A DNA stretch of 64,000 bases, taken from the NCBI RefSeq assembly GCF_013359755.1, contig NZ_JABMCJ010000094.1, positions 558,001-622,000 on the forward strand, given 5' to 3'. The stretch comes from Tardiphaga robiniae (GTDB lineage Bacteria > Pseudomonadota > Alphaproteobacteria > Rhizobiales > Xanthobacteraceae). A program made the position numbers and the translations under genes. Shown here one piece after another: positions 1 through 64,000 of this stretch. Below the pieces are notes generated by a model that made no database searches, was not told the DNA's origin, and saw only the letters and a program-made list of their open reading frames with translations. Position 1 is the stretch's first letter, and each line of letters begins with the position of its first letter.

Positions 1-220
1 CGACGAGAAGATCGAACTCGCCCGTCTCAAGATGTCGCTGAAGGACAACTTCGTGACCCCGTGGGTGAAGGCCAATGGCGTCGGCGGCATCGACGAGAAG
101 CGCATGACTGATGCCATCGATCAGATCGCCGTGACCTACGAGTTCAAGAATCCGAAGCCGAAGGCAGGGGATCTGTTCACCTCGGAATATCTGCCCCCAG
201 CCGACGCACGAAAATTCTAA
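1..220 (+). CDS. ABC transporter substrate-binding protein, C-terminal fragment
   Basis: The reading frame is open from the window edge and ends at a TAA. About 72 residues are visible, starting in DEKIELARLKMSL. The fragment carries the end of a periplasmic binding protein of the NitT/TauT (SsuA/NMT1-like) type, ending in an FTSEYLPPAD tail. The assignment rests mainly on the next two genes, an ATPase and a permease of the nitrate/taurine/sulfonate importer class, which follow in the same direction after 30 bases. The substrate cannot be told from this fragment. The start lies upstream of the window. Confidence 0.75.
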   Translation, partial: DEKIELARLKMSLKDNFVTPWVKANGVGGIDEKRMTDAIDQIAVTYEFKNPKPKAGDLFTSEYLPPADARKF

Positions 221-250
221 GCGTCACGACAGAAGGCCAGGTCGTCGCGC

Positions 251-1039
251 ATGGAAGCGTTCGTAGATATCGACGGCGTCACGCTCAAATACCGTGGCGC
301 CTCGGGTGACATTGTCGCGCTCCAGGATGCGACGCTCAAAGTCCAGCGCGGCGAATTCGCCGCGGTGGTCGGCCCCTCCGGCTGCGGCAAGTCCACCTTG
401 ATGCGGCTTGTCACGGGCCTGCACAAGCCGACGGCCGGCACTATCGCCATCGACGGCAAACAGGTGACAGGCCCGGTCAAAATGGCCGGCATGGCGTTCC
501 AGAACGCCAACATGCTGCCGTGGCGCAAGGTGATCGACAACGTCCTGCTGCCGCTGGAAATCGTAGAACCACATCGCTCGCAGTTTCGTTCCAAGAAAGT
601 GGAGTTCCGCGCCAAGGCCGAGCAGCTTCTGGCTACCGTCGGTCTCGCCGGCTTCAGCGACCGTTATCCCTGGGAATTGTCCGGCGGCATGCAGCAGCGC
701 GTGTCGCTGTGCCGCTCGCTGATCCACGAGCCGGCGCTGCTGATGCTCGACGAGCCCTTCGCCGCCCTCGACGCGTTCACGCGCGAGGAGCTGTGGTGCG
801 TGCTGCGCGATCTCTGGCAGCGACTGGGCTTCACGGTGATTCTGGTGACGCACGATCTGCGCGAGGCGGCGTTCCTCGCCGACAATATCTACGTCATGAG
901 CGCGCGCCCCGGTCACATCGTCCAGATCAAGCCAGTGGATTTCCCGCGCCCGCGCGATCTGCAGGTGACCTATGAAAAGGATTTCGGCGACATCGTGATG
1001 GAGCTGCGCATGAAGATCGCACAGGTGCGCCAGTCATGA
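251..1039 (+). CDS. NitT/TauT-family ABC transporter ATP-binding protein
   Basis: A 262-residue ATPase that energises an importer at the inner membrane. Walker A GPSGCGKST lies at about residues 41-49, the ABC signature LSGGMQQR at about 143-150, Walker B LLMLDEPF at about 163-170, and the switch His in VTHDLREA about 30 residues later. Length and the AFQNANMLPWRKVIDNV Q-loop region are typical of SsuB/TauB/NrtD-type subunits. Its last four bases overlap the permease start (ATGA), so the two are translationally coupled. Nitrate, taurine, sulfonate, pyrimidine precursors or phthalate-like compounds are all possible substrates; the sequence does not decide. Confidence 0.92.
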   Translation: MEAFVDIDGVTLKYRGASGDIVALQDATLKVQRGEFAAVVGPSGCGKSTLMRLVTGLHKPTAGTIAIDGKQVTGPVKMAGMAFQNANMLPWRKVIDNVLLPLEIVEPHRSQFRSKKVEFRAKAEQLLATVGLAGFSDRYPWELSGGMQQRVSLCRSLIHEPALLMLDEPFAALDAFTREELWCVLRDLWQRLGFTVILVTHDLREAAFLADNIYVMSARPGHIVQIKPVDFPRPRDLQVTYEKDFGDIVMELRMKIAQVRQS

Positions 1040-1809
1040 ACCCGCGGACTCTCGAAAAGCTTTCGCCCTGGCTCTTCACCATTGCCATCTTCCTGGTCTG
1101 GGAGCTGGCCTGCATCGTCTTCAAGGTCAACACGTCGGTGCTGCAGCCGCCATCGGCCGCCTTTGCGGCGATGTTCAAACTCTGGCGTGTGTTTCTCTAT
1201 CATTCCTGGGTCACGCTCTGGGTGACCATGGTCGGATTTGCCCTGGCCGTGGGCTTCGGCATCATTCTCGGTCTCGTCGTGGGCTGGTCGCGGGCGATCT
1301 ATCGCGGGCTCTATCCCGTGATGATCGGCTTCAACACGATCCCGAAGGTCGCCATTGTCCCGCTGCTGATCCTGTGGTTCGGCATCGGCGAAGTGCCGGC
1401 AATCGTCACCGCCTTCCTGATCTCGTTCTTCCCTATCGTGGTCAATATCGCCACGGGTCTGGCGACAACCGAACCGGAACTCGAGGACGTGTTGCGGGCG
1501 CTCGGCGCCGGCAAGCTCGACATCATGCTCAAGGTCGGCATTCCGCGTGCGCTGCCATATTTCTTCGGCTCGCTGAAGATCGCTATCACGCTGGCTTTCG
1601 TCGGTACCGTCGTGTCGGAGACGCTCGGCGCCAATGCCGGGCTCGGCTATCTGATCGCGCTGGAGGGTGCCAGCTTCCGTATGGCGAATGTCTACGCCGC
1701 CCTGCTGCTGCTCGCCTTTGAAGGCGTGCTCATGTACGCGGTCTTCGCGGGGATCGAGCAGCATTTCACCAAATGGGCCTTCCGGTCGCAAATGAGCGCG
1801 GCCGGCTAA
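1036..1809 (+). CDS. NitT/TauT-family ABC transporter permease
   Basis: A 257-residue inner-membrane permease with about six hydrophobic segments; the first is at residues ~14-32. The EAA loop that docks the ATPase is recognisable around ELEDVLRALGAGKLDIM, with the conserved G followed by the IPRALPYFFGSLK stretch, typical of the BPD_transp_1 domain in SsuC/TauC homologues. The start ATG overlaps the stop of the ATPase gene. It forms an operon with the preceding ATPase and binding protein. No further genes follow in the unit: about 100 bases separate it from the kinase gene downstream. Confidence 0.92.
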   Translation: MNPRTLEKLSPWLFTIAIFLVWELACIVFKVNTSVLQPPSAAFAAMFKLWRVFLYHSWVTLWVTMVGFALAVGFGIILGLVVGWSRAIYRGLYPVMIGFNTIPKVAIVPLLILWFGIGEVPAIVTAFLISFFPIVVNIATGLATTEPELEDVLRALGAGKLDIMLKVGIPRALPYFFGSLKIAITLAFVGTVVSETLGANAGLGYLIALEGASFRMANVYAALLLLAFEGVLMYAVFAGIEQHFTKWAFRSQMSAAG

Positions 1810-1908
1810 CGCCACAGGACCTCCTCCCGGCTACGGCGGGTTCCCGCCCGCGGAGCGGTTGGTGAGACACCGCCCTTGCGCTAGACTGCAGGGAGTCGGG
1901 CAGGTGCT

Positions 1909-4038
1909 GTGAAGACCGAACACCAAAATTCGTTGAGAACGCTGCAATGGATGATGGCCGCTTCGCTGGCCCTTCCGCTTGCACTGTTTCTGTTCGCGGC
2001 GGCGACATCGTGGGTGTCGACCCGCGAAATCGCCGACCGTGAGATCGAGCGTGCGCTCGATGTGGCGCATGAACACGCTTTAAAGGTGTTCGAGACGATC
2101 GACCGCAGCCTGTCGGAAATGAACGAGATCGTACGCGGTAAATCCGACGACGAGCTGCGTGCGCAATCGGACCGGATGGCGGGCCGGCTGAAGCAGCTCA
2201 CCGATGCGCTGCCGCAGTTGAAGTCGGTCTGGGTGTTCGACAATAAAGGTCGCGCGCTGGTCAACAGTCTGGATCTGACGCTGCCGGATCTCGATTTCTC
2301 TGATCGCGATTATTACAGGGTCCATATCGCAGGTGATGCCGGCACGTTCATCGGTCAATCATTGTTGCCGCGCCCGCCCTATCAGGGGGCGCCGTTCTTT
2401 GGTGTGAGCCGCAGGCGGGTCTCGGCCGACGGCAGCTTCGCCGGCGTGGTGCAGGCCTCTGTCTTTCCGGAATATTTCGATCGTTTCTATGCGCGCATCG
2501 GCCACGATGCCGGGAGCTTCTTTGCGCTTGGTCTCACCGATGGTTCGATCCTGGCACGTTATCCGCAGCTCGACCGTGAGGTGCGTCTCGATCCCAAGGG
2601 GCCCGTGGGCCGCACCCTGTCGGCCCATCCTGCTGGAGGATTGGTCACGCTTGTCTCGCCCGGCGACAATGTCGAGCGCCGTATCGGCTATCAGCAGCTC
2701 GCCGGCTATCCGGTCTATGTCGCGGCAGGTCTTGAGACGTCAGCGATCCGTGCGCGCTGGCTGCGCACCATCAGCTATCATCTGATCTTCGGCGTTCCTG
2801 CGACGGCATTGCTGTTCCTGTTGCTGGCATTCGCGATCCGTCGCACCCGCCGGCTCAATTTCGAAGCGCTGAAACGGCGTGAGGCCGAAGAAGCGCTGAA
2901 ACATGGCCAGCGCCTCGAAGCACTCGGCCAGTTGACTGGCGGCGTCGCGCATGACTTCAACAATTTGCTGACCGTGATCCGCTCGTCAGTCGACTTGCTG
3001 CAACGGCCCGATCTCTCGCCGGATCGTCGTGCCCGCTACATTGCAGCGATCTCCGAAACAGTGAATCGCGCCGCCAAGCTGACAGCGCAATTGCTGGCCT
3101 TTGCGCGGCGCCAGACGCTGAAGCCTGAAGTATTCGACGTCGGCCAATGCGTGCATTCGGTGAGCGAGATTATCGGCACGCTGACGGGGGCGCCTATCGA
3201 AATTATGACCCATGTGCCCGATGAGGCGTTGTTTGTGGATGCCGATATCGGCCAGTTCGAAACCGCGTTGATCAACATCGCGGTTAACGCGCGCGATGCC
3301 ATGGCGGGCGAGGGGCGGCTGACGATCGCCGTCAGCGCGGCAGAGCAAGTCCCCGTTGCGCTTGCCCTGAGGTCTGACGGCTATGTGGCGATCTCAGTAT
3401 CCGACACCGGCAGCGGTATTCCTGCCGATCAGTTCGAGCACATCTTCGAGCCATTCTATACGACCAAGGAAGTCGGGCAGGGCACAGGCCTCGGACTTTC
3501 GCAGGTGTTCGGCTTTGCCAAACAATCCGGCGGTGAGGTCGTGGTCGCCAGCGAAGTCGGCAAGGGCAGCACTTTCACGCTTTATCTGCCGCGCGTCTCC
3601 GGCGACAGCATCGCGCCGGCGCTGTCGGCGAGCGAAGCGCCCGTCGTCGATGGCCACGGCATGTCGGTGCTGGTGGTGGAAGACAATCGCGACGTCGGGA
3701 CTTTTGCGACCGATGCGCTGAGCGAGCTTGGCTACACCACGGTGTTGCGGCCGAACGCTCAGGAAGCGCTCGTCGAACTCGCCCGTCATGCCACGCACTA
3801 TGACGTCGTGTTCTCCGATGTCGTGATGCCTGGAATGACCGGCATCGAACTGGCGCAGGAGATTCGAAAACTCTATCCGGATCTGCCGGTGGTGCTGACC
3901 TCCGGCTACAGTCATGTGCTGGCGCAGAACGGTACCTTCGGGTTCGAGCTGCTGCATAAGCCCTATTCGATCGAGCAATTGTCGCGGGTGCTCACCAAGG
4001 CCGGCACCTGGCGCAAGGCTCAGCGCGAGGCTGTCTGA
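1909..4038 (+). CDS. Hybrid sensor histidine kinase with extracytoplasmic Cache-type sensor and C-terminal receiver
   Basis: A 709-residue membrane kinase starting at GTG behind a GGGAG stretch. TM1 is at about residues 14-34 and TM2 at about 288-310. The ~250-residue loop between them has the dCache pattern ([20 protein letters not shown]) of small-molecule sensors. The HisKA H-box [11 protein letters not shown] puts the phospho-accepting His at about residue 348. The HATPase has N ([10 protein letters not shown]), G1 (DTGSGIP) and G2 (GTGLGL) boxes. The receiver begins at about 585, with the accepting Asp at about 637 in VFSDVVMPG and the conserved Lys in LLHKPYS. No response regulator with a DNA-binding domain lies nearby, so phosphotransfer partners are unknown. 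The ligand is unknown. Confidence 0.93.
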
Positions 4039-4088
4039 GCCGCTGGGAACTCCAGGGAACCTTTTGATTTCCTTGGCGTTATCGCGCC

Positions 4089-6062
4089 ATGAGCAAACAT
4101 TCAGTTAACGAAGCCAAGCCTGCATCCGACGCGTCCGATCTGAAGGGGCCGATTGTCGGGGTCGTTGGCGAGGACGGCAAGCATATCGAGCCGCCGCCGC
4201 CTGAAGTCGTGGAGCCCGATCCGGACCTGACGCCGGAAGAGGCCGAGCAGGCACGCAAGGACTATCTGCTGACGCGATTCTGGATCAGCGCGCGTGGCTT
4301 CTGGGGCAAGTCGGGCGACAGATTAGCCTGGGTGTTCTCGGTCGGGCTGCTGCTGCTCATCGTCGCCAATGTGGCGTTTCAATACGGCATCAATGTCTGG
4401 AACCGCGCGATCTTCGACGCCATCGAGAAACGCGATGCGGCCAGCGTGTTTCATCTCACTGGCGTGTTCTTTCCGCTCGCCATCGGCAGCGTGTTGCTGG
4501 GTGTCGCGCAGGTCTATGGCCGCATGGGTATCCAGCGTCGCTGGCGCGCATGGCTGACCAATTCTGTGGTGTCGCGCTGGCTCACCAGCGGCCGCTATTA
4601 TCAGCTCAATCTTGTCGGCGGCGATCACCAGAATCCCGAATATCGGATCGCCGAGGATCTGCGCATCGCGACCGACTCGCCCGTCGACTTCGTCTCCGGC
4701 GTCATCGCGGCATTTCTCTCCGCCACCACCTTCATCGTCGTGCTGTGGACCATCGGCGGCGCGCTGACGCTGACTGTGGGCGGCAGTCTCATCACCATTC
4801 CCGGTTTCCTCGTCATTGCCGCGATCATCTATGCGGCCATTGCGTCCGGCTCGATCATGGTGATCGGCCGGCGTTTCGTGCAGATTTCCGAGGACAAGAA
4901 CCAGGCCGAGGCGGAGTATCGTTATGCGCTTACCCGCGTGCGCGAAAACGGCGAGAGCATCGCGCTGCTCGGCGGCGAGGAAGAAGAGCGCGACGGGATC
5001 GACAAGACCTTCGGCAACGTCCTCAGGCAATGGGCGCGTCTTGCCGGACAGCATATGCGCACCACGCTGGTCTCGCAGGGCTCGAGCCTGATCGCGCCCG
5101 TCGTACCGCTGTTGCTGTGCGCGCCGAAGTTTCTCGACGGCAGCATGTCGCTCGGTCAGGTGATGCAGGCGGCGTCTGCGTTCACCATCGTGCAAAGCGC
5201 ATTCGGCTGGCTGGTCGACAACTATCCGCGCCTTGCCGACTGGAATGCCTGTGCGCGTCGCATCGCCTCGCTGATGATGTCGCTGGACGGCCTCGAACGC
5301 GCCGAGCTCGGCGACGGTATCGGTCGTATCAAGCGCGGCGAAACGACGGATGAGACGATGCTGAGCCTGCATGATCTCTCCGTGACGCTCGATGACGGCA
5401 CTGCCGTCGTCGGCGATGCCGAAGTGAAGATCGAGTCTGGTGAACGTCTGCTCGTCGCGGGCGAGTCCGGTACTGGCAAAAGCACGCTGGTGCGCGCCAT
5501 TGCGGGCCTGTGGCCATGGGGCGGCGGTAGCGTCAATTTCCATCCGGACCGGCGGCTCTTCATGCTGCCGCAGAAGCCCTATGTGCCGTCAGGCACCTTG
5601 CGCCGCGCAGCCGCCTATCCCGCGGCGTCGGAGGACTGGACCGTCGAGCAGATCGGCGAGGCTCTCGACAAGGTCGGGCTCGGTCATCTCAAGGAGAAGA
5701 TCGAGGAGGATGCGCCGTGGGACCAGACGCTGTCCGGCGGCGAAAAGCAGCGTCTCGCTTTCGCACGGCTGTTTTTGCACCGCCCTGATATCATTGTGCT
5801 GGACGAAGCGACCTCGGCGCTGGACGCGAAGAGCCAGGACAAGATGATGGAGCTGCTCACCAAGGAGCTGCCCAACGCCACGGTGGTATCTGTCGCGCAT
5901 CGCGTCGAGCTTGAAGCCTTCCACAGCCGCAAGATCGTGCTGGAGCGCCGCAAGGGCGGCGCCAAGCTGGTCAGCGACATCGATCTCATCCCGCGCAAGG
6001 GTAAGCGCCGTCTGCTCGGCCGCTTCCTGCGCCAGCGCAAGCCGGCCAGGAGCGCGGCATGA
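4089..6062 (+). CDS. Fused ABC transporter permease/ATPase, SbmA/BacA-YddA (BclA-like) type
   Basis: A 657-residue half-transporter with an N-terminal membrane domain (about residues 75-380) and a C-terminal ATPase. The membrane domain carries the WRAWLT ... RIAEDL signature shared by SbmA/BacA, YddA and peroxisomal ABCD transporters. Walker A GESGTGKST is at 458-466, signature LSGGEKQR at ~548-555 and Walker B IIVLDEAT at ~568-575. The family includes BclA, a Bradyrhizobium importer of antimicrobial peptides needed for bacteroid differentiation; that role is known for the family and only inferred here. The first ~65 residues are acidic and proline-rich, and the C terminus is basic. It follows the hybrid kinase by 50 bases; co-transcription is possible. 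Plain vitamin B12 or long-chain acyl transport, as in other branches, is an alternative. Confidence 0.88.
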   Translation: MSKHSVNEAKPASDASDLKGPIVGVVGEDGKHIEPPPPEVVEPDPDLTPEEAEQARKDYLLTRFWISARGFWGKSGDRLAWVFSVGLLLLIVANVAFQYGINVWNRAIFDAIEKRDAASVFHLTGVFFPLAIGSVLLGVAQVYGRMGIQRRWRAWLTNSVVSRWLTSGRYYQLNLVGGDHQNPEYRIAEDLRIATDSPVDFVSGVIAAFLSATTFIVVLWTIGGALTLTVGGSLITIPGFLVIAAIIYAAIASGSIMVIGRRFVQISEDKNQAEAEYRYALTRVRENGESIALLGGEEEERDGIDKTFGNVLRQWARLAGQHMRTTLVSQGSSLIAPVVPLLLCAPKFLDGSMSLGQVMQAASAFTIVQSAFGWLVDNYPRLADWNACARRIASLMMSLDGLERAELGDGIGRIKRGETTDETMLSLHDLSVTLDDGTAVVGDAEVKIESGERLLVAGESGTGKSTLVRAIAGLWPWGGGSVNFHPDRRLFMLPQKPYVPSGTLRRAAAYPAASEDWTVEQIGEALDKVGLGHLKEKIEEDAPWDQTLSGGEKQRLAFARLFLHRPDIIVLDEATSALDAKSQDKMMELLTKELPNATVVSVAHRVELEAFHSRKIVLERRKGGAKLVSDIDLIPRKGKRRLLGRFLRQRKPARSAA

Positions 6063-6099
6063 CACCAGGCGCTATGAGGTGCTTGCTGCGTGTTTCGAC

Positions 6100-6486
6100 T
6101 TAGAAGAAGTTGATCTTCAGCGCCGGCGATAGGAAGATCGCGATATTGGCGAAGAGCCCGCCGGCATAGGCGGCTGAGCGCAGCGACGATTTATCCGCGA
6201 TGTACAGCAGCGCGTGCGCAATCCGACACGCAAGATAGAGAGCGGCCAGCACGCTTACGGTCGTCGCCGATGCGCCAAAATTCAGCGCTGCGATGACCGA
6301 GACGGCGTAGAACGGGAAGCTCTCGAAGGCATTCTGATGCGCGGCATAGGCGCGGCGTTTGGCACCTGAGAGGTTCTCGGCGCTGTCGCGCGGCGCGCTG
6401 TTATCGCGCGATCCCGCTTTGGCATAACCAATAATGATCAGCGGCAGCAGTGCAGCAATCAGAATGCTCCAATAGGCGAACGGCAT
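6100..6486 (-). CDS. MAPEG-family membrane protein
   Basis: A 128-residue protein with four hydrophobic segments, matching the size and layout of the MAPEG superfamily (membrane-associated proteins in eicosanoid and glutathione metabolism). The pattern ...RRAYAAHQNAFESFPFYAV and the ACRIAHALLYI segment are characteristic of bacterial members. The start at 6486 is chosen because GGGGGA lies six bases upstream; an upstream extension in frame to 6588 has no ribosome-binding site and is not hydrophobic. The function in bacteria is unclear; glutathione-dependent detoxification is inferred from relatives. It is convergent with the ABC transporter gene. Confidence 0.85.
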   Translation of the reverse strand: MPFAYWSILIAALLPLIIIGYAKAGSRDNSAPRDSAENLSGAKRRAYAAHQNAFESFPFYAVSVIAALNFGASATTVSVLAALYLACRIAHALLYIADKSSLRSAAYAGGLFANIAIFLSPALKINFF

Positions 6487-6631
6487 CGAAATCCCCCAGG
6501 TCAAATAGTATGGCCAAACTGCGTCTTGATGGGCGGTTCCTGTTCCGCTGTCAAACCCGCCTTCATCCGGCCCGTTGTCGCGGAACATCGCATCGATCGC
6601 GCCGTTGTTAGTTCAGCCCCAAGGGAGACAG

Positions 6632-7120
6632 ATGATGGCCAATGACAATACCCGTGATATCGAACGTGCCTGGGAATTGATGAAGAAGATCGGCTTCGCC
6701 ATGCTGGTGACGCATGATGGCGACAAGCTGCGAGCGCGCCCGATGGCTGCCTATGTGGATCGCGAAGCCGATGCGGTCTACTTCCTCAGCGATGCGCGTA
6801 GACACAAGGATGATGAGATCAAGCGTAATCCGAACGTGAATCTCTCTTTCGCAGATGCGAGCGATCAGAAATATGTCTCGGTGAGCGGCACTGCTGCCGT
6901 CTCGAACGATCGCGCCAAGATCAAGGAGCTGTTCACCACCTCCGCAAAGGCGTGGTGGGGCAGCGCGGAAGATCCGAATATTCGTGTGCTGAAGTTCACG
7001 CCTGACGATGCCGAGTTCTGGGACTCGCCGGGCACTGTGATCAGCTATGTGAAGATGGCCGCTGCGGCTGTGACTGGTACGCGTCCGGACATCGGCACCA
7101 ACCGTAAGGTCGCAATCTAG
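6632..7120 (+). CDS. Pyridoxamine 5'-phosphate oxidase-family protein (general stress protein 26-like)
   Basis: A protein of 161-162 residues with the split-barrel flavin-binding fold. RPMAAYVDREADAVYFLSD is the typical early strand region, and the family signatures KxxEIxxNPxVxLSFAD and YVSVSGTA are visible. Such proteins bind FMN, heme or F420 and are often stress-induced; the substrate is unknown. AAGGGAG lies at 6621-6627, and two adjacent ATGs (6632 and 6635) are equally plausible starts. The next small gene begins at the base after this stop codon, suggesting an operon. Confidence 0.88.
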   Translation: MMANDNTRDIERAWELMKKIGFAMLVTHDGDKLRARPMAAYVDREADAVYFLSDARRHKDDEIKRNPNVNLSFADASDQKYVSVSGTAAVSNDRAKIKELFTTSAKAWWGSAEDPNIRVLKFTPDDAEFWDSPGTVISYVKMAAAAVTGTRPDIGTNRKVAI

Positions 7121-7360
7121 ATGCCTAAAGACGATTCACCCGGCATCGATCCCGTCGAGGATCCGCCGATCAAGCCCGGTCAACCCTCCGAACCGCCGCA
7201 GGAGAGCCCGCCGGGCAATCCGCGGCCCGAGGTACCGCCGCCGGTGCGCGATCCCGGTGAGCCGTCGCGACCCGAAGAGTTACCTGGAGATGTGCCTGAT
7301 GAGATGCCGGTGCCAAATCCTGATATCAATCCGGGTCAGCAGCCGCCTGCAGTGATGTAG
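7121..7360 (+). CDS. Proline-rich hypothetical protein
   Basis: A 79-residue protein of which roughly one third is Pro, with many Glu/Asp residues and repeated EPP, PPG and PGQP units. It has no signal peptide, Cys or membrane segment. The ATG follows directly after the TAG of the PNPOx-family gene, with GGTCG upstream and no strong ribosome-binding site, so it would be read by translational coupling. It is likely disordered. Function unknown. The biased composition means coding status rests on position and uninterrupted frame only. Confidence 0.5.
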   Translation: MPKDDSPGIDPVEDPPIKPGQPSEPPQESPPGNPRPEVPPPVRDPGEPSRPEELPGDVPDEMPVPNPDINPGQQPPAVM

Positions 7361-7558
7361 CGAACTACAGATCGATGGCCTGAACGCGCAATGAACAAAG
7401 CGCGTTTGGGCCATTGTCGTGTCGAAAATAAAAACGAATTTGCATTTGCCTGTCGCCACATTCCGGCCCAATGCATATCAGTTGATCAATATGCCGATTT
7501 GTTCGGCCGACAAAAATCAGTTTGTTGAAGATCCTTATCCGGGGGCCCAAGGTCTATC

Positions 7559-9598
7559 ATGACAAAACTTCGTCTCGTATTACTGGCCACGACGACGCTC
7601 GGCGTTGCGCATATCGCAGCGACCGCTGCTTATGCGTCGAGTGTCGATGCGCCGATCGTGCTCGCGCAGGCCGCACCTGCTGCGCCTGAAGGTGAGCCCA
7701 AGGCTCCCCCGAAGGCACCACCCAAGGCTCCGCCAGCTGCTGCGCCTCCCGCCGCTGCGCCGCCGGCCGCACGCCCTGCGGCGCCGCCGCCGCCACCGGC
7801 TCCCCCTGCTGCGCGTCCCGCGCCTCCAGCACCTCCTGCTGCGCCGCCGCCTGCGGCTGCACCTCCGCGCCCGGCACCGCCGCCACCCCCACCACCTGCG
7901 GCCGCTCCGCCGCCGCGCCCAGCTCCGCCGCCGGCTCCCGTCGCGCCTCCGGCCCCGCGCGCCGCACCTCCAGCGCCCACCGCTGCGCCTGTAGCTCCGT
8001 CAGCGCCAACGCCGCCCGCTGCGCGCCCCGAACGTCGCGAGCCCGGCGAAGGACGTCCTGAGCGCCGTGAACCCGGTGCAACGCCGCCGGCCGGCGCACG
8101 TCCCGCGCCTGCAACGCCACCAGCCGCGGCGCCCGCGACACCGCCTGCAGCAACTCCGCCTGCCGCGCGTCCGGCACCTGCTGCTGCGCCGACACCGGCT
8201 CCAACACCGGCGACGCCGCCAGCGGCTGCGACTCCCCCTGCGGCAACGCCTCCTGCAGCAGCACCGGCGCCGTCGGCAGCTCCGGCTGCGCCGGGCACAC
8301 CGCCTGCTGCGGGTGCGCCTCCGTCTGGTCGCCCCGGTGGCCCTGATGGCCGTGGTCCGGACGGACGAGGTTCGGATGGCCGCCGTGGTCCTCCTGGTGG
8401 TCCGGGCGCAGGCGCGCCCGGTGCACCCGGCACGCCGCCCAACGCTGCTGCGCCCGGCGTCGCGCCGAACGCTACGGCACCCGCCGCTGCGCCGCCCACG
8501 AGCACTGCTGCACCTCTCGTGGTCGCGCCCGGTGGCGGCAACATCAAGGTCGTGCAGCCGCCCGCCCCGACCGTGACGGCACCGATCCCTCAGGCGCCGC
8601 CGCCAGCAGTAGCGCTGACGCCGATCGCACCGGGCGCTGCCCCCCAGGGGCCGCGCAACATGGGCGATTTCCGCGGCCAGCGCAGCGAGCGCCAGGAAGG
8701 TGGTCGCACGATCATCACCGAGCCTGGACGCATCATCGTGCAGGATCCGAGCGGTCAGTCGTTCATCCGCCACAACGAGGTCGATCGCTTCCGCTACGGC
8801 GCGCGTGACATCCGTACGGATCGGGTCGGCGGTGAGGATCGGACCATCGTGATCCGTCCCGACGGCTCGCAGATCATCACGGTGGTTGGCCGCGACGGTC
8901 AGCTGCTGCGACGTATCCGCAGGGACCGCGAGGGACGCGAGATCATCATCATCGATAACTCGTTCCGTGGTCCGCGTGGCCCCGGCGGTCCGGGTGGTCT
9001 CGGCTTCTATGTCGATCTGCCGCCGCCGATGATCCGGATTCCGCAGAACCGTTACATCGTCGACTACGATCAGGCCTCGCCCGATCTCGTCTACGATACG
9101 CTGATCGCGCCACCGGTGGATCGCATCGAGCGCCGCTATACGCTCGATGAAATCCGCTACAGCCCGATGGTGCGCCAGCGCATGCCGTCGATCGATCTGG
9201 ACTCGATCAACTTCGAGCTAGGCTCGTGGGATATCCCGCCGGATCAGGCCTCGAAGCTGCAGGTGATCGCAGATGGTCTCAACCGGGCGATCTCGCGCAA
9301 TCCACGAGCGGTGTTCCTGATCGAGGGTCACACCGATGCGGTCGGCTCCGACGTCGACAATCTGTCGCTGTCGGATCGCCGCGCCCAGTCGGCGGCAGAA
9401 TTGCTCACCCAGCAATTCCAGGTGCCGGCGGAAAACCTGACGTCGCAGGGTTATGGCGAGCAGTATCTGAAGATCCAGACCGACGGTCCGGAGCGCCAGA
9501 ACCGCCGCGTCACGATCCGCAACATCACGCCGCTGTTGAACGGCGGTCAGGCGTCGCTACCCCCGCCGCCTCCAGGTACCGCGCCGCCGCGTCGCTGA
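7559..9598 (+). CDS. OmpA-family outer-membrane/peptidoglycan-binding protein with long Pro/Ala-rich segment
   Basis: A 679-residue secreted protein. A signal peptide (residues 1-27, cleavage near AAYASS) is followed by about 300 residues of Pro/Ala-rich low complexity (PPAAP, APPA, PARPAPP units), then a Gly/Asp/Arg-rich stretch with DGRGPDGRG-type repeats at ~260-280. A middle region (~365-540) is rich in R-D-G turns. The C-terminal OmpA/MotB domain (~545-660) has the peptidoglycan-binding pattern VFLIEGHTDAVGSD ... LSLSDRRAQS. Known members anchor the outer membrane to peptidoglycan; the Pro/Ala tract may span the periplasm or wall. A strong terminator follows 18 bases after the stop. Confidence 0.9.
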   Translation: MTKLRLVLLATTTLGVAHIAATAAYASSVDAPIVLAQAAPAAPEGEPKAPPKAPPKAPPAAAPPAAAPPAARPAAPPPPPAPPAARPAPPAPPAAPPPAAAPPRPAPPPPPPPAAAPPPRPAPPPAPVAPPAPRAAPPAPTAAPVAPSAPTPPAARPERREPGEGRPERREPGATPPAGARPAPATPPAAAPATPPAATPPAARPAPAAAPTPAPTPATPPAAATPPAATPPAAAPAPSAAPAAPGTPPAAGAPPSGRPGGPDGRGPDGRGSDGRRGPPGGPGAGAPGAPGTPPNAAAPGVAPNATAPAAAPPTSTAAPLVVAPGGGNIKVVQPPAPTVTAPIPQAPPPAVALTPIAPGAAPQGPRNMGDFRGQRSERQEGGRTIITEPGRIIVQDPSGQSFIRHNEVDRFRYGARDIRTDRVGGEDRTIVIRPDGSQIITVVGRDGQLLRRIRRDREGREIIIIDNSFRGPRGPGGPGGLGFYVDLPPPMIRIPQNRYIVDYDQASPDLVYDTLIAPPVDRIERRYTLDEIRYSPMVRQRMPSIDLDSINFELGSWDIPPDQASKLQVIADGLNRAISRNPRAVFLIEGHTDAVGSDVDNLSLSDRRAQSAAELLTQQFQVPAENLTSQGYGEQYLKIQTDGPERQNRRVTIRNITPLLNGGQASLPPPPPGTAPPRR

Positions 9599-9615
9599 GC
9601 GGTTTGATATGAAAG

Positions 9616-9650
9616 AAAATGGCCGGGAGCGATTCCGGCCATTTTTGTTT
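9616..9650 (+). terminator. Rho-independent terminator after the OmpA-family gene
   Basis: A perfect 11-bp stem (AAAATGGCCGG at 9616-9626 pairing with CCGGCCATTTT at 9635-9645) encloses an 8-base loop and runs into TGTTTTG. Confidence 0.9.
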
Positions 9651-9674
9651 TGATAGTACGCTGCTGCCAATGGC

Positions 9675-9853
9675 TTCCCTCCCTCAAGCGGCGTAGCCGC
9701 GCAGTGGGGAGGGGCGGCCGATAGGCCGGGATGGGGTGTCTCCGCAATTGAGAGCGCCGTGTGCTGCGCCACCCCACCCGTCACGATACTCGCTGGACGC
9801 TCGCATCGCGCCACCCTCCCTATTGCGCGGCTGAGCCGCTTGAAGGAGGGAAA
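9675..9853. repeat. Palindromic intergenic element with ~40-bp inverted arms
   Basis: The left arm (from TTCCCTCCCTCAAGCGGC, 9675-9713) is nearly the reverse complement of the right arm (9814-9853, ending in GCCGCTTGAAGGAGGGAAA). An inner pair GATGGGGTG / CACCCCAC is nested inside. The whole could fold into one long branched hairpin. It has no ORF, transposase or target-site duplication that I can see. It sits between the OmpA terminator and the 3' end of the alkaline phosphatase gene. It resembles the non-coding palindromic units frequent between genes in Bradyrhizobiaceae. Confidence 0.75.
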
Positions 9854-9860
9854 GACGCTA

Positions 9861-11615
9861 CTACTTCGCCGCCAATCCCAACGCATCCGCCATCACGCGA
9901 AACACTTCCGTATTGTCCATCGAACCCTTCACACGGTCGCTGCCGGGGCCGGTGGCGGTGAGGATTACGTCCTCGCCGGAATGCACGCTGGCGCCCATCA
10001 TGGCCGGCAGGTTGCCGAGCCGCAGCATGCTGCCGGGCGCATTCTTGTATTTCTCATTGGCCTTGAAAGTGCCGGGCTCTTCGCCCTTCTCGGTCGGATC
10101 GTTCGGATTGTCGAGCTTCGGCCGCAGCGTCTCATAGTGGTCTGGCAGGCTGGCCGACATGATCGCAAGCCGCCGGCTGACATCGATGCGCGATGGATAG
10201 CCTTCGGCATCCGGCGCGGGATAGTTCGGGAAGCCGGCCTTCTCATAGACGCCAAGCCGTTCGCGCAGCGGCAGGTTTGACTCCTTGCTCATATCGTCAT
10301 TGACGGTGCCGACCAGGCTGTTGGGATGGCTGTGGTCGGAGACGACGAGGATGAGCGTGTCGTCGCCGCGCTTGGCTGCCCAGTCTCGGGCGAGCTTCAC
10401 GGCGTTGTCGAGCATGATGACGTCATAGACGGCGCGGTCCATGTCGAGCAGATGGGCGTATTTGTCGATCAAGCCGGACTCGACCATCAGGAAGAAGCCG
10501 TTGTCGTTACGCGACAGGATCTTGAGCGCGCCATGCACCTGCTCGGTCAAATCAGGCTGCTGCGGAAATTTCTTCACGCCGCCGCCGCCGAGGAACTTGC
10601 GGTCCAGTACGCCGTCCATATTGCCAGGCGTAAAAAGTCCAAGCAGCTTGCGCGTCTCCGGCTTCTTGGCGAGGCCGTTCAGTTCGGGCGCGGTGGTTGC
10701 AACCGAATAACCGGCATCGCGGAAGCGCGCGACATAGTCGACGTCATCCTTGCGCTTCGAGGTGGCGGCTGCCTGCGGCAGGTAATTTGCGGCGCCGCCC
10801 CCCATCAACACGTCCGGCTTGGCCGCAAGGAACTGCGCGACGATCTCGTCATAGGCCGCGCGGCGGCGGGTATGCGCGATCATCGCGGCGGGCGTCGCGT
10901 CCTCGACCTCGGTATTGGTGACGATGCCGATCGCCAGATCGAGCTTGCGCTTCGCGAGGCTGGTGATGGTCTCGACCTGCGGGTCATCGAATACATTCGC
11001 CGTGCGATCCGCATAGACGCCCATCGCATTGGTTGCGGTCTTGTGGCCGGTGGCATAGGCGCTGGCCGAATTCGCGGAATCGGTGATGATGGAATCGGAG
11101 CCCGCCGTTGCTACCATCGCCATATGCGGCATGTCGTCCATGGCGAGCTTGCCGCGGCTCTTGCCTTCGGTGATGCCCTTCGACAGCAAGCGTGCGCCGA
11201 CGCGATGCGCCAGCGACATGCCGTCGCCGATGAACAGGATCACGTTCTTCGCCTTGCGCGGGCCGGTATCGTAGACGTTCCACGTCACCGCGCGGCCGCG
11301 TACGCCGTCGCTGACTTCGATCTTGTAAGTCCCGGCTTTATCGAGCGTCACGTCGCGCAGCAGCAGCGCGGACTGATCCTTGCCGTCTTCCCTCGCGATG
11401 TAGTCCGCGGTCTTGCCGAACGCCGCAGTCTGGTCGGCGCCGTTGATCGTCACCTTGATATCGGCGGCCTGAACCAGTTCGGGAAACTCGACCTTGAAGT
11501 CGAATTTCGCGCCCGCGAGGATATCAGCGCGGTCGAGCGGATAGATCGCCTGTGCGCAGACTGGGGTGTTCATGAAAAAGGCCGCAAATGCGGCCAGCAA
11601 CGACGTGTTTCTCAT
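9861..11615 (-). CDS. Alkaline phosphatase (PhoA family), secreted
   Basis: A 584-residue protein with a signal peptide (residues 1-22, cleavage after CAQA). Metal and catalytic residues of the PhoA fold are in order: Asp in LFIGDGMS, nucleophile Ser in TDSANSAS, Asp/His pair in LIDKYAHLLD, Asp-His in VSDHSHPN and the last His in SVHSGED. It hydrolyses phosphomonoesters in the periplasm to release phosphate. An N-terminal ~100-residue beta-rich region precedes the catalytic domain. PhoB control is likely by analogy, but I did not find a clear Pho box. The next gene upstream on this strand is argG, separated by a strong hairpin. Confidence 0.92.
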   Translation of the reverse strand: MRNTSLLAAFAAFFMNTPVCAQAIYPLDRADILAGAKFDFKVEFPELVQAADIKVTINGADQTAAFGKTADYIAREDGKDQSALLLRDVTLDKAGTYKIEVSDGVRGRAVTWNVYDTGPRKAKNVILFIGDGMSLAHRVGARLLSKGITEGKSRGKLAMDDMPHMAMVATAGSDSIITDSANSASAYATGHKTATNAMGVYADRTANVFDDPQVETITSLAKRKLDLAIGIVTNTEVEDATPAAMIAHTRRRAAYDEIVAQFLAAKPDVLMGGGAANYLPQAAATSKRKDDVDYVARFRDAGYSVATTAPELNGLAKKPETRKLLGLFTPGNMDGVLDRKFLGGGGVKKFPQQPDLTEQVHGALKILSRNDNGFFLMVESGLIDKYAHLLDMDRAVYDVIMLDNAVKLARDWAAKRGDDTLILVVSDHSHPNSLVGTVNDDMSKESNLPLRERLGVYEKAGFPNYPAPDAEGYPSRIDVSRRLAIMSASLPDHYETLRPKLDNPNDPTEKGEEPGTFKANEKYKNAPGSMLRLGNLPAMMGASVHSGEDVILTATGPGSDRVKGSMDNTEVFRVMADALGLAAK

Positions 11616-11664
11616 GGTGGACGTCCCAAGCGAGAGCCTGTGTCAGGCGATGTCCTTCCAATAT

Positions 11665-11700
11665 AACGGCCGGATGACGTGACGACGACATCCGGCCGTT
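11665..11700 (-). terminator. Hairpin between argG and the phosphatase gene
   Basis: A perfect 12-bp inverted repeat (AACGGCCGGATG at 11665-11676; CATCCGGCCGTT at 11689-11700) with a 12-base loop lies 34 bases after argG. On the minus strand it is followed by only a weak T-rich stretch (ATATT), so termination efficiency is uncertain. Confidence 0.7.
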
Positions 11701-11733
11701 TGATCTTATAGTTCGAGCGTCTCCGCCGCGCCC

Positions 11734-13871
<2,138 letters not shown>

Positions 13872-13916
13872 GGCGGGCGGTTTAACCGAGGCAGGAGTTG
13901 AAGGAAAGGCAGTGCA

Positions 13917-14393
13917 CTAGGGGCCGGCCGCGACATCGGGCTGCGGTGGTGCGCGCCGTGGCTGCCGCCAGGCGCCGGCATTGCGGCCCGCGATCACCCA
14001 GTAGATCAGTCCGGCAACGATACCCGCGCCGGTCATGACTTCGAGATGCCGACGTACAATGCCGTCGAAACTCATCGTGGCAGGGTCATAGGGGATCAGG
14101 CCGAGATAACAGGCGAGCCCGACCGCCGCGCCGCCGAGCGCATAGACGATGACGCTGCGAATGTAGAAAGCCTCGGTAATGAGGACCACAAGTATCGCCG
14201 GGATCAGCGCAAAGCCGCTGATGAAGACGAAGCCGAAGCCCAGCAGAATATTGATCGTGTTGGGATCGATGACGCCGGTATCGAGCGCGCTGAGTTCCGG
14301 AAACAGGATCGAGAACACCACGATCGCGCCGCCGACGAGACAGGCGGCGCAGAAGCCGAGAAAGATGACGAACAGGCGGCCGATCAGCGCCAT
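13917..14393 (-). CDS. Hypothetical membrane protein, four segments
   Basis: A 158-residue protein with four hydrophobic stretches (about residues 5-30, 47-72, 78-98 and 120-137) and a Pro/Arg-rich cytoplasmic tail. No family is recognised. It starts two bases after the rlmN stop codon on the same strand, so it is probably co-transcribed with rlmN. Function unknown. Confidence 0.75.
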   Translation of the reverse strand: MALIGRLFVIFLGFCAACLVGGAIVVFSILFPELSALDTGVIDPNTINILLGFGFVFISGFALIPAILVVLITEAFYIRSVIVYALGGAAVGLACYLGLIPYDPATMSFDGIVRRHLEVMTGAGIVAGLIYWVIAGRNAGAWRQPRRAPPQPDVAAGP

Positions 14394-14395
14394 TG

Positions 14396-15640
14396 TCAGT
14401 CCGTCATCGCCATCGCGCGCAAAGCCTGACGCTCACGCGCCGACAGTTTCTCGGTCTCCGACTTCAACTGGCCGCAGGCCGCGAGGATGTCGCGACCGCG
14501 CGGCGTGCGCACCGGTGAAGAATAGCCGGCATTGAAGATATATTCGGAGAACTTCTCGATCTGGTCCCAGTCGGAACATTCGTAGCGCGTGCCGGGCCAC
14601 GGATTGAACGGGATCAGATTGATCTTGGCGTGGATGCCCTTGAGCATCTTCACAAGCAGCTTGGCGTCCTCGAGCGAGTCGTTGACGCCTTTCAGCATCA
14701 CATATTCGAAAGTGATGCGCCGTGCATTGGACGCACCCGGATAGTCGCGGCAGGCCTGCATCAGTTCTTCGAGCGGATATTTCTTGTTCAGCGGCACCAG
14801 CTCGTTGCGGAGTTCATCGCGCACCGCATGCAGCGAGATCGCCAGCATGACGCCGATCTCGTCGCCGGTGCGCTTGATGTTCGGCACCACGCCGGAGGTC
14901 GACAAAGTGATACGCCGTCGCGAAATGCCGATGCCTTCATTGTCCGACACGATCAGCAGCGCGTCGCGCACCGCATCGAAATTGTAGAGCGGCTCGCCCA
15001 TGCCCATCATCACGATATTGGTGACGCGGCGGTTGCCGTCTGGCGTTCCCCTGTCGGCCCAGTCGTTGAGGCGGTCGCGGGCAACCATGATCTGGCCGAC
15101 GATTTCGCCGGCCGTCAGGTTGCGCACCAGCCGCTGGGTACCGGTGTGGCAGAACGAGCAGTTCAGGGTGCAGCCGACCTGCGACGAGACGCAGAGCGTG
15201 CCGCGGTCGGTTTCGGGGATATAGACGCACTCGACCTCGTGGGCCTTCTCGCCGGCGGTACCTGAAGGCAGCCGCAGCAGCCATTTCCGGGTGCCGTCAT
15301 TGGAGATCTGCTCGACCACGACCTCGGGCCGTGCCACCGTGAAATGCTTCTCGAGGTCTTCGCGCATGCCTTTGGAAATACTGGACATTTCGGCGAAGGT
15401 CTGGACGCCCCGGACATACATCCAGTGCCAGATCTGTTGCGTCCGCATCTTGCGCTGGGCCGGCGCCACGCCGATGGAACCGAGCTTTTCCGCGATTTCC
15501 GTGCGCGACAGGCCGATCAGGGACGGCTTGGCCAGCGGCACATAGGTCTCGGTGGCGATCTTCTCCAGCGGCATCTCGCCCGCGGGCAATGCGCGGGAAG
15601 CGTCGATGGCGGAGCCGGCCTCGGCTGAAACGGGGGTCAT
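14396..15640 (-). CDS. rlmN: Dual-specificity RNA methyltransferase RlmN
   Basis: A 414-residue radical SAM enzyme methylating C2 of A2503 in 23S rRNA and A37 in some tRNAs. The iron-sulfur cluster motif CTLNCSFC is followed by the GMGEPL motif and the C-terminal [11 protein letters not shown] containing the Cys that becomes methylated. The start at 15640 (MTPVSAEAG) is preferred because homology to the family begins near [15 protein letters not shown]; an in-frame ATG at 15694 would add 18 poorly conserved residues. Neither start has a strong ribosome-binding site. Confidence 0.95.
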
Positions 15641-15777
15641 GGCGTTCGATCTATGATGTCGCGGGAAATCAGGCCTTAAACAGGCCGACCTCAAATAAGC
15701 TTTTCGCGCCCGAATGAAAAGGCGCGAAATGCGGCAATATTAACGGCGACAAGGATTTAGCCGGTGTTTGGCGGCAA

Positions 15778-16395
15778 TTACCGCCGGCAATCCTGCGCCA
15801 GCCGGTCCAGCGCCTGGGCCAGGCCCTTCAGCGAAAACGTGTCGGTGGTCTCGGTGCCCTTGGCGGAGACGCCCTTCACGGTCACGTCGGCCGCCTTGCG
15901 CAGGGCTTCCACCATGCGCTCTTCTTCGGCGGCATTCTTGATCCAGAGCCCGTCGCCCTGCGTATACATCGCATAGCGCGCGCCGCCGACTTCCAGCGTG
16001 GACTCGGAGCCCGGCTTCAACTGATAGCCGATCATGATCGAGACTTCGTTGGTCACCTTCTCGGCCGGGCGGGTCGAGACGAAGGCGTAAGCGGGATCGC
16101 GCGGGCGGTTCGCCGGATTGGTCTTTGACGACGCCGGCTTGGCCAGAGCAAAGCAGACTTTCTTGCCGTTCGGTGTCGCGGTGTAGGCGCCCCACGAGCC
16201 GAACTGTCCGACCAGCGTGGGCTCGGCGCCACCCGCTGCAGCAGGCGCCGCGGCTGCTGGCTTTGCCGGTGTGGGCGCTGCCTTCGGTGCGGCGGCCTTG
16301 CCCTTCGATGCAGCGCTCTGCGCCTGCGCAAGATCGGAGATACCGACCATCGCTACACTCATCGACACAACTGTCAGGAATCGCCGCACGGACAT
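15778..16395 (-). CDS. Invasion-associated locus B (IalB) family protein
   Basis: A 205-residue secreted protein. The signal peptide spans residues 1-26 (cleavage after AQA), then an Ala/Pro/Lys-rich linker leads to the IalB domain: FGSWGAYT, KVCFALAKP, RDPAYAFVSTRP, SIMIGYQL, and C-terminal KGLAQALDRLAQDC. Bartonella IalB is linked to erythrocyte invasion; in free-living alphaproteobacteria the role is unknown. The start at 16395 is chosen because GAGGA lies ~10 bases upstream and the signal peptide then begins correctly. A GC-rich hairpin at 15702-15729 lies downstream but lacks a T-run. Confidence 0.9.
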   Translation of the reverse strand: MSVRRFLTVVSMSVAMVGISDLAQAQSAASKGKAAAPKAAPTPAKPAAAAPAAAGGAEPTLVGQFGSWGAYTATPNGKKVCFALAKPASSKTNPANRPRDPAYAFVSTRPAEKVTNEVSIMIGYQLKPGSESTLEVGGARYAMYTQGDGLWIKNAAEEERMVEALRKAADVTVKGVSAKGTETTDTFSLKGLAQALDRLAQDCRR

Positions 16396-16597
16396 CAAGT
16401 CTCGATCCTCTATCATTGTGACTGGAAGATGGCTCGCAACAAGACGGCTTCACCAAGACGATATGGAGCCGCTGACGTCACGATGTCTGCCATATCCGCA
16501 AATCGCTTTCTTGAAAAGGCAGACGTGACCTCCGCAAGGATAGCAGTCCTTGCCTTGCTGCGCGCTGACGGCGCAGGAGTCATCCTCAGTTTTCTGC

Positions 16598-17437
16598 TCA
16601 GTTTTTTGCACGCGCCGCACGCTGCGCTGCCCACTGCGCATCGCTCCACTGCAGCAGATCCTCTGCGCCAGATGCGCGCAGGTGTGCGCCCCCATCCTGC
16701 ACCACCATCTCGCCATTGATGTAGCCGGCCTGATCGGAAATCAGGAAGCTTGCGAGATTGGCGAGTTCGCTGTGTTCGCCGACTCGGCCGAGCGGGTTCT
16801 GCGCCGCAGGGCCGCTGTCGCGTGCCTCAGGTCGCAGCTGCCCGGTCGCGCCAGCGGTGGGGAACGGGCCGGGCGCGATCGCAACGGTGCGGATTCCCTT
16901 GGGCCCCCATTCCACCGCGAGCGACTTCGTCATTGCAAGGAGTCCAGATTTGGCCATCGCCGATGGCACGGTGAAGGCGCGGCCGGTGATGGTGGACGTC
17001 GAGAGGATGCTCAGCACCACGCCCTTGTGATGTCCTGCGATCCAGCGCCGTCCGGCTTCAAGGGTGCAATACATGGCACCGTGCAGCGTCGGCGCGAGGA
17101 TCGCGTCGGCGGCGCGGGCGGAGAGATGCTCGCTCTGCGCGATGAAGGTCGCCGCGGCATTGTTGACGAGGATGTCGAGTGGCCCGTCGCGCCAGATTGT
17201 CTCCATCATCGCCTCGACCGCCGCTGCGTCACGAATGTCGCAGGTGAAGGTGCTGACCTTGGCGCTGAAGTCGGTACGCAGTTGTGCTGCAGTTTGTTCG
17301 AGCTGTTCAAGTCGGCGACCGCAGATGATGAGCTCGGCACCCAGCTCCGCAAAGCGGCGACTCATGGACGCACCGAGGCCGGAACCGCCGCCGGTGACCA
17401 GAATACGCTTGTTGGCGAGCAGCGTTGTTTCGAACAT
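16598..17437 (-). CDS. SDR-family oxidoreductase resembling 2,4-dienoyl-CoA reductase
   Basis: A 279-residue Rossmann protein. The nucleotide motif is TGGGSGLG near the N terminus, with NNAAATF in the middle. The usual YxxxK is replaced by SAMAK in the context VPSAMAKSGLLAMTKSL, which matches the Ser-x-x-x-Lys arrangement of DECR-type dienoyl-CoA reductases (human DECR1 has VPSASAKAG); APGPF follows. It therefore probably reduces an enoyl- or dienoyl-CoA in fatty acid degradation. The start at 17437 has AGGAA seven bases upstream; the frame extends to 17536 without support. It is divergent from the quinone reductase gene. Confidence 0.88.
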   Translation of the reverse strand: MFETTLLANKRILVTGGGSGLGASMSRRFAELGAELIICGRRLEQLEQTAAQLRTDFSAKVSTFTCDIRDAAAVEAMMETIWRDGPLDILVNNAAATFIAQSEHLSARAADAILAPTLHGAMYCTLEAGRRWIAGHHKGVVLSILSTSTITGRAFTVPSAMAKSGLLAMTKSLAVEWGPKGIRTVAIAPGPFPTAGATGQLRPEARDSGPAAQNPLGRVGEHSELANLASFLISDQAGYINGEMVVQDGGAHLRASGAEDLLQWSDAQWAAQRAARAKN

Positions 17438-17556
17438 GGGACGGTTCCTCGGTTGGCCGCGTGGCGGAATTACCTTTTCTCGAATCAGATTGTAGCGCGC
17501 CGTCAAATCCGGCATGACTCCCTTCAACTGTCTCAAGCCGAAGGTCAGATGATCAG

Positions 17557-18531
17557 ATGAAAGCCATTCTCTGCTCGCAATTTTGCGAACCCGATGATCT
17601 CGTTCTCGCCGATATCGATGATCCCGTTGCCGGTGACGGTCAGGTCGTTATCGCCATCAAGGCGGCGGCGCTGAATTTCTTCGACATCCTGATGATCCAG
17701 GGCAAATACCAGATCAAGCCGCCGTTCCCGTTCTCGCCGGCTGCGGAAGTCGCTGGTGTGATCGAGAGCATCGGCAGCGGCGTGACCGGCCTCAAGGTTG
17801 GTGACCGTGTGGTCGCATCTGTGGGCCACAATGGCGCCCGTGAAAAGATCGCGGTGCCTGCGGCATCCGCCGTGAAGATTCCCGACAATCTCGATTTCGA
17901 TCGCGCTGCCGGCGTGATCATCACTTACGGCACGGCGCTGCATGCGCTGGAAGACCGCGCCAGCCCGAAGCCCGGCGAGACGCTGGCCGTGCTCGGCGCT
18001 GCGGGCGGCACTGGGCTCGCGGCCTGCGAACTCGGCAAGCTGCTCGGCCTCAAGGTCATCGCCTGCGCGTCGTCGGACGAGAAGCTGGAATTCGCCAAGA
18101 AGCACGGCGCGGATATCGGCCTGAACTACGCGACCGAAGATCTGAAGGAAGGCCTGAAGAAGTTGACCGATGGCCGTGGCGTCGACATCATCTTCGATCC
18201 GGTGGGCGGCAAATATGCCGAAGCCTCTCTGCGCGCTATCGCTTGGGAAGGCCGCTTCCTGGTGATCGGCTTCGCTGCCGGCGACATTCCGAAAATGCCG
18301 CTCAATCTCGCGCTGCTGAAAGGCTGCGACATCCGCGGCGTGTTCTGGGGTGCATGGGTACGGCAGAATCCGGAGAAGAACCGCGCCAATCTGGAAAAGC
18401 TGGTGCAGTGGGCGGCCGAAGGGAAGATCTCATCCCATGTCGACAGGACTTTCCCGTTAGCCAAGACAGCCGATGCGTTGAAGGTACTGGCAGGCCGTCA
18501 GGCCATGGGCAAAGTGATCCTTCATCCATAA
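17557..18531 (+). CDS. NADPH:quinone oxidoreductase family protein (zinc-free MDR)
   Basis: A 324-residue protein of the medium-chain dehydrogenase/reductase family, quinone reductase branch. The N-terminal GroES-like domain has NFFDILMIQGKYQ and PFSPAAEVAGVI; zinc-binding Cys residues are absent. The cofactor loop is AAGGTGLAACELGK at about residues 147-160, and the C terminus has GRQAMGKVILHP. It likely transfers a hydride from NADPH to quinones or enones. The 120 bases shared with the divergent SDR gene suggest joint control, possibly within lipid degradation, but this is inference. Confidence 0.92.
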   Translation: MKAILCSQFCEPDDLVLADIDDPVAGDGQVVIAIKAAALNFFDILMIQGKYQIKPPFPFSPAAEVAGVIESIGSGVTGLKVGDRVVASVGHNGAREKIAVPAASAVKIPDNLDFDRAAGVIITYGTALHALEDRASPKPGETLAVLGAAGGTGLAACELGKLLGLKVIACASSDEKLEFAKKHGADIGLNYATEDLKEGLKKLTDGRGVDIIFDPVGGKYAEASLRAIAWEGRFLVIGFAAGDIPKMPLNLALLKGCDIRGVFWGAWVRQNPEKNRANLEKLVQWAAEGKISSHVDRTFPLAKTADALKVLAGRQAMGKVILHP

Positions 18532-18542
18532 ACTGAATGAGG

Positions 18543-18566
18543 CGGACGCGGATTACGCGTCCGTTT
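18543..18566 (+). terminator. Terminator of the quinone reductase gene, inside the convergent gene's 3' end
   Basis: The stem CGGACGCG (18543-18550) pairs with CGCGTCCG (18556-18563) across a 5-base loop and is followed by TTT. It overlaps the stop codon of the convergent YkvA gene. Confidence 0.65.
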
Positions 18567-18936
18567 CACCCTTCGCCAACCCACGTGCGATGGCCGCTCT
18601 GGCAGCCGCGCGATGGTCCGCGTTGATGTGGCTCGCCACCATGCGCAAGGCGGTGGCCAGCACCGCGGCATCATCAGTGAATCCCAGAACGGGCAGCATG
18701 TCCGGCACGAAATCGAATGGCAGCACGAAATACGCGATGGCGCCGAGCAGCGCCGCCTGGACATGGCGCGGTGTCTGCCGGTCGAAGGCGCAGTAGTAAG
18801 CCGCCAGCAAGTCTTCGGCGAAAGGCAGCTTGACCGCCAGTCGCTTGAGCTTGTGCCAGAACTGCTTGCGTACGCTTTCGCGGTCTTTGGCCAGTTCATC
18901 GGCTGGCTCGAAGCCCACGCTGTGGTCGGTTGCCAT
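18553..18936 (-). CDS. YkvA/DUF1232-family protein
   Basis: A 127-residue protein carrying the short YkvA domain: ALLGAIAYFVLPFDFVPDMLPVLGFTDD, where the P-x-D-F-x-PD pattern is diagnostic, at about residues 61-89. Function is unknown; the domain is predicted to be membrane-associated. The start at 18936 has GAGGA seven bases upstream. An in-frame ATG at 19014, directly after the preceding stop, lacks a ribosome-binding site. It lies downstream of the pterin dehydratase gene on the same strand, probably in one transcript. Confidence 0.85.
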   Translation of the reverse strand: MATDHSVGFEPADELAKDRESVRKQFWHKLKRLAVKLPFAEDLLAAYYCAFDRQTPRHVQAALLGAIAYFVLPFDFVPDMLPVLGFTDDAAVLATALRMVASHINADHRAAARAAIARGLAKGETDA

Positions 18937-19017
18937 CGGCAATGTCCTCACCGCTGCAGTTTGCAGCCTTTCCGGTAAATGGTGATCCGGCTCCGGCGTC
19001 GCAACATTCAGCAACGC

Positions 19018-19323
19018 TCAGGAGTGGCCGAGTTGCCCGGCGATGGTATTCATGGCCCTGGCCAGATCGACGTCGCGCTTGGTGACGCCATCGGCGTCGT
19101 GGGTGGACAGTACTACCTCCACTGTCTTGTAAACATTGCGCCATTCCGGATGGTGGTCGCTCTTCTCGGCGACCAGAGCGACCCGCGCCATGAAACCGAA
19201 GGCCTCGTTGAAATCCTTGAACGTAAAGGTCCGGGCGATGGCATCGCGCCCGGAAACCTCGCTCCAGCCCGAGATCTCCTTGAGCGCCGCCTTGCGGGCC
19301 TCGGCCGAGAGTCGTTCCACCAT
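19018..19323 (-). CDS. 4a-hydroxytetrahydrobiopterin (pterin-4a-carbinolamine) dehydratase
   Basis: A 101-residue enzyme that regenerates the pterin cofactor after aromatic amino acid hydroxylation. The active-site signature is [19 protein letters not shown], with a later H-D pair in [16 protein letters not shown] lies five bases before the ATG at 19323, favouring this start over the ATG six codons upstream. No phenylalanine hydroxylase gene is visible in the window; a moonlighting role in molybdopterin or transcription contexts, as for DCoH, is possible. Confidence 0.93.
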
Positions 19324-19511
19324 GCCAACCTCCTGCTTCACTTGAACTTTACTCTAACGCCCGGTGACACAGTTGGGATCCATGCCACAATAAGGCAGCA
19401 AATGCCGCGCATGCAGGAAAGTAACCAATCGCGCCGGTAACCATGCTGCCGGTGGAACGGCGCGTCGACCCGAAACTTTGCTACATTGTCGCTCGAACCC
19501 ATTTGGCGCAG

Positions 19512-20960
19512 ATGAATTTGAAGCGATTGTTTTCCAGATCCATGGCAGACGGTCCCGATGTTATCGGGCCGATAGGGCCGCCGTCACCGCGGTCGATCCG
19601 GCGCAAGATGACGCTGATTACGCTGGCCGGGACTCTGGCGATCGTTGCTGCCGTGGCTGGCGCTTACTACTTCGCCATGAAGCCGGTACCGCTGCGGATC
19701 GCCGTCGGTCCGCCGAACAGCGACGACGTCAAGGTGGTGCAGGCGCTGGTGCAATCGTTCTCGCGCGATCACTATACAGTCCGGCTGCGACCGATCCTCA
19801 CCGAAGGTGCCACTGCCAGCGCCAAGGCGCTTGCTGATGGCAAGGCCGATCTCGCGATCATCCGCGGCGATCTGGAAGTGCCGAAGAATGCGCGCGCGGT
19901 CGCCACGCTGCGCAAGAACGTCGCTGTGATCTGGGTGCCGCCGGCCGCCAAGGGCAAGAAGTCCGGGCCGAAGATCACCAAATTCTCGCAGCTCGCCGGC
20001 CGCCGCGTCGGTGTGATCGGCAAGACGCAGGCCAACGTCAACCTGCTGAACATCATCCTGCGGCAATACGGCGTCGATCCTGCCAAGGTCACCATCGTGC
20101 AGTTCTCGACCACCGAGGTGGCCGAGGCGGTGAAGGACCAGAAGGTCGATGCGTTCATTGCGGCCGGTCCCGTGAACAGCAAGATCACCAATGATGCGAT
20201 CCAGGCCTCGAGCCGCGATGGCACGCCGACTTTCCTCGCGATCGATTCGGCTGAAGCCATCGCGCAGAATTTCCCGATGTATGAATCATCGGAAATTCCT
20301 GCAGGCGCATTCGGCGGCGCGCCGGCGCGGCCGGACGATGACGTCAAGACCATCAGCTTCTCGCATCACATCGTGGCTCGGCAGAGCCTGTCCGATGTAA
20401 CCATTGCTGCCTTCACGCGGCAGCTGTTTGCGATCCGTCAGCAGATCATCAACGACTTCCCGCTGGCGGCGAAGATCGAGACGCCGGATACCGACAAGGA
20501 TGCGGTGATCCCCGTGCATCCCGGCGCGGCCGCCTATGTCGATGGCGAAGAGAAAACCTTCCTCGATCGCTACAGCGATTACATCTGGTGGAGCCTGATG
20601 GGGCTCTCGGCGATGGGCTCGATCGGCGCCTGGTTCGCGAGCTATCTGAAGAAGGATGAGCGCAACGTGAATGTGTCGGAGCGCGACCGTCTGCTCGACA
20701 TGATTGCCGCCGCGCGCAAGAGCGAGTCCCTCGAAGAGCTCGATACGATGCAGGCGGAGGCCGACGATATTCTGCGTCATACGCTGAATTGCTACGAGCA
20801 CGGCGCCATCGAGGAAGGCACGCTGACAGCCTTCAACATTGCGCTTGAGCAATTCCACAACGCCGTCGCCGACCGCAAGGCGCTGATCGGCATGATCCCG
20901 CCGGAGCCGATGAATCCGCCGGAGCAATTGCGCCAGCCGCCGCGGCCGCTCGCGGTCTAG
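19512..20960 (+). CDS. TAXI-family TRAP transporter solute-binding protein, membrane-anchored
   Basis: A 482-residue protein. An N-terminal membrane segment (about residues 34-54) precedes a TAXI-type binding domain: LRIAVGPPNSDDVKVVQAL, ADGKADLAIIRGD, and LAGRRVGVIGKTQANVNLL. A second membrane segment at about 355-377 is followed by a charged helical cytoplasmic tail (ESLEELDTMQAEADDILRHT). Unlike typical TAXI receptors it is anchored at both ends of the domain, and no TRAP permease gene is adjacent. The ATG at 19512 is chosen from likely homologue starts; the frame opens at 19443. The stop codon TAG is part of an intergenic repeat. Confidence 0.85.
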   Translation: MNLKRLFSRSMADGPDVIGPIGPPSPRSIRRKMTLITLAGTLAIVAAVAGAYYFAMKPVPLRIAVGPPNSDDVKVVQALVQSFSRDHYTVRLRPILTEGATASAKALADGKADLAIIRGDLEVPKNARAVATLRKNVAVIWVPPAAKGKKSGPKITKFSQLAGRRVGVIGKTQANVNLLNIILRQYGVDPAKVTIVQFSTTEVAEAVKDQKVDAFIAAGPVNSKITNDAIQASSRDGTPTFLAIDSAEAIAQNFPMYESSEIPAGAFGGAPARPDDDVKTISFSHHIVARQSLSDVTIAAFTRQLFAIRQQIINDFPLAAKIETPDTDKDAVIPVHPGAAAYVDGEEKTFLDRYSDYIWWSLMGLSAMGSIGAWFASYLKKDERNVNVSERDRLLDMIAAARKSESLEELDTMQAEADDILRHTLNCYEHGAIEEGTLTAFNIALEQFHNAVADRKALIGMIPPEPMNPPEQLRQPPRPLAV

Positions 20961-21020
20961 AGTCTTTCGTTTTGACGCGTTTTCTTCACGCGAACCGGGA
21001 CCACTTCGCTCGAAAACGCT
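20958..21020. repeat. Short palindromic intergenic repeat, copy 1
   Basis: A 63-base unit from TAGAGTC through TTTTGACGCGTTTTC to CGAAAACGCT, with inverted ends GCGTTTTC / GAAAACGC. It shares its layout and core bases with the unit at 46286-46349. The first three bases are the stop codon of the upstream gene, and it ends at the stop codon of the convergent PepSY gene. It is of a type seen widely between genes of Bradyrhizobium relatives. Confidence 0.8.
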
Positions 21021-22469
21021 TTAGCGCTTGAGATAGCGCCAGCCGATCACGACGCCGCTCACCGAGACGATGGTGCCGAGAATCGACAGCAGCCACACCA
21101 CGATGTCCCAGGCCGGGCGATACATCAGCAGCAACTGAAAGTCGAAACTGTGCAGCGCGTTGAACAGCCAGCGATAGGTGCGCCGGCTTGAGTCGACGCG
21201 GCCGAGGATGTCGCCGGTGACCGGGCTGATGTGAAACCAGGTTTGCGCGTCGTCATCGAATTTGGCGCGTAACACCGGCAATTCGCGGTCATTGTGGTGT
21301 GCGTACCAATAAGCGTCGTATTTTCCGAGGGTTATCTGGCGTTCGAGGCGCGAATCCGGAAGCAGTTTTGTTGCGGCGTTCCAGAGGCGGTCTTGCGGCA
21401 GTCTTGCGATTTCGCCGCTTGTCGGATTGATCGCTATTTTCGTGCCGTCGCGCTTCGCGACGATCATCAGCGGCATGCCGTCGATCCATACGAAGCGCGC
21501 TTCGACCGCGGCCTTGTCCGCCGGTGCGCGAATGGTTACAGCGATGGTCGGCGCATCGTGGCCGGCATAGCGCTGCAATACCTCACGTGGCGTATTGCGG
21601 TCGGCAAAAACACGGCCGGGATCGAGCGACAGCCAGCCCGAGAACATCCAGGTCAGCACGAAAAGGCCGGCGATCAGTCCAGTGACGTGATGCCACGCCA
21701 TCCAGCCGCGATAGGGCGTGATGTTGCCGCTCGCATAGCGTCGCTTAAGGCGAACGCGCAGAATACCGATCCAGATTCCGGTAACGCCAACGACCAAACA
21801 GATGCCGGAGATCCACAGCACCACGAGCCGCCACAGCGGACCGTCCTTGCGCAGCAAGGTCGGATAGATCCAGTGCGGGATCGAGCCGAGCCAGTTCCAG
21901 ACGCGTTCGGTGCGGTTGGTATCGAGCGCGATCTCGCCGGAGCGCGAGGAGACGTAAAGCTTGGTGCCGGCATCGTCGCCGAGGGTGATCAGATACAATG
22001 GTCGCAGTGGATCGTAGCGTGCGGTGACACTCCATTGATCGCGATCGACGATCTCGTCGAGCTGAGGCGACTTGCTGGCGGGATGATGCCCGGCAACGGC
22101 AAGTGCCTGCTGTTCGTTGACCTCAGTGATGGTACGGCCATCGACGGCGGAGATCGCCTGTCGTTTGCCGTCCCAGCCGGTCAACCGATACACCGGCTCG
22201 TCGGCAACCATGTTCAATCGCAATTCGCGCGGATAGCGCGTGGCACCGGCAGCCTTCATCGCCTCGTCGGGAGAGAGCGCCACTTTCTCCCAGACGATAT
22301 CGGGCAATGCCGCCAGCCGCTCCTTGTCGGAGAGGCCCGGAAACGCGACATACATCATCACCACGCCGGAGATGAACCACATCGCGAAGAAGAGACAGGT
22401 GACGATGCCGACCCAGCGGTGGCCGATATACAGCCACCGCCTGAGTGTGCGTGTCAGCTTGCGCGACAA
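21021..22469 (-). CDS. PepSY-domain inner-membrane protein
   Basis: A protein of about 482 residues of the PepSY-associated TM family: RRWLYIGHRWVGIVTCLFFAMWF near the N terminus, further membrane segments (about residues 190-215, 240-262 and 440-465), and PepSY-like stretches in the periplasmic loops. The start is uncertain: no ATG exists near the expected N terminus, and I chose a TTG that begins three bases after the receptor gene's stop codon; the frame stays open to 22616. Family members (PiuB, FoxB, FegB-like) accompany siderophore or metal uptake and may reduce or process the ligand. Here it shares a transcript with a TonB receptor under a B12 riboswitch. Confidence 0.85.
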   Translation of the reverse strand: MSRKLTRTLRRWLYIGHRWVGIVTCLFFAMWFISGVVMMYVAFPGLSDKERLAALPDIVWEKVALSPDEAMKAAGATRYPRELRLNMVADEPVYRLTGWDGKRQAISAVDGRTITEVNEQQALAVAGHHPASKSPQLDEIVDRDQWSVTARYDPLRPLYLITLGDDAGTKLYVSSRSGEIALDTNRTERVWNWLGSIPHWIYPTLLRKDGPLWRLVVLWISGICLVVGVTGIWIGILRVRLKRRYASGNITPYRGWMAWHHVTGLIAGLFVLTWMFSGWLSLDPGRVFADRNTPREVLQRYAGHDAPTIAVTIRAPADKAAVEARFVWIDGMPLMIVAKRDGTKIAINPTSGEIARLPQDRLWNAATKLLPDSRLERQITLGKYDAYWYAHHNDRELPVLRAKFDDDAQTWFHISPVTGDILGRVDSSRRTYRWLFNALHSFDFQLLLMYRPAWDIVVWLLSILGTIVSVSGVVIGWRYLKR

Positions 22470-22471
22470 GC

Positions 22472-24754
22472 TCAGAACTTCACATTGACGGCGAGCTGAG
22501 CCGTGCGCGGCATACCGAGCATCCACTGATTGTCGCTGTAGCTCGACGTCGCATAGATCTTGTCGAACAGGTTGTAGATGCGCAGTGACACTGTGGTGTT
22601 GACGTCCGGCTTCCACTGCAGGCCCGCATTGACCAGTGTGTAGCTCGGCATCTCCAGCGTGTTTGCATTGTCTGCATACGTTTTGCCGACGATCTGGAAG
22701 CCGGCATTGGCCGACCAGTTCGCCGCAAAGGCCCAGGTTGCCCAGACGTTGGTGACGTTCTGCGGCACGTTGAACGGCACATTGCCGGCGTAGTTCACAG
22801 CGATGCCACCCACGTTCTGGATGAAATCGTCATATTTCGCGCGCACGAACGCGGTGTTGGCGTCGACGCGCCAGCCATAATCGAGCGAGACGCCGATCGA
22901 GGCTTCGATGCCACGCGAAGACTGCTGGCCCACCTGCACGACCCGTGTCAGTGTTGGGTCGGTTCGGTCCGGCGTCAGCAGGTTGTTCTTGACGATCTGA
23001 TAGCCCGCCAGCGTCCACTCGCCACGGCCGCCCCAGAACGACTGCTTGACGCCGATCTCCACCTGTTTGCCGGTGGCCAGATCGAATTTGGCGTTGGCAT
23101 TGCTCGCCGTGATTAGGCCGCCCACAGGATCGGCTGCGACCGAATACTGGCCGTAAAAGGCCAGATCCTTGATCGGTGTGTAGACCACACCGGCGCGCCA
23201 ACTGGTCGAAGAATAGTCCCGGCTGTAGCTGTTGGCGGCATTGCGAACGTCGGTCCGCTCGACGGTCGGTTGATCCTGGCGAACGCCGGCGATTAAGGAC
23301 AGTTGCTCGGTGACCGACAACCGGTTCTCGGCGAACACCGCGTACTGGTTGGTCACGCTGGAGAAGTCCGACGTAAGCGGATCGGGACTGAAGTACAGGC
23401 CAGGATTGAAATTGATGGCGTCGACCGACGACGATCCACCATAGGGCGAGTTGGTCGAGCGCTTGAAGTCGATGCGGTTGACGTCGAAGCCGGCGACGAA
23501 TTCGTTGGCCATCCCGAGTACATGGCCCTTGAACGTTGCGTCGAAGCGGTCGCCGATCTGTTGCTGGTCGTGGAAGATTTCCAGATAGGTGCTGCGGTCG
23601 ATCAGGCCGGTGGCCGGATTGAACGCATAATTTTCGAGCTCTTTCCAGTGCCGCTTGCTGTACAGATAGTACAACGTGTTACGGATCGAGATGCCGTCGG
23701 CCACTTGCCACTCGGTCTTCACCTGATTCCAGCTATCCTGCCAGCGGATGGTGCTGTCGCCTACATTGTAGTTCTTGAAGCGCAGCGCCGGATCGAACTG
23801 GCCGTTGATCAACGGCGTGCCGAAATAGCGCATCGGCTGGCGATCGCCGTAGTCGGTCGAGATCGTCCAGACCACGTCTTCGGTCTGCTTGACCTGCACG
23901 GCAGCATGCAGCGCTATGTTCGAGCTGTTGCCGCGGTCGACCCAGCCGTCCGACATGTTGCCGGTGGCGGTGATGCGATAGGCGACGTCCTTGTTGATCG
24001 GGCCGCCGCTGTCCACGGCGATGCGGCGTTCCATGTTGCTGTCGAGCGATATCTCGGCCTGATTGCGCGGAATCCATGATGGCATCTTCGAGATGATGTT
24101 GATCGCGCCGCCGACCGCGCCTTCGCCGAACATCACGGAGGCCGGACCGCGCAGCACCTCGATACGCTCGGTGGACCAGGTGTCGAACGGAAAGTTCACG
24201 GTGCCCGCGCCGACATAGAGCCGCGTGCCATCGAGCAGTATCTTCACCGAATCCGTGCCGGAGAAGCCGCGGGTGCTGTAGGCGACGCCGCCATTGCCGG
24301 GATCTCCGATGGCGGTGATGCCGGTGGCGTTCTGCGTCACCGCGTCGAGCACGTTCTGCTGGCCGCGCTCGGCCATGGTTTCTGCCGAGATGACCTCGAC
24401 GCTGGCCGGCGTCTGCAGGCGCGTGAGGCCGAGACGGCTGCCGGTCGATGTCATGCCGGTGAGGTTGAGCGTCGGCGCTGCGAAGACGGGGCCTGTCGGC
24501 GTGGCGACCGGCGCGCCGGTATTGGCGGCGACATTGCGCTGCTGCCGCGAGCGCGCAGCGCGCGATGCATTGCCGTTCGTGGCGCGGCGTGCGCGCTGAG
24601 GCGTCGCTGACGGCTGAACGACGACTGGATCGAGCGTCTGGCTCGACTGTGAGGTTTGCGACCAGCTTTCGCTCGGACACAACAAGCAGGAGAGAGCAAC
24701 AGAATAAAGAAAGGGAGTATGTCGCTTCAATGCGACGGGAGAAAGGGAGGTCAT
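22472..24754 (-). CDS. TonB-dependent outer-membrane receptor (siderophore-receptor type) under B12 riboswitch control
   Basis: A 760-residue receptor. A signal peptide (1-32, ending ESWSQ) is followed by a TonB-box-like stretch (TLDPVVVQPS) and an Arg/Ala-rich linker. The plug domain (about 95-220) has the pattern RLGLTRLQTPASVEVIS, TGITAIGDPGNGG, YSTRGFSGTDSVKILLDG and RIEVLRGPASVMFGEGAVGG. The beta-barrel ends in a terminal Phe (LAVNVKF), as needed for assembly. Plug motifs resemble ferric siderophore receptors such as FhuA/FpvA types more than BtuB. The cobalamin riboswitch upstream argues for a corrinoid, cobalt or B12-sensitive ligand. Confidence 0.92.
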   Translation of the reverse strand: MTSLSPVALKRHTPFLYSVALSCLLCPSESWSQTSQSSQTLDPVVVQPSATPQRARRATNGNASRAARSRQQRNVAANTGAPVATPTGPVFAAPTLNLTGMTSTGSRLGLTRLQTPASVEVISAETMAERGQQNVLDAVTQNATGITAIGDPGNGGVAYSTRGFSGTDSVKILLDGTRLYVGAGTVNFPFDTWSTERIEVLRGPASVMFGEGAVGGAINIISKMPSWIPRNQAEISLDSNMERRIAVDSGGPINKDVAYRITATGNMSDGWVDRGNSSNIALHAAVQVKQTEDVVWTISTDYGDRQPMRYFGTPLINGQFDPALRFKNYNVGDSTIRWQDSWNQVKTEWQVADGISIRNTLYYLYSKRHWKELENYAFNPATGLIDRSTYLEIFHDQQQIGDRFDATFKGHVLGMANEFVAGFDVNRIDFKRSTNSPYGGSSSVDAINFNPGLYFSPDPLTSDFSSVTNQYAVFAENRLSVTEQLSLIAGVRQDQPTVERTDVRNAANSYSRDYSSTSWRAGVVYTPIKDLAFYGQYSVAADPVGGLITASNANAKFDLATGKQVEIGVKQSFWGGRGEWTLAGYQIVKNNLLTPDRTDPTLTRVVQVGQQSSRGIEASIGVSLDYGWRVDANTAFVRAKYDDFIQNVGGIAVNYAGNVPFNVPQNVTNVWATWAFAANWSANAGFQIVGKTYADNANTLEMPSYTLVNAGLQWKPDVNTTVSLRIYNLFDKIYATSSYSDNQWMLGMPRTAQLAVNVKF

Positions 24755-24876
24755 GAACAGGACTCGCGGTTACGTGGCACGTCACCGCAAACCAAGTCTC
24801 GCTGCCGCTTTCAAACAGGCAGTGTGACTTCCACCAGGACACCCCGCCCAATGTGCTCGCGTGTGACCACGACTGG

Positions 24877-25045
24877 CGGCAGGTCTCCTGGCTCGCGGGT
24901 CACTGCCTGTCGCCGCCTTCCCAGGTGAACACCCAGTGGCTCTTGGCGCAGGCTCGCCGCTTACAGTTGCGGGGGCAGCCGCGGAATCGGGGGATCCCCC
25001 TCACCGCATTCCCTTTTGATCCCCGAAGGGAACCGTCGCGTTCAC
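24877..25045 (-). ncRNA. Cobalamin (B12) riboswitch
   Basis: Read on the minus strand, the region has the hallmark parts in order: GCGACGGTTCCC, AAAAGGGAATGCGGTG, the B12 box with CCGCGGCTGCCCCCGCAACT followed by GTAAGC, the GCCACTGG motif, CTGGGAAGGCGGCGAC, and CCGCGAGCCAGGAGACCTGCC. This matches the AdoCbl riboswitch consensus closely. It lies about 120 bases upstream of the TonB receptor start and should reduce expression of receptor and PepSY genes when cobalamin is plentiful. I could not identify a clear expression-platform terminator by eye, so translational control is equally possible. Confidence 0.95.
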
Positions 25046-25195
25046 GTTAAGGTGAAATTTCCAAATGTGTCAATCAAGCTGCCAATCATTCGCAGCTTGC
25101 TTTGGCGGGTGTTGATATTGCGCATCACTTGTCATCGCAGCGTCAAGCGATCTGCCTAGAGCCACTGGTGCCAGAGCCAGGATCAGGAGTTCGCC

Positions 25196-26749
25196 ATGGC
25201 ACTACGTTTATCCCGTCGTCGCTTCCTCGCGCACTCAGCCGCAGCAGGCGCAAGCTTCCTGGCGATGCCTTACCTCAGCCGTGCGGCGGATCGTCCGGTC
25301 GTGTCGCATGGCGTGCAGTCCGGCGATGTCGGGACGAGCAGCGGCATGATCTGGTCGCGTGCGGATAGACCGGCGCAGATGATGGTGGAGGTCGCCACTA
25401 CCGAATCCTTCAGCAATGCGCGCATGTTGCCGGCTATCACGGCGCTGCCCGAGAGCGATTTCACGGCGAAGCTGCTGCTCGATAATCTGCCCGCGGGGCA
25501 GGACATCTTCTACCGCGTCAAATTCCGCGATCTCTCGCATATCGAGATTGTCGGCGAGCCCGTCATTGGTCGCTTCCGCACCGCGCCGGCGGATCGCCGC
25601 GATGTGTCCTTTGTCTGGGGCGGCGATGTCGCCGGCCAGGGCTGGGGTATCAATGCTGACGATGGCGGCATGGTCACCTTCGCCACCATGCGAAAGCACA
25701 ACCCGGATTTCCTGATCCATTCCGGCGATACGATCTACGCCGATGGTCCGATCCTGCCTGAAACGAAACTGCCTGACGGCGCGATCTGGAAGAACACCAT
25801 CACGGTGCCGGAGAAGGCGAAGGTCGCCGAAACGCTCGATGAATTCCGCGCCGCGCACAAATACAATCTACTGGACGACAATGTCCGCGCATTCAATGCG
25901 CAGGTCCCGATCTTCGGCCAGTGGGACGATCACGAGGTCACCAACAACTGGTCGCTCTCGAAGCAGTTGCCGTCGTCTTACAAGGAGCGCGACATCACGC
26001 TACTGGCTGCGCGCGGCGCGCGTGCCTTTCACGAGATGTATCCGATCTCGGTCAATCCGAAGGAGCCTGGCCGCGTCTATCGCACGCTCAATTACGGCCC
26101 GCATCTCGATGTCTTCATGCTGGACGAGCGCAGCTATCGCGGGCCCAACGGCCCGAATCTGCAGGAGAGCTATGGTCCGGATGCGTATTTCATCGGCCCG
26201 GAGCAGATGGCCTGGCTGAAGCGCGCCCTGATGGCGTCGAAGGCGACCTGGAAGGTCATCGCCTCCGACATGCCGATCGGCCTCGTCGTCTATGACAACG
26301 CTGCCGACAAAACCGGGTCTGAGGCCATTGCGCAGGGCGACGGGCCAGTGCGGGGCCGCGAGCTGGAAATTGCCGATATCCTGCGCTTCATCAAATCGGC
26401 CGGTATCCGCAACACGGTCTGGCTGACCGCCGACGTGCACTACACGGCGGCGCATTACTACAATCCGGAAAAGGCGCAGTTTCAGGATTTCGAGCCGTTC
26501 TGGGAGTTCGTTTCGGGCCCGTTTCACGCCGGAACTTTCGGGCCGGCGGCGCTCGACAATACCTTCGGTCCCGAGGTCCGTTTCGTGAAGGCGCCGGGGC
26601 CCGATAAGCAGAATTTGCCCCCGTCGGCCGGCATGCAGTTCTTCGGTCACGTCAAAATCGACGGCCAAAGCGGCCAAATGACCGTTACCTTGCGGGATCG
26701 GGCCGATATGGCCCTTTGGGCCACGGTTCTGGACCCGAAATTGGGCTAA
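25196..26749 (+). CDS. phoD: Alkaline phosphatase D family protein (PhoD), Tat-exported
   Basis: A 517-residue phosphodiesterase/phosphomonoesterase. The N terminus LSRRRFLAHSAAAGASFLA is a twin-arginine signal. Metal-site motifs follow in order: WGGDVAGQGWGIN, HSGDTIYADGP, QWDDHEVTNNW, LDERSYR and LTADVHYTAAHYY. The calcium/iron-dependent PhoD family acts in the periplasm to release phosphate. GGAG stands seven bases before the ATG. Within the window it is the second secreted phosphatase besides the PhoA-type enzyme. Confidence 0.93.
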   Translation: MALRLSRRRFLAHSAAAGASFLAMPYLSRAADRPVVSHGVQSGDVGTSSGMIWSRADRPAQMMVEVATTESFSNARMLPAITALPESDFTAKLLLDNLPAGQDIFYRVKFRDLSHIEIVGEPVIGRFRTAPADRRDVSFVWGGDVAGQGWGINADDGGMVTFATMRKHNPDFLIHSGDTIYADGPILPETKLPDGAIWKNTITVPEKAKVAETLDEFRAAHKYNLLDDNVRAFNAQVPIFGQWDDHEVTNNWSLSKQLPSSYKERDITLLAARGARAFHEMYPISVNPKEPGRVYRTLNYGPHLDVFMLDERSYRGPNGPNLQESYGPDAYFIGPEQMAWLKRALMASKATWKVIASDMPIGLVVYDNAADKTGSEAIAQGDGPVRGRELEIADILRFIKSAGIRNTVWLTADVHYTAAHYYNPEKAQFQDFEPFWEFVSGPFHAGTFGPAALDNTFGPEVRFVKAPGPDKQNLPPSAGMQFFGHVKIDGQSGQMTVTLRDRADMALWATVLDPKLG

Positions 26750-26767
26750 CCATTTGGCAGATTCGCA

Positions 26768-26795
26768 TTGTTTTTCGGCGATTTCCCCCTATATT
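26768..26795 (+). promoter_or_regulatory. Probable sigma-70 promoter of typA
   Basis: TTGTTT (26768-26773) and TATATT (26790-26795) with 16-base spacing lie between phoD and typA, about 185 bases before the typA ATG. This is a by-eye match to consensus. Confidence 0.45.
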
Positions 26796-26815
26796 GCGCC
26801 GCAACGCGTCCGAGT

Positions 26816-26845
26816 ACCCGGCCCCTTCTGGCCGGGTTTGCTTTT
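26816..26845 (+). terminator. Hairpin with T-rich tail: phoD terminator or typA leader attenuator
   Basis: ACCCGGCC (26816-26823) pairs with GGCCGGGT (26830-26837) across six bases and is followed by TTGCTTTT. It lies downstream of the candidate typA promoter, so it may act within the typA leader as well as ending phoD transcripts. Confidence 0.6.
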
Positions 26846-26980
26846 GGAGGGATTGCCCCAGCGCGTTTTCAGACGAGGCAGTTATCGAACGCGCTCGAGC
26901 GCAAGGCATAGCCTTTTGTTGTCGAGCATGTCTTGTTGAACCCGCTCAAGGGCACCCAGACCGTAACCAGAAGAAGACCT

Positions 26981-28804
26981 ATGAACCTTCGCAACATTGC
27001 TATCATCGCCCACGTTGACCACGGCAAAACCACCCTCGTGGACAAGCTGCTGCAGCAGTCGGGCACGTATCGCGACAATCAGCGCGTCCAGGAACGCGCG
27101 ATGGATTCGAACGACATCGAAAAAGAGCGCGGCATCACCATTCTCGCCAAGTGCACCTCGGTGCTGTGGGATGAAGTCCAGATCAACATCGTCGACACCC
27201 CGGGCCATGCCGACTTCGGCGGCGAAGTCGAACGCATCCTGTCGATGGTCGATGGCGTGATTGTGCTCGTCGACGCTGCTGAAGGCCCGATGCCGCAGAC
27301 CAAGTTCGTGGTCGGCAAGGCGCTGAAGCTCGGCCTCAAGCCGATCGTCGCGATCAACAAGGTCGACCGTCAGGACGCCCGCATCACCGAAGTCGTCAAC
27401 GAAGTGTTCGACCTGTTCGCAGCGCTCGACGCCACCGACGACCAGCTCGATTTCCCGATTCTGTACGGATCGGGCCGCAACGGCTGGATGGCCGACAGCC
27501 CGGACGCGTCGCATGATGTCGGCATGAAGCCGCTGTTCGATCTCGTCATCAAGCATGTCGCGCCGCCGGTGGTTGAAGAAGGTGCGTTCCGCATGCTTGG
27601 AACCATCCTGGAAGCCAACCCCTATCTCGGTCGCATCATCACCGGTCGCATCTCGGCCGGTTCGGTGAAGCCGAACCAGGCCGTCAAGGTGCTGTCGCGT
27701 GACGGTAAGGTCGTCGAAACCGGCCGTATCACCAAGATCCTGGCCTTCCGCGGCCTCGAGCGCCAGCCGGTGGAACTCGCCGAAGCCGGCGACATCGTTG
27801 CCATCGCCGGCCTGCCCAAGGGCACGGTCGCCGATACCTTCTGCGATCCGTCGGTTGAAATTCCAATCCAGGCGCAGCCGATCGATCCGCCGACCGTGTC
27901 GATGTCCTTCATCGTCAACAACTCGCCGCTCGCCGGCACCGAAGGCGACAAGGTCACCAGCCGCCTGATCCGCGACCGCCTGCTGCGGGAAGCCGAAGGC
28001 AATGTCGCGCTCAAGGTCGTCGAATCCGCCGATCGCGACGCGATGGAAGTGTCGGGCCGCGGCGAATTGCAGCTCGCGATCCTGATCGAGAACATGCGCC
28101 GCGAAGGCTTCGAACTGTCGGTGTCGCGTCCGCGCGTGGTTCTCACCAAGGACGAGAACGGCAACACGCTGGAGCCGGTCGAGGAAGTCGTCATCGACGT
28201 CGATGAGGAATTCTCCGGCGTGGTCGTTCAGAAGATGAGCGAACGCAAGGCCGAGATGATCGAGATGCGTCCGTCGGGCGGCAACCGCCTGCGTCTGGTG
28301 TTCTACGCGCCGACCCGCGGCCTGATCGGCTATCAGGGCGAACTCATGACCGATACCAAGGGTACCGCGATCATGAACCGCCTGTTCCACGACTACCTGC
28401 CCTATAAGGGCGAGATCGCCGGCCGCCGTAATGGCGTGCTGATCTCCAACGACCAGGGTGAAGCGGTGGCCTATGCCATGTTCAAGCTGGAAGATCGCGG
28501 CCCGATGATGATCGAGCCGGGCTGGAAGGTCTACAAGGGCATGATCATCGGCGAGCACACCCGCGAGAACGATCTCGAACTCAACGTTCTCAAGGGCAAG
28601 CAGCTCTCCAACATCCGCACTACCTCGAAGGATGAAGCGGTGCGTTTGACGCCGCCGATCCGCATGACCCTCGAAAAGGCGCTGGCCTATATCGAGAGCG
28701 ACGAGCTGGTCGAGATCACCCCGAAGTCAATCCGCCTGCGCAAGAAGCATCTCGATGCCAACGACCGCAAGCGCGCCGAAAAGACCAAGGAAGTGATCGC
28801 GTAA
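26981..28804 (+). CDS. typA: Ribosome-associated translational GTPase TypA/BipA
   Basis: A 607-residue GTPase of the EF-G class. G motifs: HVDHGKTTL (G1), RGITI (G2), DTPGHADF (G3) and NKVDR (G4). The BipA-type C-terminal domains include [18 protein letters not shown] and the end region [10 protein letters not shown]. It binds 70S ribosomes and supports assembly and growth under cold or stress. The ATG at 26981 begins the conserved [11 protein letters not shown] and is preceded by AAGAAGA. A strong terminator follows. Confidence 0.97.
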
Positions 28805-28830
28805 GCGAGAGCATTCTTTGACTGGTTACG

Positions 28831-28862
28831 AAATGCCCGGCGAAAGCCGGGCATTTTTGTTT
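28831..28862 (+). terminator. Rho-independent terminator of typA
   Basis: A perfect 11-bp stem (AAATGCCCGGC / GCCGGGCATTT) with a GAAA tetraloop is followed by TTGTTT, 27 bases after the stop. Confidence 0.93.
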
Positions 28863-28876
28863 GGTGCGATGCCTTC

Positions 28877-28998
28877 ACTCCGCCCCTCGTGGTGAGGAGG
28901 CGCGCAGCGCCGTCTCGAACCATGAGTTGGTGTCGCGCCGACGCTTGTGGCCATCCTTCGAGACGCCGCTGCGCGGCTCCTCAGGATGAGGGCGGAGT
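28877..28998. repeat. Palindromic intergenic element with ~45-bp arms
   Basis: The left arm starts ACTCCGCCCCTC and contains GAGGAGGCGCGCAGCGCCGT then CTCGAA. The right arm is its near reverse complement (TTCGAGACGCCGCTGCGCGG then CTCCTCAGGATGAGGGCGGAGT). The last base is the first base of the maiA stop codon on the complementary strand. It is non-coding, of a family I recognise as common between genes in Bradyrhizobiaceae. Confidence 0.8.
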
Positions 28999-29663
28999 CA
29001 ATTTGCCGGCGCTCCCACCTGCTTCAACGGATCCGCCTTCGCAAACGCCTCCATCGCCTCGCAGGTGGCGACGATGCGATTGATGGTTGGAATACCTGCA
29101 ATCTCGATCTTCAGCACCTTCATGGTTGCGGTGATGCTGAGCAGACAGATGTCGGCGATGGTCACCTCGTCGCCATGACAGAAGCGGCCGGTGGCGGGCT
29201 CGCTGGCGAGGCGCTTCTCCACGGCGACGAGGCCCGTGGTGAACCAGTGCACCAGCCAGGCGCGAACTGCGGCATCGTCAAAGCCGGCGGTGATGGCGAG
29301 ATATTTCCGCACACGCGGCGTAATGAGCGGGTGGGTGTCGGCGGCCAGCATCGCGGCGATCGAACGCACCCGGGCGCGGCCGTGTGGATCGCTCGGCAGC
29401 AGCGGCGGGGTCGGATGGATCTCGTCGAGGAATTCCAGGATCGCCAGCGACTGCGTTAGCGGCAGGTGGCCGGGCTCGATCAGGGCCGGAATCGCGCCGA
29501 GCGGATTGATCTTGAGGAACGCGTCGCCGCGCTGCTCGCCCTTGTCGAGGTCGATCACGCGCTCGTGCGCTTCCAATCCCTTCAGGTTGAGCGCCACGCG
29601 GACGCGATAGGTCGCGGACGTCCGCCAGAAGCCGTAGAGTTCGAAATCGTGTGGGGCTGTCAT
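28998..29663 (-). CDS. maiA: Maleylacetoacetate isomerase (zeta-class glutathione S-transferase)
   Basis: A 221-residue enzyme converting maleylacetoacetate to fumarylacetoacetate in tyrosine/homogentisate breakdown. The N-terminal thioredoxin-like domain has the active-site SATYRVRVALNLKG with the zeta-class Ser-Ser/Ser-Ala pattern, then NPLGAIPALI and LTQSLAILEFLDE. The C-terminal helical domain has VTIADICL. GGAGA lies six bases before the ATG at 29663. The frame continues open far upstream (to 31163) because of high GC content, but that extension is antisense to the amine oxidase gene and not coding. No other homogentisate genes are adjacent. Confidence 0.92.
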   Translation of the reverse strand: MTAPHDFELYGFWRTSATYRVRVALNLKGLEAHERVIDLDKGEQRGDAFLKINPLGAIPALIEPGHLPLTQSLAILEFLDEIHPTPPLLPSDPHGRARVRSIAAMLAADTHPLITPRVRKYLAITAGFDDAAVRAWLVHWFTTGLVAVEKRLASEPATGRFCHGDEVTIADICLLSITATMKVLKIEIAGIPTINRIVATCEAMEAFAKADPLKQVGAPAN

Positions 29664-29756
29664 GCATCTTCTCCGAGGGCAGCGGTGGCTTGAATAATTC
29701 AAGCAAGCCTTTATCCCGTTGTCACCCGTTTCCCATCCGCTGTGAATACCGACGCG

Positions 29757-31010
29757 ATGACCAGACTGCCTTCCGAAGTAGATGTCGCCATCATCGGAGC
29801 CGGCGCTGCCGGCCTCGGCGCCGCGCGTATGCTGGAAGGTTCCGGGCTCTCCGTGATCGTGCTGGAAGCGCGCGACCGGATCGGCGGCCGCGCCCATACG
29901 ATCATGGCGACCCCCGGCATTCCGTTCGATCTGGGCTGTGAATGGCTGCACTCCGCCGACAAGAATGACTTCGTCAGCATCGCGAAAGAGCTCGGCTTCG
30001 CCGTCGACAAGTCGCGCCCGCCGTGGCGCGATCAGGCCTATGATGCCGCCTTCTCGAAGGCGAAGCGCGATGAGTTCTTCGCCGCGATCGACGCGTTCTA
30101 TGAGCGCGCCGAGGAAGCCGCGGAAAACGAGATCGATGCGCCGGCGGCGACATGCCTCGAGCCCGGCAATCCATGGAATTCGATGATCGATGCGGTCTCG
30201 ACTTATATCAACGGTTTCGAGCTCAAACACGTCTCGCTGCACGACATGGATGCCTATGAGGACACGGACATCAACTGGCGCCTGCCCGATGGCTACGGTG
30301 CGCTGATCGCGGCCTATGGCGCGCCATGTTCGGTAGCGCTGAATACCGAAGTGACACTCATCGATCATTCCGGTGCGCGTATCCGCATCGAGACGTCGCG
30401 CGGCACGCTCAGCGCGGCGAAAGTGATCGTCTGCGTGCCGACCAATCTCATCGCCAATGAAAATATCCGCTTCACGCCGCCGTTGCCCAGCAAGGTCGAG
30501 GCCGCCGCGGGCCTGCCGCTCGGCGCGGACAACAAGGTGATGCTGGCGCTCGCCGACGCGGAGAAGTGGCCGTCGGATATCGGGTTGCGCGGCGCCGCCC
30601 TGCGCACGGGTGTCGGCAGTTTTCACCTGCGCCCGTCCGGCCGCCCCTGCATCGCCGGTTTCTTCGGGGGCAGTTTCGCACGCGACCTGGAAGACGCGGG
30701 CGAGGGTGCACTCGCCGCGCAAAGCATCGACGAGATCGTGGCGCTGCTCGGCTCGGATATCCGCAGCAAGCTCACGCCGCTCGCGGAATCCCGCTGGGGT
30801 CACGACCGCTTCGCGCAAGGTGCCTATTCGGCGGCGAAGCCCGGCCATGCGGATGCCCGCGCGGTCCTCGCGGCGCCGGTGGATGGCAGGCTGTTTTTTG
30901 CCGGCGAAGCGACATCGCCGAATTTCTTCTCGACGGCGCATGGGGCGCGGGAGAGTGGAGAGCGGGCGGCGAAGGAAGTGCTGGCCACAGGCAACCAGAG
31001 CAAAGCGTAG
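29757..31010 (+). CDS. FAD-dependent flavin amine oxidase
   Basis: A 417-residue flavoprotein. The ADP-binding Rossmann motif is VAIIGAGAAGLGAARML, followed by EARDRIGGRAHT; the C-terminal FAD motif is LFFAGEATSPNFFSTAHGA. These define the monoamine/polyamine oxidase family (NAD(P)/FAD-dependent). The amine substrate is not predictable. The start is ambiguous: ATG at 29757 or GTG at 29742, neither with a good ribosome-binding site. It diverges from maiA with about 90 bases between. Confidence 0.88.
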   Translation: MTRLPSEVDVAIIGAGAAGLGAARMLEGSGLSVIVLEARDRIGGRAHTIMATPGIPFDLGCEWLHSADKNDFVSIAKELGFAVDKSRPPWRDQAYDAAFSKAKRDEFFAAIDAFYERAEEAAENEIDAPAATCLEPGNPWNSMIDAVSTYINGFELKHVSLHDMDAYEDTDINWRLPDGYGALIAAYGAPCSVALNTEVTLIDHSGARIRIETSRGTLSAAKVIVCVPTNLIANENIRFTPPLPSKVEAAAGLPLGADNKVMLALADAEKWPSDIGLRGAALRTGVGSFHLRPSGRPCIAGFFGGSFARDLEDAGEGALAAQSIDEIVALLGSDIRSKLTPLAESRWGHDRFAQGAYSAAKPGHADARAVLAAPVDGRLFFAGEATSPNFFSTAHGARESGERAAKEVLATGNQSKA

Positions 31011-31018
31011 ACGCTCGC

Positions 31019-31441
31019 TTACTCCATCACCCTTGCCCTCATCCCCGCATCCGGCACGATACACGCCTCCGTCTTCCCGAAAATCCGATAGCGGTTCGTT
31101 GCGATCAGGCTGTAGACCGGATTGCGCAGCGCCTTCGGCACGGCGAACAGCACGCGCACCCATTGCCAGCCGGGCAGGGTCGACAGCACCGTCAGCGCCG
31201 CATCGGATCTGACATAAGCCACGCCGCCATGGATCACCGCATTGGTGTCGGGGTCGGCGGGATCGATGCCGAAATGGCGGGCGAGGCGGCTGCCATAGTC
31301 GGACTGGATCGGAGTGAAGCGGAAGCGATGATCAGTGTCGCGTTTGGCGACGAACTGGATCCAGCGCGAGCAGAAGATACAGACGCCGTCATAAAGGATG
31401 ACATTGTCATCGGGCCAGGGCTCGGTCACTGCACTGTCCAT
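31019..31441 (-). CDS. DCC-family thiol-disulfide oxidoreductase (YuxK/DUF393)
   Basis: A 140-residue protein with the defining motif VILYDGVCIFCSRWI (DxxCxxC) near the N terminus and TDHRFRFTPIQSDYG after it. The family is thioredoxin-like and poorly characterised; redox activity is inferred from the CxxC. It lies convergent to the amine oxidase gene, eight bases from its stop. Confidence 0.88.
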   Translation of the reverse strand: MDSAVTEPWPDDNVILYDGVCIFCSRWIQFVAKRDTDHRFRFTPIQSDYGSRLARHFGIDPADPDTNAVIHGGVAYVRSDAALTVLSTLPGWQWVRVLFAVPKALRNPVYSLIATNRYRIFGKTEACIVPDAGMRARVME

Positions 31442-31463
31442 TCCGGTTGCGCAGGTTTGCGCG

Positions 31464-32348
31464 TCATCGCTTCCTCGCCGTAATTGCCTTCAACGCCTTG
31501 TCCAGCGTGGCACCATAGATGTCGTTACCGCCGTCGCTCTCCGCAAGCCAGTGGCCCTCGCTTCGAAAATTAGGCAGTTCGTAGACATCGACCCTGGCGC
31601 CACCCTTGCGAAACGCATCCGCCAGCTGGCGTGACAAGTCCGGCGAAAAATAGCTGTCATTGCGCGCGACGAGCCAGATCACAGGCACGTGCGCCGTCTG
31701 TCCGAAGGTTGCGGCAGCGGCGATCAGGCGCTGCGGCGCGCAGACGTCATTCGGCCGGTCATTGGCATGGCCGCCGCGTCCGGGGGCAAAGGCAATGATC
31801 GCTCTGACGCCTTGCGGATTGGCGCCGGCCATGGCGAGCGCGCCCCAGCCGCCCGCGGAATGGCCGACGACGATCGTGCCGTCGCTGCGAATGAAGGGTT
31901 GTTTGCGAATGTCAGTCATCGCTGCGGCGATACTATCCGCCGTGGCGCGGCCGGCGCCGAGATAGTCGGCATTGTCGCAGCCGCCTTGGTCTTCGAGATA
32001 ACGCCCGCCGGTTAAGCCATGGCCGGGGCGCTCCGGCACCAGCACGGCGTAGCCTCGCCTGACAAACCAGGAGGCCAGTGCGCGATATTCCGGTTGCGGC
32101 ATCTGCGCGCGGCGCAGCGCATTCTGCGTGGTGGCATGCGCAATGACAGCGAGCGGGAACGGGCCATTGCCGGGTGGGCGGAATAGCACCGCGCGGGAAC
32201 TGGTATTTGGATCGGGCGACGCTACCGACCAGACCTGCCGGCGATGCGGCGCTTCTTCCGGGGCCTGCGCGCCTGATGTCTGGGCTGCGAGAGTAGCGGC
32301 GCTTCCGAGCAATGCAGCCAGCAGGCAAAGCGCTTGGACGTGTTTCAT
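31464..32348 (-). CDS. Secreted alpha/beta hydrolase (dienelactone hydrolase-like)
   Basis: A 294-residue protein with a signal peptide (1-22, cleavage after LAA). The nucleophile elbow is VVGHSAGGWGALA, the oxyanion region is near LAVIAHATTQNALR, an Asp is available in LVARNDSYFSPDLS, and the catalytic His is probably in SEGHWLAES. It is a periplasmic esterase or peptidase of unknown substrate. It is transcribed away from the GNAT gene across a ~280-base gap that holds an imperfect inverted repeat at 32416-32449. Confidence 0.85.
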   Translation of the reverse strand: MKHVQALCLLAALLGSAATLAAQTSGAQAPEEAPHRRQVWSVASPDPNTSSRAVLFRPPGNGPFPLAVIAHATTQNALRRAQMPQPEYRALASWFVRRGYAVLVPERPGHGLTGGRYLEDQGGCDNADYLGAGRATADSIAAAMTDIRKQPFIRSDGTIVVGHSAGGWGALAMAGANPQGVRAIIAFAPGRGGHANDRPNDVCAPQRLIAAAATFGQTAHVPVIWLVARNDSYFSPDLSRQLADAFRKGGARVDVYELPNFRSEGHWLAESDGGNDIYGATLDKALKAITARKR

Positions 32349-32628
32349 GAGCGCTCAGGGACTTTCGTGCGGACGCAATGCCTGTCGAACTCTACACGCC
32401 GCGAATCACATTGATGCAGTTGTGCACATCGATACGCGTGTGCAACTGCGTCACGACTCGCGCGATACGTGCCAGCAGTGGAAAACATGGCGTTCGGCGC
32501 GCATTGGATGCAGCTCTGTCCTTTTTCGATACAACTCTTTCGGTAAACTGATGCTGAAAATCCACACGTTAACCGATAATTAACGATGGACCTTGAAGAG
32601 CGCCCGCCGACTTGCTTTGATCCCCTCC

Positions 32629-33138
32629 ATGAGCACAACCCTGATCGAGGTTCGGCCGGCCAAAGCTGCGGATGCAGCCGCGGTGGCGTCCACCCATGAC
32701 GAAGCCTGGCGCGCGGCCTATCAAGGTCTCATCCCGGGCCCCGAATTGGAAAAGCTGATCAACCGCCGCGGTCCCGGCTGGTGGGATTCCGCGATCCGCA
32801 AGGGCAGCCGCGTCAGCGTTTTGTGCTTCGGTGACAAGGTCGCCGGCTACGCCAATTACGGTCGCAACCGCGCCCGCAGCCTGCAGTTCGAAGGCGAGAT
32901 CTACGAACTTTACCTGCGACCGGAATTCCAGGGCCTCGGCTTCGGCCGCCGGCTGTTCGCCTCCGCCAAGCGCGACCTCGTGCAGAGCGGGCTGAAGAGC
33001 ATGGTGATCTGGGCGCTGTCGGACAATGAGGGCGCCACGGAGTTCTACCGCGCTCTGGGTGGCCGCATGGTGGCCCGCTCCTCGGAGCGTTTCGGCGCAA
33101 AATCGCTCGATAAAGTGGCATTCGCCTGGACGAATTAA
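32629..33138 (+). CDS. GNAT-family N-acetyltransferase
   Basis: A 169-residue acetyl-CoA-dependent acetyltransferase of the RimI/YitI type. The acetyl-CoA loop is LRPEFQGLGFGRRLF (Q-x-x-G-x-G/R pattern), with IYELYLRPE before it and SDNEGATEFYRALGG after it. The substrate is unknown. The ATG at 32629 is preferred; a TTG at 32593 would add 12 residues. It precedes the ppa gene in the same direction, about 100 bases apart. Confidence 0.88.
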   Translation: MSTTLIEVRPAKAADAAAVASTHDEAWRAAYQGLIPGPELEKLINRRGPGWWDSAIRKGSRVSVLCFGDKVAGYANYGRNRARSLQFEGEIYELYLRPEFQGLGFGRRLFASAKRDLVQSGLKSMVIWALSDNEGATEFYRALGGRMVARSSERFGAKSLDKVAFAWTN

Positions 33139-33241
33139 GCCATTAAGCCGGTTCATGATTTTCTGGTCTCGCAGGCGTTGAATCCGGGCTCCCGCTCGGC
33201 TACGCCTGTCGCAACCTGTCCTATGAAATCTGGAGTGTTTG

Positions 33242-33796
33242 ATGCGTCTTGACGCAATCCCGCTCGGCGCCAAGGCGCCGCATGAAGTGAACGTCGTGAT
33301 CGAGGTCCAGGTGGGCGGCGAGCCCATCAAATATGAGATGGACAAGGAATCCGGCGCACTGTTCGTCGATCGCTTCCTCTACACCCCGATGCGCTACCCG
33401 GGGAATTACGGTTTCATCCCGCACACTTTGTCCGGCGACGGCGATCCCTGTGACGTGCTGATTGCCAACACCCGAGCCATCGTGCCGGGCGCGGTGATGA
33501 GCGTGCGTCCCGTCGGCGTGCTGTTGATGGAAGACGAAGGCGGCCTCGATGAGAAGATCATCGCCGTGCCGACCTCGAAGCTGACCCAGCGCTACGACAA
33601 GGTGAAGAACTACAGCGATCTGCCTGAGATCACGCTGCAGCAGATCCAGCACTTCTTTGAGCACTACAAGGATCTCGAGCCCGGCAAGTGGGTCAAGGTG
33701 GTGCGCTGGGGCGATGCCGCCGACGCGCAGCGCCTGATCCTCGAAGGGGTCGAGCGCGCCAAATCTGCAAAAGAATCGGCCGCCAAGACCAAGTAA
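33242..33796 (+). CDS. ppa: Inorganic pyrophosphatase, family I
   Basis: A 184-residue cytoplasmic enzyme hydrolysing pyrophosphate. The signature DGDPCDVL is at about residues 66-73 with metal-binding Asp residues; [19 protein letters not shown] and [10 protein letters not shown] are also typical. GGAG lies seven bases before the ATG. A Lys/Ala-rich C-terminal tail ends the protein. Confidence 0.96.
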
Positions 33797-33827
33797 CAGA
33801 GACCGGCGTAGCAGAAGGGGACTTCCG

Positions 33828-35309
33828 ATGCGCCGATGGATCAAACTGCTCCGAACGGCCGCGCTGATCGTCATCGCGGCCGTTTTGCTGCTCGCGGGCA
33901 TCGTTCTCGTCAAGACGTTCAGCGGGGGATCACGGCAGCTTCAGGTGACCGCCGCGGCAAAGGCGCCGGTTGATGAGCAGGCGGCCGCAGAGCGCCTTGC
34001 AGAGGCGATCCGCTTTCCGACCATCTCCAATTTCCTCAATCCCGATCAGGCCGCCGAACCACTGCGTGCGATGCAGGCGCATCTGGTGGCGAGCTTCCCG
34101 GCCTTCCATGCGGCGGCGAAGCGCGAACTCGTCGGCAACTACAGTCTGCTCTACACATGGGAAGGCAGCGATCCTGCCTTGAAGCCGATTGCGCTGCTGG
34201 CGCATCAGGATGTCGTGCCCGTCGCACCGGGCACCGAGAAAGACTGGCAGCAACCGCCGTTCAAGGGCGTCGTCGCCGATGGCTTCATCTGGGGCCGTGG
34301 CTCCTGGGACGACAAGGGTAATCTGTATTCAATCCTCGAGGCCGCCGAGGTGATGGCGAAGCAGGGTTTCCGCCCCAAGCGCACCATCTATTTCGCCTTC
34401 GGCCATGACGAGGAAGTCTCCGGCACCCGCGGCGCAAGGGCGATCGCGGCGCTGCTGACGTCGCGTGGCGTCAAGCTCGACTTCGTGCTCGATGAAGGCC
34501 TTTTGATCACCGAGGGCATTCTCAAGGGGCTCGACAAGCCGATGGCGCTGATCGGCGTCGCCGAGAAAGGCTATGCGACGCTGGTGCTGACCGCGCATGG
34601 CACGCCCGGTCACTCGTCGATGCCGCCGCGCGAGACTGCCATCGGCATGATGAGCGCGGCGCTGACGCAGCTCGAAAACAAGCGCCTGCCGATGCAGATC
34701 CGCGGCACCGTCGGCGAGATGTTCGACACCATCGCGCCGGAAATGAGCGGCTTCAACCGCGTGGTACTGTCCAATCTGTGGCTGTTCAAGCCGCTGTTGC
34801 TGCGCGAATTCGAGAAGAGCGGTCCGGCCGAGGCAACGGTGCGCACGACCACGGCGCTGACGATCTTCAAGGCCGGCGAGCAGGACAATGTGCTGCCGGG
34901 CAATGCGGAGGCCACGGTGAATTTCCGGCTGTTGCCCGGCGATACGCAAGCTAGCGTCACCGAACACGTGCGCAGCGCGGTCAGCAACGACAGGATTTCC
35001 ATCGCGCCGTTCCCCGGCAATACCGATCCGCCCCCGGTGACCGGGACCGCGAGTCCTTCTTATCGCGCGCTCAATCAGACCATTCGCGAGATTTTCCCGG
35101 ATGCGCTGGTGGCACCGGGCCTGATGGTCGCGGCAACGGATTCGCGGCACTATACGAATGTGACGGACAACATCTTCCGCTTCTCGCCGGTGCGCGCGAC
35201 GTCGGAAGACCTCAAGCGTTTTCACGGCACCAACGAACGGCTGAGCGTCGCGAATTACGCAGACATGATCCGGTTCTATCGACGGTTGATCGAGAATACG
35301 GCGAACTAA
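33828..35309 (+). CDS. M20-family metallopeptidase, membrane-anchored (CPS1/PM20D1-like)
   Basis: A 493-residue protein with one N-terminal membrane helix (about residues 9-28). Zinc-site motifs: [10 protein letters not shown] (His-x-Asp), GRGSWDDKG (bridging Asp), [13 protein letters not shown] (Glu-Glu), DEGLLI and DSRHYTNV (last His). The dimerisation/lid domain occupies the middle. The length is that of carboxypeptidase S / PM20D1 relatives rather than ArgE or DapE. It is a periplasmic peptidase or N-acyl amino acid hydrolase. Its last four bases overlap the convergent folD gene. Confidence 0.9.
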
Positions 35310-36190
35310 ACCGCCGGTGCCGGCAGCTTGTGAATCGCACATGCCGCGCGCAACGTATTCACCAGCAGACATGCGACGGTCATCTGGCCGACACCGCCGG
35401 GCACCGGCGTGATCGCGCCGGCGGTCTTCAGCGCTTCCTGATAGGCCACGTCGCCGACGAGACGCGTCTTGCCTTCGGCACCGGGCAGCCGATTGATGCC
35501 CACATCGATCACGGTCGCGCCGGGCTTGATCCAGTCACCGCGCACCATTTCAGGGCGGCCCACTGCCGCATAGACTAGATCGGCCTGCGCGCAGAGCTTG
35601 GCGAGATCGCGCGACTTCGAATGCGCGATGGTCACGGTGGCGTTTTCATTGAGCAGCAACTGCACCAAGGGACGGCCGACCAGATTGGAGCGCCCGATCA
35701 CGATGGCATTCATGCCTTCGAGTGATTTGTGCACGCTCTTGGTCAGGATGATGCAGCCGAGCGGCGTGCAGGGGGACAGTGCGGGCATGCCGCTGGCGAG
35801 GCGTCCGGCATTGATCGGGTGCAGGCCATCGACATCCTTGGCCGGATCGATGGCGTTGACCACAGCGTCGGTGTCGAGCCCCTTCGGCAGCGGCAGCTGC
35901 ACGAGAATGCCGTGCACGGCGGGATCGGCGTTGAGCTTCTGCACCAGCGCGATCAGATCGGCCTGTGCGACGTCAGCGGGCAGCTTGTGTTCGAAGGAGG
36001 CCATGCCGGCTTCCTGGGTCTGCTTGTGCTTGCTACGCACATAGACCTCGCTGGCGGGATCGCTGCCGACCAGCACTACGGCGAGGCCAGGCGTCACGCC
36101 ATGTTCGGCTTTGACGCGCGCGACTTCGGCGGCGACGCGGCCGCGCAATTCGGCGGCAATGATCTTTCCATCGATGATGCTGGCGGTCAT
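35306..36190 (-). CDS. folD: Bifunctional methylenetetrahydrofolate dehydrogenase/methenyltetrahydrofolate cyclohydrolase
   Basis: A 294-residue cytoplasmic enzyme of one-carbon metabolism. The substrate-site Tyr/Lys lie in [14 protein letters not shown], the core has QLPLPKGLD and KDVDGLHP, and the nucleotide site includes [11 protein letters not shown] and [11 protein letters not shown]. The start ATG overlaps the upstream DUF167 gene by four bases (co-translation); the 3' end overlaps the convergent peptidase gene. Confidence 0.97.
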
Positions 36191-36534
36191 ATGTCGGTCC
36201 TGTCGTCTGCGTCGTCGGGCGTTGCTGCAGTGATCTTGCGCAGCATCGCGCCCAGTTTCGTCGGGTCGCCGTCGATCGCGATCTGCTTCACGCGCGACGT
36301 GGTGCCGGACAGCACGCGCACATCTCGCTTCGGCACGCCGAGTTGCTTGGCAAGCAGTTCGGTCACGGCACGGTTGGCCTCGCCGCCCTCGGCGATGGCG
36401 CGCACCCGCACCTTCACTACCGAACGGCCATTGGCCATGGTCTCGATCCCGTCGATATCGTCTCGGCCACCCCGCGGCGTCACGCGAACGGCGATGCTGA
36501 CACCGTCAGCCGCGTAGCGCCAGGGATCTGCCAC
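36187..36534 (-). CDS. DUF167/YggU-family protein
   Basis: A 115-residue small protein with the YggU pattern: [51 protein letters not shown] and [10 protein letters not shown]. Function is unknown. In many proteobacteria yggU lies directly next to yggT, as here (the yggT gene is immediately upstream), and the unit continues into folD through a 4-base overlap. Confidence 0.93.
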
Positions 36535-36549
36535 GAACCCGGCGGCCGA

Positions 36550-36840
36550 TCAGAAGACGCTGGGATAGATGTAGTAGGTGATCACCCGCTGCAGGAACAT
36601 GATGATCAGGATCAGGATGATCGGCGAGATATCGAGACCGCCGAGGCTCGGCAGCATCCTGCGGATAGGCGCCAGCACGGGCTCGGTAATCCGGAACAGG
36701 AATTCGGCGATCGCGGAGACGAACTGGTTGCGAGTGTTGACGACGTTGAAGGCGATCAGCCAGGACAGGATCGCCGAGGCGATCAGCAGCCAGACATAGA
36801 GATCGAGAATGATCAGCACGATATCGAGAACTGCGCGCAT
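36550..36840 (-). CDS. YggT-family membrane protein
   Basis: A 96-residue protein with two hydrophobic helices (residues ~5-30 and ~70-92) flanking the conserved loop FLFRITEPVLAPIRRMLPSLGGLDISPIILIL, here of YggT/Ycf19 type. It is linked to cell division or osmotic responses in other bacteria. The ATG at 36840 fits the family start; the frame continues to 37044 without homology. Confidence 0.93.
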   Translation of the reverse strand: MRAVLDIVLIILDLYVWLLIASAILSWLIAFNVVNTRNQFVSAIAEFLFRITEPVLAPIRRMLPSLGGLDISPIILILIIMFLQRVITYYIYPSVF

Positions 36841-37036
36841 GGCGGGGATGGCTCGCGGGTTAGGTCGCGGATTCGACTGTCCGCTAAATATCGGTTCAGC
36901 CCCCCTCAAACAAGGGAAGTTCCGGGCGAAAAGTGCCGGAAAACCGCGCTTTTGCGACGTTCTTGACTTGCCGTTAACGGGGATTGTAAATGGCGCCGAT
37001 TGCTGACCGGATCGCATGGGCGACCCGGTTCGTATC

Positions 37037-37110
<74 letters not shown>

Positions 37111-37112
<2 letters not shown>

Positions 37113-37187
37113 TCCTTCGCTTGCTTCGCAAGCTCCGGCTCGGCAAGCCACCCTCCCGACCATAAAAAGCGAAGCAAACGAAGGATG
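37111..37187. repeat. Inverted-repeat element fused to the tRNA-Ala 3' end
   Basis: CATCCTTCGCTTGCTTCGC (37111-37129) and GCGAAGCAAACGAAGGATG (37168-37186) are complementary at all but one position, separated by ~38 bases. The first bases of the left arm are the last two bases of the tRNA's encoded CCA. It may serve as a processing or termination hairpin for the tRNA, or be a mobile palindromic unit. Confidence 0.75.
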
Positions 37188-37223
37188 TCTCGCCGAAGCC
37201 CGCAGGGCGTAGGCAGACCGGCT

Positions 37224-38003
37224 TCACACCCGTCTCAACTGCAACCTTGCCACCGCCCCCGCGATGAAGCCGCGCGGAAAAAGCCGCAGCAGCAGCGGCA
37301 CGATCTTGATGCCGAGGCCGGGGAACACCGTGCGCTTGTTGGCCATCAGGCCCTGATAGCCCAGCAGGGCGACGTCAGCCGCCGAGACATTGAGGATCGC
37401 CGAGTCGAGGCCCGGCGTGAATCCGGCGCGCGCCTGGAATTCCGACGGCACCGGTCCGGGGCACAATGCGGTGACGCGCACACCCTTGGAGCCGAGCTCC
37501 TGGCGCAGCGCTTCGGTGAAGGACAGCACATAGGCCTTGCTGGCGTAGTACACGGCCATTCCGGGACCCGGCAAAAAACCCGCGATCGAGCTGAGATTGA
37601 GAATGCCGCCCTTGTTGCGGATCAGGCTCTCGGAAAAGCGCAGCGACAGATCCGTCAGTGCGCGCACATTGACCTCAAGCATGCCGAGTTGCCGGTCGCG
37701 GTCCATGTCGATGGCGCGACCGAACATGCCGAAGCCGGCATTGTTCACGACGTACTCCACTTCGACATTGGCAGCAGCGAGGGCAGCCGCGATCTGGGCG
37801 CAGGCGTCGCGCTGTTCGAGATCGCAGGGAATGATGATGGGCGCAGCACCGCCGGCAGCAGTGATTTCAGCGGCCAGCGCATTCAGACGCTCGGCACGGC
37901 GTGCAACCAGAGCGACGCGATGCTTGTTCGCGGCGAAGATGCGCGCGAACTCGGCGCCAATTCCGGCCGAGGCTCCGGTTATTAACGTCACGCGCTCAGT
38001 CAC
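37224..38003 (-). CDS. SDR-family NAD(P)-dependent oxidoreductase (DltE/YqjQ-like)
   Basis: A 259-residue short-chain dehydrogenase. The cofactor loop is TLITGASAGIGAEFAR, with NNAGFGMFG in the middle and catalytic Ser/Tyr/Lys in LSSIAGFLPGPGMAVYYASK. CPGPVPSEF follows. The subgroup (also annotated as DltE-like oxidoreductase) has no fixed substrate. The GTG at 38003 matches the usual family start (MTERVTL...); an in-frame ATG at 38045 would add 14 residues. Confidence 0.9.
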   Translation of the reverse strand: MTERVTLITGASAGIGAEFARIFAANKHRVALVARRAERLNALAAEITAAGGAAPIIIPCDLEQRDACAQIAAALAAANVEVEYVVNNAGFGMFGRAIDMDRDRQLGMLEVNVRALTDLSLRFSESLIRNKGGILNLSSIAGFLPGPGMAVYYASKAYVLSFTEALRQELGSKGVRVTALCPGPVPSEFQARAGFTPGLDSAILNVSAADVALLGYQGLMANKRTVFPGLGIKIVPLLLRLFPRGFIAGAVARLQLRRV

Positions 38004-38214
38004 AATAAGGTACTCTTGAAATACGTGAGGACGATTTGCATGCATCTACAGGCGTAATAGGGATACCCGTGATGTGCAAGTCGGAATGACCACCGGAGTA
38101 CCGTAGGACCTCCAGTTCCCGAGCGTGTAGCAGTGGCATGAATTATCGGGGACCGCGCATTAAACTTTGGTTATGCGTCGTGGTGCCGTCATTTGCCGGT
38201 CGGGCTGCGCCTGC

Positions 38215-38694
38215 TCAGACAGTCGTATCCGTTGTAGCCGTACCGCCCGCCACGCGTCGTTTGAGCTCCATCCGGTCACGTGATGAAACTGCGAGCAAGT
38301 CGGCTGCGCGCCAGACCACATTTTCCTCGAACTCACTGACGCGGCCGTCAGCATAGACCAGCTGCCACATCATCTCGACGAGACGGACACGACCGGGCTC
38401 GTCGACCACGCGCATGATGACGCTTGTAAAGTGATAGAGATCGACGGCCTCGCCTTCGACGAGGGTGGCAGCCGAGATGAGCCTGTCAGCCATGCCGGGA
38501 TCGAGCTCGAAACGCGACTCGATCAGGCTGTGCAACTTGGCTTTCTCGATAGCTGAGGGCTCACCGTCCAGCGAGATGACGTGAAGCATCAGCGCCGTGG
38601 CGGCAAGACGGAAGCCGGTATCGTCGAATGCCTGATTTCCGTGCGCATCGGGAGACACCACGTCGGCAATGAATTGGCGCAGTTTTTCCAGCAT
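38215..38694 (-). CDS. TerB-family protein
   Basis: A 159-residue, mostly helical protein with the TerB/DjlA-like pattern: AATALMLHVISLDGEPSAIEKAKL and a second copy-like MMWQLVYADGRVSEFEENVVWRAADLL, where paired acidic residues may bind metal. The domain was named for tellurite resistance but is widespread with unclear function. The ATG at 38694 is preferred over 38772, whose extension is Arg/Ser-rich and unlike the family. It lies downstream of the cyclase gene on the same strand. Confidence 0.82.
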   Translation of the reverse strand: MLEKLRQFIADVVSPDAHGNQAFDDTGFRLAATALMLHVISLDGEPSAIEKAKLHSLIESRFELDPGMADRLISAATLVEGEAVDLYHFTSVIMRVVDEPGRVRLVEMMWQLVYADGRVSEFEENVVWRAADLLAVSSRDRMELKRRVAGGTATTDTTV

Positions 38695-38850
38695 TATTCT
38701 TTGAACCAGATGATCGCGAGGCCGGCCATGCCGCGAAGCGCTCGTGCTTTGTGGCGCGAAAATGGAACGCATGCAATGCGGCCGGGTTCCCGAAGCGCTG
38801 ATGACAGTTAAGTAACAATTGAGACGAGCGGTAGTTTACGGGATCTCGTG

Positions 38851-40260
38851 TCACGGAATCTCATAGACCACGATCTTGTCGGCGATGCCGCGCAAGGCGG
38901 CGTGCTTCTGGATCGGCGTGATTTCGGCCTTCCTCAGGATGGCTTCCACGGCCAGCGCCGATATCACCGGGCTGGTGACATGGATCGCCTGCGAGGTTGA
39001 CAGGCCCTGCACCCTGGCAGCGATATTGACGGTCTGGCCAAAGTAATCCTGCCGCTCGTTCAGCATCACGGCGAGGCAGGGTCCCTCATGGATACCGATC
39101 TTGACCACGAGGTCCTTGGTGCCGCGCTCCTCGTTCAGTCGCTCCATCGCGGCGCGCATGCGCAGACCTGCGGCCAGCGCCTGTTCGGGCCGCGTAAAGG
39201 TCGCCATGACGGCATCCCCGATGGTCTTCACGACGGCTCCCGCTTCCGACGCAATGATCTCCAGCAGTGCGTGGAAATGCGCACGCACCAGATCGAAGGC
39301 TGCGAGATCGCCGACGCGCTCGTACAAGGCCGTCGAGCCCTTGAGGTCGGTGAACAGGAAAGTCAGCGAGGTAATCTTTAGTCGCTGATCGATGTTAAGG
39401 TTGTCGGCCTTGTAGACATCGCGAAAGGTCTGGTTGGTGAGTATCCGCTTGGCCGTGAGGAACGGTTTGCGCTTGCCGATCAGGTGATGGAGGCCCTCGG
39501 CCGCGACAAATACCGATGGCAGCACGCGCACCTCGGTCTGGTTCTCGAGGGACAATCGCAACGGTCCGGGTTGCAGCGTGATGGTGCCGGTCGGTGTATG
39601 CTGCCGGTTGTAGATCAGCGACAGATGCTGTCGTTCCTTGGTCGGCTCGCCCTGCACGTCAATGAACTGCGCGGCATGGGTTACCGGCTCGAACACGATG
39701 ACGAATTCCGACGGCAAGTGCAGCGACATCACCGCTTTTTCATGCGCCGGCAATTCCATTGCGTCCAGCGTCACTTCATCGGTGAGTGACGCAAACGATT
39801 CTTGGTTGAGATCGACGCCAGAGCTCCAGAACACCTGCTTGAAATATTCCCAGAGCGGCAGCGTATTGGGGTCGTGTGCAGCGATGTGCCTGACGCGCGG
39901 TGCGACCGTGAACGCCACCTCGACCTGCTCGTCAACCGACGCTTCATAGCCGCAGGCGCAGAGCCCGCAATGGTAGTCGTCATGGCGTAGCGATTTCAGC
40001 GTGCTGTGGGCATCAAGGACGCCGCTGCAGCCCGGGCACAACACATTCCAGGTCAGGTCGAACAGGCCGAGGCGGGAGGCATGCAGGAAGCCGGAAATGA
40101 CGCGCTCTTCGTTCAGGCCACGGCGTGCCGCAAAATCCAGCACGTTGACACGATTGAGTTCGTGGTCCGCGCCGTCGCGGATCAGTTGTGCAATGGCATC
40201 GGCTACGGCCGGATCGGTCGCCTGGTTCAATGTCGCGAATAGTGCCTGAACATCACTCAT
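38851..40260 (-). CDS. Class III adenylate/guanylate cyclase with N-terminal DUF5939-like region
   Basis: A 469-residue cytoplasmic protein. Cysteines at 75, 78, 98, 101 and 103 (CPGC ... HCGLCACG) form a likely zinc ribbon. The middle (~120-280) resembles the DUF5939 region that precedes cyclases. The cyclase domain starts near residue 297: metal-binding Asp305 in FTDLKGST, Asp349 in KTIGDAVMA, then YFGQTVNIAARV with Asn and Arg for catalysis. It probably makes cAMP in response to a bound ligand or redox/zinc state; nucleotide specificity is not decided. Confidence 0.9.
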   Translation of the reverse strand: MSDVQALFATLNQATDPAVADAIAQLIRDGADHELNRVNVLDFAARRGLNEERVISGFLHASRLGLFDLTWNVLCPGCSGVLDAHSTLKSLRHDDYHCGLCACGYEASVDEQVEVAFTVAPRVRHIAAHDPNTLPLWEYFKQVFWSSGVDLNQESFASLTDEVTLDAMELPAHEKAVMSLHLPSEFVIVFEPVTHAAQFIDVQGEPTKERQHLSLIYNRQHTPTGTITLQPGPLRLSLENQTEVRVLPSVFVAAEGLHHLIGKRKPFLTAKRILTNQTFRDVYKADNLNIDQRLKITSLTFLFTDLKGSTALYERVGDLAAFDLVRAHFHALLEIIASEAGAVVKTIGDAVMATFTRPEQALAAGLRMRAAMERLNEERGTKDLVVKIGIHEGPCLAVMLNERQDYFGQTVNIAARVQGLSTSQAIHVTSPVISALAVEAILRKAEITPIQKHAALRGIADKIVVYEIP

Positions 40261-40397
40261 GGCTTCAGTTTAGGCCAAATAGGCGCTGCATCCAAGACAG
40301 GGCTTTGACGCAACACTTCAACTTGTCGTTCCGCCCGCGTGCCATGAGCGCGCGGGGTAACGGGGAAGGCGTGAGGAGAGGGCGTGCTGAAATAACG

Positions 40398-41783
40398 TCA
40401 GCGCCGCTCAATGCGGAACATTGGCGAGCGATCCGGTTGTGTCGTCACCACGCCGATTGGCATGACGGGTGCTTTATCCGGTAGCTCGACGCGGAACGCG
40501 CCGATGATTTTCGCCAGTGCCAATGTGGCCTCGACAAGCGCGAAATGCGCGCCGATGCAGACCCGGGCACCGACGCCGAAAGGCAGATAGGCGAAGCGGT
40601 CCGGCGGCGTCGCGCCGGGCATGAAACGGGACGGCATGAAGGCGGTGGGCTCGTGCCACAATTTCTCGTGCCGATGCAGTAGCCAGGGTGCGATCAGGAT
40701 CACGTCCTTGCTGGCGACGGACTGGCCAGCCAGACGATCAGGGCCCGCGGCGGCGCGTGCGATCAGGAAAGCCGGCGGATAGAGCCGCATGGTCTCATCG
40801 ATCACCGCGCGGGTGAACTTCAGATGCTCCATGTCGAATGTGCCGCTCGCGCTGGCGGCACGGGCTTCGGCCGCGACCTGCTCCTGGGTCGCCGGATCGA
40901 GCGTCAGCATATACAGCGCCCAGAATAGCGCCGTTGCCGTCGTCTCATGGCCGGCGAGGATCATCGTCGCCACCTGATCGCCGAGCTGCCCATCGGTGAA
41001 GGATGCGCCGGTTTCCGGATCGCGCGCGGCCACCATCAGGTCGAACAGATCGCGCGGCGCGTCGTCGTTCTTGCCGGCGGCGCGACGTGCGGTCATCAGC
41101 TCGCCGACGAATCTCGTCCAGCGTCTGCGGAAGAAGGCGCGCGAGATATCCTGCGGCGTCGGCCAGCCCAGCGGCAGCAGCAGATCGAGGAAATGCGGCC
41201 GTGCCAGGTTCATGCCGTATTCCATCACGAAGTCGCGCAGCTTCGCGCCATGCTCGGCCATGCCGAAGGAGAACATGGTGCGGCCTGCGATCTCCAGCGT
41301 CATCCGCTGCATGATCGCGCGCAGATCGACCGGCTTGCCCACGGCGCGATGCAGGTCGGCCAGCGTGTCATCGACCGCCGAGATCATGTGCGGCACCAAA
41401 GTCGTCACCGCGCGCGGCGTGAAAGCGGGCGCCAGGGTGCGGCGCTGGTGTTTCCAGGTGCGGCCTTCGGCGAGCAGCAGGCCCTCGCCGAGCATCGGCC
41501 GCAGCACGCGGAATGCAGCGGGCGTGCGGGTATAGTTCTCGTAATTGTCCACCAGCACATGGCGGATCGCGTCGGGATCGTTGAGGATGAAGCTCGCGTG
41601 GCCGAAGAAGCGGCCCTTGACGATGTCATCTTCATAGGCGCGCTGACCCCAGGTCTCGATGGCGCTGCGGCGCATTGCCGACATACGCCCTAGCGCACCC
41701 ATGTTCTCGGGCGCACGTGGCGGGCTCGGCGGCACCAGGGGCGCTCGCGCAGCGGAGAAATCGTAGACCTCGGCAATGCTCAC
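40398..41783 (-). CDS. Cytochrome P450
   Basis: A 461-residue soluble P450. I-helix AGHETTATALFW (oxygen activation), K-helix ETMRLYPP (ExxR), and the heme-binding loop FGVGARVCIGAHFALVE with the proximal Cys are all present. No membrane anchor is visible, as is typical for bacterial class I enzymes needing ferredoxin and reductase, but no redox partner gene is adjacent. The substrate is unknown; fatty acid, terpene and alkane hydroxylation are possible. Confidence 0.95.
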   Translation of the reverse strand: MSIAEVYDFSAARAPLVPPSPPRAPENMGALGRMSAMRRSAIETWGQRAYEDDIVKGRFFGHASFILNDPDAIRHVLVDNYENYTRTPAAFRVLRPMLGEGLLLAEGRTWKHQRRTLAPAFTPRAVTTLVPHMISAVDDTLADLHRAVGKPVDLRAIMQRMTLEIAGRTMFSFGMAEHGAKLRDFVMEYGMNLARPHFLDLLLPLGWPTPQDISRAFFRRRWTRFVGELMTARRAAGKNDDAPRDLFDLMVAARDPETGASFTDGQLGDQVATMILAGHETTATALFWALYMLTLDPATQEQVAAEARAASASGTFDMEHLKFTRAVIDETMRLYPPAFLIARAAAGPDRLAGQSVASKDVILIAPWLLHRHEKLWHEPTAFMPSRFMPGATPPDRFAYLPFGVGARVCIGAHFALVEATLALAKIIGAFRVELPDKAPVMPIGVVTTQPDRSPMFRIERR

Positions 41784-41993
41784 GATGGGCCTCGCAATTG
41801 ATCCAGGGACCGGAGCGTCTCGTCATTATAGCAGGCGTCCATCCGCGCGCCATGGAGGCCTCGATGGAAAGCGTGGCCGCAACGCACGCATCGACCAATA
41901 TTGCGGTCCAGCGGGCGCATCCCTCGGAACGATACTCACGCATGCACATTAGGGAGGCAGTGGCTCCATATCGGACCGGCCTGAGGATTTAAA

Positions 41994-42824
41994 ATGATCG
42001 ATACCGTTGTCGTCCAACCCGCCGTAAGCGTCGACGAACCGCAAACCTCCGGCGTATCGTGGGCCGCGGTTGCAGCCGGTGCCGTGGTTTCGCTCGCACT
42101 GACGCTCGTCCTGATTGCCTTTGGCACAGGTCTCGGTCTGTCTGTCGTGTCTCCGTGGGCAAGTTCCGGCGCCTCCGCGACCACGTTCAAGATCACGACC
42201 GGTATCTACCTGATCGTCATCGCGATGATCTCGTCATCGCTCGGTGGTTATATTGCCGGCCGTCTGCGGTCGCGCTGGATCGGCGTGCATTCGGACGAAG
42301 TCTACTTTCGTGACACCGCGCATGGATTCCTGGCCTGGTCGTTCGCGACGGTTTTGGGAGCGATCCTGCTGGCATCTCCAGCAACCACTTTGCTGAGCGG
42401 AGCCGCGTCGGGTGTTGCTGCCGGTGCAACCGCTGCTGCAGCCCAGTCAGGTCCGAGCGATGGCTACCTGGATTCGCTGCTGCGTCCGACGACGCCGTCG
42501 GCCGATGGCACCAGCGCGGAAGCGCGTGGTGAACTGTCACGTGTGATGGCTGCCAGTTTCCGTGGTGGAGAGCTCAAGCCTGCCGACCGCAGCTACGTCA
42601 ACAAGGTTGTCGCCAGCCGCACCGGTCTGAGCGAGGCAGATGCCGACAAGCGCGTCACTGAAGTCATCAACGATGCGAAGACCGCGGTGGATGCCACACG
42701 CAAGGCCGCGATGCAGCTCGCATTCTGGCTCACGGCGTCGCTGCTGATCGGCGCCTTCTCCGCCAGCCTTGCCGCGACGGAAGGTGGCGGGCTTCGTGAC
42801 GGGACCTGGAAGCAGCGTCGTTAA
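41994..42824 (+). CDS. Membrane protein of the 'PhnA-like' type found in rhizobia
   Basis: A 276-residue protein with four hydrophobic segments: about 22-52 (VSWAAVAAGAVVSLALTLVL), 66-88, 112-132 and 240-260. Gly/Ala-rich GGYIAGRLR follows the second. A ~90-residue polar helical loop between the third and fourth segments carries the sequence SYVNKVVASRTGLSEADADKRV, which resembles a repeat in related proteins. Function unknown; the name in databases does not imply phosphonate metabolism. A 22-codon gene and a terminator follow, probably in one transcript. Confidence 0.75.
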   Translation: MIDTVVVQPAVSVDEPQTSGVSWAAVAAGAVVSLALTLVLIAFGTGLGLSVVSPWASSGASATTFKITTGIYLIVIAMISSSLGGYIAGRLRSRWIGVHSDEVYFRDTAHGFLAWSFATVLGAILLASPATTLLSGAASGVAAGATAAAAQSGPSDGYLDSLLRPTTPSADGTSAEARGELSRVMAASFRGGELKPADRSYVNKVVASRTGLSEADADKRVTEVINDAKTAVDATRKAAMQLAFWLTASLLIGAFSASLAATEGGGLRDGTWKQRR

Positions 42825-42845
42825 CCCCAATCAAAGGAGACAACC

Positions 42846-42914
42846 ATGCCCATTCTTCTGTGGCTACTCGGAATCCCGCTTCCCCTCATCATCCTGGTAC
42901 TATTGCTGCGATAA
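42846..42914 (+). CDS. Small hydrophobic peptide, 22 residues
   Basis: A 22-codon ORF (starts MPILLWLLGIPLP, ends LLLR) preceded by AAAGGAGA at 42833-42840, five bases before the ATG. It is followed after 13 bases by a good terminator. The product is one membrane helix with Pro-x-Pro in the middle and a terminal Arg. It lies 21 bases after the PhnA-like gene. The ribosome-binding site, stop and terminator arrangement make translation likely despite the small size. Function unknown; membrane micropeptides often modulate a partner protein, which is speculation here. Confidence 0.7.
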   Translation: MPILLWLLGIPLPLIILVLLLR

Positions 42915-42927
42915 CAGAATAACGAAG

Positions 42928-42954
42928 GAGCCCCGCACATGGCGGGGCTCTTTT
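42928..42954 (+). terminator. Terminator after the 22-codon gene
   Basis: GAGCCCCGC (42928-42936) pairs with GCGGGGCTC (42942-42950) across five bases, followed by TTTT. Confidence 0.9.
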
Positions 42955-43060
42955 GCGATTTCGAACAATGCCTCATGCGATCTGACCGGAGACGCGCAGG
43001 GAAGTCAGCAAAGCGGTTATATAGAAAGCCAGACCGCTGAGGCGCGCGAGTTGGCGTGAT

Positions 43061-44437
43061 CTACTCGGTGAATTCCGCCACCGTGATCCGGTTTTCCGAC
43101 GCCGGCCAGGCGCGCGCCACGATCCGCTCCTGATTGAACAGCGCTGCCACCGGACGTCCGATGTCCGTGGCCGGAAGGCGGATAGTCGAGAGCGAATCCG
43201 TGGGCACGCCGGCTTTCACGTCGGTCGGCTCCTTGCCGTCGAGCAGCACGACATCGCGCGGTAATCCAAAATAGCCACGGACGCGCGACATCGACAACAC
43301 TGCACCGGCATTGGCATCGGTGGGTCCCAGCGGCCGGCCGGCGCGCAGATGCACGACGTCGGACGAGCGGGGGAATGGCGAGCGATAGGAATGCGTGATC
43401 GGCGCTCCGGCCGATGTCAGGACGATCTCGACAGGCCAGGTCGGATCGACCTGAACGGGACCCCAGCGGCCATCGGCGGATGTGCGGGCCGAATGGAGCG
43501 CTGTCCCGATCCGCTCGCCCGTGTCCGGCGCCACGCGGTACACCTCGACCAGGGCATCCGCGACCGGCCGGTTGGTGGGCACGCCGCCGGGCGTGCCGGT
43601 GACGAGACCGCTGATTTTCACCTCAGCTTCCGGCGCGATATCGATCCGCGCGGGTTCGCGGCCGGCGATGAATTTGTAGATCTCGCGGAAGGCGCGGGGG
43701 TGAAAGCCGGTTTCACGATGATCGATGGCGCCGAGGACGAGATTGGTGGCGCCGCGCAGCGCCGGACCATCGGCGGTGACGCCGGTGGCCACGCCCGGCT
43801 TGCCGAGCAGGCGACCGTCGGGCTGCGCATATTTGTCGATGCCATCGCTGCGGAGGGTGAGGAAAGCGGTGTCTTCGGTCACCTCAGGGCCTTCGCCGGG
43901 ATTGAGGCTCTTGAGGAACGGGCTGCGGCCATTGAATTCGCTGCCGGGACTATCGGTCCCGTCGAACACGCCGTGATTGGGGGTGCCGCACAGGACGGCG
44001 TGGCTGACATCGGCGCTGCCGCCATTCTTGATGTAATTGCGCACCGCATTGCCGCCGCGCGAATTGGCGACCAGCGCCACTTTCGCAGCACCAGTGCGCT
44101 TTTTCAGTTCCGCGATGGCTTCGCCGAGTTCGCGGCGCTGGTCTTCGGTGGAGGAGCGGCCCTGCTGCGCCACAGCATCGTCGGAACGCGCCAGCGGGTC
44201 GGTGAAATTGAGCGCCATCAGCCGGTTGCGCGGGACGCCATTGGTTTCCATGCGCCAGATCTGCGTCATCCAGAGCGCCGCGTGGTCGCCATTGCCGTGG
44301 ACGAACAGGATCGGGGGAATGTCGGAACCCGCAGTCGTGCCGGGGCCGGTCTGTGCTGCGGCCTCGAAACGGAGCGCATGGGCAGCCAGCGGCAGCATCG
44401 CTGCGCCCGTGAGTATGGTCCGTCGCGACAGCGCCAT
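43061..44437 (-). CDS. Tat-exported alpha/beta hydrolase with C-terminal beta-rich domain
   Basis: A 458-residue secreted protein. The twin-arginine signal is ALSRRTILTGAAMLPLAAHA. The hydrolase domain has PILFVHGNGDHAALW, nucleophile elbow VANSRGGNAVRN (Ser flanked by Asn/Arg, Gly), and GTPNHGVFD. From about residue 280 on, a beta-rich region with VPTNRPVADALVEVYRV and SADGRWGPVQV resembles a transthyretin/carboxypeptidase-regulatory fold. Probably a lipase or polyester-type esterase in the periplasm or outside. GGGAG lies eight bases before the ATG at 44437. Confidence 0.87.
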   Translation of the reverse strand: MALSRRTILTGAAMLPLAAHALRFEAAAQTGPGTTAGSDIPPILFVHGNGDHAALWMTQIWRMETNGVPRNRLMALNFTDPLARSDDAVAQQGRSSTEDQRRELGEAIAELKKRTGAAKVALVANSRGGNAVRNYIKNGGSADVSHAVLCGTPNHGVFDGTDSPGSEFNGRSPFLKSLNPGEGPEVTEDTAFLTLRSDGIDKYAQPDGRLLGKPGVATGVTADGPALRGATNLVLGAIDHRETGFHPRAFREIYKFIAGREPARIDIAPEAEVKISGLVTGTPGGVPTNRPVADALVEVYRVAPDTGERIGTALHSARTSADGRWGPVQVDPTWPVEIVLTSAGAPITHSYRSPFPRSSDVVHLRAGRPLGPTDANAGAVLSMSRVRGYFGLPRDVVLLDGKEPTDVKAGVPTDSLSTIRLPATDIGRPVAALFNQERIVARAWPASENRITVAEFTE

Positions 44438-44599
44438 GGCTGGTCTCCCTCTCTCTGCGCACATCCGACGCCTGCCACTGTGATAGCGGAGCAGGCACTG
44501 GACAGACAACGCGTTTCGCAGGCATCACCTTGATACGCCATGCGGGGAATCAGGCCCCGTATGGCTCTGCAGTCGCTATCTGCAGCAGACGACGGGACG

Positions 44600-46288
44600 A
44601 TGATGGCCGAAGCAGCGAAACCAGTGGTTCTTCCCTCCGACGGCATTGCCGCCCCGCTGCGGTTTGCGGTGTTCCGGCGGATCTGGCTAGCCAGCCTGTT
44701 GTCGAATCTCGGCCTGATGATCCAGAGCGTGGGCGCCGCCTGGGCGATGACGCAGATGACCGCGTCGGCCGACAAGGTGGCGTTGGTACAGACCGCCTTG
44801 ATGCTGCCGATCATGCTGATCTCGATGCCGGCGGGCGCCGTGGCCGACATGTATGACCGCCGTGTCGTGTCGCTGGCTTCGCTGGTACTGTCGCTGGTCG
44901 GCGCCTGCGTACTAACCATGCTGGACTGGACCGGTCACATCACGCCGAACATCCTGCTCGCCTTCTGCTTCATCATCGGCAGCGGCATGGCGCTGTTCGG
45001 ACCGGCCTGGCAATCCTCCGTGGGCGAGCAGGTGCCGCCGGAGGTACTGCCATCCGCCGTGGCGCTGAACGGCATCAGTTACAATATCGCGCGCAGTTTC
45101 GGCCCGGCGATCGGCGGCATCGTGGTCGCCACCGCCGGTGCCGTCGCAGCCTTCGCGGCCAATGCGGTGCTGTACATCCCGTTGCTGGTGGTGCTGTTTC
45201 TGTGGCGTCGCAAGGTCGATGTGTCGCGGCTGCCGCGTGAGCGGCTGAGCCGGGCCATCGTGTCCGGCGTGCGTTACATTGCTAATTCGCCGTCGATCAA
45301 GATCGTGCTGACGCGCACGCTGATCACCGGCATCTGCGGTGGTTCGGTCTCGGCGCTGATGCCGCTGGTTGCGCGCGACCTGCTGCATGGCGGCGCGCAG
45401 ACCTACGGAATCATGCTCGGAGCTTTCGGCATGGGTGCGGTGATCGGCGCAATGAATATTGGGCATGTCCGCAAGCATCTGAGCGGCGAAAGTTCGATCC
45501 GGGCCTGTGCGCTGATCATGGGCGTCGCGATTGCCGTCGTCGCGGTCAGCAGCGAGCCGGTCATCACTGCGGCGGCGCTGGTGGTGGCCGGCTCGGTCTG
45601 GATGCTGGCGGTCGCGCTGTTCAATATCGGCGTACAGCTCTCGGCGCCGCGCTGGGTTGCCGGACGTTCGCTCGCCGCCTTTCAGGCTGCGATTGCCGGC
45701 GGCATCGCGATTGGCAGTTGGGGCTGGGGGCATCTCACAGACATGGTCGGCGTCGAAGCGGCATTGCTGGTGTCGGGCGGAGCGATGTTTCTCTCGCCGC
45801 TGTTTGGCCTGTTCCTAAGGATGCCGCCGACCGGCGCGCGCGACGAGGATGCGGAGCGTCTTGAAGATCCGGAAGTGCAGCTGCAATTGACCGCGCGCAG
45901 TGGTCCGCTGGTGGTGGAGATCGAATATCGCGTGGATCAAGAGAATGCGCGCGCATTCCACGGCGTGATGCAGGACGTGCAGCTCTCGCGCCAGCGCAAC
46001 GGCGCCTATGGGTGGTCTATCGCGCGCGATATCGCTGATCCCGAATTGTGGACCGAACGCTACCACTGCCCGACCTGGCTCGATTTCCTGCGCCAGCGTA
46101 ATCGTTCGACGCAGTCCGAGCGCGCTTTGTATCAGCGCGCGGCGGACTATCATCTGGGGCCGGATCCGGTTCGCGTGCGCCGCATGCTGGAGCGGCCGTT
46201 CGGTTCGGTGCGCTGGAAGGACGATACGCCCGATCGCGCAGCGACCGAGGTGCTTCCTGTCGCGACGCCGGCCGGCAGCAGCGGTTAG
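44600..46288 (+). CDS. MFS transporter, EntS/MFS_3 type with C-terminal cytoplasmic domain
   Basis: About 562 residues (ATG at 44600; ATGs at 44540 and 44561 are alternatives). The twelve-helix part opens with RIWLASLLSNLGLMIQSVGAAWAM, typical of enterobactin-exporter-like MFS_3 proteins. From about residue 415 a soluble ~140-residue domain follows (VEIEYRVDQENARAFHGVM ... HCPTWLDFLRQRNR) resembling the antibiotic-monooxygenase (ABM) fold that is fused to some members. Likely an efflux pump; the cargo is unknown. It is divergent from the hydrolase gene. The stop TAG is the first codon of an intergenic repeat. Confidence 0.88.
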   Translation: MMAEAAKPVVLPSDGIAAPLRFAVFRRIWLASLLSNLGLMIQSVGAAWAMTQMTASADKVALVQTALMLPIMLISMPAGAVADMYDRRVVSLASLVLSLVGACVLTMLDWTGHITPNILLAFCFIIGSGMALFGPAWQSSVGEQVPPEVLPSAVALNGISYNIARSFGPAIGGIVVATAGAVAAFAANAVLYIPLLVVLFLWRRKVDVSRLPRERLSRAIVSGVRYIANSPSIKIVLTRTLITGICGGSVSALMPLVARDLLHGGAQTYGIMLGAFGMGAVIGAMNIGHVRKHLSGESSIRACALIMGVAIAVVAVSSEPVITAAALVVAGSVWMLAVALFNIGVQLSAPRWVAGRSLAAFQAAIAGGIAIGSWGWGHLTDMVGVEAALLVSGGAMFLSPLFGLFLRMPPTGARDEDAERLEDPEVQLQLTARSGPLVVEIEYRVDQENARAFHGVMQDVQLSRQRNGAYGWSIARDIADPELWTERYHCPTWLDFLRQRNRSTQSERALYQRAADYHLGPDPVRVRRMLERPFGSVRWKDDTPDRAATEVLPVATPAGSSG

Positions 46289-46349
46289 AGCTTCTTATCT
46301 TGACGCGTTTTCCCGCCGCGAACCGGTGCTCACTTCACTCGAAAACGCT
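46286..46349. repeat. Short palindromic intergenic repeat, copy 2
   Basis: Begins with the MFS stop codon (TAGAGCTTC), contains TTGACGCGTTTTC and ends CGAAAACGCT, the same plan as 20958-21020. Both copies start exactly at a TAG stop codon. Confidence 0.8.
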
Positions 46350-46356
46350 AGTCGCG

Positions 46357-46578
46357 CTATTGATTATTCTCGGCGAGAACTTTCGCGCAGGCCTTGCTGA
46401 GCTTCGAACGGTTTTCCTTGAGGCAGCTGAGCACGACCATGTCACCATCGTTCATCTTGGCGCGGCAGAAGCGCGAGACGTCGCGTGAGCAGGCCGACTG
46501 ATTGGCTGATGTGTTACCGCCCTGCGCGAAAGCGGACGTTGCGATCAGCAGGAACGGGATGATCAAAAGTCGGGTCAT
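46357..46578 (-). CDS. Small secreted cysteine-rich protein (GLG1-type repeat)
   Basis: A 73-residue protein with a signal peptide (1-19, ending SAFAQG). The mature part has four Cys in the spacing CSRDVSRFC ... VLSCLKENRSKLSKAC, which matches the cysteine-rich repeat known from eukaryotic GLG1 and found as single copies in alphaproteobacteria. It is expected to be disulfide-bonded in the periplasm. Function unknown. No close neighbours on the same strand; proB lies upstream by ~140 bases. Confidence 0.82.
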   Translation of the reverse strand: MTRLLIIPFLLIATSAFAQGGNTSANQSACSRDVSRFCRAKMNDGDMVVLSCLKENRSKLSKACAKVLAENNQ

Positions 46579-46715
46579 GAAATGGGCCTCCCTAAAAATT
46601 GGCTATCTGATTCTATGGCGCGCAACGAAGTACGCGGGAATGGCGCAATGATGGCGAGCGTTCGGCGCCAAGTTTACGGATTGCGCGTTACGTCATTCAG
46701 GCGAAGCGTCGCCGC

Positions 46716-47846
46716 TTAACTTCGTGATCCCGAAATCACGAGATCGTCGCGATGGATCATTTCGGCGCGGCCGCTGATCCCAAGAATAATCATCACGTCC
46801 GGAGATGAGCGGCCTTTGATCTTCTCAGCATTGTCTGCGTCATAAGCCACGAGGCCGCGGCCAATTTCGTGCGTGTCCGGTCCACGCACGATAACGGCGT
46901 CGCCGCGTGCGAAGTCACCTTCCACCTTGATGACGCCGGCAGGCAGCAGACTCTTGCCGGCACGGAGTGCGGCGACCGCACCTGCATCAATGGTCAGCGT
47001 GCCTTTCGGTTCCAGCGATCCCGCAATCCAGCGTTTGCGCGCAGTGACGGGATTTGCAGGAGTCAGGAACCAGGTACACAGGCCGCCATCGGCGATCTTC
47101 TGCAGTGGATGCTCGACCTTGCCGGACGCGATGATCATATGCGTGCCCGCGGTGGTCGCGATCTTGGCAGCTTCGATCTTAGTGTACATGCCGCCGCGCG
47201 ACAATTCGCTCTCGGCAGCGCCCGCCATGCCTTCGATCTCGGCAGTGACGCTGTCGACGATGGGAATCAGCTTCGCATCGGGATTGGCGCCGGGTGGTGC
47301 AGTGTAGAGCCCGTCGATATCCGACAATAGCACCAGCAGATCGGCGGATGCCATGGTCGCGACGCGCGCCGCGAGGCGATCATTGTCGCCATAGCGGATC
47401 TCGTTGGTCGCCACCGTGTCGTTCTCGTTGATGACCGGCACCGCGCGCCATTCCAGCAGTTTGCCGATGGTCGAGCGCGCATTGAGGTAACGACGACGTT
47501 CCTCGGTGTCCTGCAGCGTCACGAGAATCTGTCCGGCACCGATGCCGTGATGGCCCAGTACTTCCGACCAGATGCGCGCCAGCGCGATCTGCCCGACGGC
47601 AGCGGCGGCCTGGCTCTCTTCGAGTTTCAGCGGACCGCGCGGAAGCTTGAGGCGGCTGCGGCCGAGCGCGATCGAGCCTGATGAGACCACGAGGACGTCG
47701 CGACCGTCCGCATGCAGCTTGGCGATATCGGCGGCCAACGCCGCAAGCCATTTGGCCCTGACTTCGCCGGCCGCGGAATCGATCAGCAGCGACGAGCCAA
47801 CCTTGACGACGATACGGCGAAAGTTCTTCAGCTCGGGGCGCGACAT
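46716..47846 (-). CDS. proB: Glutamate 5-kinase
   Basis: A 376-residue enzyme for the first step of proline synthesis. The amino acid kinase domain has [44 protein letters not shown] and [22 protein letters not shown] follows. The C-terminal PUA domain covers about residues 280-370. It lies 51 bases downstream of obgE in the same direction, a linkage common in alphaproteobacteria; proA usually follows but is not present here. Confidence 0.97.
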
Positions 47847-47897
47847 GATGTGGGCTTTGGCAGGACGTGTGATGCTTGGACGGACGTGAGAGGCAGA

Positions 47898-49037
<1,140 letters not shown>

Positions 49038-49116
49038 TCAGGTGACGTCCTAAACGACTCATCTTGCCGTTAACCAAGCGTGCGCATTCCGCGACTTCCT
49101 ACAGGCTCATATAGGC

Positions 49117-50028
49117 ATGTTTGCGACCATTTCGACCGCAGCCGACAATCGTGCCGCCCGGCTGGCCGGTATCGGCCTGATGCTCCTGGGCATCAGCATG
49201 TTCTCCTGCGGCGATGCGATCGGCAAATTCCTCGTCGGCACCTATTCGGTCGGGCAATTGATGCTGCTGCGGGCCTGCGCGGCGCTGGCGCTGCTGGCGC
49301 CGTCGATCTGGCGGCATCGTGCGGACTTCCTGCAGCTCGATCGGCCGGGTCTGCAGCTCATTCGCGTGGTGCTGTCGACACTGGAAGTCGCGGCGTTCTT
49401 CTGGGCGGCGGCCTATCTGCCGCTGGCGGATGTCATCACCTATTATTTGGCCTGTCCGATCTTCGTCACCGCGGGCTCCGCGATCTTTCTCCGCGAATCT
49501 GTCGGCTGGCGGCGTTGGAGCGCGATCTTCGTCGGCTTCTGCGGTGTACTGATCGCGCTGCAGCCCTCGGCGCAGACGGTGACATGGCCGGCGCTGATCG
49601 CGCTCGGCGGCAGCCTGTCCTTCGCCGCGCTGATGCTCATCACCCGCTCGCTGCGTTCCGCGCCCGACGTCGTGCTCGCGACGACCCAGTTTATCGGCAC
49701 GTTTACTTTCGGCGCCGTATTCACCGCGTTCGGCTGGGTGACGCCCGATCTGCGCGATCTCGGCCTGTTCTTTCTGGCGGGCGTTGTCTCGGTCTGCGCG
49801 CTGCTCTGCGTCAATCGCTCGCTGAAGCTGGCGCCGGCGAGCACTGTGGTGCCGTATCAGTATTCGATGATCATCTGGGCGGTGATCTTCGGCTATCTCG
49901 TGTTCGGCGAATTGCCGTCGTGGGCCACGCTGATCGGTGCGGCGGTCATCATCGCAGCAGGGCTCTATATCTTCCTGCGCGAGCAGCAGCTCGGAAAGAT
50001 CGCCGACGAAGTACCGCCAGCGGTGTGA
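49117..50028 (+). CDS. DMT-superfamily transporter (EamA family)
   Basis: A 303-residue protein with ten hydrophobic segments in two EamA repeats. The first repeat has LMLLGISMFSCGDAIGKFLVG, the second FAALMLITRSLRSAPDVVLAT; WAVIFGYLVFGELPSWATLIG is the typical end of the second repeat. It is a likely exporter of metabolites or amino acids. It interrupts the otherwise minus-strand ribosomal/obg cluster. Confidence 0.9.
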   Translation: MFATISTAADNRAARLAGIGLMLLGISMFSCGDAIGKFLVGTYSVGQLMLLRACAALALLAPSIWRHRADFLQLDRPGLQLIRVVLSTLEVAAFFWAAAYLPLADVITYYLACPIFVTAGSAIFLRESVGWRRWSAIFVGFCGVLIALQPSAQTVTWPALIALGGSLSFAALMLITRSLRSAPDVVLATTQFIGTFTFGAVFTAFGWVTPDLRDLGLFFLAGVVSVCALLCVNRSLKLAPASTVVPYQYSMIIWAVIFGYLVFGELPSWATLIGAAVIIAAGLYIFLREQQLGKIADEVPPAV

Positions 50029-50033
50029 ACTTC

Positions 50034-50199
50034 TTTTCCCTCTCCCCCAGCGCAGCGAAGCTGCGCGCCGTGGGAGAGGGTGGATAGAACACGCGAAGCG
50101 GGTTCGAGACGGGAGAGGGAGAGCCATGGAACGAGAGCCTGTCCCCTCTCCCGCCTTCGCTTCGTTCAGGCACCCTCTCCCGCAGGGGGAGAGGGGAAG
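50034..50199. repeat. Palindromic intergenic element with C/T-rich arms
   Basis: The left arm starts TTCCCTCTCCCCC and includes CCGTGGGAGAGGGTG (to 50082). The right arm, CACCCTCTCCCGCAGGGGGA then GAGGGGAA (50171-50198), is largely its reverse complement. An inner pair CGGGAGAGGG / CCCCTCTCCCG is nested between. Non-coding, between the 3' ends of the transporter and the GNAT gene. Confidence 0.75.
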
Positions 50200-50209
50200 T
50201 AAGAGTCGT

Positions 50210-50800
50210 TCACCGTCGCGTCGACGTTCCCCAGTTCTTCAGCGAACTCCACACGCCCCTTGTCAGCTTGAAGCAGTCGACCGGTGTTGACGAGCCGATC
50301 GCTTCGAAGCGGTGCAGTTGAACACCACTCCACTGGAAGCCGCACTTCTCCAGGATGTTGCGCGACGACGGATTGGCGACGCGCGCACCCGAGATCAGGT
50401 GATCGATATCGAATTCGTCGAATGCGTAATCGATCGCGGCACGTGCGGCCTCGGTCGCAAAACCCTGGCCCCAGTGATCGACGCCGAGCCAGTAGCCGAG
50501 CTCCGGCGATTCGGCTTCGCGCCAGTCGATTCCGACCATGCCGATGGGACGACGATCGAGTTCGATCAGGAACACGCTGTCGCTTGCCGTGCCGCTCAGC
50601 GAATTGACGAAATCGACTGCGTGATCCTGCTGATACGGGAAGGGCAGGCGACGCGTCATCTCGGCGATGCGGCGATCATTGGCGAGAAGCGCGATGGCTT
50701 TTACGTCCGCGAGTGTCGGCTTGCGCAAGGCCAGCCGTTCGGTCTCGAGGACGCAGCCTCTGGTTTCTCTCAACGTCGGGGTCGGAATATCCTGCAACAT
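50210..50800 (-). CDS. GNAT-family N-acetyltransferase (RimJ/RimL type)
   Basis: A 196-residue acetyltransferase. ETERLALRKPTLADV is the RimJ/RimL-like opening, GYWLGVDHWGQGFATEAARA is the acetyl-CoA region, and VANPSSRNILEKCGFQ closes the fold. The start at 50800 has AGGAG six bases upstream. It lies between rpmA and obgE on the same strand, a placement that recurs in Bradyrhizobiaceae; a ribosomal protein or ribosome-factor target is suggested by position only. Confidence 0.9.
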   Translation of the reverse strand: MLQDIPTPTLRETRGCVLETERLALRKPTLADVKAIALLANDRRIAEMTRRLPFPYQQDHAVDFVNSLSGTASDSVFLIELDRRPIGMVGIDWREAESPELGYWLGVDHWGQGFATEAARAAIDYAFDEFDIDHLISGARVANPSSRNILEKCGFQWSGVQLHRFEAIGSSTPVDCFKLTRGVWSSLKNWGTSTRR

Positions 50801-50840
50801 CTCGGGCTCCTGTGTGCGCCCCGAAGCGACGCACCAAACG

Positions 50841-50870
50841 AAAAGGGGAGGCCGGTTTCCCGCCTCCCCT
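50841..50870 (-). terminator. Terminator of rpmA
   Basis: On the minus strand AGGGGAGGC pairs with GCCTCCCCT (50844-50870) and is followed by TTTTCGTTT. It lies ~60 bases after the rpmA stop, so the GNAT gene probably depends on read-through or its own promoter. Confidence 0.75.
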
Positions 50871-50933
50871 GGAGCCCAATTTTGGCGCTCCGCCGGTTCA
50901 ACAGGACCCGGCGGACTCCAATGTGTCCACCGT

Positions 50934-51206
50934 TTATTCGGCCGCGGCTTCAGTAATCGGGAGTACCGATACGAAAGTGCGGCCGTTCGATTTGGCGCGA
51001 AACTCCACGTGGCCTTCGACCTTGGCGAACAGGGTATGGTCTGTGCCCATGCCGACATTAAGGCCGGGGTGCCAGGTGGTGCCGCGCTGACGCGCAATGA
51101 TGTTGCCGGGAATCACGCGTTCGCCGCCGAACGCCTTCACGCCGAGGCGCTTGCCAGCCGAATCGCGGCCGTTGCGTGATGAACCGCCTGCTTTTTTATG
51201 AGCCAT
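50934..51206 (-). CDS. rpmA: 50S ribosomal protein L27
   Basis: A 90-residue protein. The N terminus [20 protein letters not shown] reaches toward the peptidyl transferase centre; [18 protein letters not shown] is the family signature. There is no N-terminal cleavable extension of the Firmicutes type. It follows rplU by 80 bases in the same unit. Confidence 0.98.
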
Positions 51207-51286
51207 AGCCCGTCTCCGATCTCGATAAGTTCTAGATCAATTCCTTGAAGGAATTGTCTCACAGATTCTCAACTTTTCGCAGCGGC

Positions 51287-51781
51287 TTATTCCGCGGCGG
51301 GCTTTTTCTTCGCAGCCGGCTTCTTGGCTGCAGCAGGCTTGGCGGCGGCTGCCTTCGGAGCAGCGGCCTTCTTCGCCGGCGCCTTCTTGGCAGGAGCTTC
51401 GTCGCCATCGACCGGAGCGGTCACGACCGGCTTCTCACGCTTCGGACGAGGTCCGATCGTCGGCGCCTTGCCGTCGGCCAGGATCTCGGTGATGCGGATC
51501 ATCGTGAGTTCGTCACGGTAGCCACGCTTGCGCTTCGAATTCTTGCGGCGGCGCTTCTTGAAAGAGATGACCTTGGGGCCGCGCTTGTGGTCGAGCACTT
51601 CGGCCGCAACCGACGCACCAGCCACCAAAGGCAGGCCGAGCACAGGCGTATCACCGCCCAGCACGAGAACTTCACCAAGCTGCACGATCGTTCCGACATC
51701 GCCGGCGATCTTGCCAATCTCGAGCACATCATCCGGAACGACGCGGTATTGCCGGCCGCCGGTTTTGATGACTGCGAACAT
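51287..51781 (-). CDS. rplU: 50S ribosomal protein L21 with extended Lys/Ala-rich tail
   Basis: A 164-residue protein. The first ~100 residues are a standard L21 (MFAVIKTGGRQYRV, KRRRKNSKRKRGYRD, TMIRITEI). The last ~60 residues form a Lys/Ala/Pro-rich basic tail with repeated PAKK and AAKP units, absent in E. coli. AAGGAA lies eight bases before the ATG; in-frame codons upstream to 51934 belong to the leader. A consensus promoter is at 51958-51985. Confidence 0.97.
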   Translation of the reverse strand: MFAVIKTGGRQYRVVPDDVLEIGKIAGDVGTIVQLGEVLVLGGDTPVLGLPLVAGASVAAEVLDHKRGPKVISFKKRRRKNSKRKRGYRDELTMIRITEILADGKAPTIGPRPKREKPVVTAPVDGDEAPAKKAPAKKAAAPKAAAAKPAAAKKPAAKKKPAAE

Positions 51782-51816
51782 CGTTATATTCCTTCGTGTT
51801 CGATCCCATCCTCGGA

Positions 51817-51882
51817 TCAGATCCGGGACGGCTTCTTGTTCAGTCGATAAGGGTTCACCGCGACTTCCAGGAAGTCGCGCAT
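51817..51882 (-). CDS. Possible leader peptide in the rplU 5' region
   Basis: A 21-codon ORF (starting MRDFLEVAVNPYR, ending PSRI) lies in the rplU leader, with a perfect hairpin GCGACTTC-CTG-GAAGTCGC inside its first codons. The ribosome-binding site is weak (GCAAAG). It may be translated and influence rplU expression, or the codons may be incidental. Comparing synonymous changes among relatives would decide. Confidence 0.25.
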   Translation of the reverse strand: MRDFLEVAVNPYRLNKKPSRI

Positions 51883-51912
51883 CTTTGCGTTTTTGGTCGA
51901 CGTTGCGACCCC

Positions 51913-51951
51913 ACGCAAAAACAATCGGCGCCAAGCAAAGCTTGCGCCGAA
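51913..51951 (-). promoter_or_regulatory. 5'-terminal hairpin of the rplU leader with T-run
   Basis: On the minus strand GGCGCAAGC pairs with GCTTGGCGCC (one bulged G) around a TTT loop and is followed by GATTGTTTTTGC. It begins within a few bases of the expected transcription start, so it could cap the mRNA or act as an attenuator. Confidence 0.5.
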
Positions 51952-51957
51952 GCGTGC

Positions 51958-51985
51958 TTTATAGAGGGTGAAGGCGGAGAGTCAA
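51958..51985 (-). promoter_or_regulatory. Sigma-70 promoter of rplU-rpmA
   Basis: On the minus strand TTGACT (51980-51985) and TATAAA (51958-51963) are separated by 16 bases. Transcription should begin near 51951, about 170 bases before the rplU ATG. Confidence 0.8.
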
Positions 51986-52094
51986 GGAAAGACGGGCGAA
52001 AAGCGAGCCAAAAACAGAGTCTTGGCGGAGAGTCGGTGTCTGCGATGGAGCGTACCATTTAACCTGCCGCCCCGTTTTTCGGGCGCCTGCCTTT

Positions 52095-52205
52095 AGTCGT
52101 CATGCCCGGGCAGCGCGAAGCGAGCTTCGCTGGATGACCCGGGCATCCATCTTCGGACGGAATGGCGGAAAGGTTGATGGCCGGGTCAGGTCCGGCCATG
52201 ACGGA
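52095..52205. repeat. Palindromic intergenic element (CGTCATG...CATGACG type)
   Basis: Begins CGTCATGCCCGGG and ends TCCGGCCATGACG, with inner pairs GCGAAGCGAGCTTCGC and CCCGGGCA/TGACCCGGGCA-like segments. It is of the 'CGTCATGGCCGGG' type well known between genes of Bradyrhizobium relatives. Non-coding; located between rplU's promoter and the tarD stop codon. Confidence 0.75.
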
Positions 52206-52246
52206 GTTTTGTTCTCCAAATCAGAGGCTTAGCCTCTCGGTCGCCC

Positions 52247-53410
52247 TCACGACGCCAGGCTGCGCATTTCCTTGATCAGGTCGGACTTGCCCTCAAAGCC
52301 GATGCCCGGGAGTTCCGGCATGGTGATGTGGCCATCAATCACCTTCACGCCATCCGGGAACCCGCCATAGGGCTGGAACAGGTCCGGATAGGACTCATTG
52401 CCGCCGAGGCCGAGGCCGGCCGCGATGTTGAGCGACATCTGGTGACCGCCATGGGGGATGCAGCGGCGCCAGGACCAGCCGTAGCTCTTCAGCATTTCGA
52501 GCGTGCGGAGATATTCGACGAGGCCGTAAGACAGCGCGCAGTCGAACTGCAGCCAGTCGCGGTCCGAGCGCATGCCGCCATAGCGGATCAGGTTGCGCGC
52601 GTCCTGCATCGAGAACAGGTTCTCGCCGGTGGCCATCGGACCGGGATAATGCTCGGCGAGCTTCGCCTGCAGTTCGTAGTCGAGCGGATCGCCGGCTTCC
52701 TCGTACCAGAACAGGTCGTATTCGCGCAGTGCCTTGGCATAGGCGACGGCCGTATCGAGATCGAAGCGGCCATTGGCGTCGACAGCGAGTTTGGCCCCTG
52801 CTGGAAGCAGTTTCAGCACATGCTCGATGCGCTTGCAGTCATCGGCGAGCGGCGCGCCGCCGATTTTCATCTTCACGACATTGTAGCCGCGATCGAGATA
52901 GCCCTTCATTTCCGAGGCGAGGCCTTCAAGACCCTTGCCGGGATAATAGTAACCGCCCGCGGCATAGACGAAGACCTTCGGGTCAGCGGTGGTGCCATAG
53001 CGTTCGGCGAGCAAACGGAACAGCGGCTTGCCCGCGATCTTGGCGACCGCATCCCATACCGCCATGTCGATGGTGCCGATCGCGACCGAGCGCTCGCCGT
53101 GGCCGCCCGGCTTCTCGTTGGTAAACATGGTGGCCCACACCTTGTGCGGGTCGATATTGTTGCCTGAGGCGTCGATCAGGCTGTCGGGCTTGGCTTCTAA
53201 AATGCGCGGCGCGAAGCGCTCGCGGATCAGGCCGCCCTGACCGTAGCGGCCGTTGGAGTTGAAGCCGTAGCCAATCACCGGCTTGCCGTCGCGGATCACG
53301 TCGGTGATCACGGCGACCAGGCTCAGCGTCATTTTGCTGAAGTCGATGAAGGCGTTAGCGATAGGGGAGGCAATCGGGGCGGTACGCTCCCGGATGTCGA
53401 CGATGCGCAT
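52247..53410 (-). CDS. tarD: D-tartrate dehydratase (enolase superfamily)
   Basis: A 387-residue enzyme. Catalytic elements of the mandelate-racemase/tartrate group are in order: VVKMKIGG with the two Lys (~180-186), VDANGRF (metal Asp), WYEEAGDP (metal Glu), TGENLFS (metal Glu) and PHGGHQMS (catalytic His). NSNGRYGQGGLIRERF and NEKPGGHGERSVAIGTIDMA match the Bradyrhizobium TarD protein as I recall it. It dehydrates D-tartrate to oxaloacetate. AGGAG lies six bases before the ATG at 53410. It is divergent from a LysR regulator. Confidence 0.9.
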   Translation of the reverse strand: MRIVDIRERTAPIASPIANAFIDFSKMTLSLVAVITDVIRDGKPVIGYGFNSNGRYGQGGLIRERFAPRILEAKPDSLIDASGNNIDPHKVWATMFTNEKPGGHGERSVAIGTIDMAVWDAVAKIAGKPLFRLLAERYGTTADPKVFVYAAGGYYYPGKGLEGLASEMKGYLDRGYNVVKMKIGGAPLADDCKRIEHVLKLLPAGAKLAVDANGRFDLDTAVAYAKALREYDLFWYEEAGDPLDYELQAKLAEHYPGPMATGENLFSMQDARNLIRYGGMRSDRDWLQFDCALSYGLVEYLRTLEMLKSYGWSWRRCIPHGGHQMSLNIAAGLGLGGNESYPDLFQPYGGFPDGVKVIDGHITMPELPGIGFEGKSDLIKEMRSLAS

Positions 53411-53466
53411 GAGGCGCTCCTGCGGCTGGGGTGAGACGGGCTTGCGGAGAGGCATACGCCTCTCTT

Positions 53467-53520
53467 AGCCATCTCTGAAATGGTCATTTTTCATCTAAGA
53501 AGTTCCAAGATAAGATGGCT
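53467..53520. promoter_or_regulatory. Candidate LysR operator between tarD and its regulator
   Basis: The 130-base divergent region has an outer perfect inverted repeat AGCCATCT (53467-53474) / AGATGGCT (53513-53520) enclosing TGAAA-N8-TTTCA (53476-53493) and an imperfect palindrome TCTAAGAAGTTCCAAGA. Such nested dyads between a LysR gene and a divergent target are typical regulator sites. Confidence 0.55.
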
Positions 53521-53540
53521 GGTACCATCCCGGACGTCCC

Positions 53541-54434
53541 ATGCAAAGTTTCGATCCAATTTCACTCCGCCTGTTCATCGCTGTCTGCGAGGAGCGCAAT
53601 ATCGCCAATGCCGCGAAGCGCGAGGCCATCGTGCCTTCGGCGGTGAGCAAGCGCATCAGTCAGATGGAGCAGGAAGCCGGCGTGCAGTTGCTCGAACGCG
53701 GTCGCCGCGGCGTCACGGTGACGGCGGCCGGTGAAGCGCTGTGTCGCTATGCACGGGAGTCGTTGCAATTGCTCGACCGGATGCAGGCCGAACTCGGCGC
53801 CTTCGCCGATGGCGTGCAGGGCCACGTACGGGTGTTTGCCTCGAAGTCAGCGGTGGCCCAGGTGCTGCCGGAAGACATCAGCCTGTTCGCCAAGCGCTAT
53901 CGCGACGTGCGCGTCAGTCTGGAAGAGCGCGAGATCTGGGAGGTCGTCCGCGGAGTCGAGGAAGGGCGCGCCGATATCGGCGTCTGCTGGGATGCGGTTG
54001 ACCTGCGCGGTCTCAGGACGTTTCCCTATCATCGCGATCAGCTCGCCGTGGTGGTGCATCCCGATCATCCGCTTGCGAAACGCACGTCAGTATCGTTCGA
54101 GGACACGATCGACTTCGAACATGTCGACATCGTCGCGCGCAGCATCATGCAGACTATGCAGCGCAGTGTCGCAGCTGCGGCCGGCAAGCAGATGCGCTAC
54201 CGCATTCAGGTCTCCACGGTAGACGCCGCCTATCGCATTGTCGCGGCGCAACTGGCCGTCGCGATCATTCCGCAGGAGGAAGCGTCTACCATCCAGCAAA
54301 CGTTGGGGCTGAAAGTCATCCCGCTCAGCAATGACTGGGCGAAGCGGCAATTCGTCGTCGCCGTGCGCGACAAGGGCCTGAGTCGGCCGGCGCAATTGCT
54401 GCTGGAAAGCCTGAAGCAAAGCGCGAGCGAATGA
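53541..54434 (+). CDS. LysR-family transcriptional regulator, likely of tarD
   Basis: A 297-residue regulator. The N-terminal winged helix has SLRLFIAVCEERNIANAAKR and SAVSKRISQMEQEAGVQLLERG; a substrate-binding domain (about 90-295) follows. It diverges from tarD with 130 bases between, which by the usual LysR arrangement points to tarD as target and tartrate or a breakdown product as inducer. Neither was shown here. Confidence 0.93.
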   Translation: MQSFDPISLRLFIAVCEERNIANAAKREAIVPSAVSKRISQMEQEAGVQLLERGRRGVTVTAAGEALCRYARESLQLLDRMQAELGAFADGVQGHVRVFASKSAVAQVLPEDISLFAKRYRDVRVSLEEREIWEVVRGVEEGRADIGVCWDAVDLRGLRTFPYHRDQLAVVVHPDHPLAKRTSVSFEDTIDFEHVDIVARSIMQTMQRSVAAAAGKQMRYRIQVSTVDAAYRIVAAQLAVAIIPQEEASTIQQTLGLKVIPLSNDWAKRQFVVAVRDKGLSRPAQLLLESLKQSASE

Positions 54435-54455
54435 GCATTCGCCTGCTGCAGTGTC

Positions 54456-54484
54456 CTGCGTGATCTTGAAGATGAATCACGCAG
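54456..54484. terminator. Bidirectional hairpin between convergent genes
   Basis: CTGCGTGAT (54456-54464) and ATCACGCAG (54476-54484) form a perfect 9-bp stem with an 11-base loop in the gap between the LysR gene and the TadG-like gene. No T-run on either side. Confidence 0.5.
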
Positions 54485-54527
54485 TCGGTGTCACGAAGCT
54501 CGCCGGCTTGCCCGGTGGTTGCGCCGG

Positions 54528-55868
54528 TTAGCGGCTCACGCGGGCATCGGCGACGGCACGCTGAAACAGCGCAGTCATCGCCTCCGAGATGCCCAGGGTC
54601 GGGCTGATTTCAAAGTAGAAGCCCGGCGAAGCACAGCTCTGCATGTTGATGGCGATCTGGCTGTTGGGCGAAGGTCCGTAAGGACCAGCGTTGAATGGCG
54701 CGATCCAGCTATTGTACCAGTCATTGGTCGGAAGTGCGAGGTAGGTCGTATAGAGCACGGCAATCTTGATGCCGCGATTCTTCAACGTGGTGCAAAGCGC
54801 CGGATTGATCGGCGACTGGCATCGTGCACCATTCGTTGGCTTCAGGCAGTTGCTTGGATTGTATTCGTCAGCCACGCCATCGGATACGAAGAAGAGATAT
54901 TTGAGCGGTGCACCGGCCGTACCGGCGCCGGGGGTGCTGATCGCGCTGTTGATCGCCGGGAATATGGCGCTGTAGCCGGTGTCCTGATCGTTGTTGTCGT
55001 TCTGGCCGTTCACCGTCATCAAGTCGATGTTTCCCGCCGCCGTCTTCGCACTCGAGAGGCTGGATGACAATGTGAACAGGGCTCTCAAACCGGACGTCGA
55101 GGCGGCCGCGCCGAAGTCGTAGATCGCCATGCGGAACTGGTTGGAATAGGTCTGCGTACTGGCCGCGGTATCCATCAACTTCTGGGTGGCCGTACGCAGC
55201 ACGTCGATGCGCGTGATCACGCCAAGGTTCTTGGCGAGATTGTAGTAGTTGTTGGTGTTCTTGAGGTCGTGGCAGGCAAAGGCGCATTTGTCCGACGTGT
55301 TATTGACCATCTTATCCACGTCGGTCGGTGTTGCGCCGACGCCCATGGATGGCGAATTGTCGAGCAGCAGGTAGAAATCGATGTAATTCGGCATCGTTGC
55401 CGTCGCGACAGAACTGCCGGTGACGGTCATCTTGGAAAAGCCCATGACGGATGTAAGACTGGTCGGCACATCCGCCGAGAATTGCATAGTGGCCGTCACG
55501 ACGCCGTTGGCGCGATTGACGGTCGCTGTCGTGCTGGTCAGTGTGAAACCGGTCCTGCCTGACGTGTTGCCCTTGAAAATATTGATTGCGTCGACGTCGC
55601 CCCCGGGGACGGCACCGTCCGCCGCCATCGAACCTGCGGTAATGAATGCAGCAGACTTCTGCACGATGGAGCCGACGCTGGCAGTATCAAGGGCGGCTTG
55701 CAGTTGAGATCTGATCTGTAGTGCACGCGTATAGTCGACCGCGGCGCCCACCATGGAAATAAGGGGGATGCATGTGATCGCGAATATGATCGCGACATTG
55801 CCGCGCCGGTCGCGGCGAAAACGATCGGTTAGCCCAAGGAACGATAGCCCGAGGAATGACTTCAGCAT
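54528..55868 (-). CDS. TadE/TadG-like pilus assembly protein with von Willebrand A domain
   Basis: A 446-residue protein. The N terminus RRDRRGNVAIIFAITCIPLI with GAAVDYTRA is the Flp pilus-assembly TadG opening, with one membrane helix (about residues 25-45). The vWA domain starts near 175 with the MIDAS motif LLDNSPSMG (DxSxS) and contains the inserted Cys-rich region NTSDKCAFACHDLKN. C-terminal Cys residues lie in CQSPINPALC. No other tad genes are present in the window, so it is an orphan here. It may act in surface adhesion. Confidence 0.87.
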   Translation of the reverse strand: MLKSFLGLSFLGLTDRFRRDRRGNVAIIFAITCIPLISMVGAAVDYTRALQIRSQLQAALDTASVGSIVQKSAAFITAGSMAADGAVPGGDVDAINIFKGNTSGRTGFTLTSTTATVNRANGVVTATMQFSADVPTSLTSVMGFSKMTVTGSSVATATMPNYIDFYLLLDNSPSMGVGATPTDVDKMVNNTSDKCAFACHDLKNTNNYYNLAKNLGVITRIDVLRTATQKLMDTAASTQTYSNQFRMAIYDFGAAASTSGLRALFTLSSSLSSAKTAAGNIDLMTVNGQNDNNDQDTGYSAIFPAINSAISTPGAGTAGAPLKYLFFVSDGVADEYNPSNCLKPTNGARCQSPINPALCTTLKNRGIKIAVLYTTYLALPTNDWYNSWIAPFNAGPYGPSPNSQIAINMQSCASPGFYFEISPTLGISEAMTALFQRAVADARVSR

Positions 55869-55987
55869 GAATACGCACCCGTATGAATGCGGAGATAATT
55901 ACCTGAGCTGATAAATTTACTGTTAGGTCGATCGCAGAAAGGTAGTGGCTTGGGTTGCTGCCCTGTTGGTTAGTTAAGGATGTTCTA

Positions 55988-56006
55988 CCGGTTTCATTGA
56001 AACCGG
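55988..56006. promoter_or_regulatory. Perfect 19-base palindrome upstream of the ROK gene
   Basis: CCGGTTTCA-T-TGAAACCGG has two 9-base arms around one base. It lies about 110 bases before the ROK gene start and 120 bases before the TadG-like gene start, in the divergent region. It could be an operator. A related AACCGGCTC block recurs at 56068-56076. Confidence 0.4.
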
Positions 56007-56113
56007 CTCGCGGGACCGACGCAAAAGGGGAGCGGTACGATCATCCCGGCGGGGCGATGAAACAAACCGGCTCCCGGGGCATTGTCATGCGGTTCTAGTC
56101 TGGCAGGGGCAAT

Positions 56114-57208
56114 ATGGCTGAAGACACAATGACGACCGTAGGCATCGGCAATCACGGTGCCAAGCGGCTGCCGTCCGTTGATGTGGACACGTTCAACATC
56201 GAGCTGAAGGACGACAACGGCTTTCTCGGTGACCGCGCCAGCAAGGGCGCTTTTCAGCGCATACTGGATGATCTCAGAAAGCCATTGAAGAAAAACGGCG
56301 ACGATCCGCTCGGCAAAAAGGCTGCCAACGAGATCAGTAAATCCAGCCTCGACGAAATCCTGCTTGGCGACGATGTGGCCGCGGCTGCACTCGTCCATGG
56401 TGCGATCGAAGAATTCGCGCGGGAGCTGGCTTATGTCACGCAGCGCTTCTTCAAGACGAAGGCCTGGGCAGATACGGAATGCATCGTGGTCGGCGGCGGT
56501 TTCCGCCAGAGTCGTGTCGGGGAACTTGTTATTGCGCGCACGGACATCATCCTCAAGGCCGAGGATCTCAAGGTTGCGTTGGTGCCGATCCGGTTTCATC
56601 CAGATGAAGCCGGCCTGATCGGTTGCCTGCATCTGGCGCCGTCATGGATTTTCGAAGGTTACGACAGCATTCTGGCGGTCGACATCGGCGGCTCCAACAT
56701 CCGTTGTGGCGTGGTCGAAACCGCATGGAAGAAATCGAAGGATCTCTCCAAGGCCGCGGTATGGAAGTCCGATCTCTGGAAACATGCCGATGATGAGCCG
56801 ACGCGTGAAGGCGCCGTCAAGCGGTTAGTGAAGATGCTGAAGGATCTGATCTCCGCCGCCGACAATGAAGGCCTCAAGCTGGCGCCGTTCATCGGCATCT
56901 CATGCCCGGGGGTGATCAACGAAGACGGCACCATCGCGAAGGGAGCGCAGAATCTTCCGGGTAATTGGGAAAGCAGCAAGTTCAACCTGCCGGCCTTGCT
57001 CGCCGAAGGCATTCCCACAATCGGGGATCACGATACTGCGGTGCTCATGCACAATGACGGCGTTGTCCAAGGCCTCAGTGAAGTCCCTTTCATGCAGGAC
57101 TTCGAACGCTGGGGCGTGCTGACGATCGGAACGGGGCTGGGCAATGCTCGCTTCACCAACCGCAAGAAAGAGAAGGACGACAAGAAGGCGAAGAAAGACA
57201 AGGATTGA
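56114..57208 (+). CDS. ROK-family protein with circularly permuted domain order
   Basis: A 364-residue protein. ROK elements appear in swapped order. Residues ~70-175 have the features of the C-terminal ROK lobe: helix with LLGDD (84-87), helix VHGAIEEFARELAYVTQRFF, CIVVGGGFRQSRVGE (123-137) and PIRFHPDEAGLIGCLHLAP (158-176). Residues ~185-345 then give the N-terminal lobe: AVDIGGSNIRCGVV (phosphate 1), CPGVINEDG (264-272), LPGNW (281-285), GDHDTAVLM (304-312, with candidate base Asp307) and LTIGTGLGNARF (336-347). The usual zinc motif CxCGxxGC is absent. A Lys/Asp-rich tail ends the protein. Kinase activity is uncertain. Confidence 0.8.
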   Translation: MAEDTMTTVGIGNHGAKRLPSVDVDTFNIELKDDNGFLGDRASKGAFQRILDDLRKPLKKNGDDPLGKKAANEISKSSLDEILLGDDVAAAALVHGAIEEFARELAYVTQRFFKTKAWADTECIVVGGGFRQSRVGELVIARTDIILKAEDLKVALVPIRFHPDEAGLIGCLHLAPSWIFEGYDSILAVDIGGSNIRCGVVETAWKKSKDLSKAAVWKSDLWKHADDEPTREGAVKRLVKMLKDLISAADNEGLKLAPFIGISCPGVINEDGTIAKGAQNLPGNWESSKFNLPALLAEGIPTIGDHDTAVLMHNDGVVQGLSEVPFMQDFERWGVLTIGTGLGNARFTNRKKEKDDKKAKKDKD

Positions 57209-57509
57209 GCAGGACCATTGAGCGTCCCGGTGCCGCCTCGGCCAATGGCCGAGTGCATGCATCCGTCGGCGAATCATCCTGGCGCCGCCATGGCTCGTCA
57301 TGTCGCGCGTCCAACCATAGCGTGCGTTGCCGCTGCGAATCTGCAACGAAAAGGCTGGCTTTCTAGTCCACGCGCCAGCTAGAGCCAGCTTTTGCGGCTC
57401 TGCGGGCAATTGGGTGCGGATTTTCCGCTCTGCCCGTCTTGTCTGGCCCGCCATCCTCGCCTAGAACTCCGCGCAACCACCCACGGGCGACCGTGGGTCT
57501 TGGCGCCTT
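57209..57509. other. Non-coding stretch before tRNA-Ser
   Basis: No convincing gene was found in these 300 bases. A perfect hairpin ACCCACGG-GCGA-CCGTGGGT (57479-57498) with a GNRA-type loop lies 11 bases before the tRNA and may be a processing or regulatory feature. Confidence 0.5.
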
Positions 57510-57599
57510 GGAGAGGTGGCAGAGTGGTTGATTGTACCGCACTCGAAATGCGGCATGGGTGCAAGCCCATCGGGGGTTCGAATCCCCCCCTCTCCGCCA
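57510..57599 (+). tRNA. tRNA-Ser (CGA)
   Basis: Acceptor GGAGAGG pairs with CCTCTCC; the anticodon stem CCGCA/TGCGG encloses the loop CTCGAAA, anticodon CGA. A long variable arm (CATGGGTGCAAGCCCATC) is typical of serine tRNA; the T-arm GGGGGTTCGAATCCCCCC follows. The CCA end is not fully separate from the GCCA 3' end, which is encoded. It reads UCG. Confidence 0.96.
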
Positions 57600-57639
57600 G
57601 CCAGATGAAAATCGCAATGAAATCAATGGGTCATTGGAA

Positions 57640-57902
57640 GTAATAGGCTTTCTGCCACCCGTTTGGTCGTGGCTATTGTTGGTTCCGGCGAGGCGCGCCG
57701 GACGATCTCCGCGAGTTTGTCGGTCAACGCGAAGAGCGGCTTAGCCTCGGTACCCGAGATCCAGTCGAGGCAAAGTGACTCCACGCCTTGAAGCTTTTCG
57801 AGATTGAAGAGCGTAGTCGAACCTCCGGCAAAGCCAGCGCCCGCTCGCCTCCATCAGGCCCGCGGGCCCGCCGCCGATGATGCAGTCATAGTGCTCAGCC
57901 AT
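57640..57902 (-). pseudogene. Decayed flavoprotein-like locus next to tRNA-Ser
   Basis: On the minus strand an ATG at 57902 opens MAEHYDCIIGGGPAGLM, a dinucleotide-binding motif of FAD/NAD(P) oxidoreductases. After ~20 residues the family pattern is lost and the frame runs to a stop at 57741. In another frame a second open stretch (beginning GSTTLFNLEKLQGVES) continues to about 57640 with no recognised family. The best reading is a remnant after deletions and a frameshift. A real short protein is less likely. Confidence 0.45.
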
Positions 57903-57964
57903 GACGATACCGAACCAGCTCAGCAAAAATCATGGAGCGGCGCACACTGCGCCTCGCGTTGCCG

Positions 57965-58477
57965 TCATTGAGCGTCAAGCTTACGAAACATCACGAGCGC
58001 ATCAACATATTCGTCAGTCGGAAGCCGAAAAGCCTCAGGCAGCCGTCCGACGATCTCAAAACCAAGCGTAGTCCAGAGTCTCACCGCACGCACATTGCTG
58101 CTCACGACGCAGTTGAATTGCATGGCGCGAAATCCGGAGCTTCTGGCATAGTCGAGCGAGTGTAGGCACATATTGCGGGCCACACCGCCGCCTTGCGCGC
58201 TCGCCAGCGTCATGTAGCCGCAATTGGCCACGTGGCTGCCGCCGCCGTCCTGGTTGGCGCGCACATAATAAGATCCCACGATCTGACCTTGGCGCACGGC
58301 AACGAAGGTTCGTTTATCCGGACCGTGCCAGTAGGACAAAGCATCGTCCTTCGTCATCAGGGGGTCCAGGGCGTAGGTCGTACCTGCACGGATGGTCGGC
58401 TCGATGACCGACCAGATGTCTGCCCGGTCTGCCGGCTCAGCCGGGCGAATGATCAGGTCGTCGGAGTGTATGACCAT
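57965..58477 (-). CDS. GNAT-family N-acetyltransferase
   Basis: A 170-residue acetyltransferase. DLIIRPAEPADRADIW opens the domain, GYMTLASAQGGGVARNMC is the acetyl-CoA region (with GGG instead of the usual Q/R-x-x-G), and VVSSNVRAVRLWTTLGFEIVG closes it. It lies 12 bases downstream of the GlxA-type regulator on the same strand and is probably co-transcribed. The substrate is unknown. Confidence 0.88.
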   Translation of the reverse strand: MVIHSDDLIIRPAEPADRADIWSVIEPTIRAGTTYALDPLMTKDDALSYWHGPDKRTFVAVRQGQIVGSYYVRANQDGGGSHVANCGYMTLASAQGGGVARNMCLHSLDYARSSGFRAMQFNCVVSSNVRAVRLWTTLGFEIVGRLPEAFRLPTDEYVDALVMFRKLDAQ

Positions 58478-58489
58478 AACAAGTGCCGC

Positions 58490-59536
58490 CTAAGCCAGAC
58501 TGAATATACGCCGACCTTCGCCGGCATCTTGCCCGTGGGATTGACCGATTATTCTGCGGCGTTCCTCGGACGGGTTGGTATTGAAGGCGGCCTTGAACGC
58601 CTTGCTGAGATGCGAACCGTCGACGAAGCCGGTTTCAGCGGCGATTGCGGCCAGCGATAGGTCGGTCTTCAACATCCACCGTGCATGTTTCAGGCGCAGC
58701 CGCAGATATGTCGCCTGCGGAGACTGGCCGGTTTCCTCTTTGAAAAGGCGCTCCAGTTGCCGCGTGCTCAGACTGACCTTGCCGGCCAGTCGCGCGACAG
58801 ACAGCGGCGCTGATAGGTTCTGCTCCATCATTAACAGCGCGCGCGAGATCCGTCCGTCGGTCTCGGCAAATTCGGTCGGCGGCGCCGATTGAGCCGAAGA
58901 TCCGGGTTTCATGCGATCGATCAACATGATGTGGAGCGCCTTCTGCGCGCTCGACAGGCCCATGCGTTGTTCCACAATATGGGCGGCGAGGTAGGCAACG
59001 CCCATGCCGCCCGAACACGTGATGCGGTTGCCGTCGATGACGAAGAGCTGGTCGGCCACCGGGAGTGTCTCGCCGAATTCCTCCAGGAAATCGCGATAGT
59101 GGTACCAGCTGATGCAGCACTTTTTCTGGTTGAGAAGGCCTAGACGCCACAGCACGAAACTGCCGGTGCAGACGCCGATCAGATCGACCTTGGTGTTCGC
59201 AGCCTCCAGCAGATAGCGCTTGATCTTGTCATCGATCTGCGGGCCCTGATGCAGCAGGCCACCCACGACGACGACATAATCGAGCTCGCGCGGATCGAGG
59301 AACCGGGAATTCGGATACATCAGCAGACCGCAACTCGAACGGATCGGCTCGTCGGTGTCGGCCATGATGTGCCACTGGCAGCGGATCGGCCGACTGTTGT
59401 CGCCTTCGTCGGCGGCGAGACGCAGCACGTCCACGAAGCTGGCCAACGCAGTCAGCGTGAAATTCTTGGTCAGAATAAAGCCAACGCGCAGCGGACGGAC
59501 CTTTGGTTGCATCACCCCTGCCTTCGCATTCACCAT
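58490..59536 (-). CDS. GlxA-family transcriptional regulator (DJ-1/PfpI domain plus AraC HTH)
   Basis: A 348-residue regulator. The N-terminal glutamine-amidotransferase-like domain has RVGFILTKNFTLTALASFVD and VDLIGVCTGSFVLWRLGLL with a Cys at the elbow. The C-terminal AraC pair of HTH motifs has LARLAGKV-like SVARLAGKVSLSTRQLERLF and IAAETGFVDGSHLSKAFKAA. The family includes GbdR and related regulators of glycine betaine, dimethylglycine and sarcosine catabolism, and the sox genes lie ~1 kb away; control of sox is a reasonable inference. Start choices are 59536, 59512 and 59593, none with a clear ribosome-binding site. Confidence 0.9.
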   Translation of the reverse strand: MVNAKAGVMQPKVRPLRVGFILTKNFTLTALASFVDVLRLAADEGDNSRPIRCQWHIMADTDEPIRSSCGLLMYPNSRFLDPRELDYVVVVGGLLHQGPQIDDKIKRYLLEAANTKVDLIGVCTGSFVLWRLGLLNQKKCCISWYHYRDFLEEFGETLPVADQLFVIDGNRITCSGGMGVAYLAAHIVEQRMGLSSAQKALHIMLIDRMKPGSSAQSAPPTEFAETDGRISRALLMMEQNLSAPLSVARLAGKVSLSTRQLERLFKEETGQSPQATYLRLRLKHARWMLKTDLSLAAIAAETGFVDGSHLSKAFKAAFNTNPSEERRRIIGQSHGQDAGEGRRIFSLA

Positions 59537-59784
59537 ATGGTCGAATGGCAATCCGGGTGATCGCCGCGAGACGATGCTCCAAAACGGACCCATGTCGCAT
59601 CATTACATACCTCCAGCGCGCCGGGGCAGGCATTTGCGACGGACTGATCCTAAAAATACATTGCCGCGCGCGCAAGGGCGGCGAAGCGTCTCGCCTGGTG
59701 CGCGACGTTCGGGGCGTCGGCTGGGAACCGAGAAGCCCCAGATTGTTGCCGCTAGATCAGGTCGGCCGGTGCGGCGCAGGAGGG

Positions 59785-60300
59785 TCAGCCGGCGGACGGC
59801 GGCTCTTCTGGCGTCGCGAACTGCGCTTCGCGGCCGATCGCAGCAAGAAATGCGTCGAGTGCACCGACCGACAGCGATGTCGTGCGGCTGTTGATGACGG
59901 GGTGGCAATTGATGCGCTCCGCCGACCGCAAGCGCGCATCGATGACGGGAGTGACCGCCTGATTGGCATCGTTATAGAGCGCCAGAATCGAGACCGATCC
60001 CGGTTCGATCCCAAGCAATTCCTTCAGGGCTTCCGCGCTTCCAAATGACAGCCCGCCCTTGGCGCCGATCGTCTTTGCCAGCGACTTCAGGTGAACGGTC
60101 GCGGCTTCGTCGGTGACGAACAGGAAGAACCGTTTCTTGCCGTCGCGGAGGAACAGGTTCTTGGTGTGAATGCCGGGAATGTCGCCGCGTAGCGCACGCG
60201 ACTCTTCCACCGTATGCACGGGCGGGTGTTCGAACGTCTCCACCACGATCGACTTGTCTTTGAGATACTGAAGAATCTCGTCGCTGCGTTCGATGCTCAT
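59785..60300 (-). CDS. Prolyl-tRNA editing (YbaK/PrdX-like) protein
   Basis: A 171-residue protein of the YbaK/ProX editing superfamily. EHPPVHTVEESRAL and GIHTKNLFLRDGKKRFFLFVT carry the conserved His and Lys; GGLSFGSAEALKELLGIEPGSVSIL is the PrdX-type region. These enzymes hydrolyse Ala-tRNA(Pro) or similar mischarged tRNAs in trans. AAGGA stands eight bases before the ATG. It is divergent from soxB. Confidence 0.92.
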   Translation of the reverse strand: MSIERSDEILQYLKDKSIVVETFEHPPVHTVEESRALRGDIPGIHTKNLFLRDGKKRFFLFVTDEAATVHLKSLAKTIGAKGGLSFGSAEALKELLGIEPGSVSILALYNDANQAVTPVIDARLRSAERINCHPVINSRTTSLSVGALDAFLAAIGREAQFATPEEPPSAG

Positions 60301-60576
60301 TCTGCGTGTCCTTGATCGTCGGTGGCGGGACTGCGCGCGCCCGGGGCATGCCGTCCTGTCTACATGGCAGCGATCCGTGTCGCATGGATACGTCGCGAAT
60401 TCGAGACCCTGGCGAGCGAAGCCGGGCGGCTTGTCGCAAATCTACGTGTTTCGTGTCGGGGCTTTGCAAACCTGCGGCGTTCCGATGTCGCTCTGATCCA
60501 ACATGATTGGCGGGCTGATGCTGGCCGCGAAGCGGCAGCGAGTTGTAGGCTCCGTCCAATCACAACGTGGACAGCC

Positions 60577-61830
60577 ATGCAGAAATTTTCAGCGCTTTCA
60601 TTACTACGGGCAGGGCTGACCGGTCATGCCGGCTGGCAGCGACAGTGGCGTTCGCCTGAACCGAAGTCGGGCTATGACGTCATCATCGTCGGTGGTGGTG
60701 GCCACGGGCTTGCAACGGCTTACTACCTGGCTAGCCGCTACGGCGTCAAAAACGTTGCCGTTCTCGAAAAGGGCTGGATCGGCGGCGGCAATACCGGCCG
60801 CAACACCACGATCATTCGTTCGAACTATCTGTTCGATGAAAGCGCCGGGATCTACGAGCACGCCCTCAAACTGTGGGAAGGGCTGTCGCAGGAACTGAAC
60901 TACAATGTCATGTACTCACCACGCGGCGTCTTGATGTTGGCGCACAACATTCACGATGTGCAGAGCTTCAAGCGACACGTGCATGCCAACCGTCTCAACG
61001 GCATCGACAATGAATGGCTGTCGCCGGAGGAATGCAAAGAATTCTGTCCGCCACTGAATGTCGGTGGGTCCATGCGCTATCCGATCCTCGGCGGCGCGCT
61101 GCAGCGCCGCGGTGGCACGGCGCGCCACGACGCTGTGGCCTGGGGCTATGCCCGCGCTGCTGACGCGCTCGGCGTGGATATTATCGAGAATTGCGAAGTC
61201 ACCGGCATCCGCCGCGCGCCGACCGGCGAGGTGGTCGGCGTCGATACGACGCGCGGCAGCATCAATGCAAAGCGCATCGGCGTCGTCGCCGCCGGCAATA
61301 CCAGCACGGTGATGAACATGGCCGGCGTGCGTCTGCCGCTGGAAAGCTTCCCGCTGCAGGCGCTGGTCAGCGAGCCGGTCAAGCCGATCTTCCCCTGCGT
61401 GGTGATGTCGAACACGATCCACGCCTATATCTCGCAGTCGGACAAAGGCGAGATGGTGATCGGGGCGGGAACGGATGTCTACACGTCCTATACGCAGCGT
61501 GGCGGCCTGCACATCGTCAATCATACGCTGGATGCGATCTGCGAACTGGTGCCGGCGTTTCGGCGCCTGCGCATGCTGCGCAACTGGGGCGGCATCGTCG
61601 ACGTCACGCCGGATCGCTCGCCGATCGTGGCGAAGACGCCGGTATCCGGGCTGTACGTCAATTGCGGCTGGGGCACCGGCGGCTTCAAGGCGACGCCGGG
61701 ATCGGGCGAGGTGTTCGCCAGCACGATCGCCAAGGATGAGCCGAACAAGATCAATGCGCCGTTCACCATCGAGCGATTCCGCGATGGCGCCGTGATCGAC
61801 GAAGCGGCTGCGGCCGCCGTGGCGCATTGA
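60577..61830 (+). CDS. soxB: Sarcosine oxidase subunit beta
   Basis: A 417-residue flavoprotein subunit of heterotetrameric sarcosine oxidase, which demethylates sarcosine to glycine with tetrahydrofolate. The FAD motif is [18 protein letters not shown] (~40-57), followed by [17 protein letters not shown] and SLWEGL-type SRYE context; [20 protein letters not shown] and [16 protein letters not shown] are also typical. Length equals known SoxB. The ATG at 60577 is the conserved [11 protein letters not shown] start; the frame opens far upstream. It heads soxB-soxD-soxA; soxG and purU or glyA may follow outside the window. Confidence 0.96.
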
Positions 61831-61846
61831 TAGCGGGGAAAACGAG

Positions 61847-62140
61847 ATGCTCTTGATCAATTGCCCCTATTGCGGGCCGCGCCCGGAGGCCGAATTCGCC
61901 AATGGCGGGCAGGCGCATATCGCCCGCCCGGCCGACCCGATGAGCCTCACTGACGACGAGTGGGCCGCCTATCTCTATATGCGCGACAATACCAAGGGGC
62001 TGCATCACGAGCGTTGGCGGCACGCCAATGGCTGCGGCCGTTTCTTCAATGCCAGCCGCGACACGACCACGGACGTCATCAAGCGCACCTATCGCATGGG
62101 CGAGCGCCCCGAAGCCGAACATCAGGGTGCCAAGCCATGA
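61847..62140 (+). CDS. soxD: Sarcosine oxidase subunit delta
   Basis: A 97-residue zinc-binding subunit. INCPYCGPRPEAEF gives two zinc Cys; HGERWRHANGCGRFF-like HHERWRHANGCGRFF supplies His and a third Cys. DEWAAYLYMRDNTKG is diagnostic. It starts 16 bases after soxB and its stop overlaps the soxA ATG (ATGA). Confidence 0.96.
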   Translation: MLLINCPYCGPRPEAEFANGGQAHIARPADPMSLTDDEWAAYLYMRDNTKGLHHERWRHANGCGRFFNASRDTTTDVIKRTYRMGERPEAEHQGAKP

Positions 62141-64000
62141 CGGGTACGTATCGCGTGCGGCGCGGCGACGTCGCTGAAAGCCGCAACGCAGTTCATTTCA
62201 CGTTCGACGGAAAGTCGTATCAGGGTCTGGCCGGCGACACGCTGGCCTCCGCGTTGATCGCCAATGGCGTGCATTTGGTCGGGCGTTCGTTCAAGTATCA
62301 TCGGCCGCGCGGCTTCGTCTCCGCCGGCTCGGAAGAGCCGAATGCGCTGGTCGGTGTCGGCGCGACCCAGTCGCGCTATACACCGAACCTGCTCGCGACC
62401 CAGGTCGAGATCTATGACGGGCTGGTGGCCGAAAGCCAGAATCGCTGGCCGTCGCTGGAGACCGATGCCGGTTTCCTCAACGAATATTTCTCAGCCTTCC
62501 TGCCGGCGGGTTTCTACTACAAGACCTTCATGTGGCCGCGCACGGCCTGGAAGAAGCTCTATGAGCCGGTGATCCGGCGGATGGCGGGTCTCGGCAAGGC
62601 GCCAGCCGAGCCGGATGCCGATCGCTATACGCAGGTGTTTGCGCATTGCGACGTGCTGATCGTCGGCGCCGGACCTGCGGGTCTTGCCGCAGCGCTCGAA
62701 GCCAGCAACAGCGATGCCACCGTGATCCTGTGCGACGAGCAGGCAGAGATGGGCGGCTCGCTGCTGTCTGATCGTTCGGCATCGATCGACGGCATGCAGG
62801 CCGCCGACTGGGCGCGCGCGGCGCTCGATGAATTGCGCAAGCGCCCCAACGTGAAGCTGATGTCGCGTACGACGGCGTTCGGCTGGTACCCGCACAATTT
62901 TGTCGGTCTCAACGAGCGCGTCACCGACCACCTCAGCAATCCCGCGACGAACCAGCCGCGTGAGCGGCTCTGGCAGGTCAGGGCTAAGGAAGTCGTGCTG
63001 GCCGCCGGCGCGATCGAGCGGCCGCTCGTCTTCACCGACAATGACCGGCCGGGCATCATGCTGGCCGGTGCTGCCCGGACCTATGTGAATCGGTACGGCG
63101 TGGTGCCGGGCAAGCAGGTGGTCGTATTCACCGCCTGCGACAGCGCCTATCGCGCGGCGCTGGACCTCAAGGCAGCCGGTGCCAGGATCCAGGTGATCGT
63201 GGATCTGCGCAAGAGCGTGTCGGGCTATTGGGTCGACAAGGCACGCGCCGAAGGCATCAAGGTTCGCTCCGACAGCATCGTTCGCGGCACGTCGGGCTGG
63301 CTGCGGGTAAAGTCGGCGCAGATCTCCAACGCGCAAGGCGGCGATGCCGAGACGGTGGCTTGCGATCTTATCCTGATGTCCGGCGGGTTCACGCCGTCGG
63401 TGCATCTGTTCTCGCAGAGCCGCGGCAAGCTCAGCTACAGCGAAGAGCTGCGGGCCTATGTGCCTGGCGAGTCTGTCGAGCGTGAGCGGTCGGTCGGGGC
63501 GTGCAAGGGACTGTTCGCGCTCGAAAGCGTCATCGAAAGCGGCGCCAAGGGTGGTCGGGACGCTGCGGCCAAGGCCGGCTTCCCCCCGCACGGCGAGCGC
63601 AGCTATGCGGTCTCCGCGCAGTCGGTGGGTGCCGATGCGTTCATCGGCTCCGTGATGACCGATCATCAGGCGGAAAAGCGGGCCTGGGTCGATTTCCAGA
63701 ACGACGTGACGGCCAAGGATGTCCGGCTCGCGACCCGCGAAGGGTTCCGATCGATCGAGCACGTCAAGCGCTATACGACCACCGGCATGGCCACCGACCA
63801 GGGCAAGCTGTCCAACATGAACGCCCTCGGCGTCGTCTCGAAGCAGATCGACGTCGCTGTGCCGAAGGTCGGCCTGACCACGTTCCGGCCGCCTTATACG
63901 CCGACGACCTTCGGATCCTTTGCCGGCCAATCGCGTGGTGATCTGTTCGATCCCGTGCGCAAGACCAGCATCCATGCATGGGCCGAAGCCCAGGGCGCAC
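62137..64000 (+). CDS. soxA: Sarcosine oxidase subunit alpha, truncated by the window edge
   Basis: About 621 codons are visible of a normally ~1000-residue subunit. The N-terminal ferredoxin-like region has FTFDGKSYQGLAGDTLASAL and GRSFKYHRPRG. The NAD-binding domain follows with VLIVGAGPAGLAAALEAS. Later FPPHGERSYA- and IEHVKRYTTTGMATDQGK show the aminomethyl-transferase junction. The ATG overlaps the soxD stop. It carries the NAD and THF-binding parts of the complex. Confidence 0.96.
   Translation, partial: MTGTYRVRRGDVAESRNAVHFTFDGKSYQGLAGDTLASALIANGVHLVGRSFKYHRPRGFVSAGSEEPNALVGVGATQSRYTPNLLATQVEIYDGLVAESQNRWPSLETDAGFLNEYFSAFLPAGFYYKTFMWPRTAWKKLYEPVIRRMAGLGKAPAEPDADRYTQVFAHCDVLIVGAGPAGLAAALEASNSDATVILCDEQAEMGGSLLSDRSASIDGMQAADWARAALDELRKRPNVKLMSRTTAFGWYPHNFVGLNERVTDHLSNPATNQPRERLWQVRAKEVVLAAGAIERPLVFTDNDRPGIMLAGAARTYVNRYGVVPGKQVVVFTACDSAYRAALDLKAAGARIQVIVDLRKSVSGYWVDKARAEGIKVRSDSIVRGTSGWLRVKSAQISNAQGGDAETVACDLILMSGGFTPSVHLFSQSRGKLSYSEELRAYVPGESVERERSVGACKGLFALESVIESGAKGGRDAAAKAGFPPHGERSYAVSAQSVGADAFIGSVMTDHQAEKRAWVDFQNDVTAKDVRLATREGFRSIEHVKRYTTTGMATDQGKLSNMNALGVVSKQIDVAVPKVGLTTFRPPYTPTTFGSFAGQSRGDLFDPVRKTSIHAWAEAQGA

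Follow-up and report, generated by a model that had tools for sequence, protein, structure and literature searches.

Can the two lobes of a ROK-family protein exchange places in the chain in nature, and what would a protein of this kind do? The question is raised by a gene in a stretch of 64,000 nucleotides of Tardiphaga robiniae DNA (the window), the product of which had been described in a first-pass annotation, made from the letters of the DNA, as a circularly permuted ROK-family protein that has lost its zinc motif.

Order of the two lobes

Residues 187-349 of the protein match positions 2-141 of the 294-position Pfam ROK profile (PF00480) with an E-value of 7e-7 and the first half is unmatched; the gathering score is passed (29.5 bits vs 22.9) through this lobe only. 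In NCBIfam, residues 106-175 match the end of the N-acetylmannosamine kinase model (219-286 of 288, E 0.004), which is also reached by the N-terminal half alone (E 0.049).

ROK profiles made from 27 ordinary ROK proteins of genomes of the window's order and genus, ROK matches of 200 aa or less being dropped, have been compared by hhalign with a 20-member profile of the permuted family. In native order residues 185-351 align with ROK positions 4-148 (score 81) and a second match places residues 35-177 on ROK positions 177-311 of 313 (score 48). The correspondence of residues 70-180 to the C-terminal half of ROK, which the first-pass annotation had proposed to look for, is found in this second match. 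On stepwise rotation of the family profile the optimum lies at cut points 178-186, where a single alignment covers ROK 4-311 of 313 with scores of 113-114 (E 8e-16 to 1.1e-15); a second ROK master raises them to 118-119. Against a short PPGK-like master (L150), rotation leaves the two pieces unmerged, at a score of no more than 72.5.

The N-terminal half could instead be an unrelated domain fused before a truncated ROK half. Such a fusion is consistent with the window protein's own N-half being without a Pfam domain and with a search of the PDB sequences, in which the N-half profile finds no ROK at E-values up to 10. It is nevertheless highly improbable, as the profile-profile match of this half to the ROK C-lobe lies far above those of shuffled profiles: the unshuffled N-half scores 47 by hhalign, against maxima of 20.0 and 21.7 for column-shuffled halves (60 per half), and reversed halves score 15.5 and 13.4. 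A second N-half profile, made of 29 diverse members, scores 46 with the ROK C-lobe, the maximum of 100 shuffles being 23.4. When single N-halves are searched, 8 of the 29 match Pfam ROK at E-values up to 0.05 (best 0.0017), with ROK ahead of every other family and the window protein's own N-half not among the eight. Three ROK kinase models of NCBIfam are matched by 4, 2 and 2 of the 29 (best E 1.2e-4), alongside scattered unrelated matches at E 0.011 or weaker. The merging of both matches on rotation also argues against a fusion.

Rotated single sequences of four proteins still match Pfam ROK over no more than profile positions 2-150. Rotation brings the window protein to 31.0 bits, and only two NCBIfam models then span both of its lobes, namely BglK (3-330) and glucokinase (3-301). 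Among PDB entries, residues 102-175 of the family profile reach residues 218-286, at the end of E. coli NanK (2aa4), with an E-value of 0.1 only.

Homology to both ROK lobes is present and the canonical lobe order is absent; since the C-lobe comes first and DIGGS is situated at 190-194, the window protein has been classed as a permuted ROK variant and not as an ordinary member. With two lobe matches in native order that merge on rotation, the original proposal is borne out, and it may be regarded as established at the level of sequence that in the 364-aa protein the ROK fold has undergone natural circular permutation. Its motifs had been placed correctly (IVVGGGF at 124-130, DEAGLIGCLHLA at 164-175, DIGGS as above, CPG at 264-266, LPGNW, GTGLG and the Lys-rich tail), save that LLGDD, which is present, is counted at 83-87 and not at 84-87.

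The AlphaFold2 model of the full-length protein (pLDDT 83.5, pTM 0.82) has the N-acetylmannosamine kinase domain of GNE as its top PDB match in Foldseek (2yhy, E 4.6e-5, 170 columns, target TM 0.41). Lower-ranked matches are to other proteins with actin-like folds, namely exopolyphosphatases, ROK glucokinases and repressors, hexokinases and Hsp70. As the GNE match extends over about half a ROK protein, it would fit one half being alignable in sequence order and speaks for that half only. Folded alone without an alignment, the N-half gave an uninformative model (pLDDT 34.1), and the Foldseek output holds no aligned ranges. The two lobes of the permuted protein would presumably be packed as in ROK proteins.

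Conserved residues, zinc loop and C-terminal tail

Conservation has been counted in members chosen by the family profile alone: of 165 loci 164 gave a match, 160 of them over almost the whole profile, with 139 distinct proteins. The count omits L127 (no match), the partial matches L018, L021, L124 and L128, duplicates and 38 loci fetched for ordinary ROKs or NepR. An earlier set of 142 proteins, without L180, duplicates and sequences of up to 330 aa, had been picked mostly by motif (DIGGSN, GTGLGNA and GGG in permuted order), so that invariance in it is partly by construction; it agrees with the profile-alone count save for one change at D40 (141/142). The features are listed in Table 1.

Table 1. 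Features of the permuted ROK gene and its product in the window; fractions are of the 139 distinct proteins chosen by the family profile
Feature	Position	Strand	Residues and remarks
EcfG-like promoter match GAAAC-N16-CATT	56059..56083	+	55 nt before start codon; two letters off GGAAC-N16-CGTT
Permuted ROK-family gene	56114-57208	+	ORF, ATG start, 364 aa plus stop
HGAxxLP segment	56153..56173	+	14-20; His14 in 138/139, remaining one a gap in a truncated copy
Degenerate zinc-loop equivalent	56204..56242	+	31-43; no Cys; GFLG aligned to GCxE
ROK C-terminal lobe, first in chain	56216..56644	+	35-177; profile comparison
IVVGGG motif	56483..56500	+	124-129; G127-G129 in 139/139
AGLIG	56609..56623	+	166-170; aligns to end of ordinary ROKs
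New joint, old C- to old N-terminus	56636..56671	+	about 175-186; rotation optimum 178-186
ROK N-terminal lobe, last in chain	56666..57166	+	185-351 (hhalign), 187-349 (Pfam)
Phosphate-1 loop DIGGSN	56681..56698	+	190-195; D190, G192, G193, N195 in 139/139
CPG motif	56903..56911	+	264-266; 139/139
NLPGNW	56951..56968	+	280-285; N280-G283 and W285 in 139/139
HND motif, putative catalytic Asp315	57050..57058	+	313-315; equivalent of ROK (E)ND; 139/139
Phosphate-2 loop GTGLG	57128..57142	+	339-343; 138/139, remaining one a gap in a broken copy
Lys-rich tail	57164..57205	+	351-364; outside fold; pLDDT <50 at 354-364

Asp307, which had been put forward as the catalytic aspartate, does not hold this place, as it is Asp in 114 of the 139 proteins only; the equivalent is the invariant Asp315. 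Residues G39 and D40 are likewise found in 139/139, and the segment G339-A345 shows a single gap among the 139, in a broken copy. The invariance of the catalytic motifs in the permuted family speaks for an active enzyme.

The Glu and His of GExGH and the Glu of GCxE are sugar contacts in ROK kinases. His14 coincides with the His of GExGH in the alignment to one ROK profile (L155) and is displaced from it by two residues in that to another (L140). The Glu of GExGH has no acidic counterpart in the permuted family and that of GCxE, in the zinc loop, aligns to Gly39 with Asp40 adjacent, so that sugar binding may differ or be lost. A protein that does not phosphorylate and binds a sugar or a sugar phosphate as a stress sensor or scaffold would be in keeping with the missing Glu, with the absence of zinc cysteines and with the lack of an operon for sugar catabolism. 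We consider such a role unlikely, given that HND, the P-loop and CPG are invariant in 139/139 and GTGLG is kept in 138/139, and that neither Pfam nor NCBIfam shows a DNA-binding or other extra domain in the window protein. No helix-turn-helix is matched in the two databases at E-values up to 1, so the protein is without the N-terminal HTH that marks the ROK repressors. A defence or phage protein was also considered and rejected, PADLOC and PHROGs giving no match at E-values up to 0.1.

The loss of the zinc motif is confirmed as far as the cysteines are concerned: residues 31-43 hold none, and CxC is found within the first 70 residues of the matched domain in 0/139 members. The loop itself has not been excised at the new termini as had been supposed, since an aligned stretch persists near the new N-terminus. 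CxCGxxGC, missing in the permuted family, is also missing in several ordinary ROKs of the sample. The Lys-rich tail is present at the end of the window protein as described and is confined to some lineages: its length varies among relatives, it is missing in L025, L027 and L028, and the stretch following GTGLGNA comprises 5 to 44 residues that are Lys-rich in some lineages only.

Distribution, ancestry and genomic context

The genome that carries the gene gives a single match in a search with the protein. The nearest named relatives, among the best 80 of at least 521, are from Tardiphaga robiniae (94% identity) and Bradyrhizobium sp. NFR13 (93%). The gene is under purifying selection, with dN/dS of 0.063-0.126 against nine relatives. 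This ratio and the occurrence of the same order in many genomes, single-contig ones included, and in plasmid records make an assembly error, a frameshift or a chance ORF hardly credible; nothing in the window copy speaks for it, and what there is comes from distant copies, some of which have in-frame stops in the match or at its edge (L121 is broken). One or two such stops are seen in the matches of L027, L030, L117 and L121-L124; the stop of L027 resembles an ordinary last codon, and the matches of L121 and L124 are shortened. Two long ORFs (212 and 184 aa) lie antisense to the gene on the minus strand, at 55994-56632 and 56900-57454, and are most likely shadows of a high-GC coding strand.

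Searches of genomes and plasmids were made with native-order queries and gave matches in 30 of 61 genomes (own included), among them 18/18 of the window's genus. A draw of class genomes gave matches in 17 of 385, 16 of them across most of the profile. In a draw from the phylum 34 of 398 genomes match, 21 across most of the profile and 13 with weak partial matches like those of ordinary ROKs; five of the 21 belong to other classes. A scan of species genomes gave at least 521 relatives among 599 candidate stretches, of which the best 80 were used. The survey of relatives suggested in the first-pass annotation thus finds the permuted order common to other families and to other classes of the phylum. 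Matches are also present in 207 of 72,556 plasmid records, mostly from Rhizobium (111) and Sinorhizobium (79); in 204 of these, 80% or more of the query is covered at a single place. The plasmid annotations among the matches listed are 'ROK family protein', 'hypothetical protein' (twice), 'glucokinase' (once) or no feature.

An unpermuted sister was sought with a rotated query in 190 class genomes and none was found at E-values up to 0.01; eight genomes gave two half matches each and one a weak partial match. In a tree computed after rotation, which omits L188 and four ROK rows of three loci (L142, L145 and L159), 21 members form one group with support of 100/100, which a long branch separates from 23 ordinary ROKs. 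The place of the group among ROKs is unsure because of the long branches, and it is not joined to the PPGK-like ROKs.

The window's genome encodes a second ROK (L150, at G000:C80:137165-137533) in canonical order, with an open frame of 226 aa and no zinc Cys motif, which looks like a polyphosphate glucokinase. A Pfam ROK search of this genome finds only L150 and misses the permuted gene, since just half of the permuted protein matches Pfam. The absence of zinc cysteines from this second ROK, seemingly of polyphosphate type, is one of two points in favour of a permuted kinase that uses polyphosphate and not ATP; the other is that the best NCBIfam match of the window protein is polyphosphate-glucose phosphotransferase (E 5.4e-6, far below the cut-off). 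The match is, however, limited to the lobe that is common to ROKs, N-acetylmannosamine kinase is instead the best-scoring model for the S. meliloti member, and the tree keeps the group apart from PPGK-like ROKs, and we regard a polyphosphate-dependent enzyme as quite improbable.

The neighbouring genes vary. The trehalose-phosphatase gene otsB is divergent to the permuted ROK gene in R. laguerreae, R. etli and a Shinella; in R. leguminosarum CB782 a 'haloacid dehalogenase' stands in its place. The neighbour in S. meliloti is an M42 peptidase annotated to the NAGGN osmoprotectant system, and in Bradyrhizobium sp. 195 and Ensifer canadensis neither of these neighbours occurs; another two regions are unannotated. 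Plasmid p195_2 of Bradyrhizobium sp. 195 (L169) has stress-type genes nearby, encoding a ferritin-like protein, a PRC-barrel protein and two Hsp20. In the best 80 of at least 521 relatives, which are mostly titled Bradyrhizobium, Rhodopseudomonas, Nitrobacter, Afipia or Tardiphaga, the nearby genes include, as named by eye, an obgE-like one at 40 loci and an rplU-like one at 36, and no recurrent catabolic partner is found. No neighbour cluster occurs in more than 3 of 25 further loci examined with simple scripted gene calling. Identification of the S. meliloti copy with SMb20484 or SMb20472 has been rejected, as SMb20484 is SupA in the parts of the literature considered and SMb20472 is arcB2.

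The upstream region suggests a link to the general stress response. The EcfG motif of R. etli is GGAAC-N16-CGTT in the sections considered of PMC3892343, and likewise of PMC4167512. When the 110 nt before the gene are compared with GGAAC-N16/17-CGTT, the best match reaches at least 7 of 9 letters in 122 of 129 regions and at least 8 of 9 in 95, as against 9.1% and 0.9% of 2580 random windows from the same loci, which are mostly coding. The 129 regions, which are related by descent, derive from the 142 motif-picked proteins after removal of 11 duplicates and 2 regions shorter than 60 nt. The exact motif is found in 12 of them, 48-86 nt before the gene, six from Rhizobiaceae and six from other records. 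Copies close to that of the window have mostly GAAAC or GCAAC at -35 and not GGAAC.

By our own count, the RpoE2-dependent promoter of SMc01509 in S. meliloti reads GAAAC-N16-CGTT and that of rpoE5, which responds to RpoE5 also, GGAAC-N16-CATT in the parts considered of PMC6180224. The window's genome encodes nepR (assigned by Pfam), flanked by ecfG-like and divergent phyR-like genes (L196, 902-2685, by eye), and its nepR promoter is GGAAC-N16-CATT by eye. These variants, from nepR of its own genome and from SMc01509 and rpoE5, make GAAAC-N16-CATT plausible as a promoter in the window. The -10 elements seen by eye at L196 are CATT and CGTA instead of CGTT. In the portions considered of the general-stress literature, PMC6180224, PMC3892343 and PMC4167512 included, the permuted ROK gene is not named.

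Among the carrier genomes, NepR was found in 17 of the 20 that belong to the window's class and in none of the five from other classes, so EcfG cannot account for the members outside the class. As judged from the promoter-like motifs, alphaproteobacteria at least probably express the gene as part of the general stress response (PhyR-NepR-EcfG). A near-palindrome, G[ACG]AAC[ACT]-N3-5-G[GT]TTCC, also spans the -35 element in 58 of the 69 distinct regions before the gene, mostly 53-64 nt upstream (L031-L110, the regions of the best 80 of at least 521 relatives minus duplicate or short ones); shuffles gave a mean of 0.015 and at most 1. It is perhaps the site of a second regulator. A divergent EcfG promoter was rejected as its explanation, with 0/69.

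Possible function and relation to known systems

We consider it likely that the window encodes a circularly permuted, zinc-free ROK sugar kinase, probably induced by stress, which phosphorylates a hexose or a related sugar; we infer kinase activity, the substrate and stress control in vivo. A short linker, made up of residues about 175-186, joins the old C-terminus to the old N-terminus, and the break that opens the chain falls between the GTGxG strand, now at the C-terminus, and the GExGH/zinc segment, now at the N-terminus. Closure over the sugar and the phosphate donor is expected as in ROK kinases, without the structural zinc, since both actin-like lobes, the phosphate motifs and the catalytic Asp are kept.

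A more extended reading is proposed tentatively, at somewhat less than even chances: one ancient permutation would have founded a separate zinc-free branch of ROK kinases, kept in alphaproteobacteria and some other classes of the phylum. In alphaproteobacteria this branch would have come under the general stress response, and its substrate or its phosphate donor would differ from those that known ROK kinases use. If true, this would make the group the first case in the ROK/hexokinase superfamily for which a natural permutation is described. Whole two-lobe enzymes that have been circularly permuted in nature and have kept their active site intact are not known to be common. No published natural ROK permutation was found in the portions considered of the mostly open literature. 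No word beginning with 'permut' occurs in the text considered of a review from 2025 on the glucose kinase superfamily (PMC12696579), and 'ROK', 'kinase' and 'actin' are absent as whole words from the main text of a 2025 paper on a circular permutation method (PMC12667903). A classification of kinases mentions, in the part considered, permutation inside fold groups generally (PMC1079889).

The permuted ROKs, with at least 139 distinct versions in probably several hundred genomes, are labelled plainly 'ROK family protein', and they are likely to have been overlooked under this label because half-matches to Pfam hide the permutation. Since many bacteria associated with soil or plants have retained the permuted order together with the active-site residues, the group looks like a real, overlooked enzyme family. 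It points to an unstudied, probably stress-related enzyme in rhizobia and their kin, and it offers a natural experiment on the tolerance of the actin-like sugar-kinase fold for new termini and for a missing zinc site.

The permuted protein shares with the ROK family, which comprises glucokinases, N-acetylmannosamine kinases and the NagC/Mlc repressors, both lobes and the P-loop, PG, ND, GTGxG and GGG motifs; it differs in the reversed lobes and in having no zinc Cys motif and no HTH, and for one sugar-contact Glu no counterpart was found. The N-acetylmannosamine kinase domain of GNE (2yhw/2yhy), which gives the top PDB sequence matches of the family profile (E 2e-4), has the canonical order, and about half of it is alignable at once with the permuted protein. 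Polyphosphate-glucose phosphotransferase (NF045942), which has the best NCBIfam score with the window protein, on the DIGGT-GTGLG lobe, is shorter and of canonical order, and the score is 26.3 bits against a cut-off of 250. The YRG/YawG-YlqF and cpRAS GTPases are, in the part considered of PMC2430557, also natural permutants with a rotated motif order in a conserved enzyme fold; theirs is the P-loop GTPase fold, unlike the actin-like sugar kinase fold of the permuted ROK.
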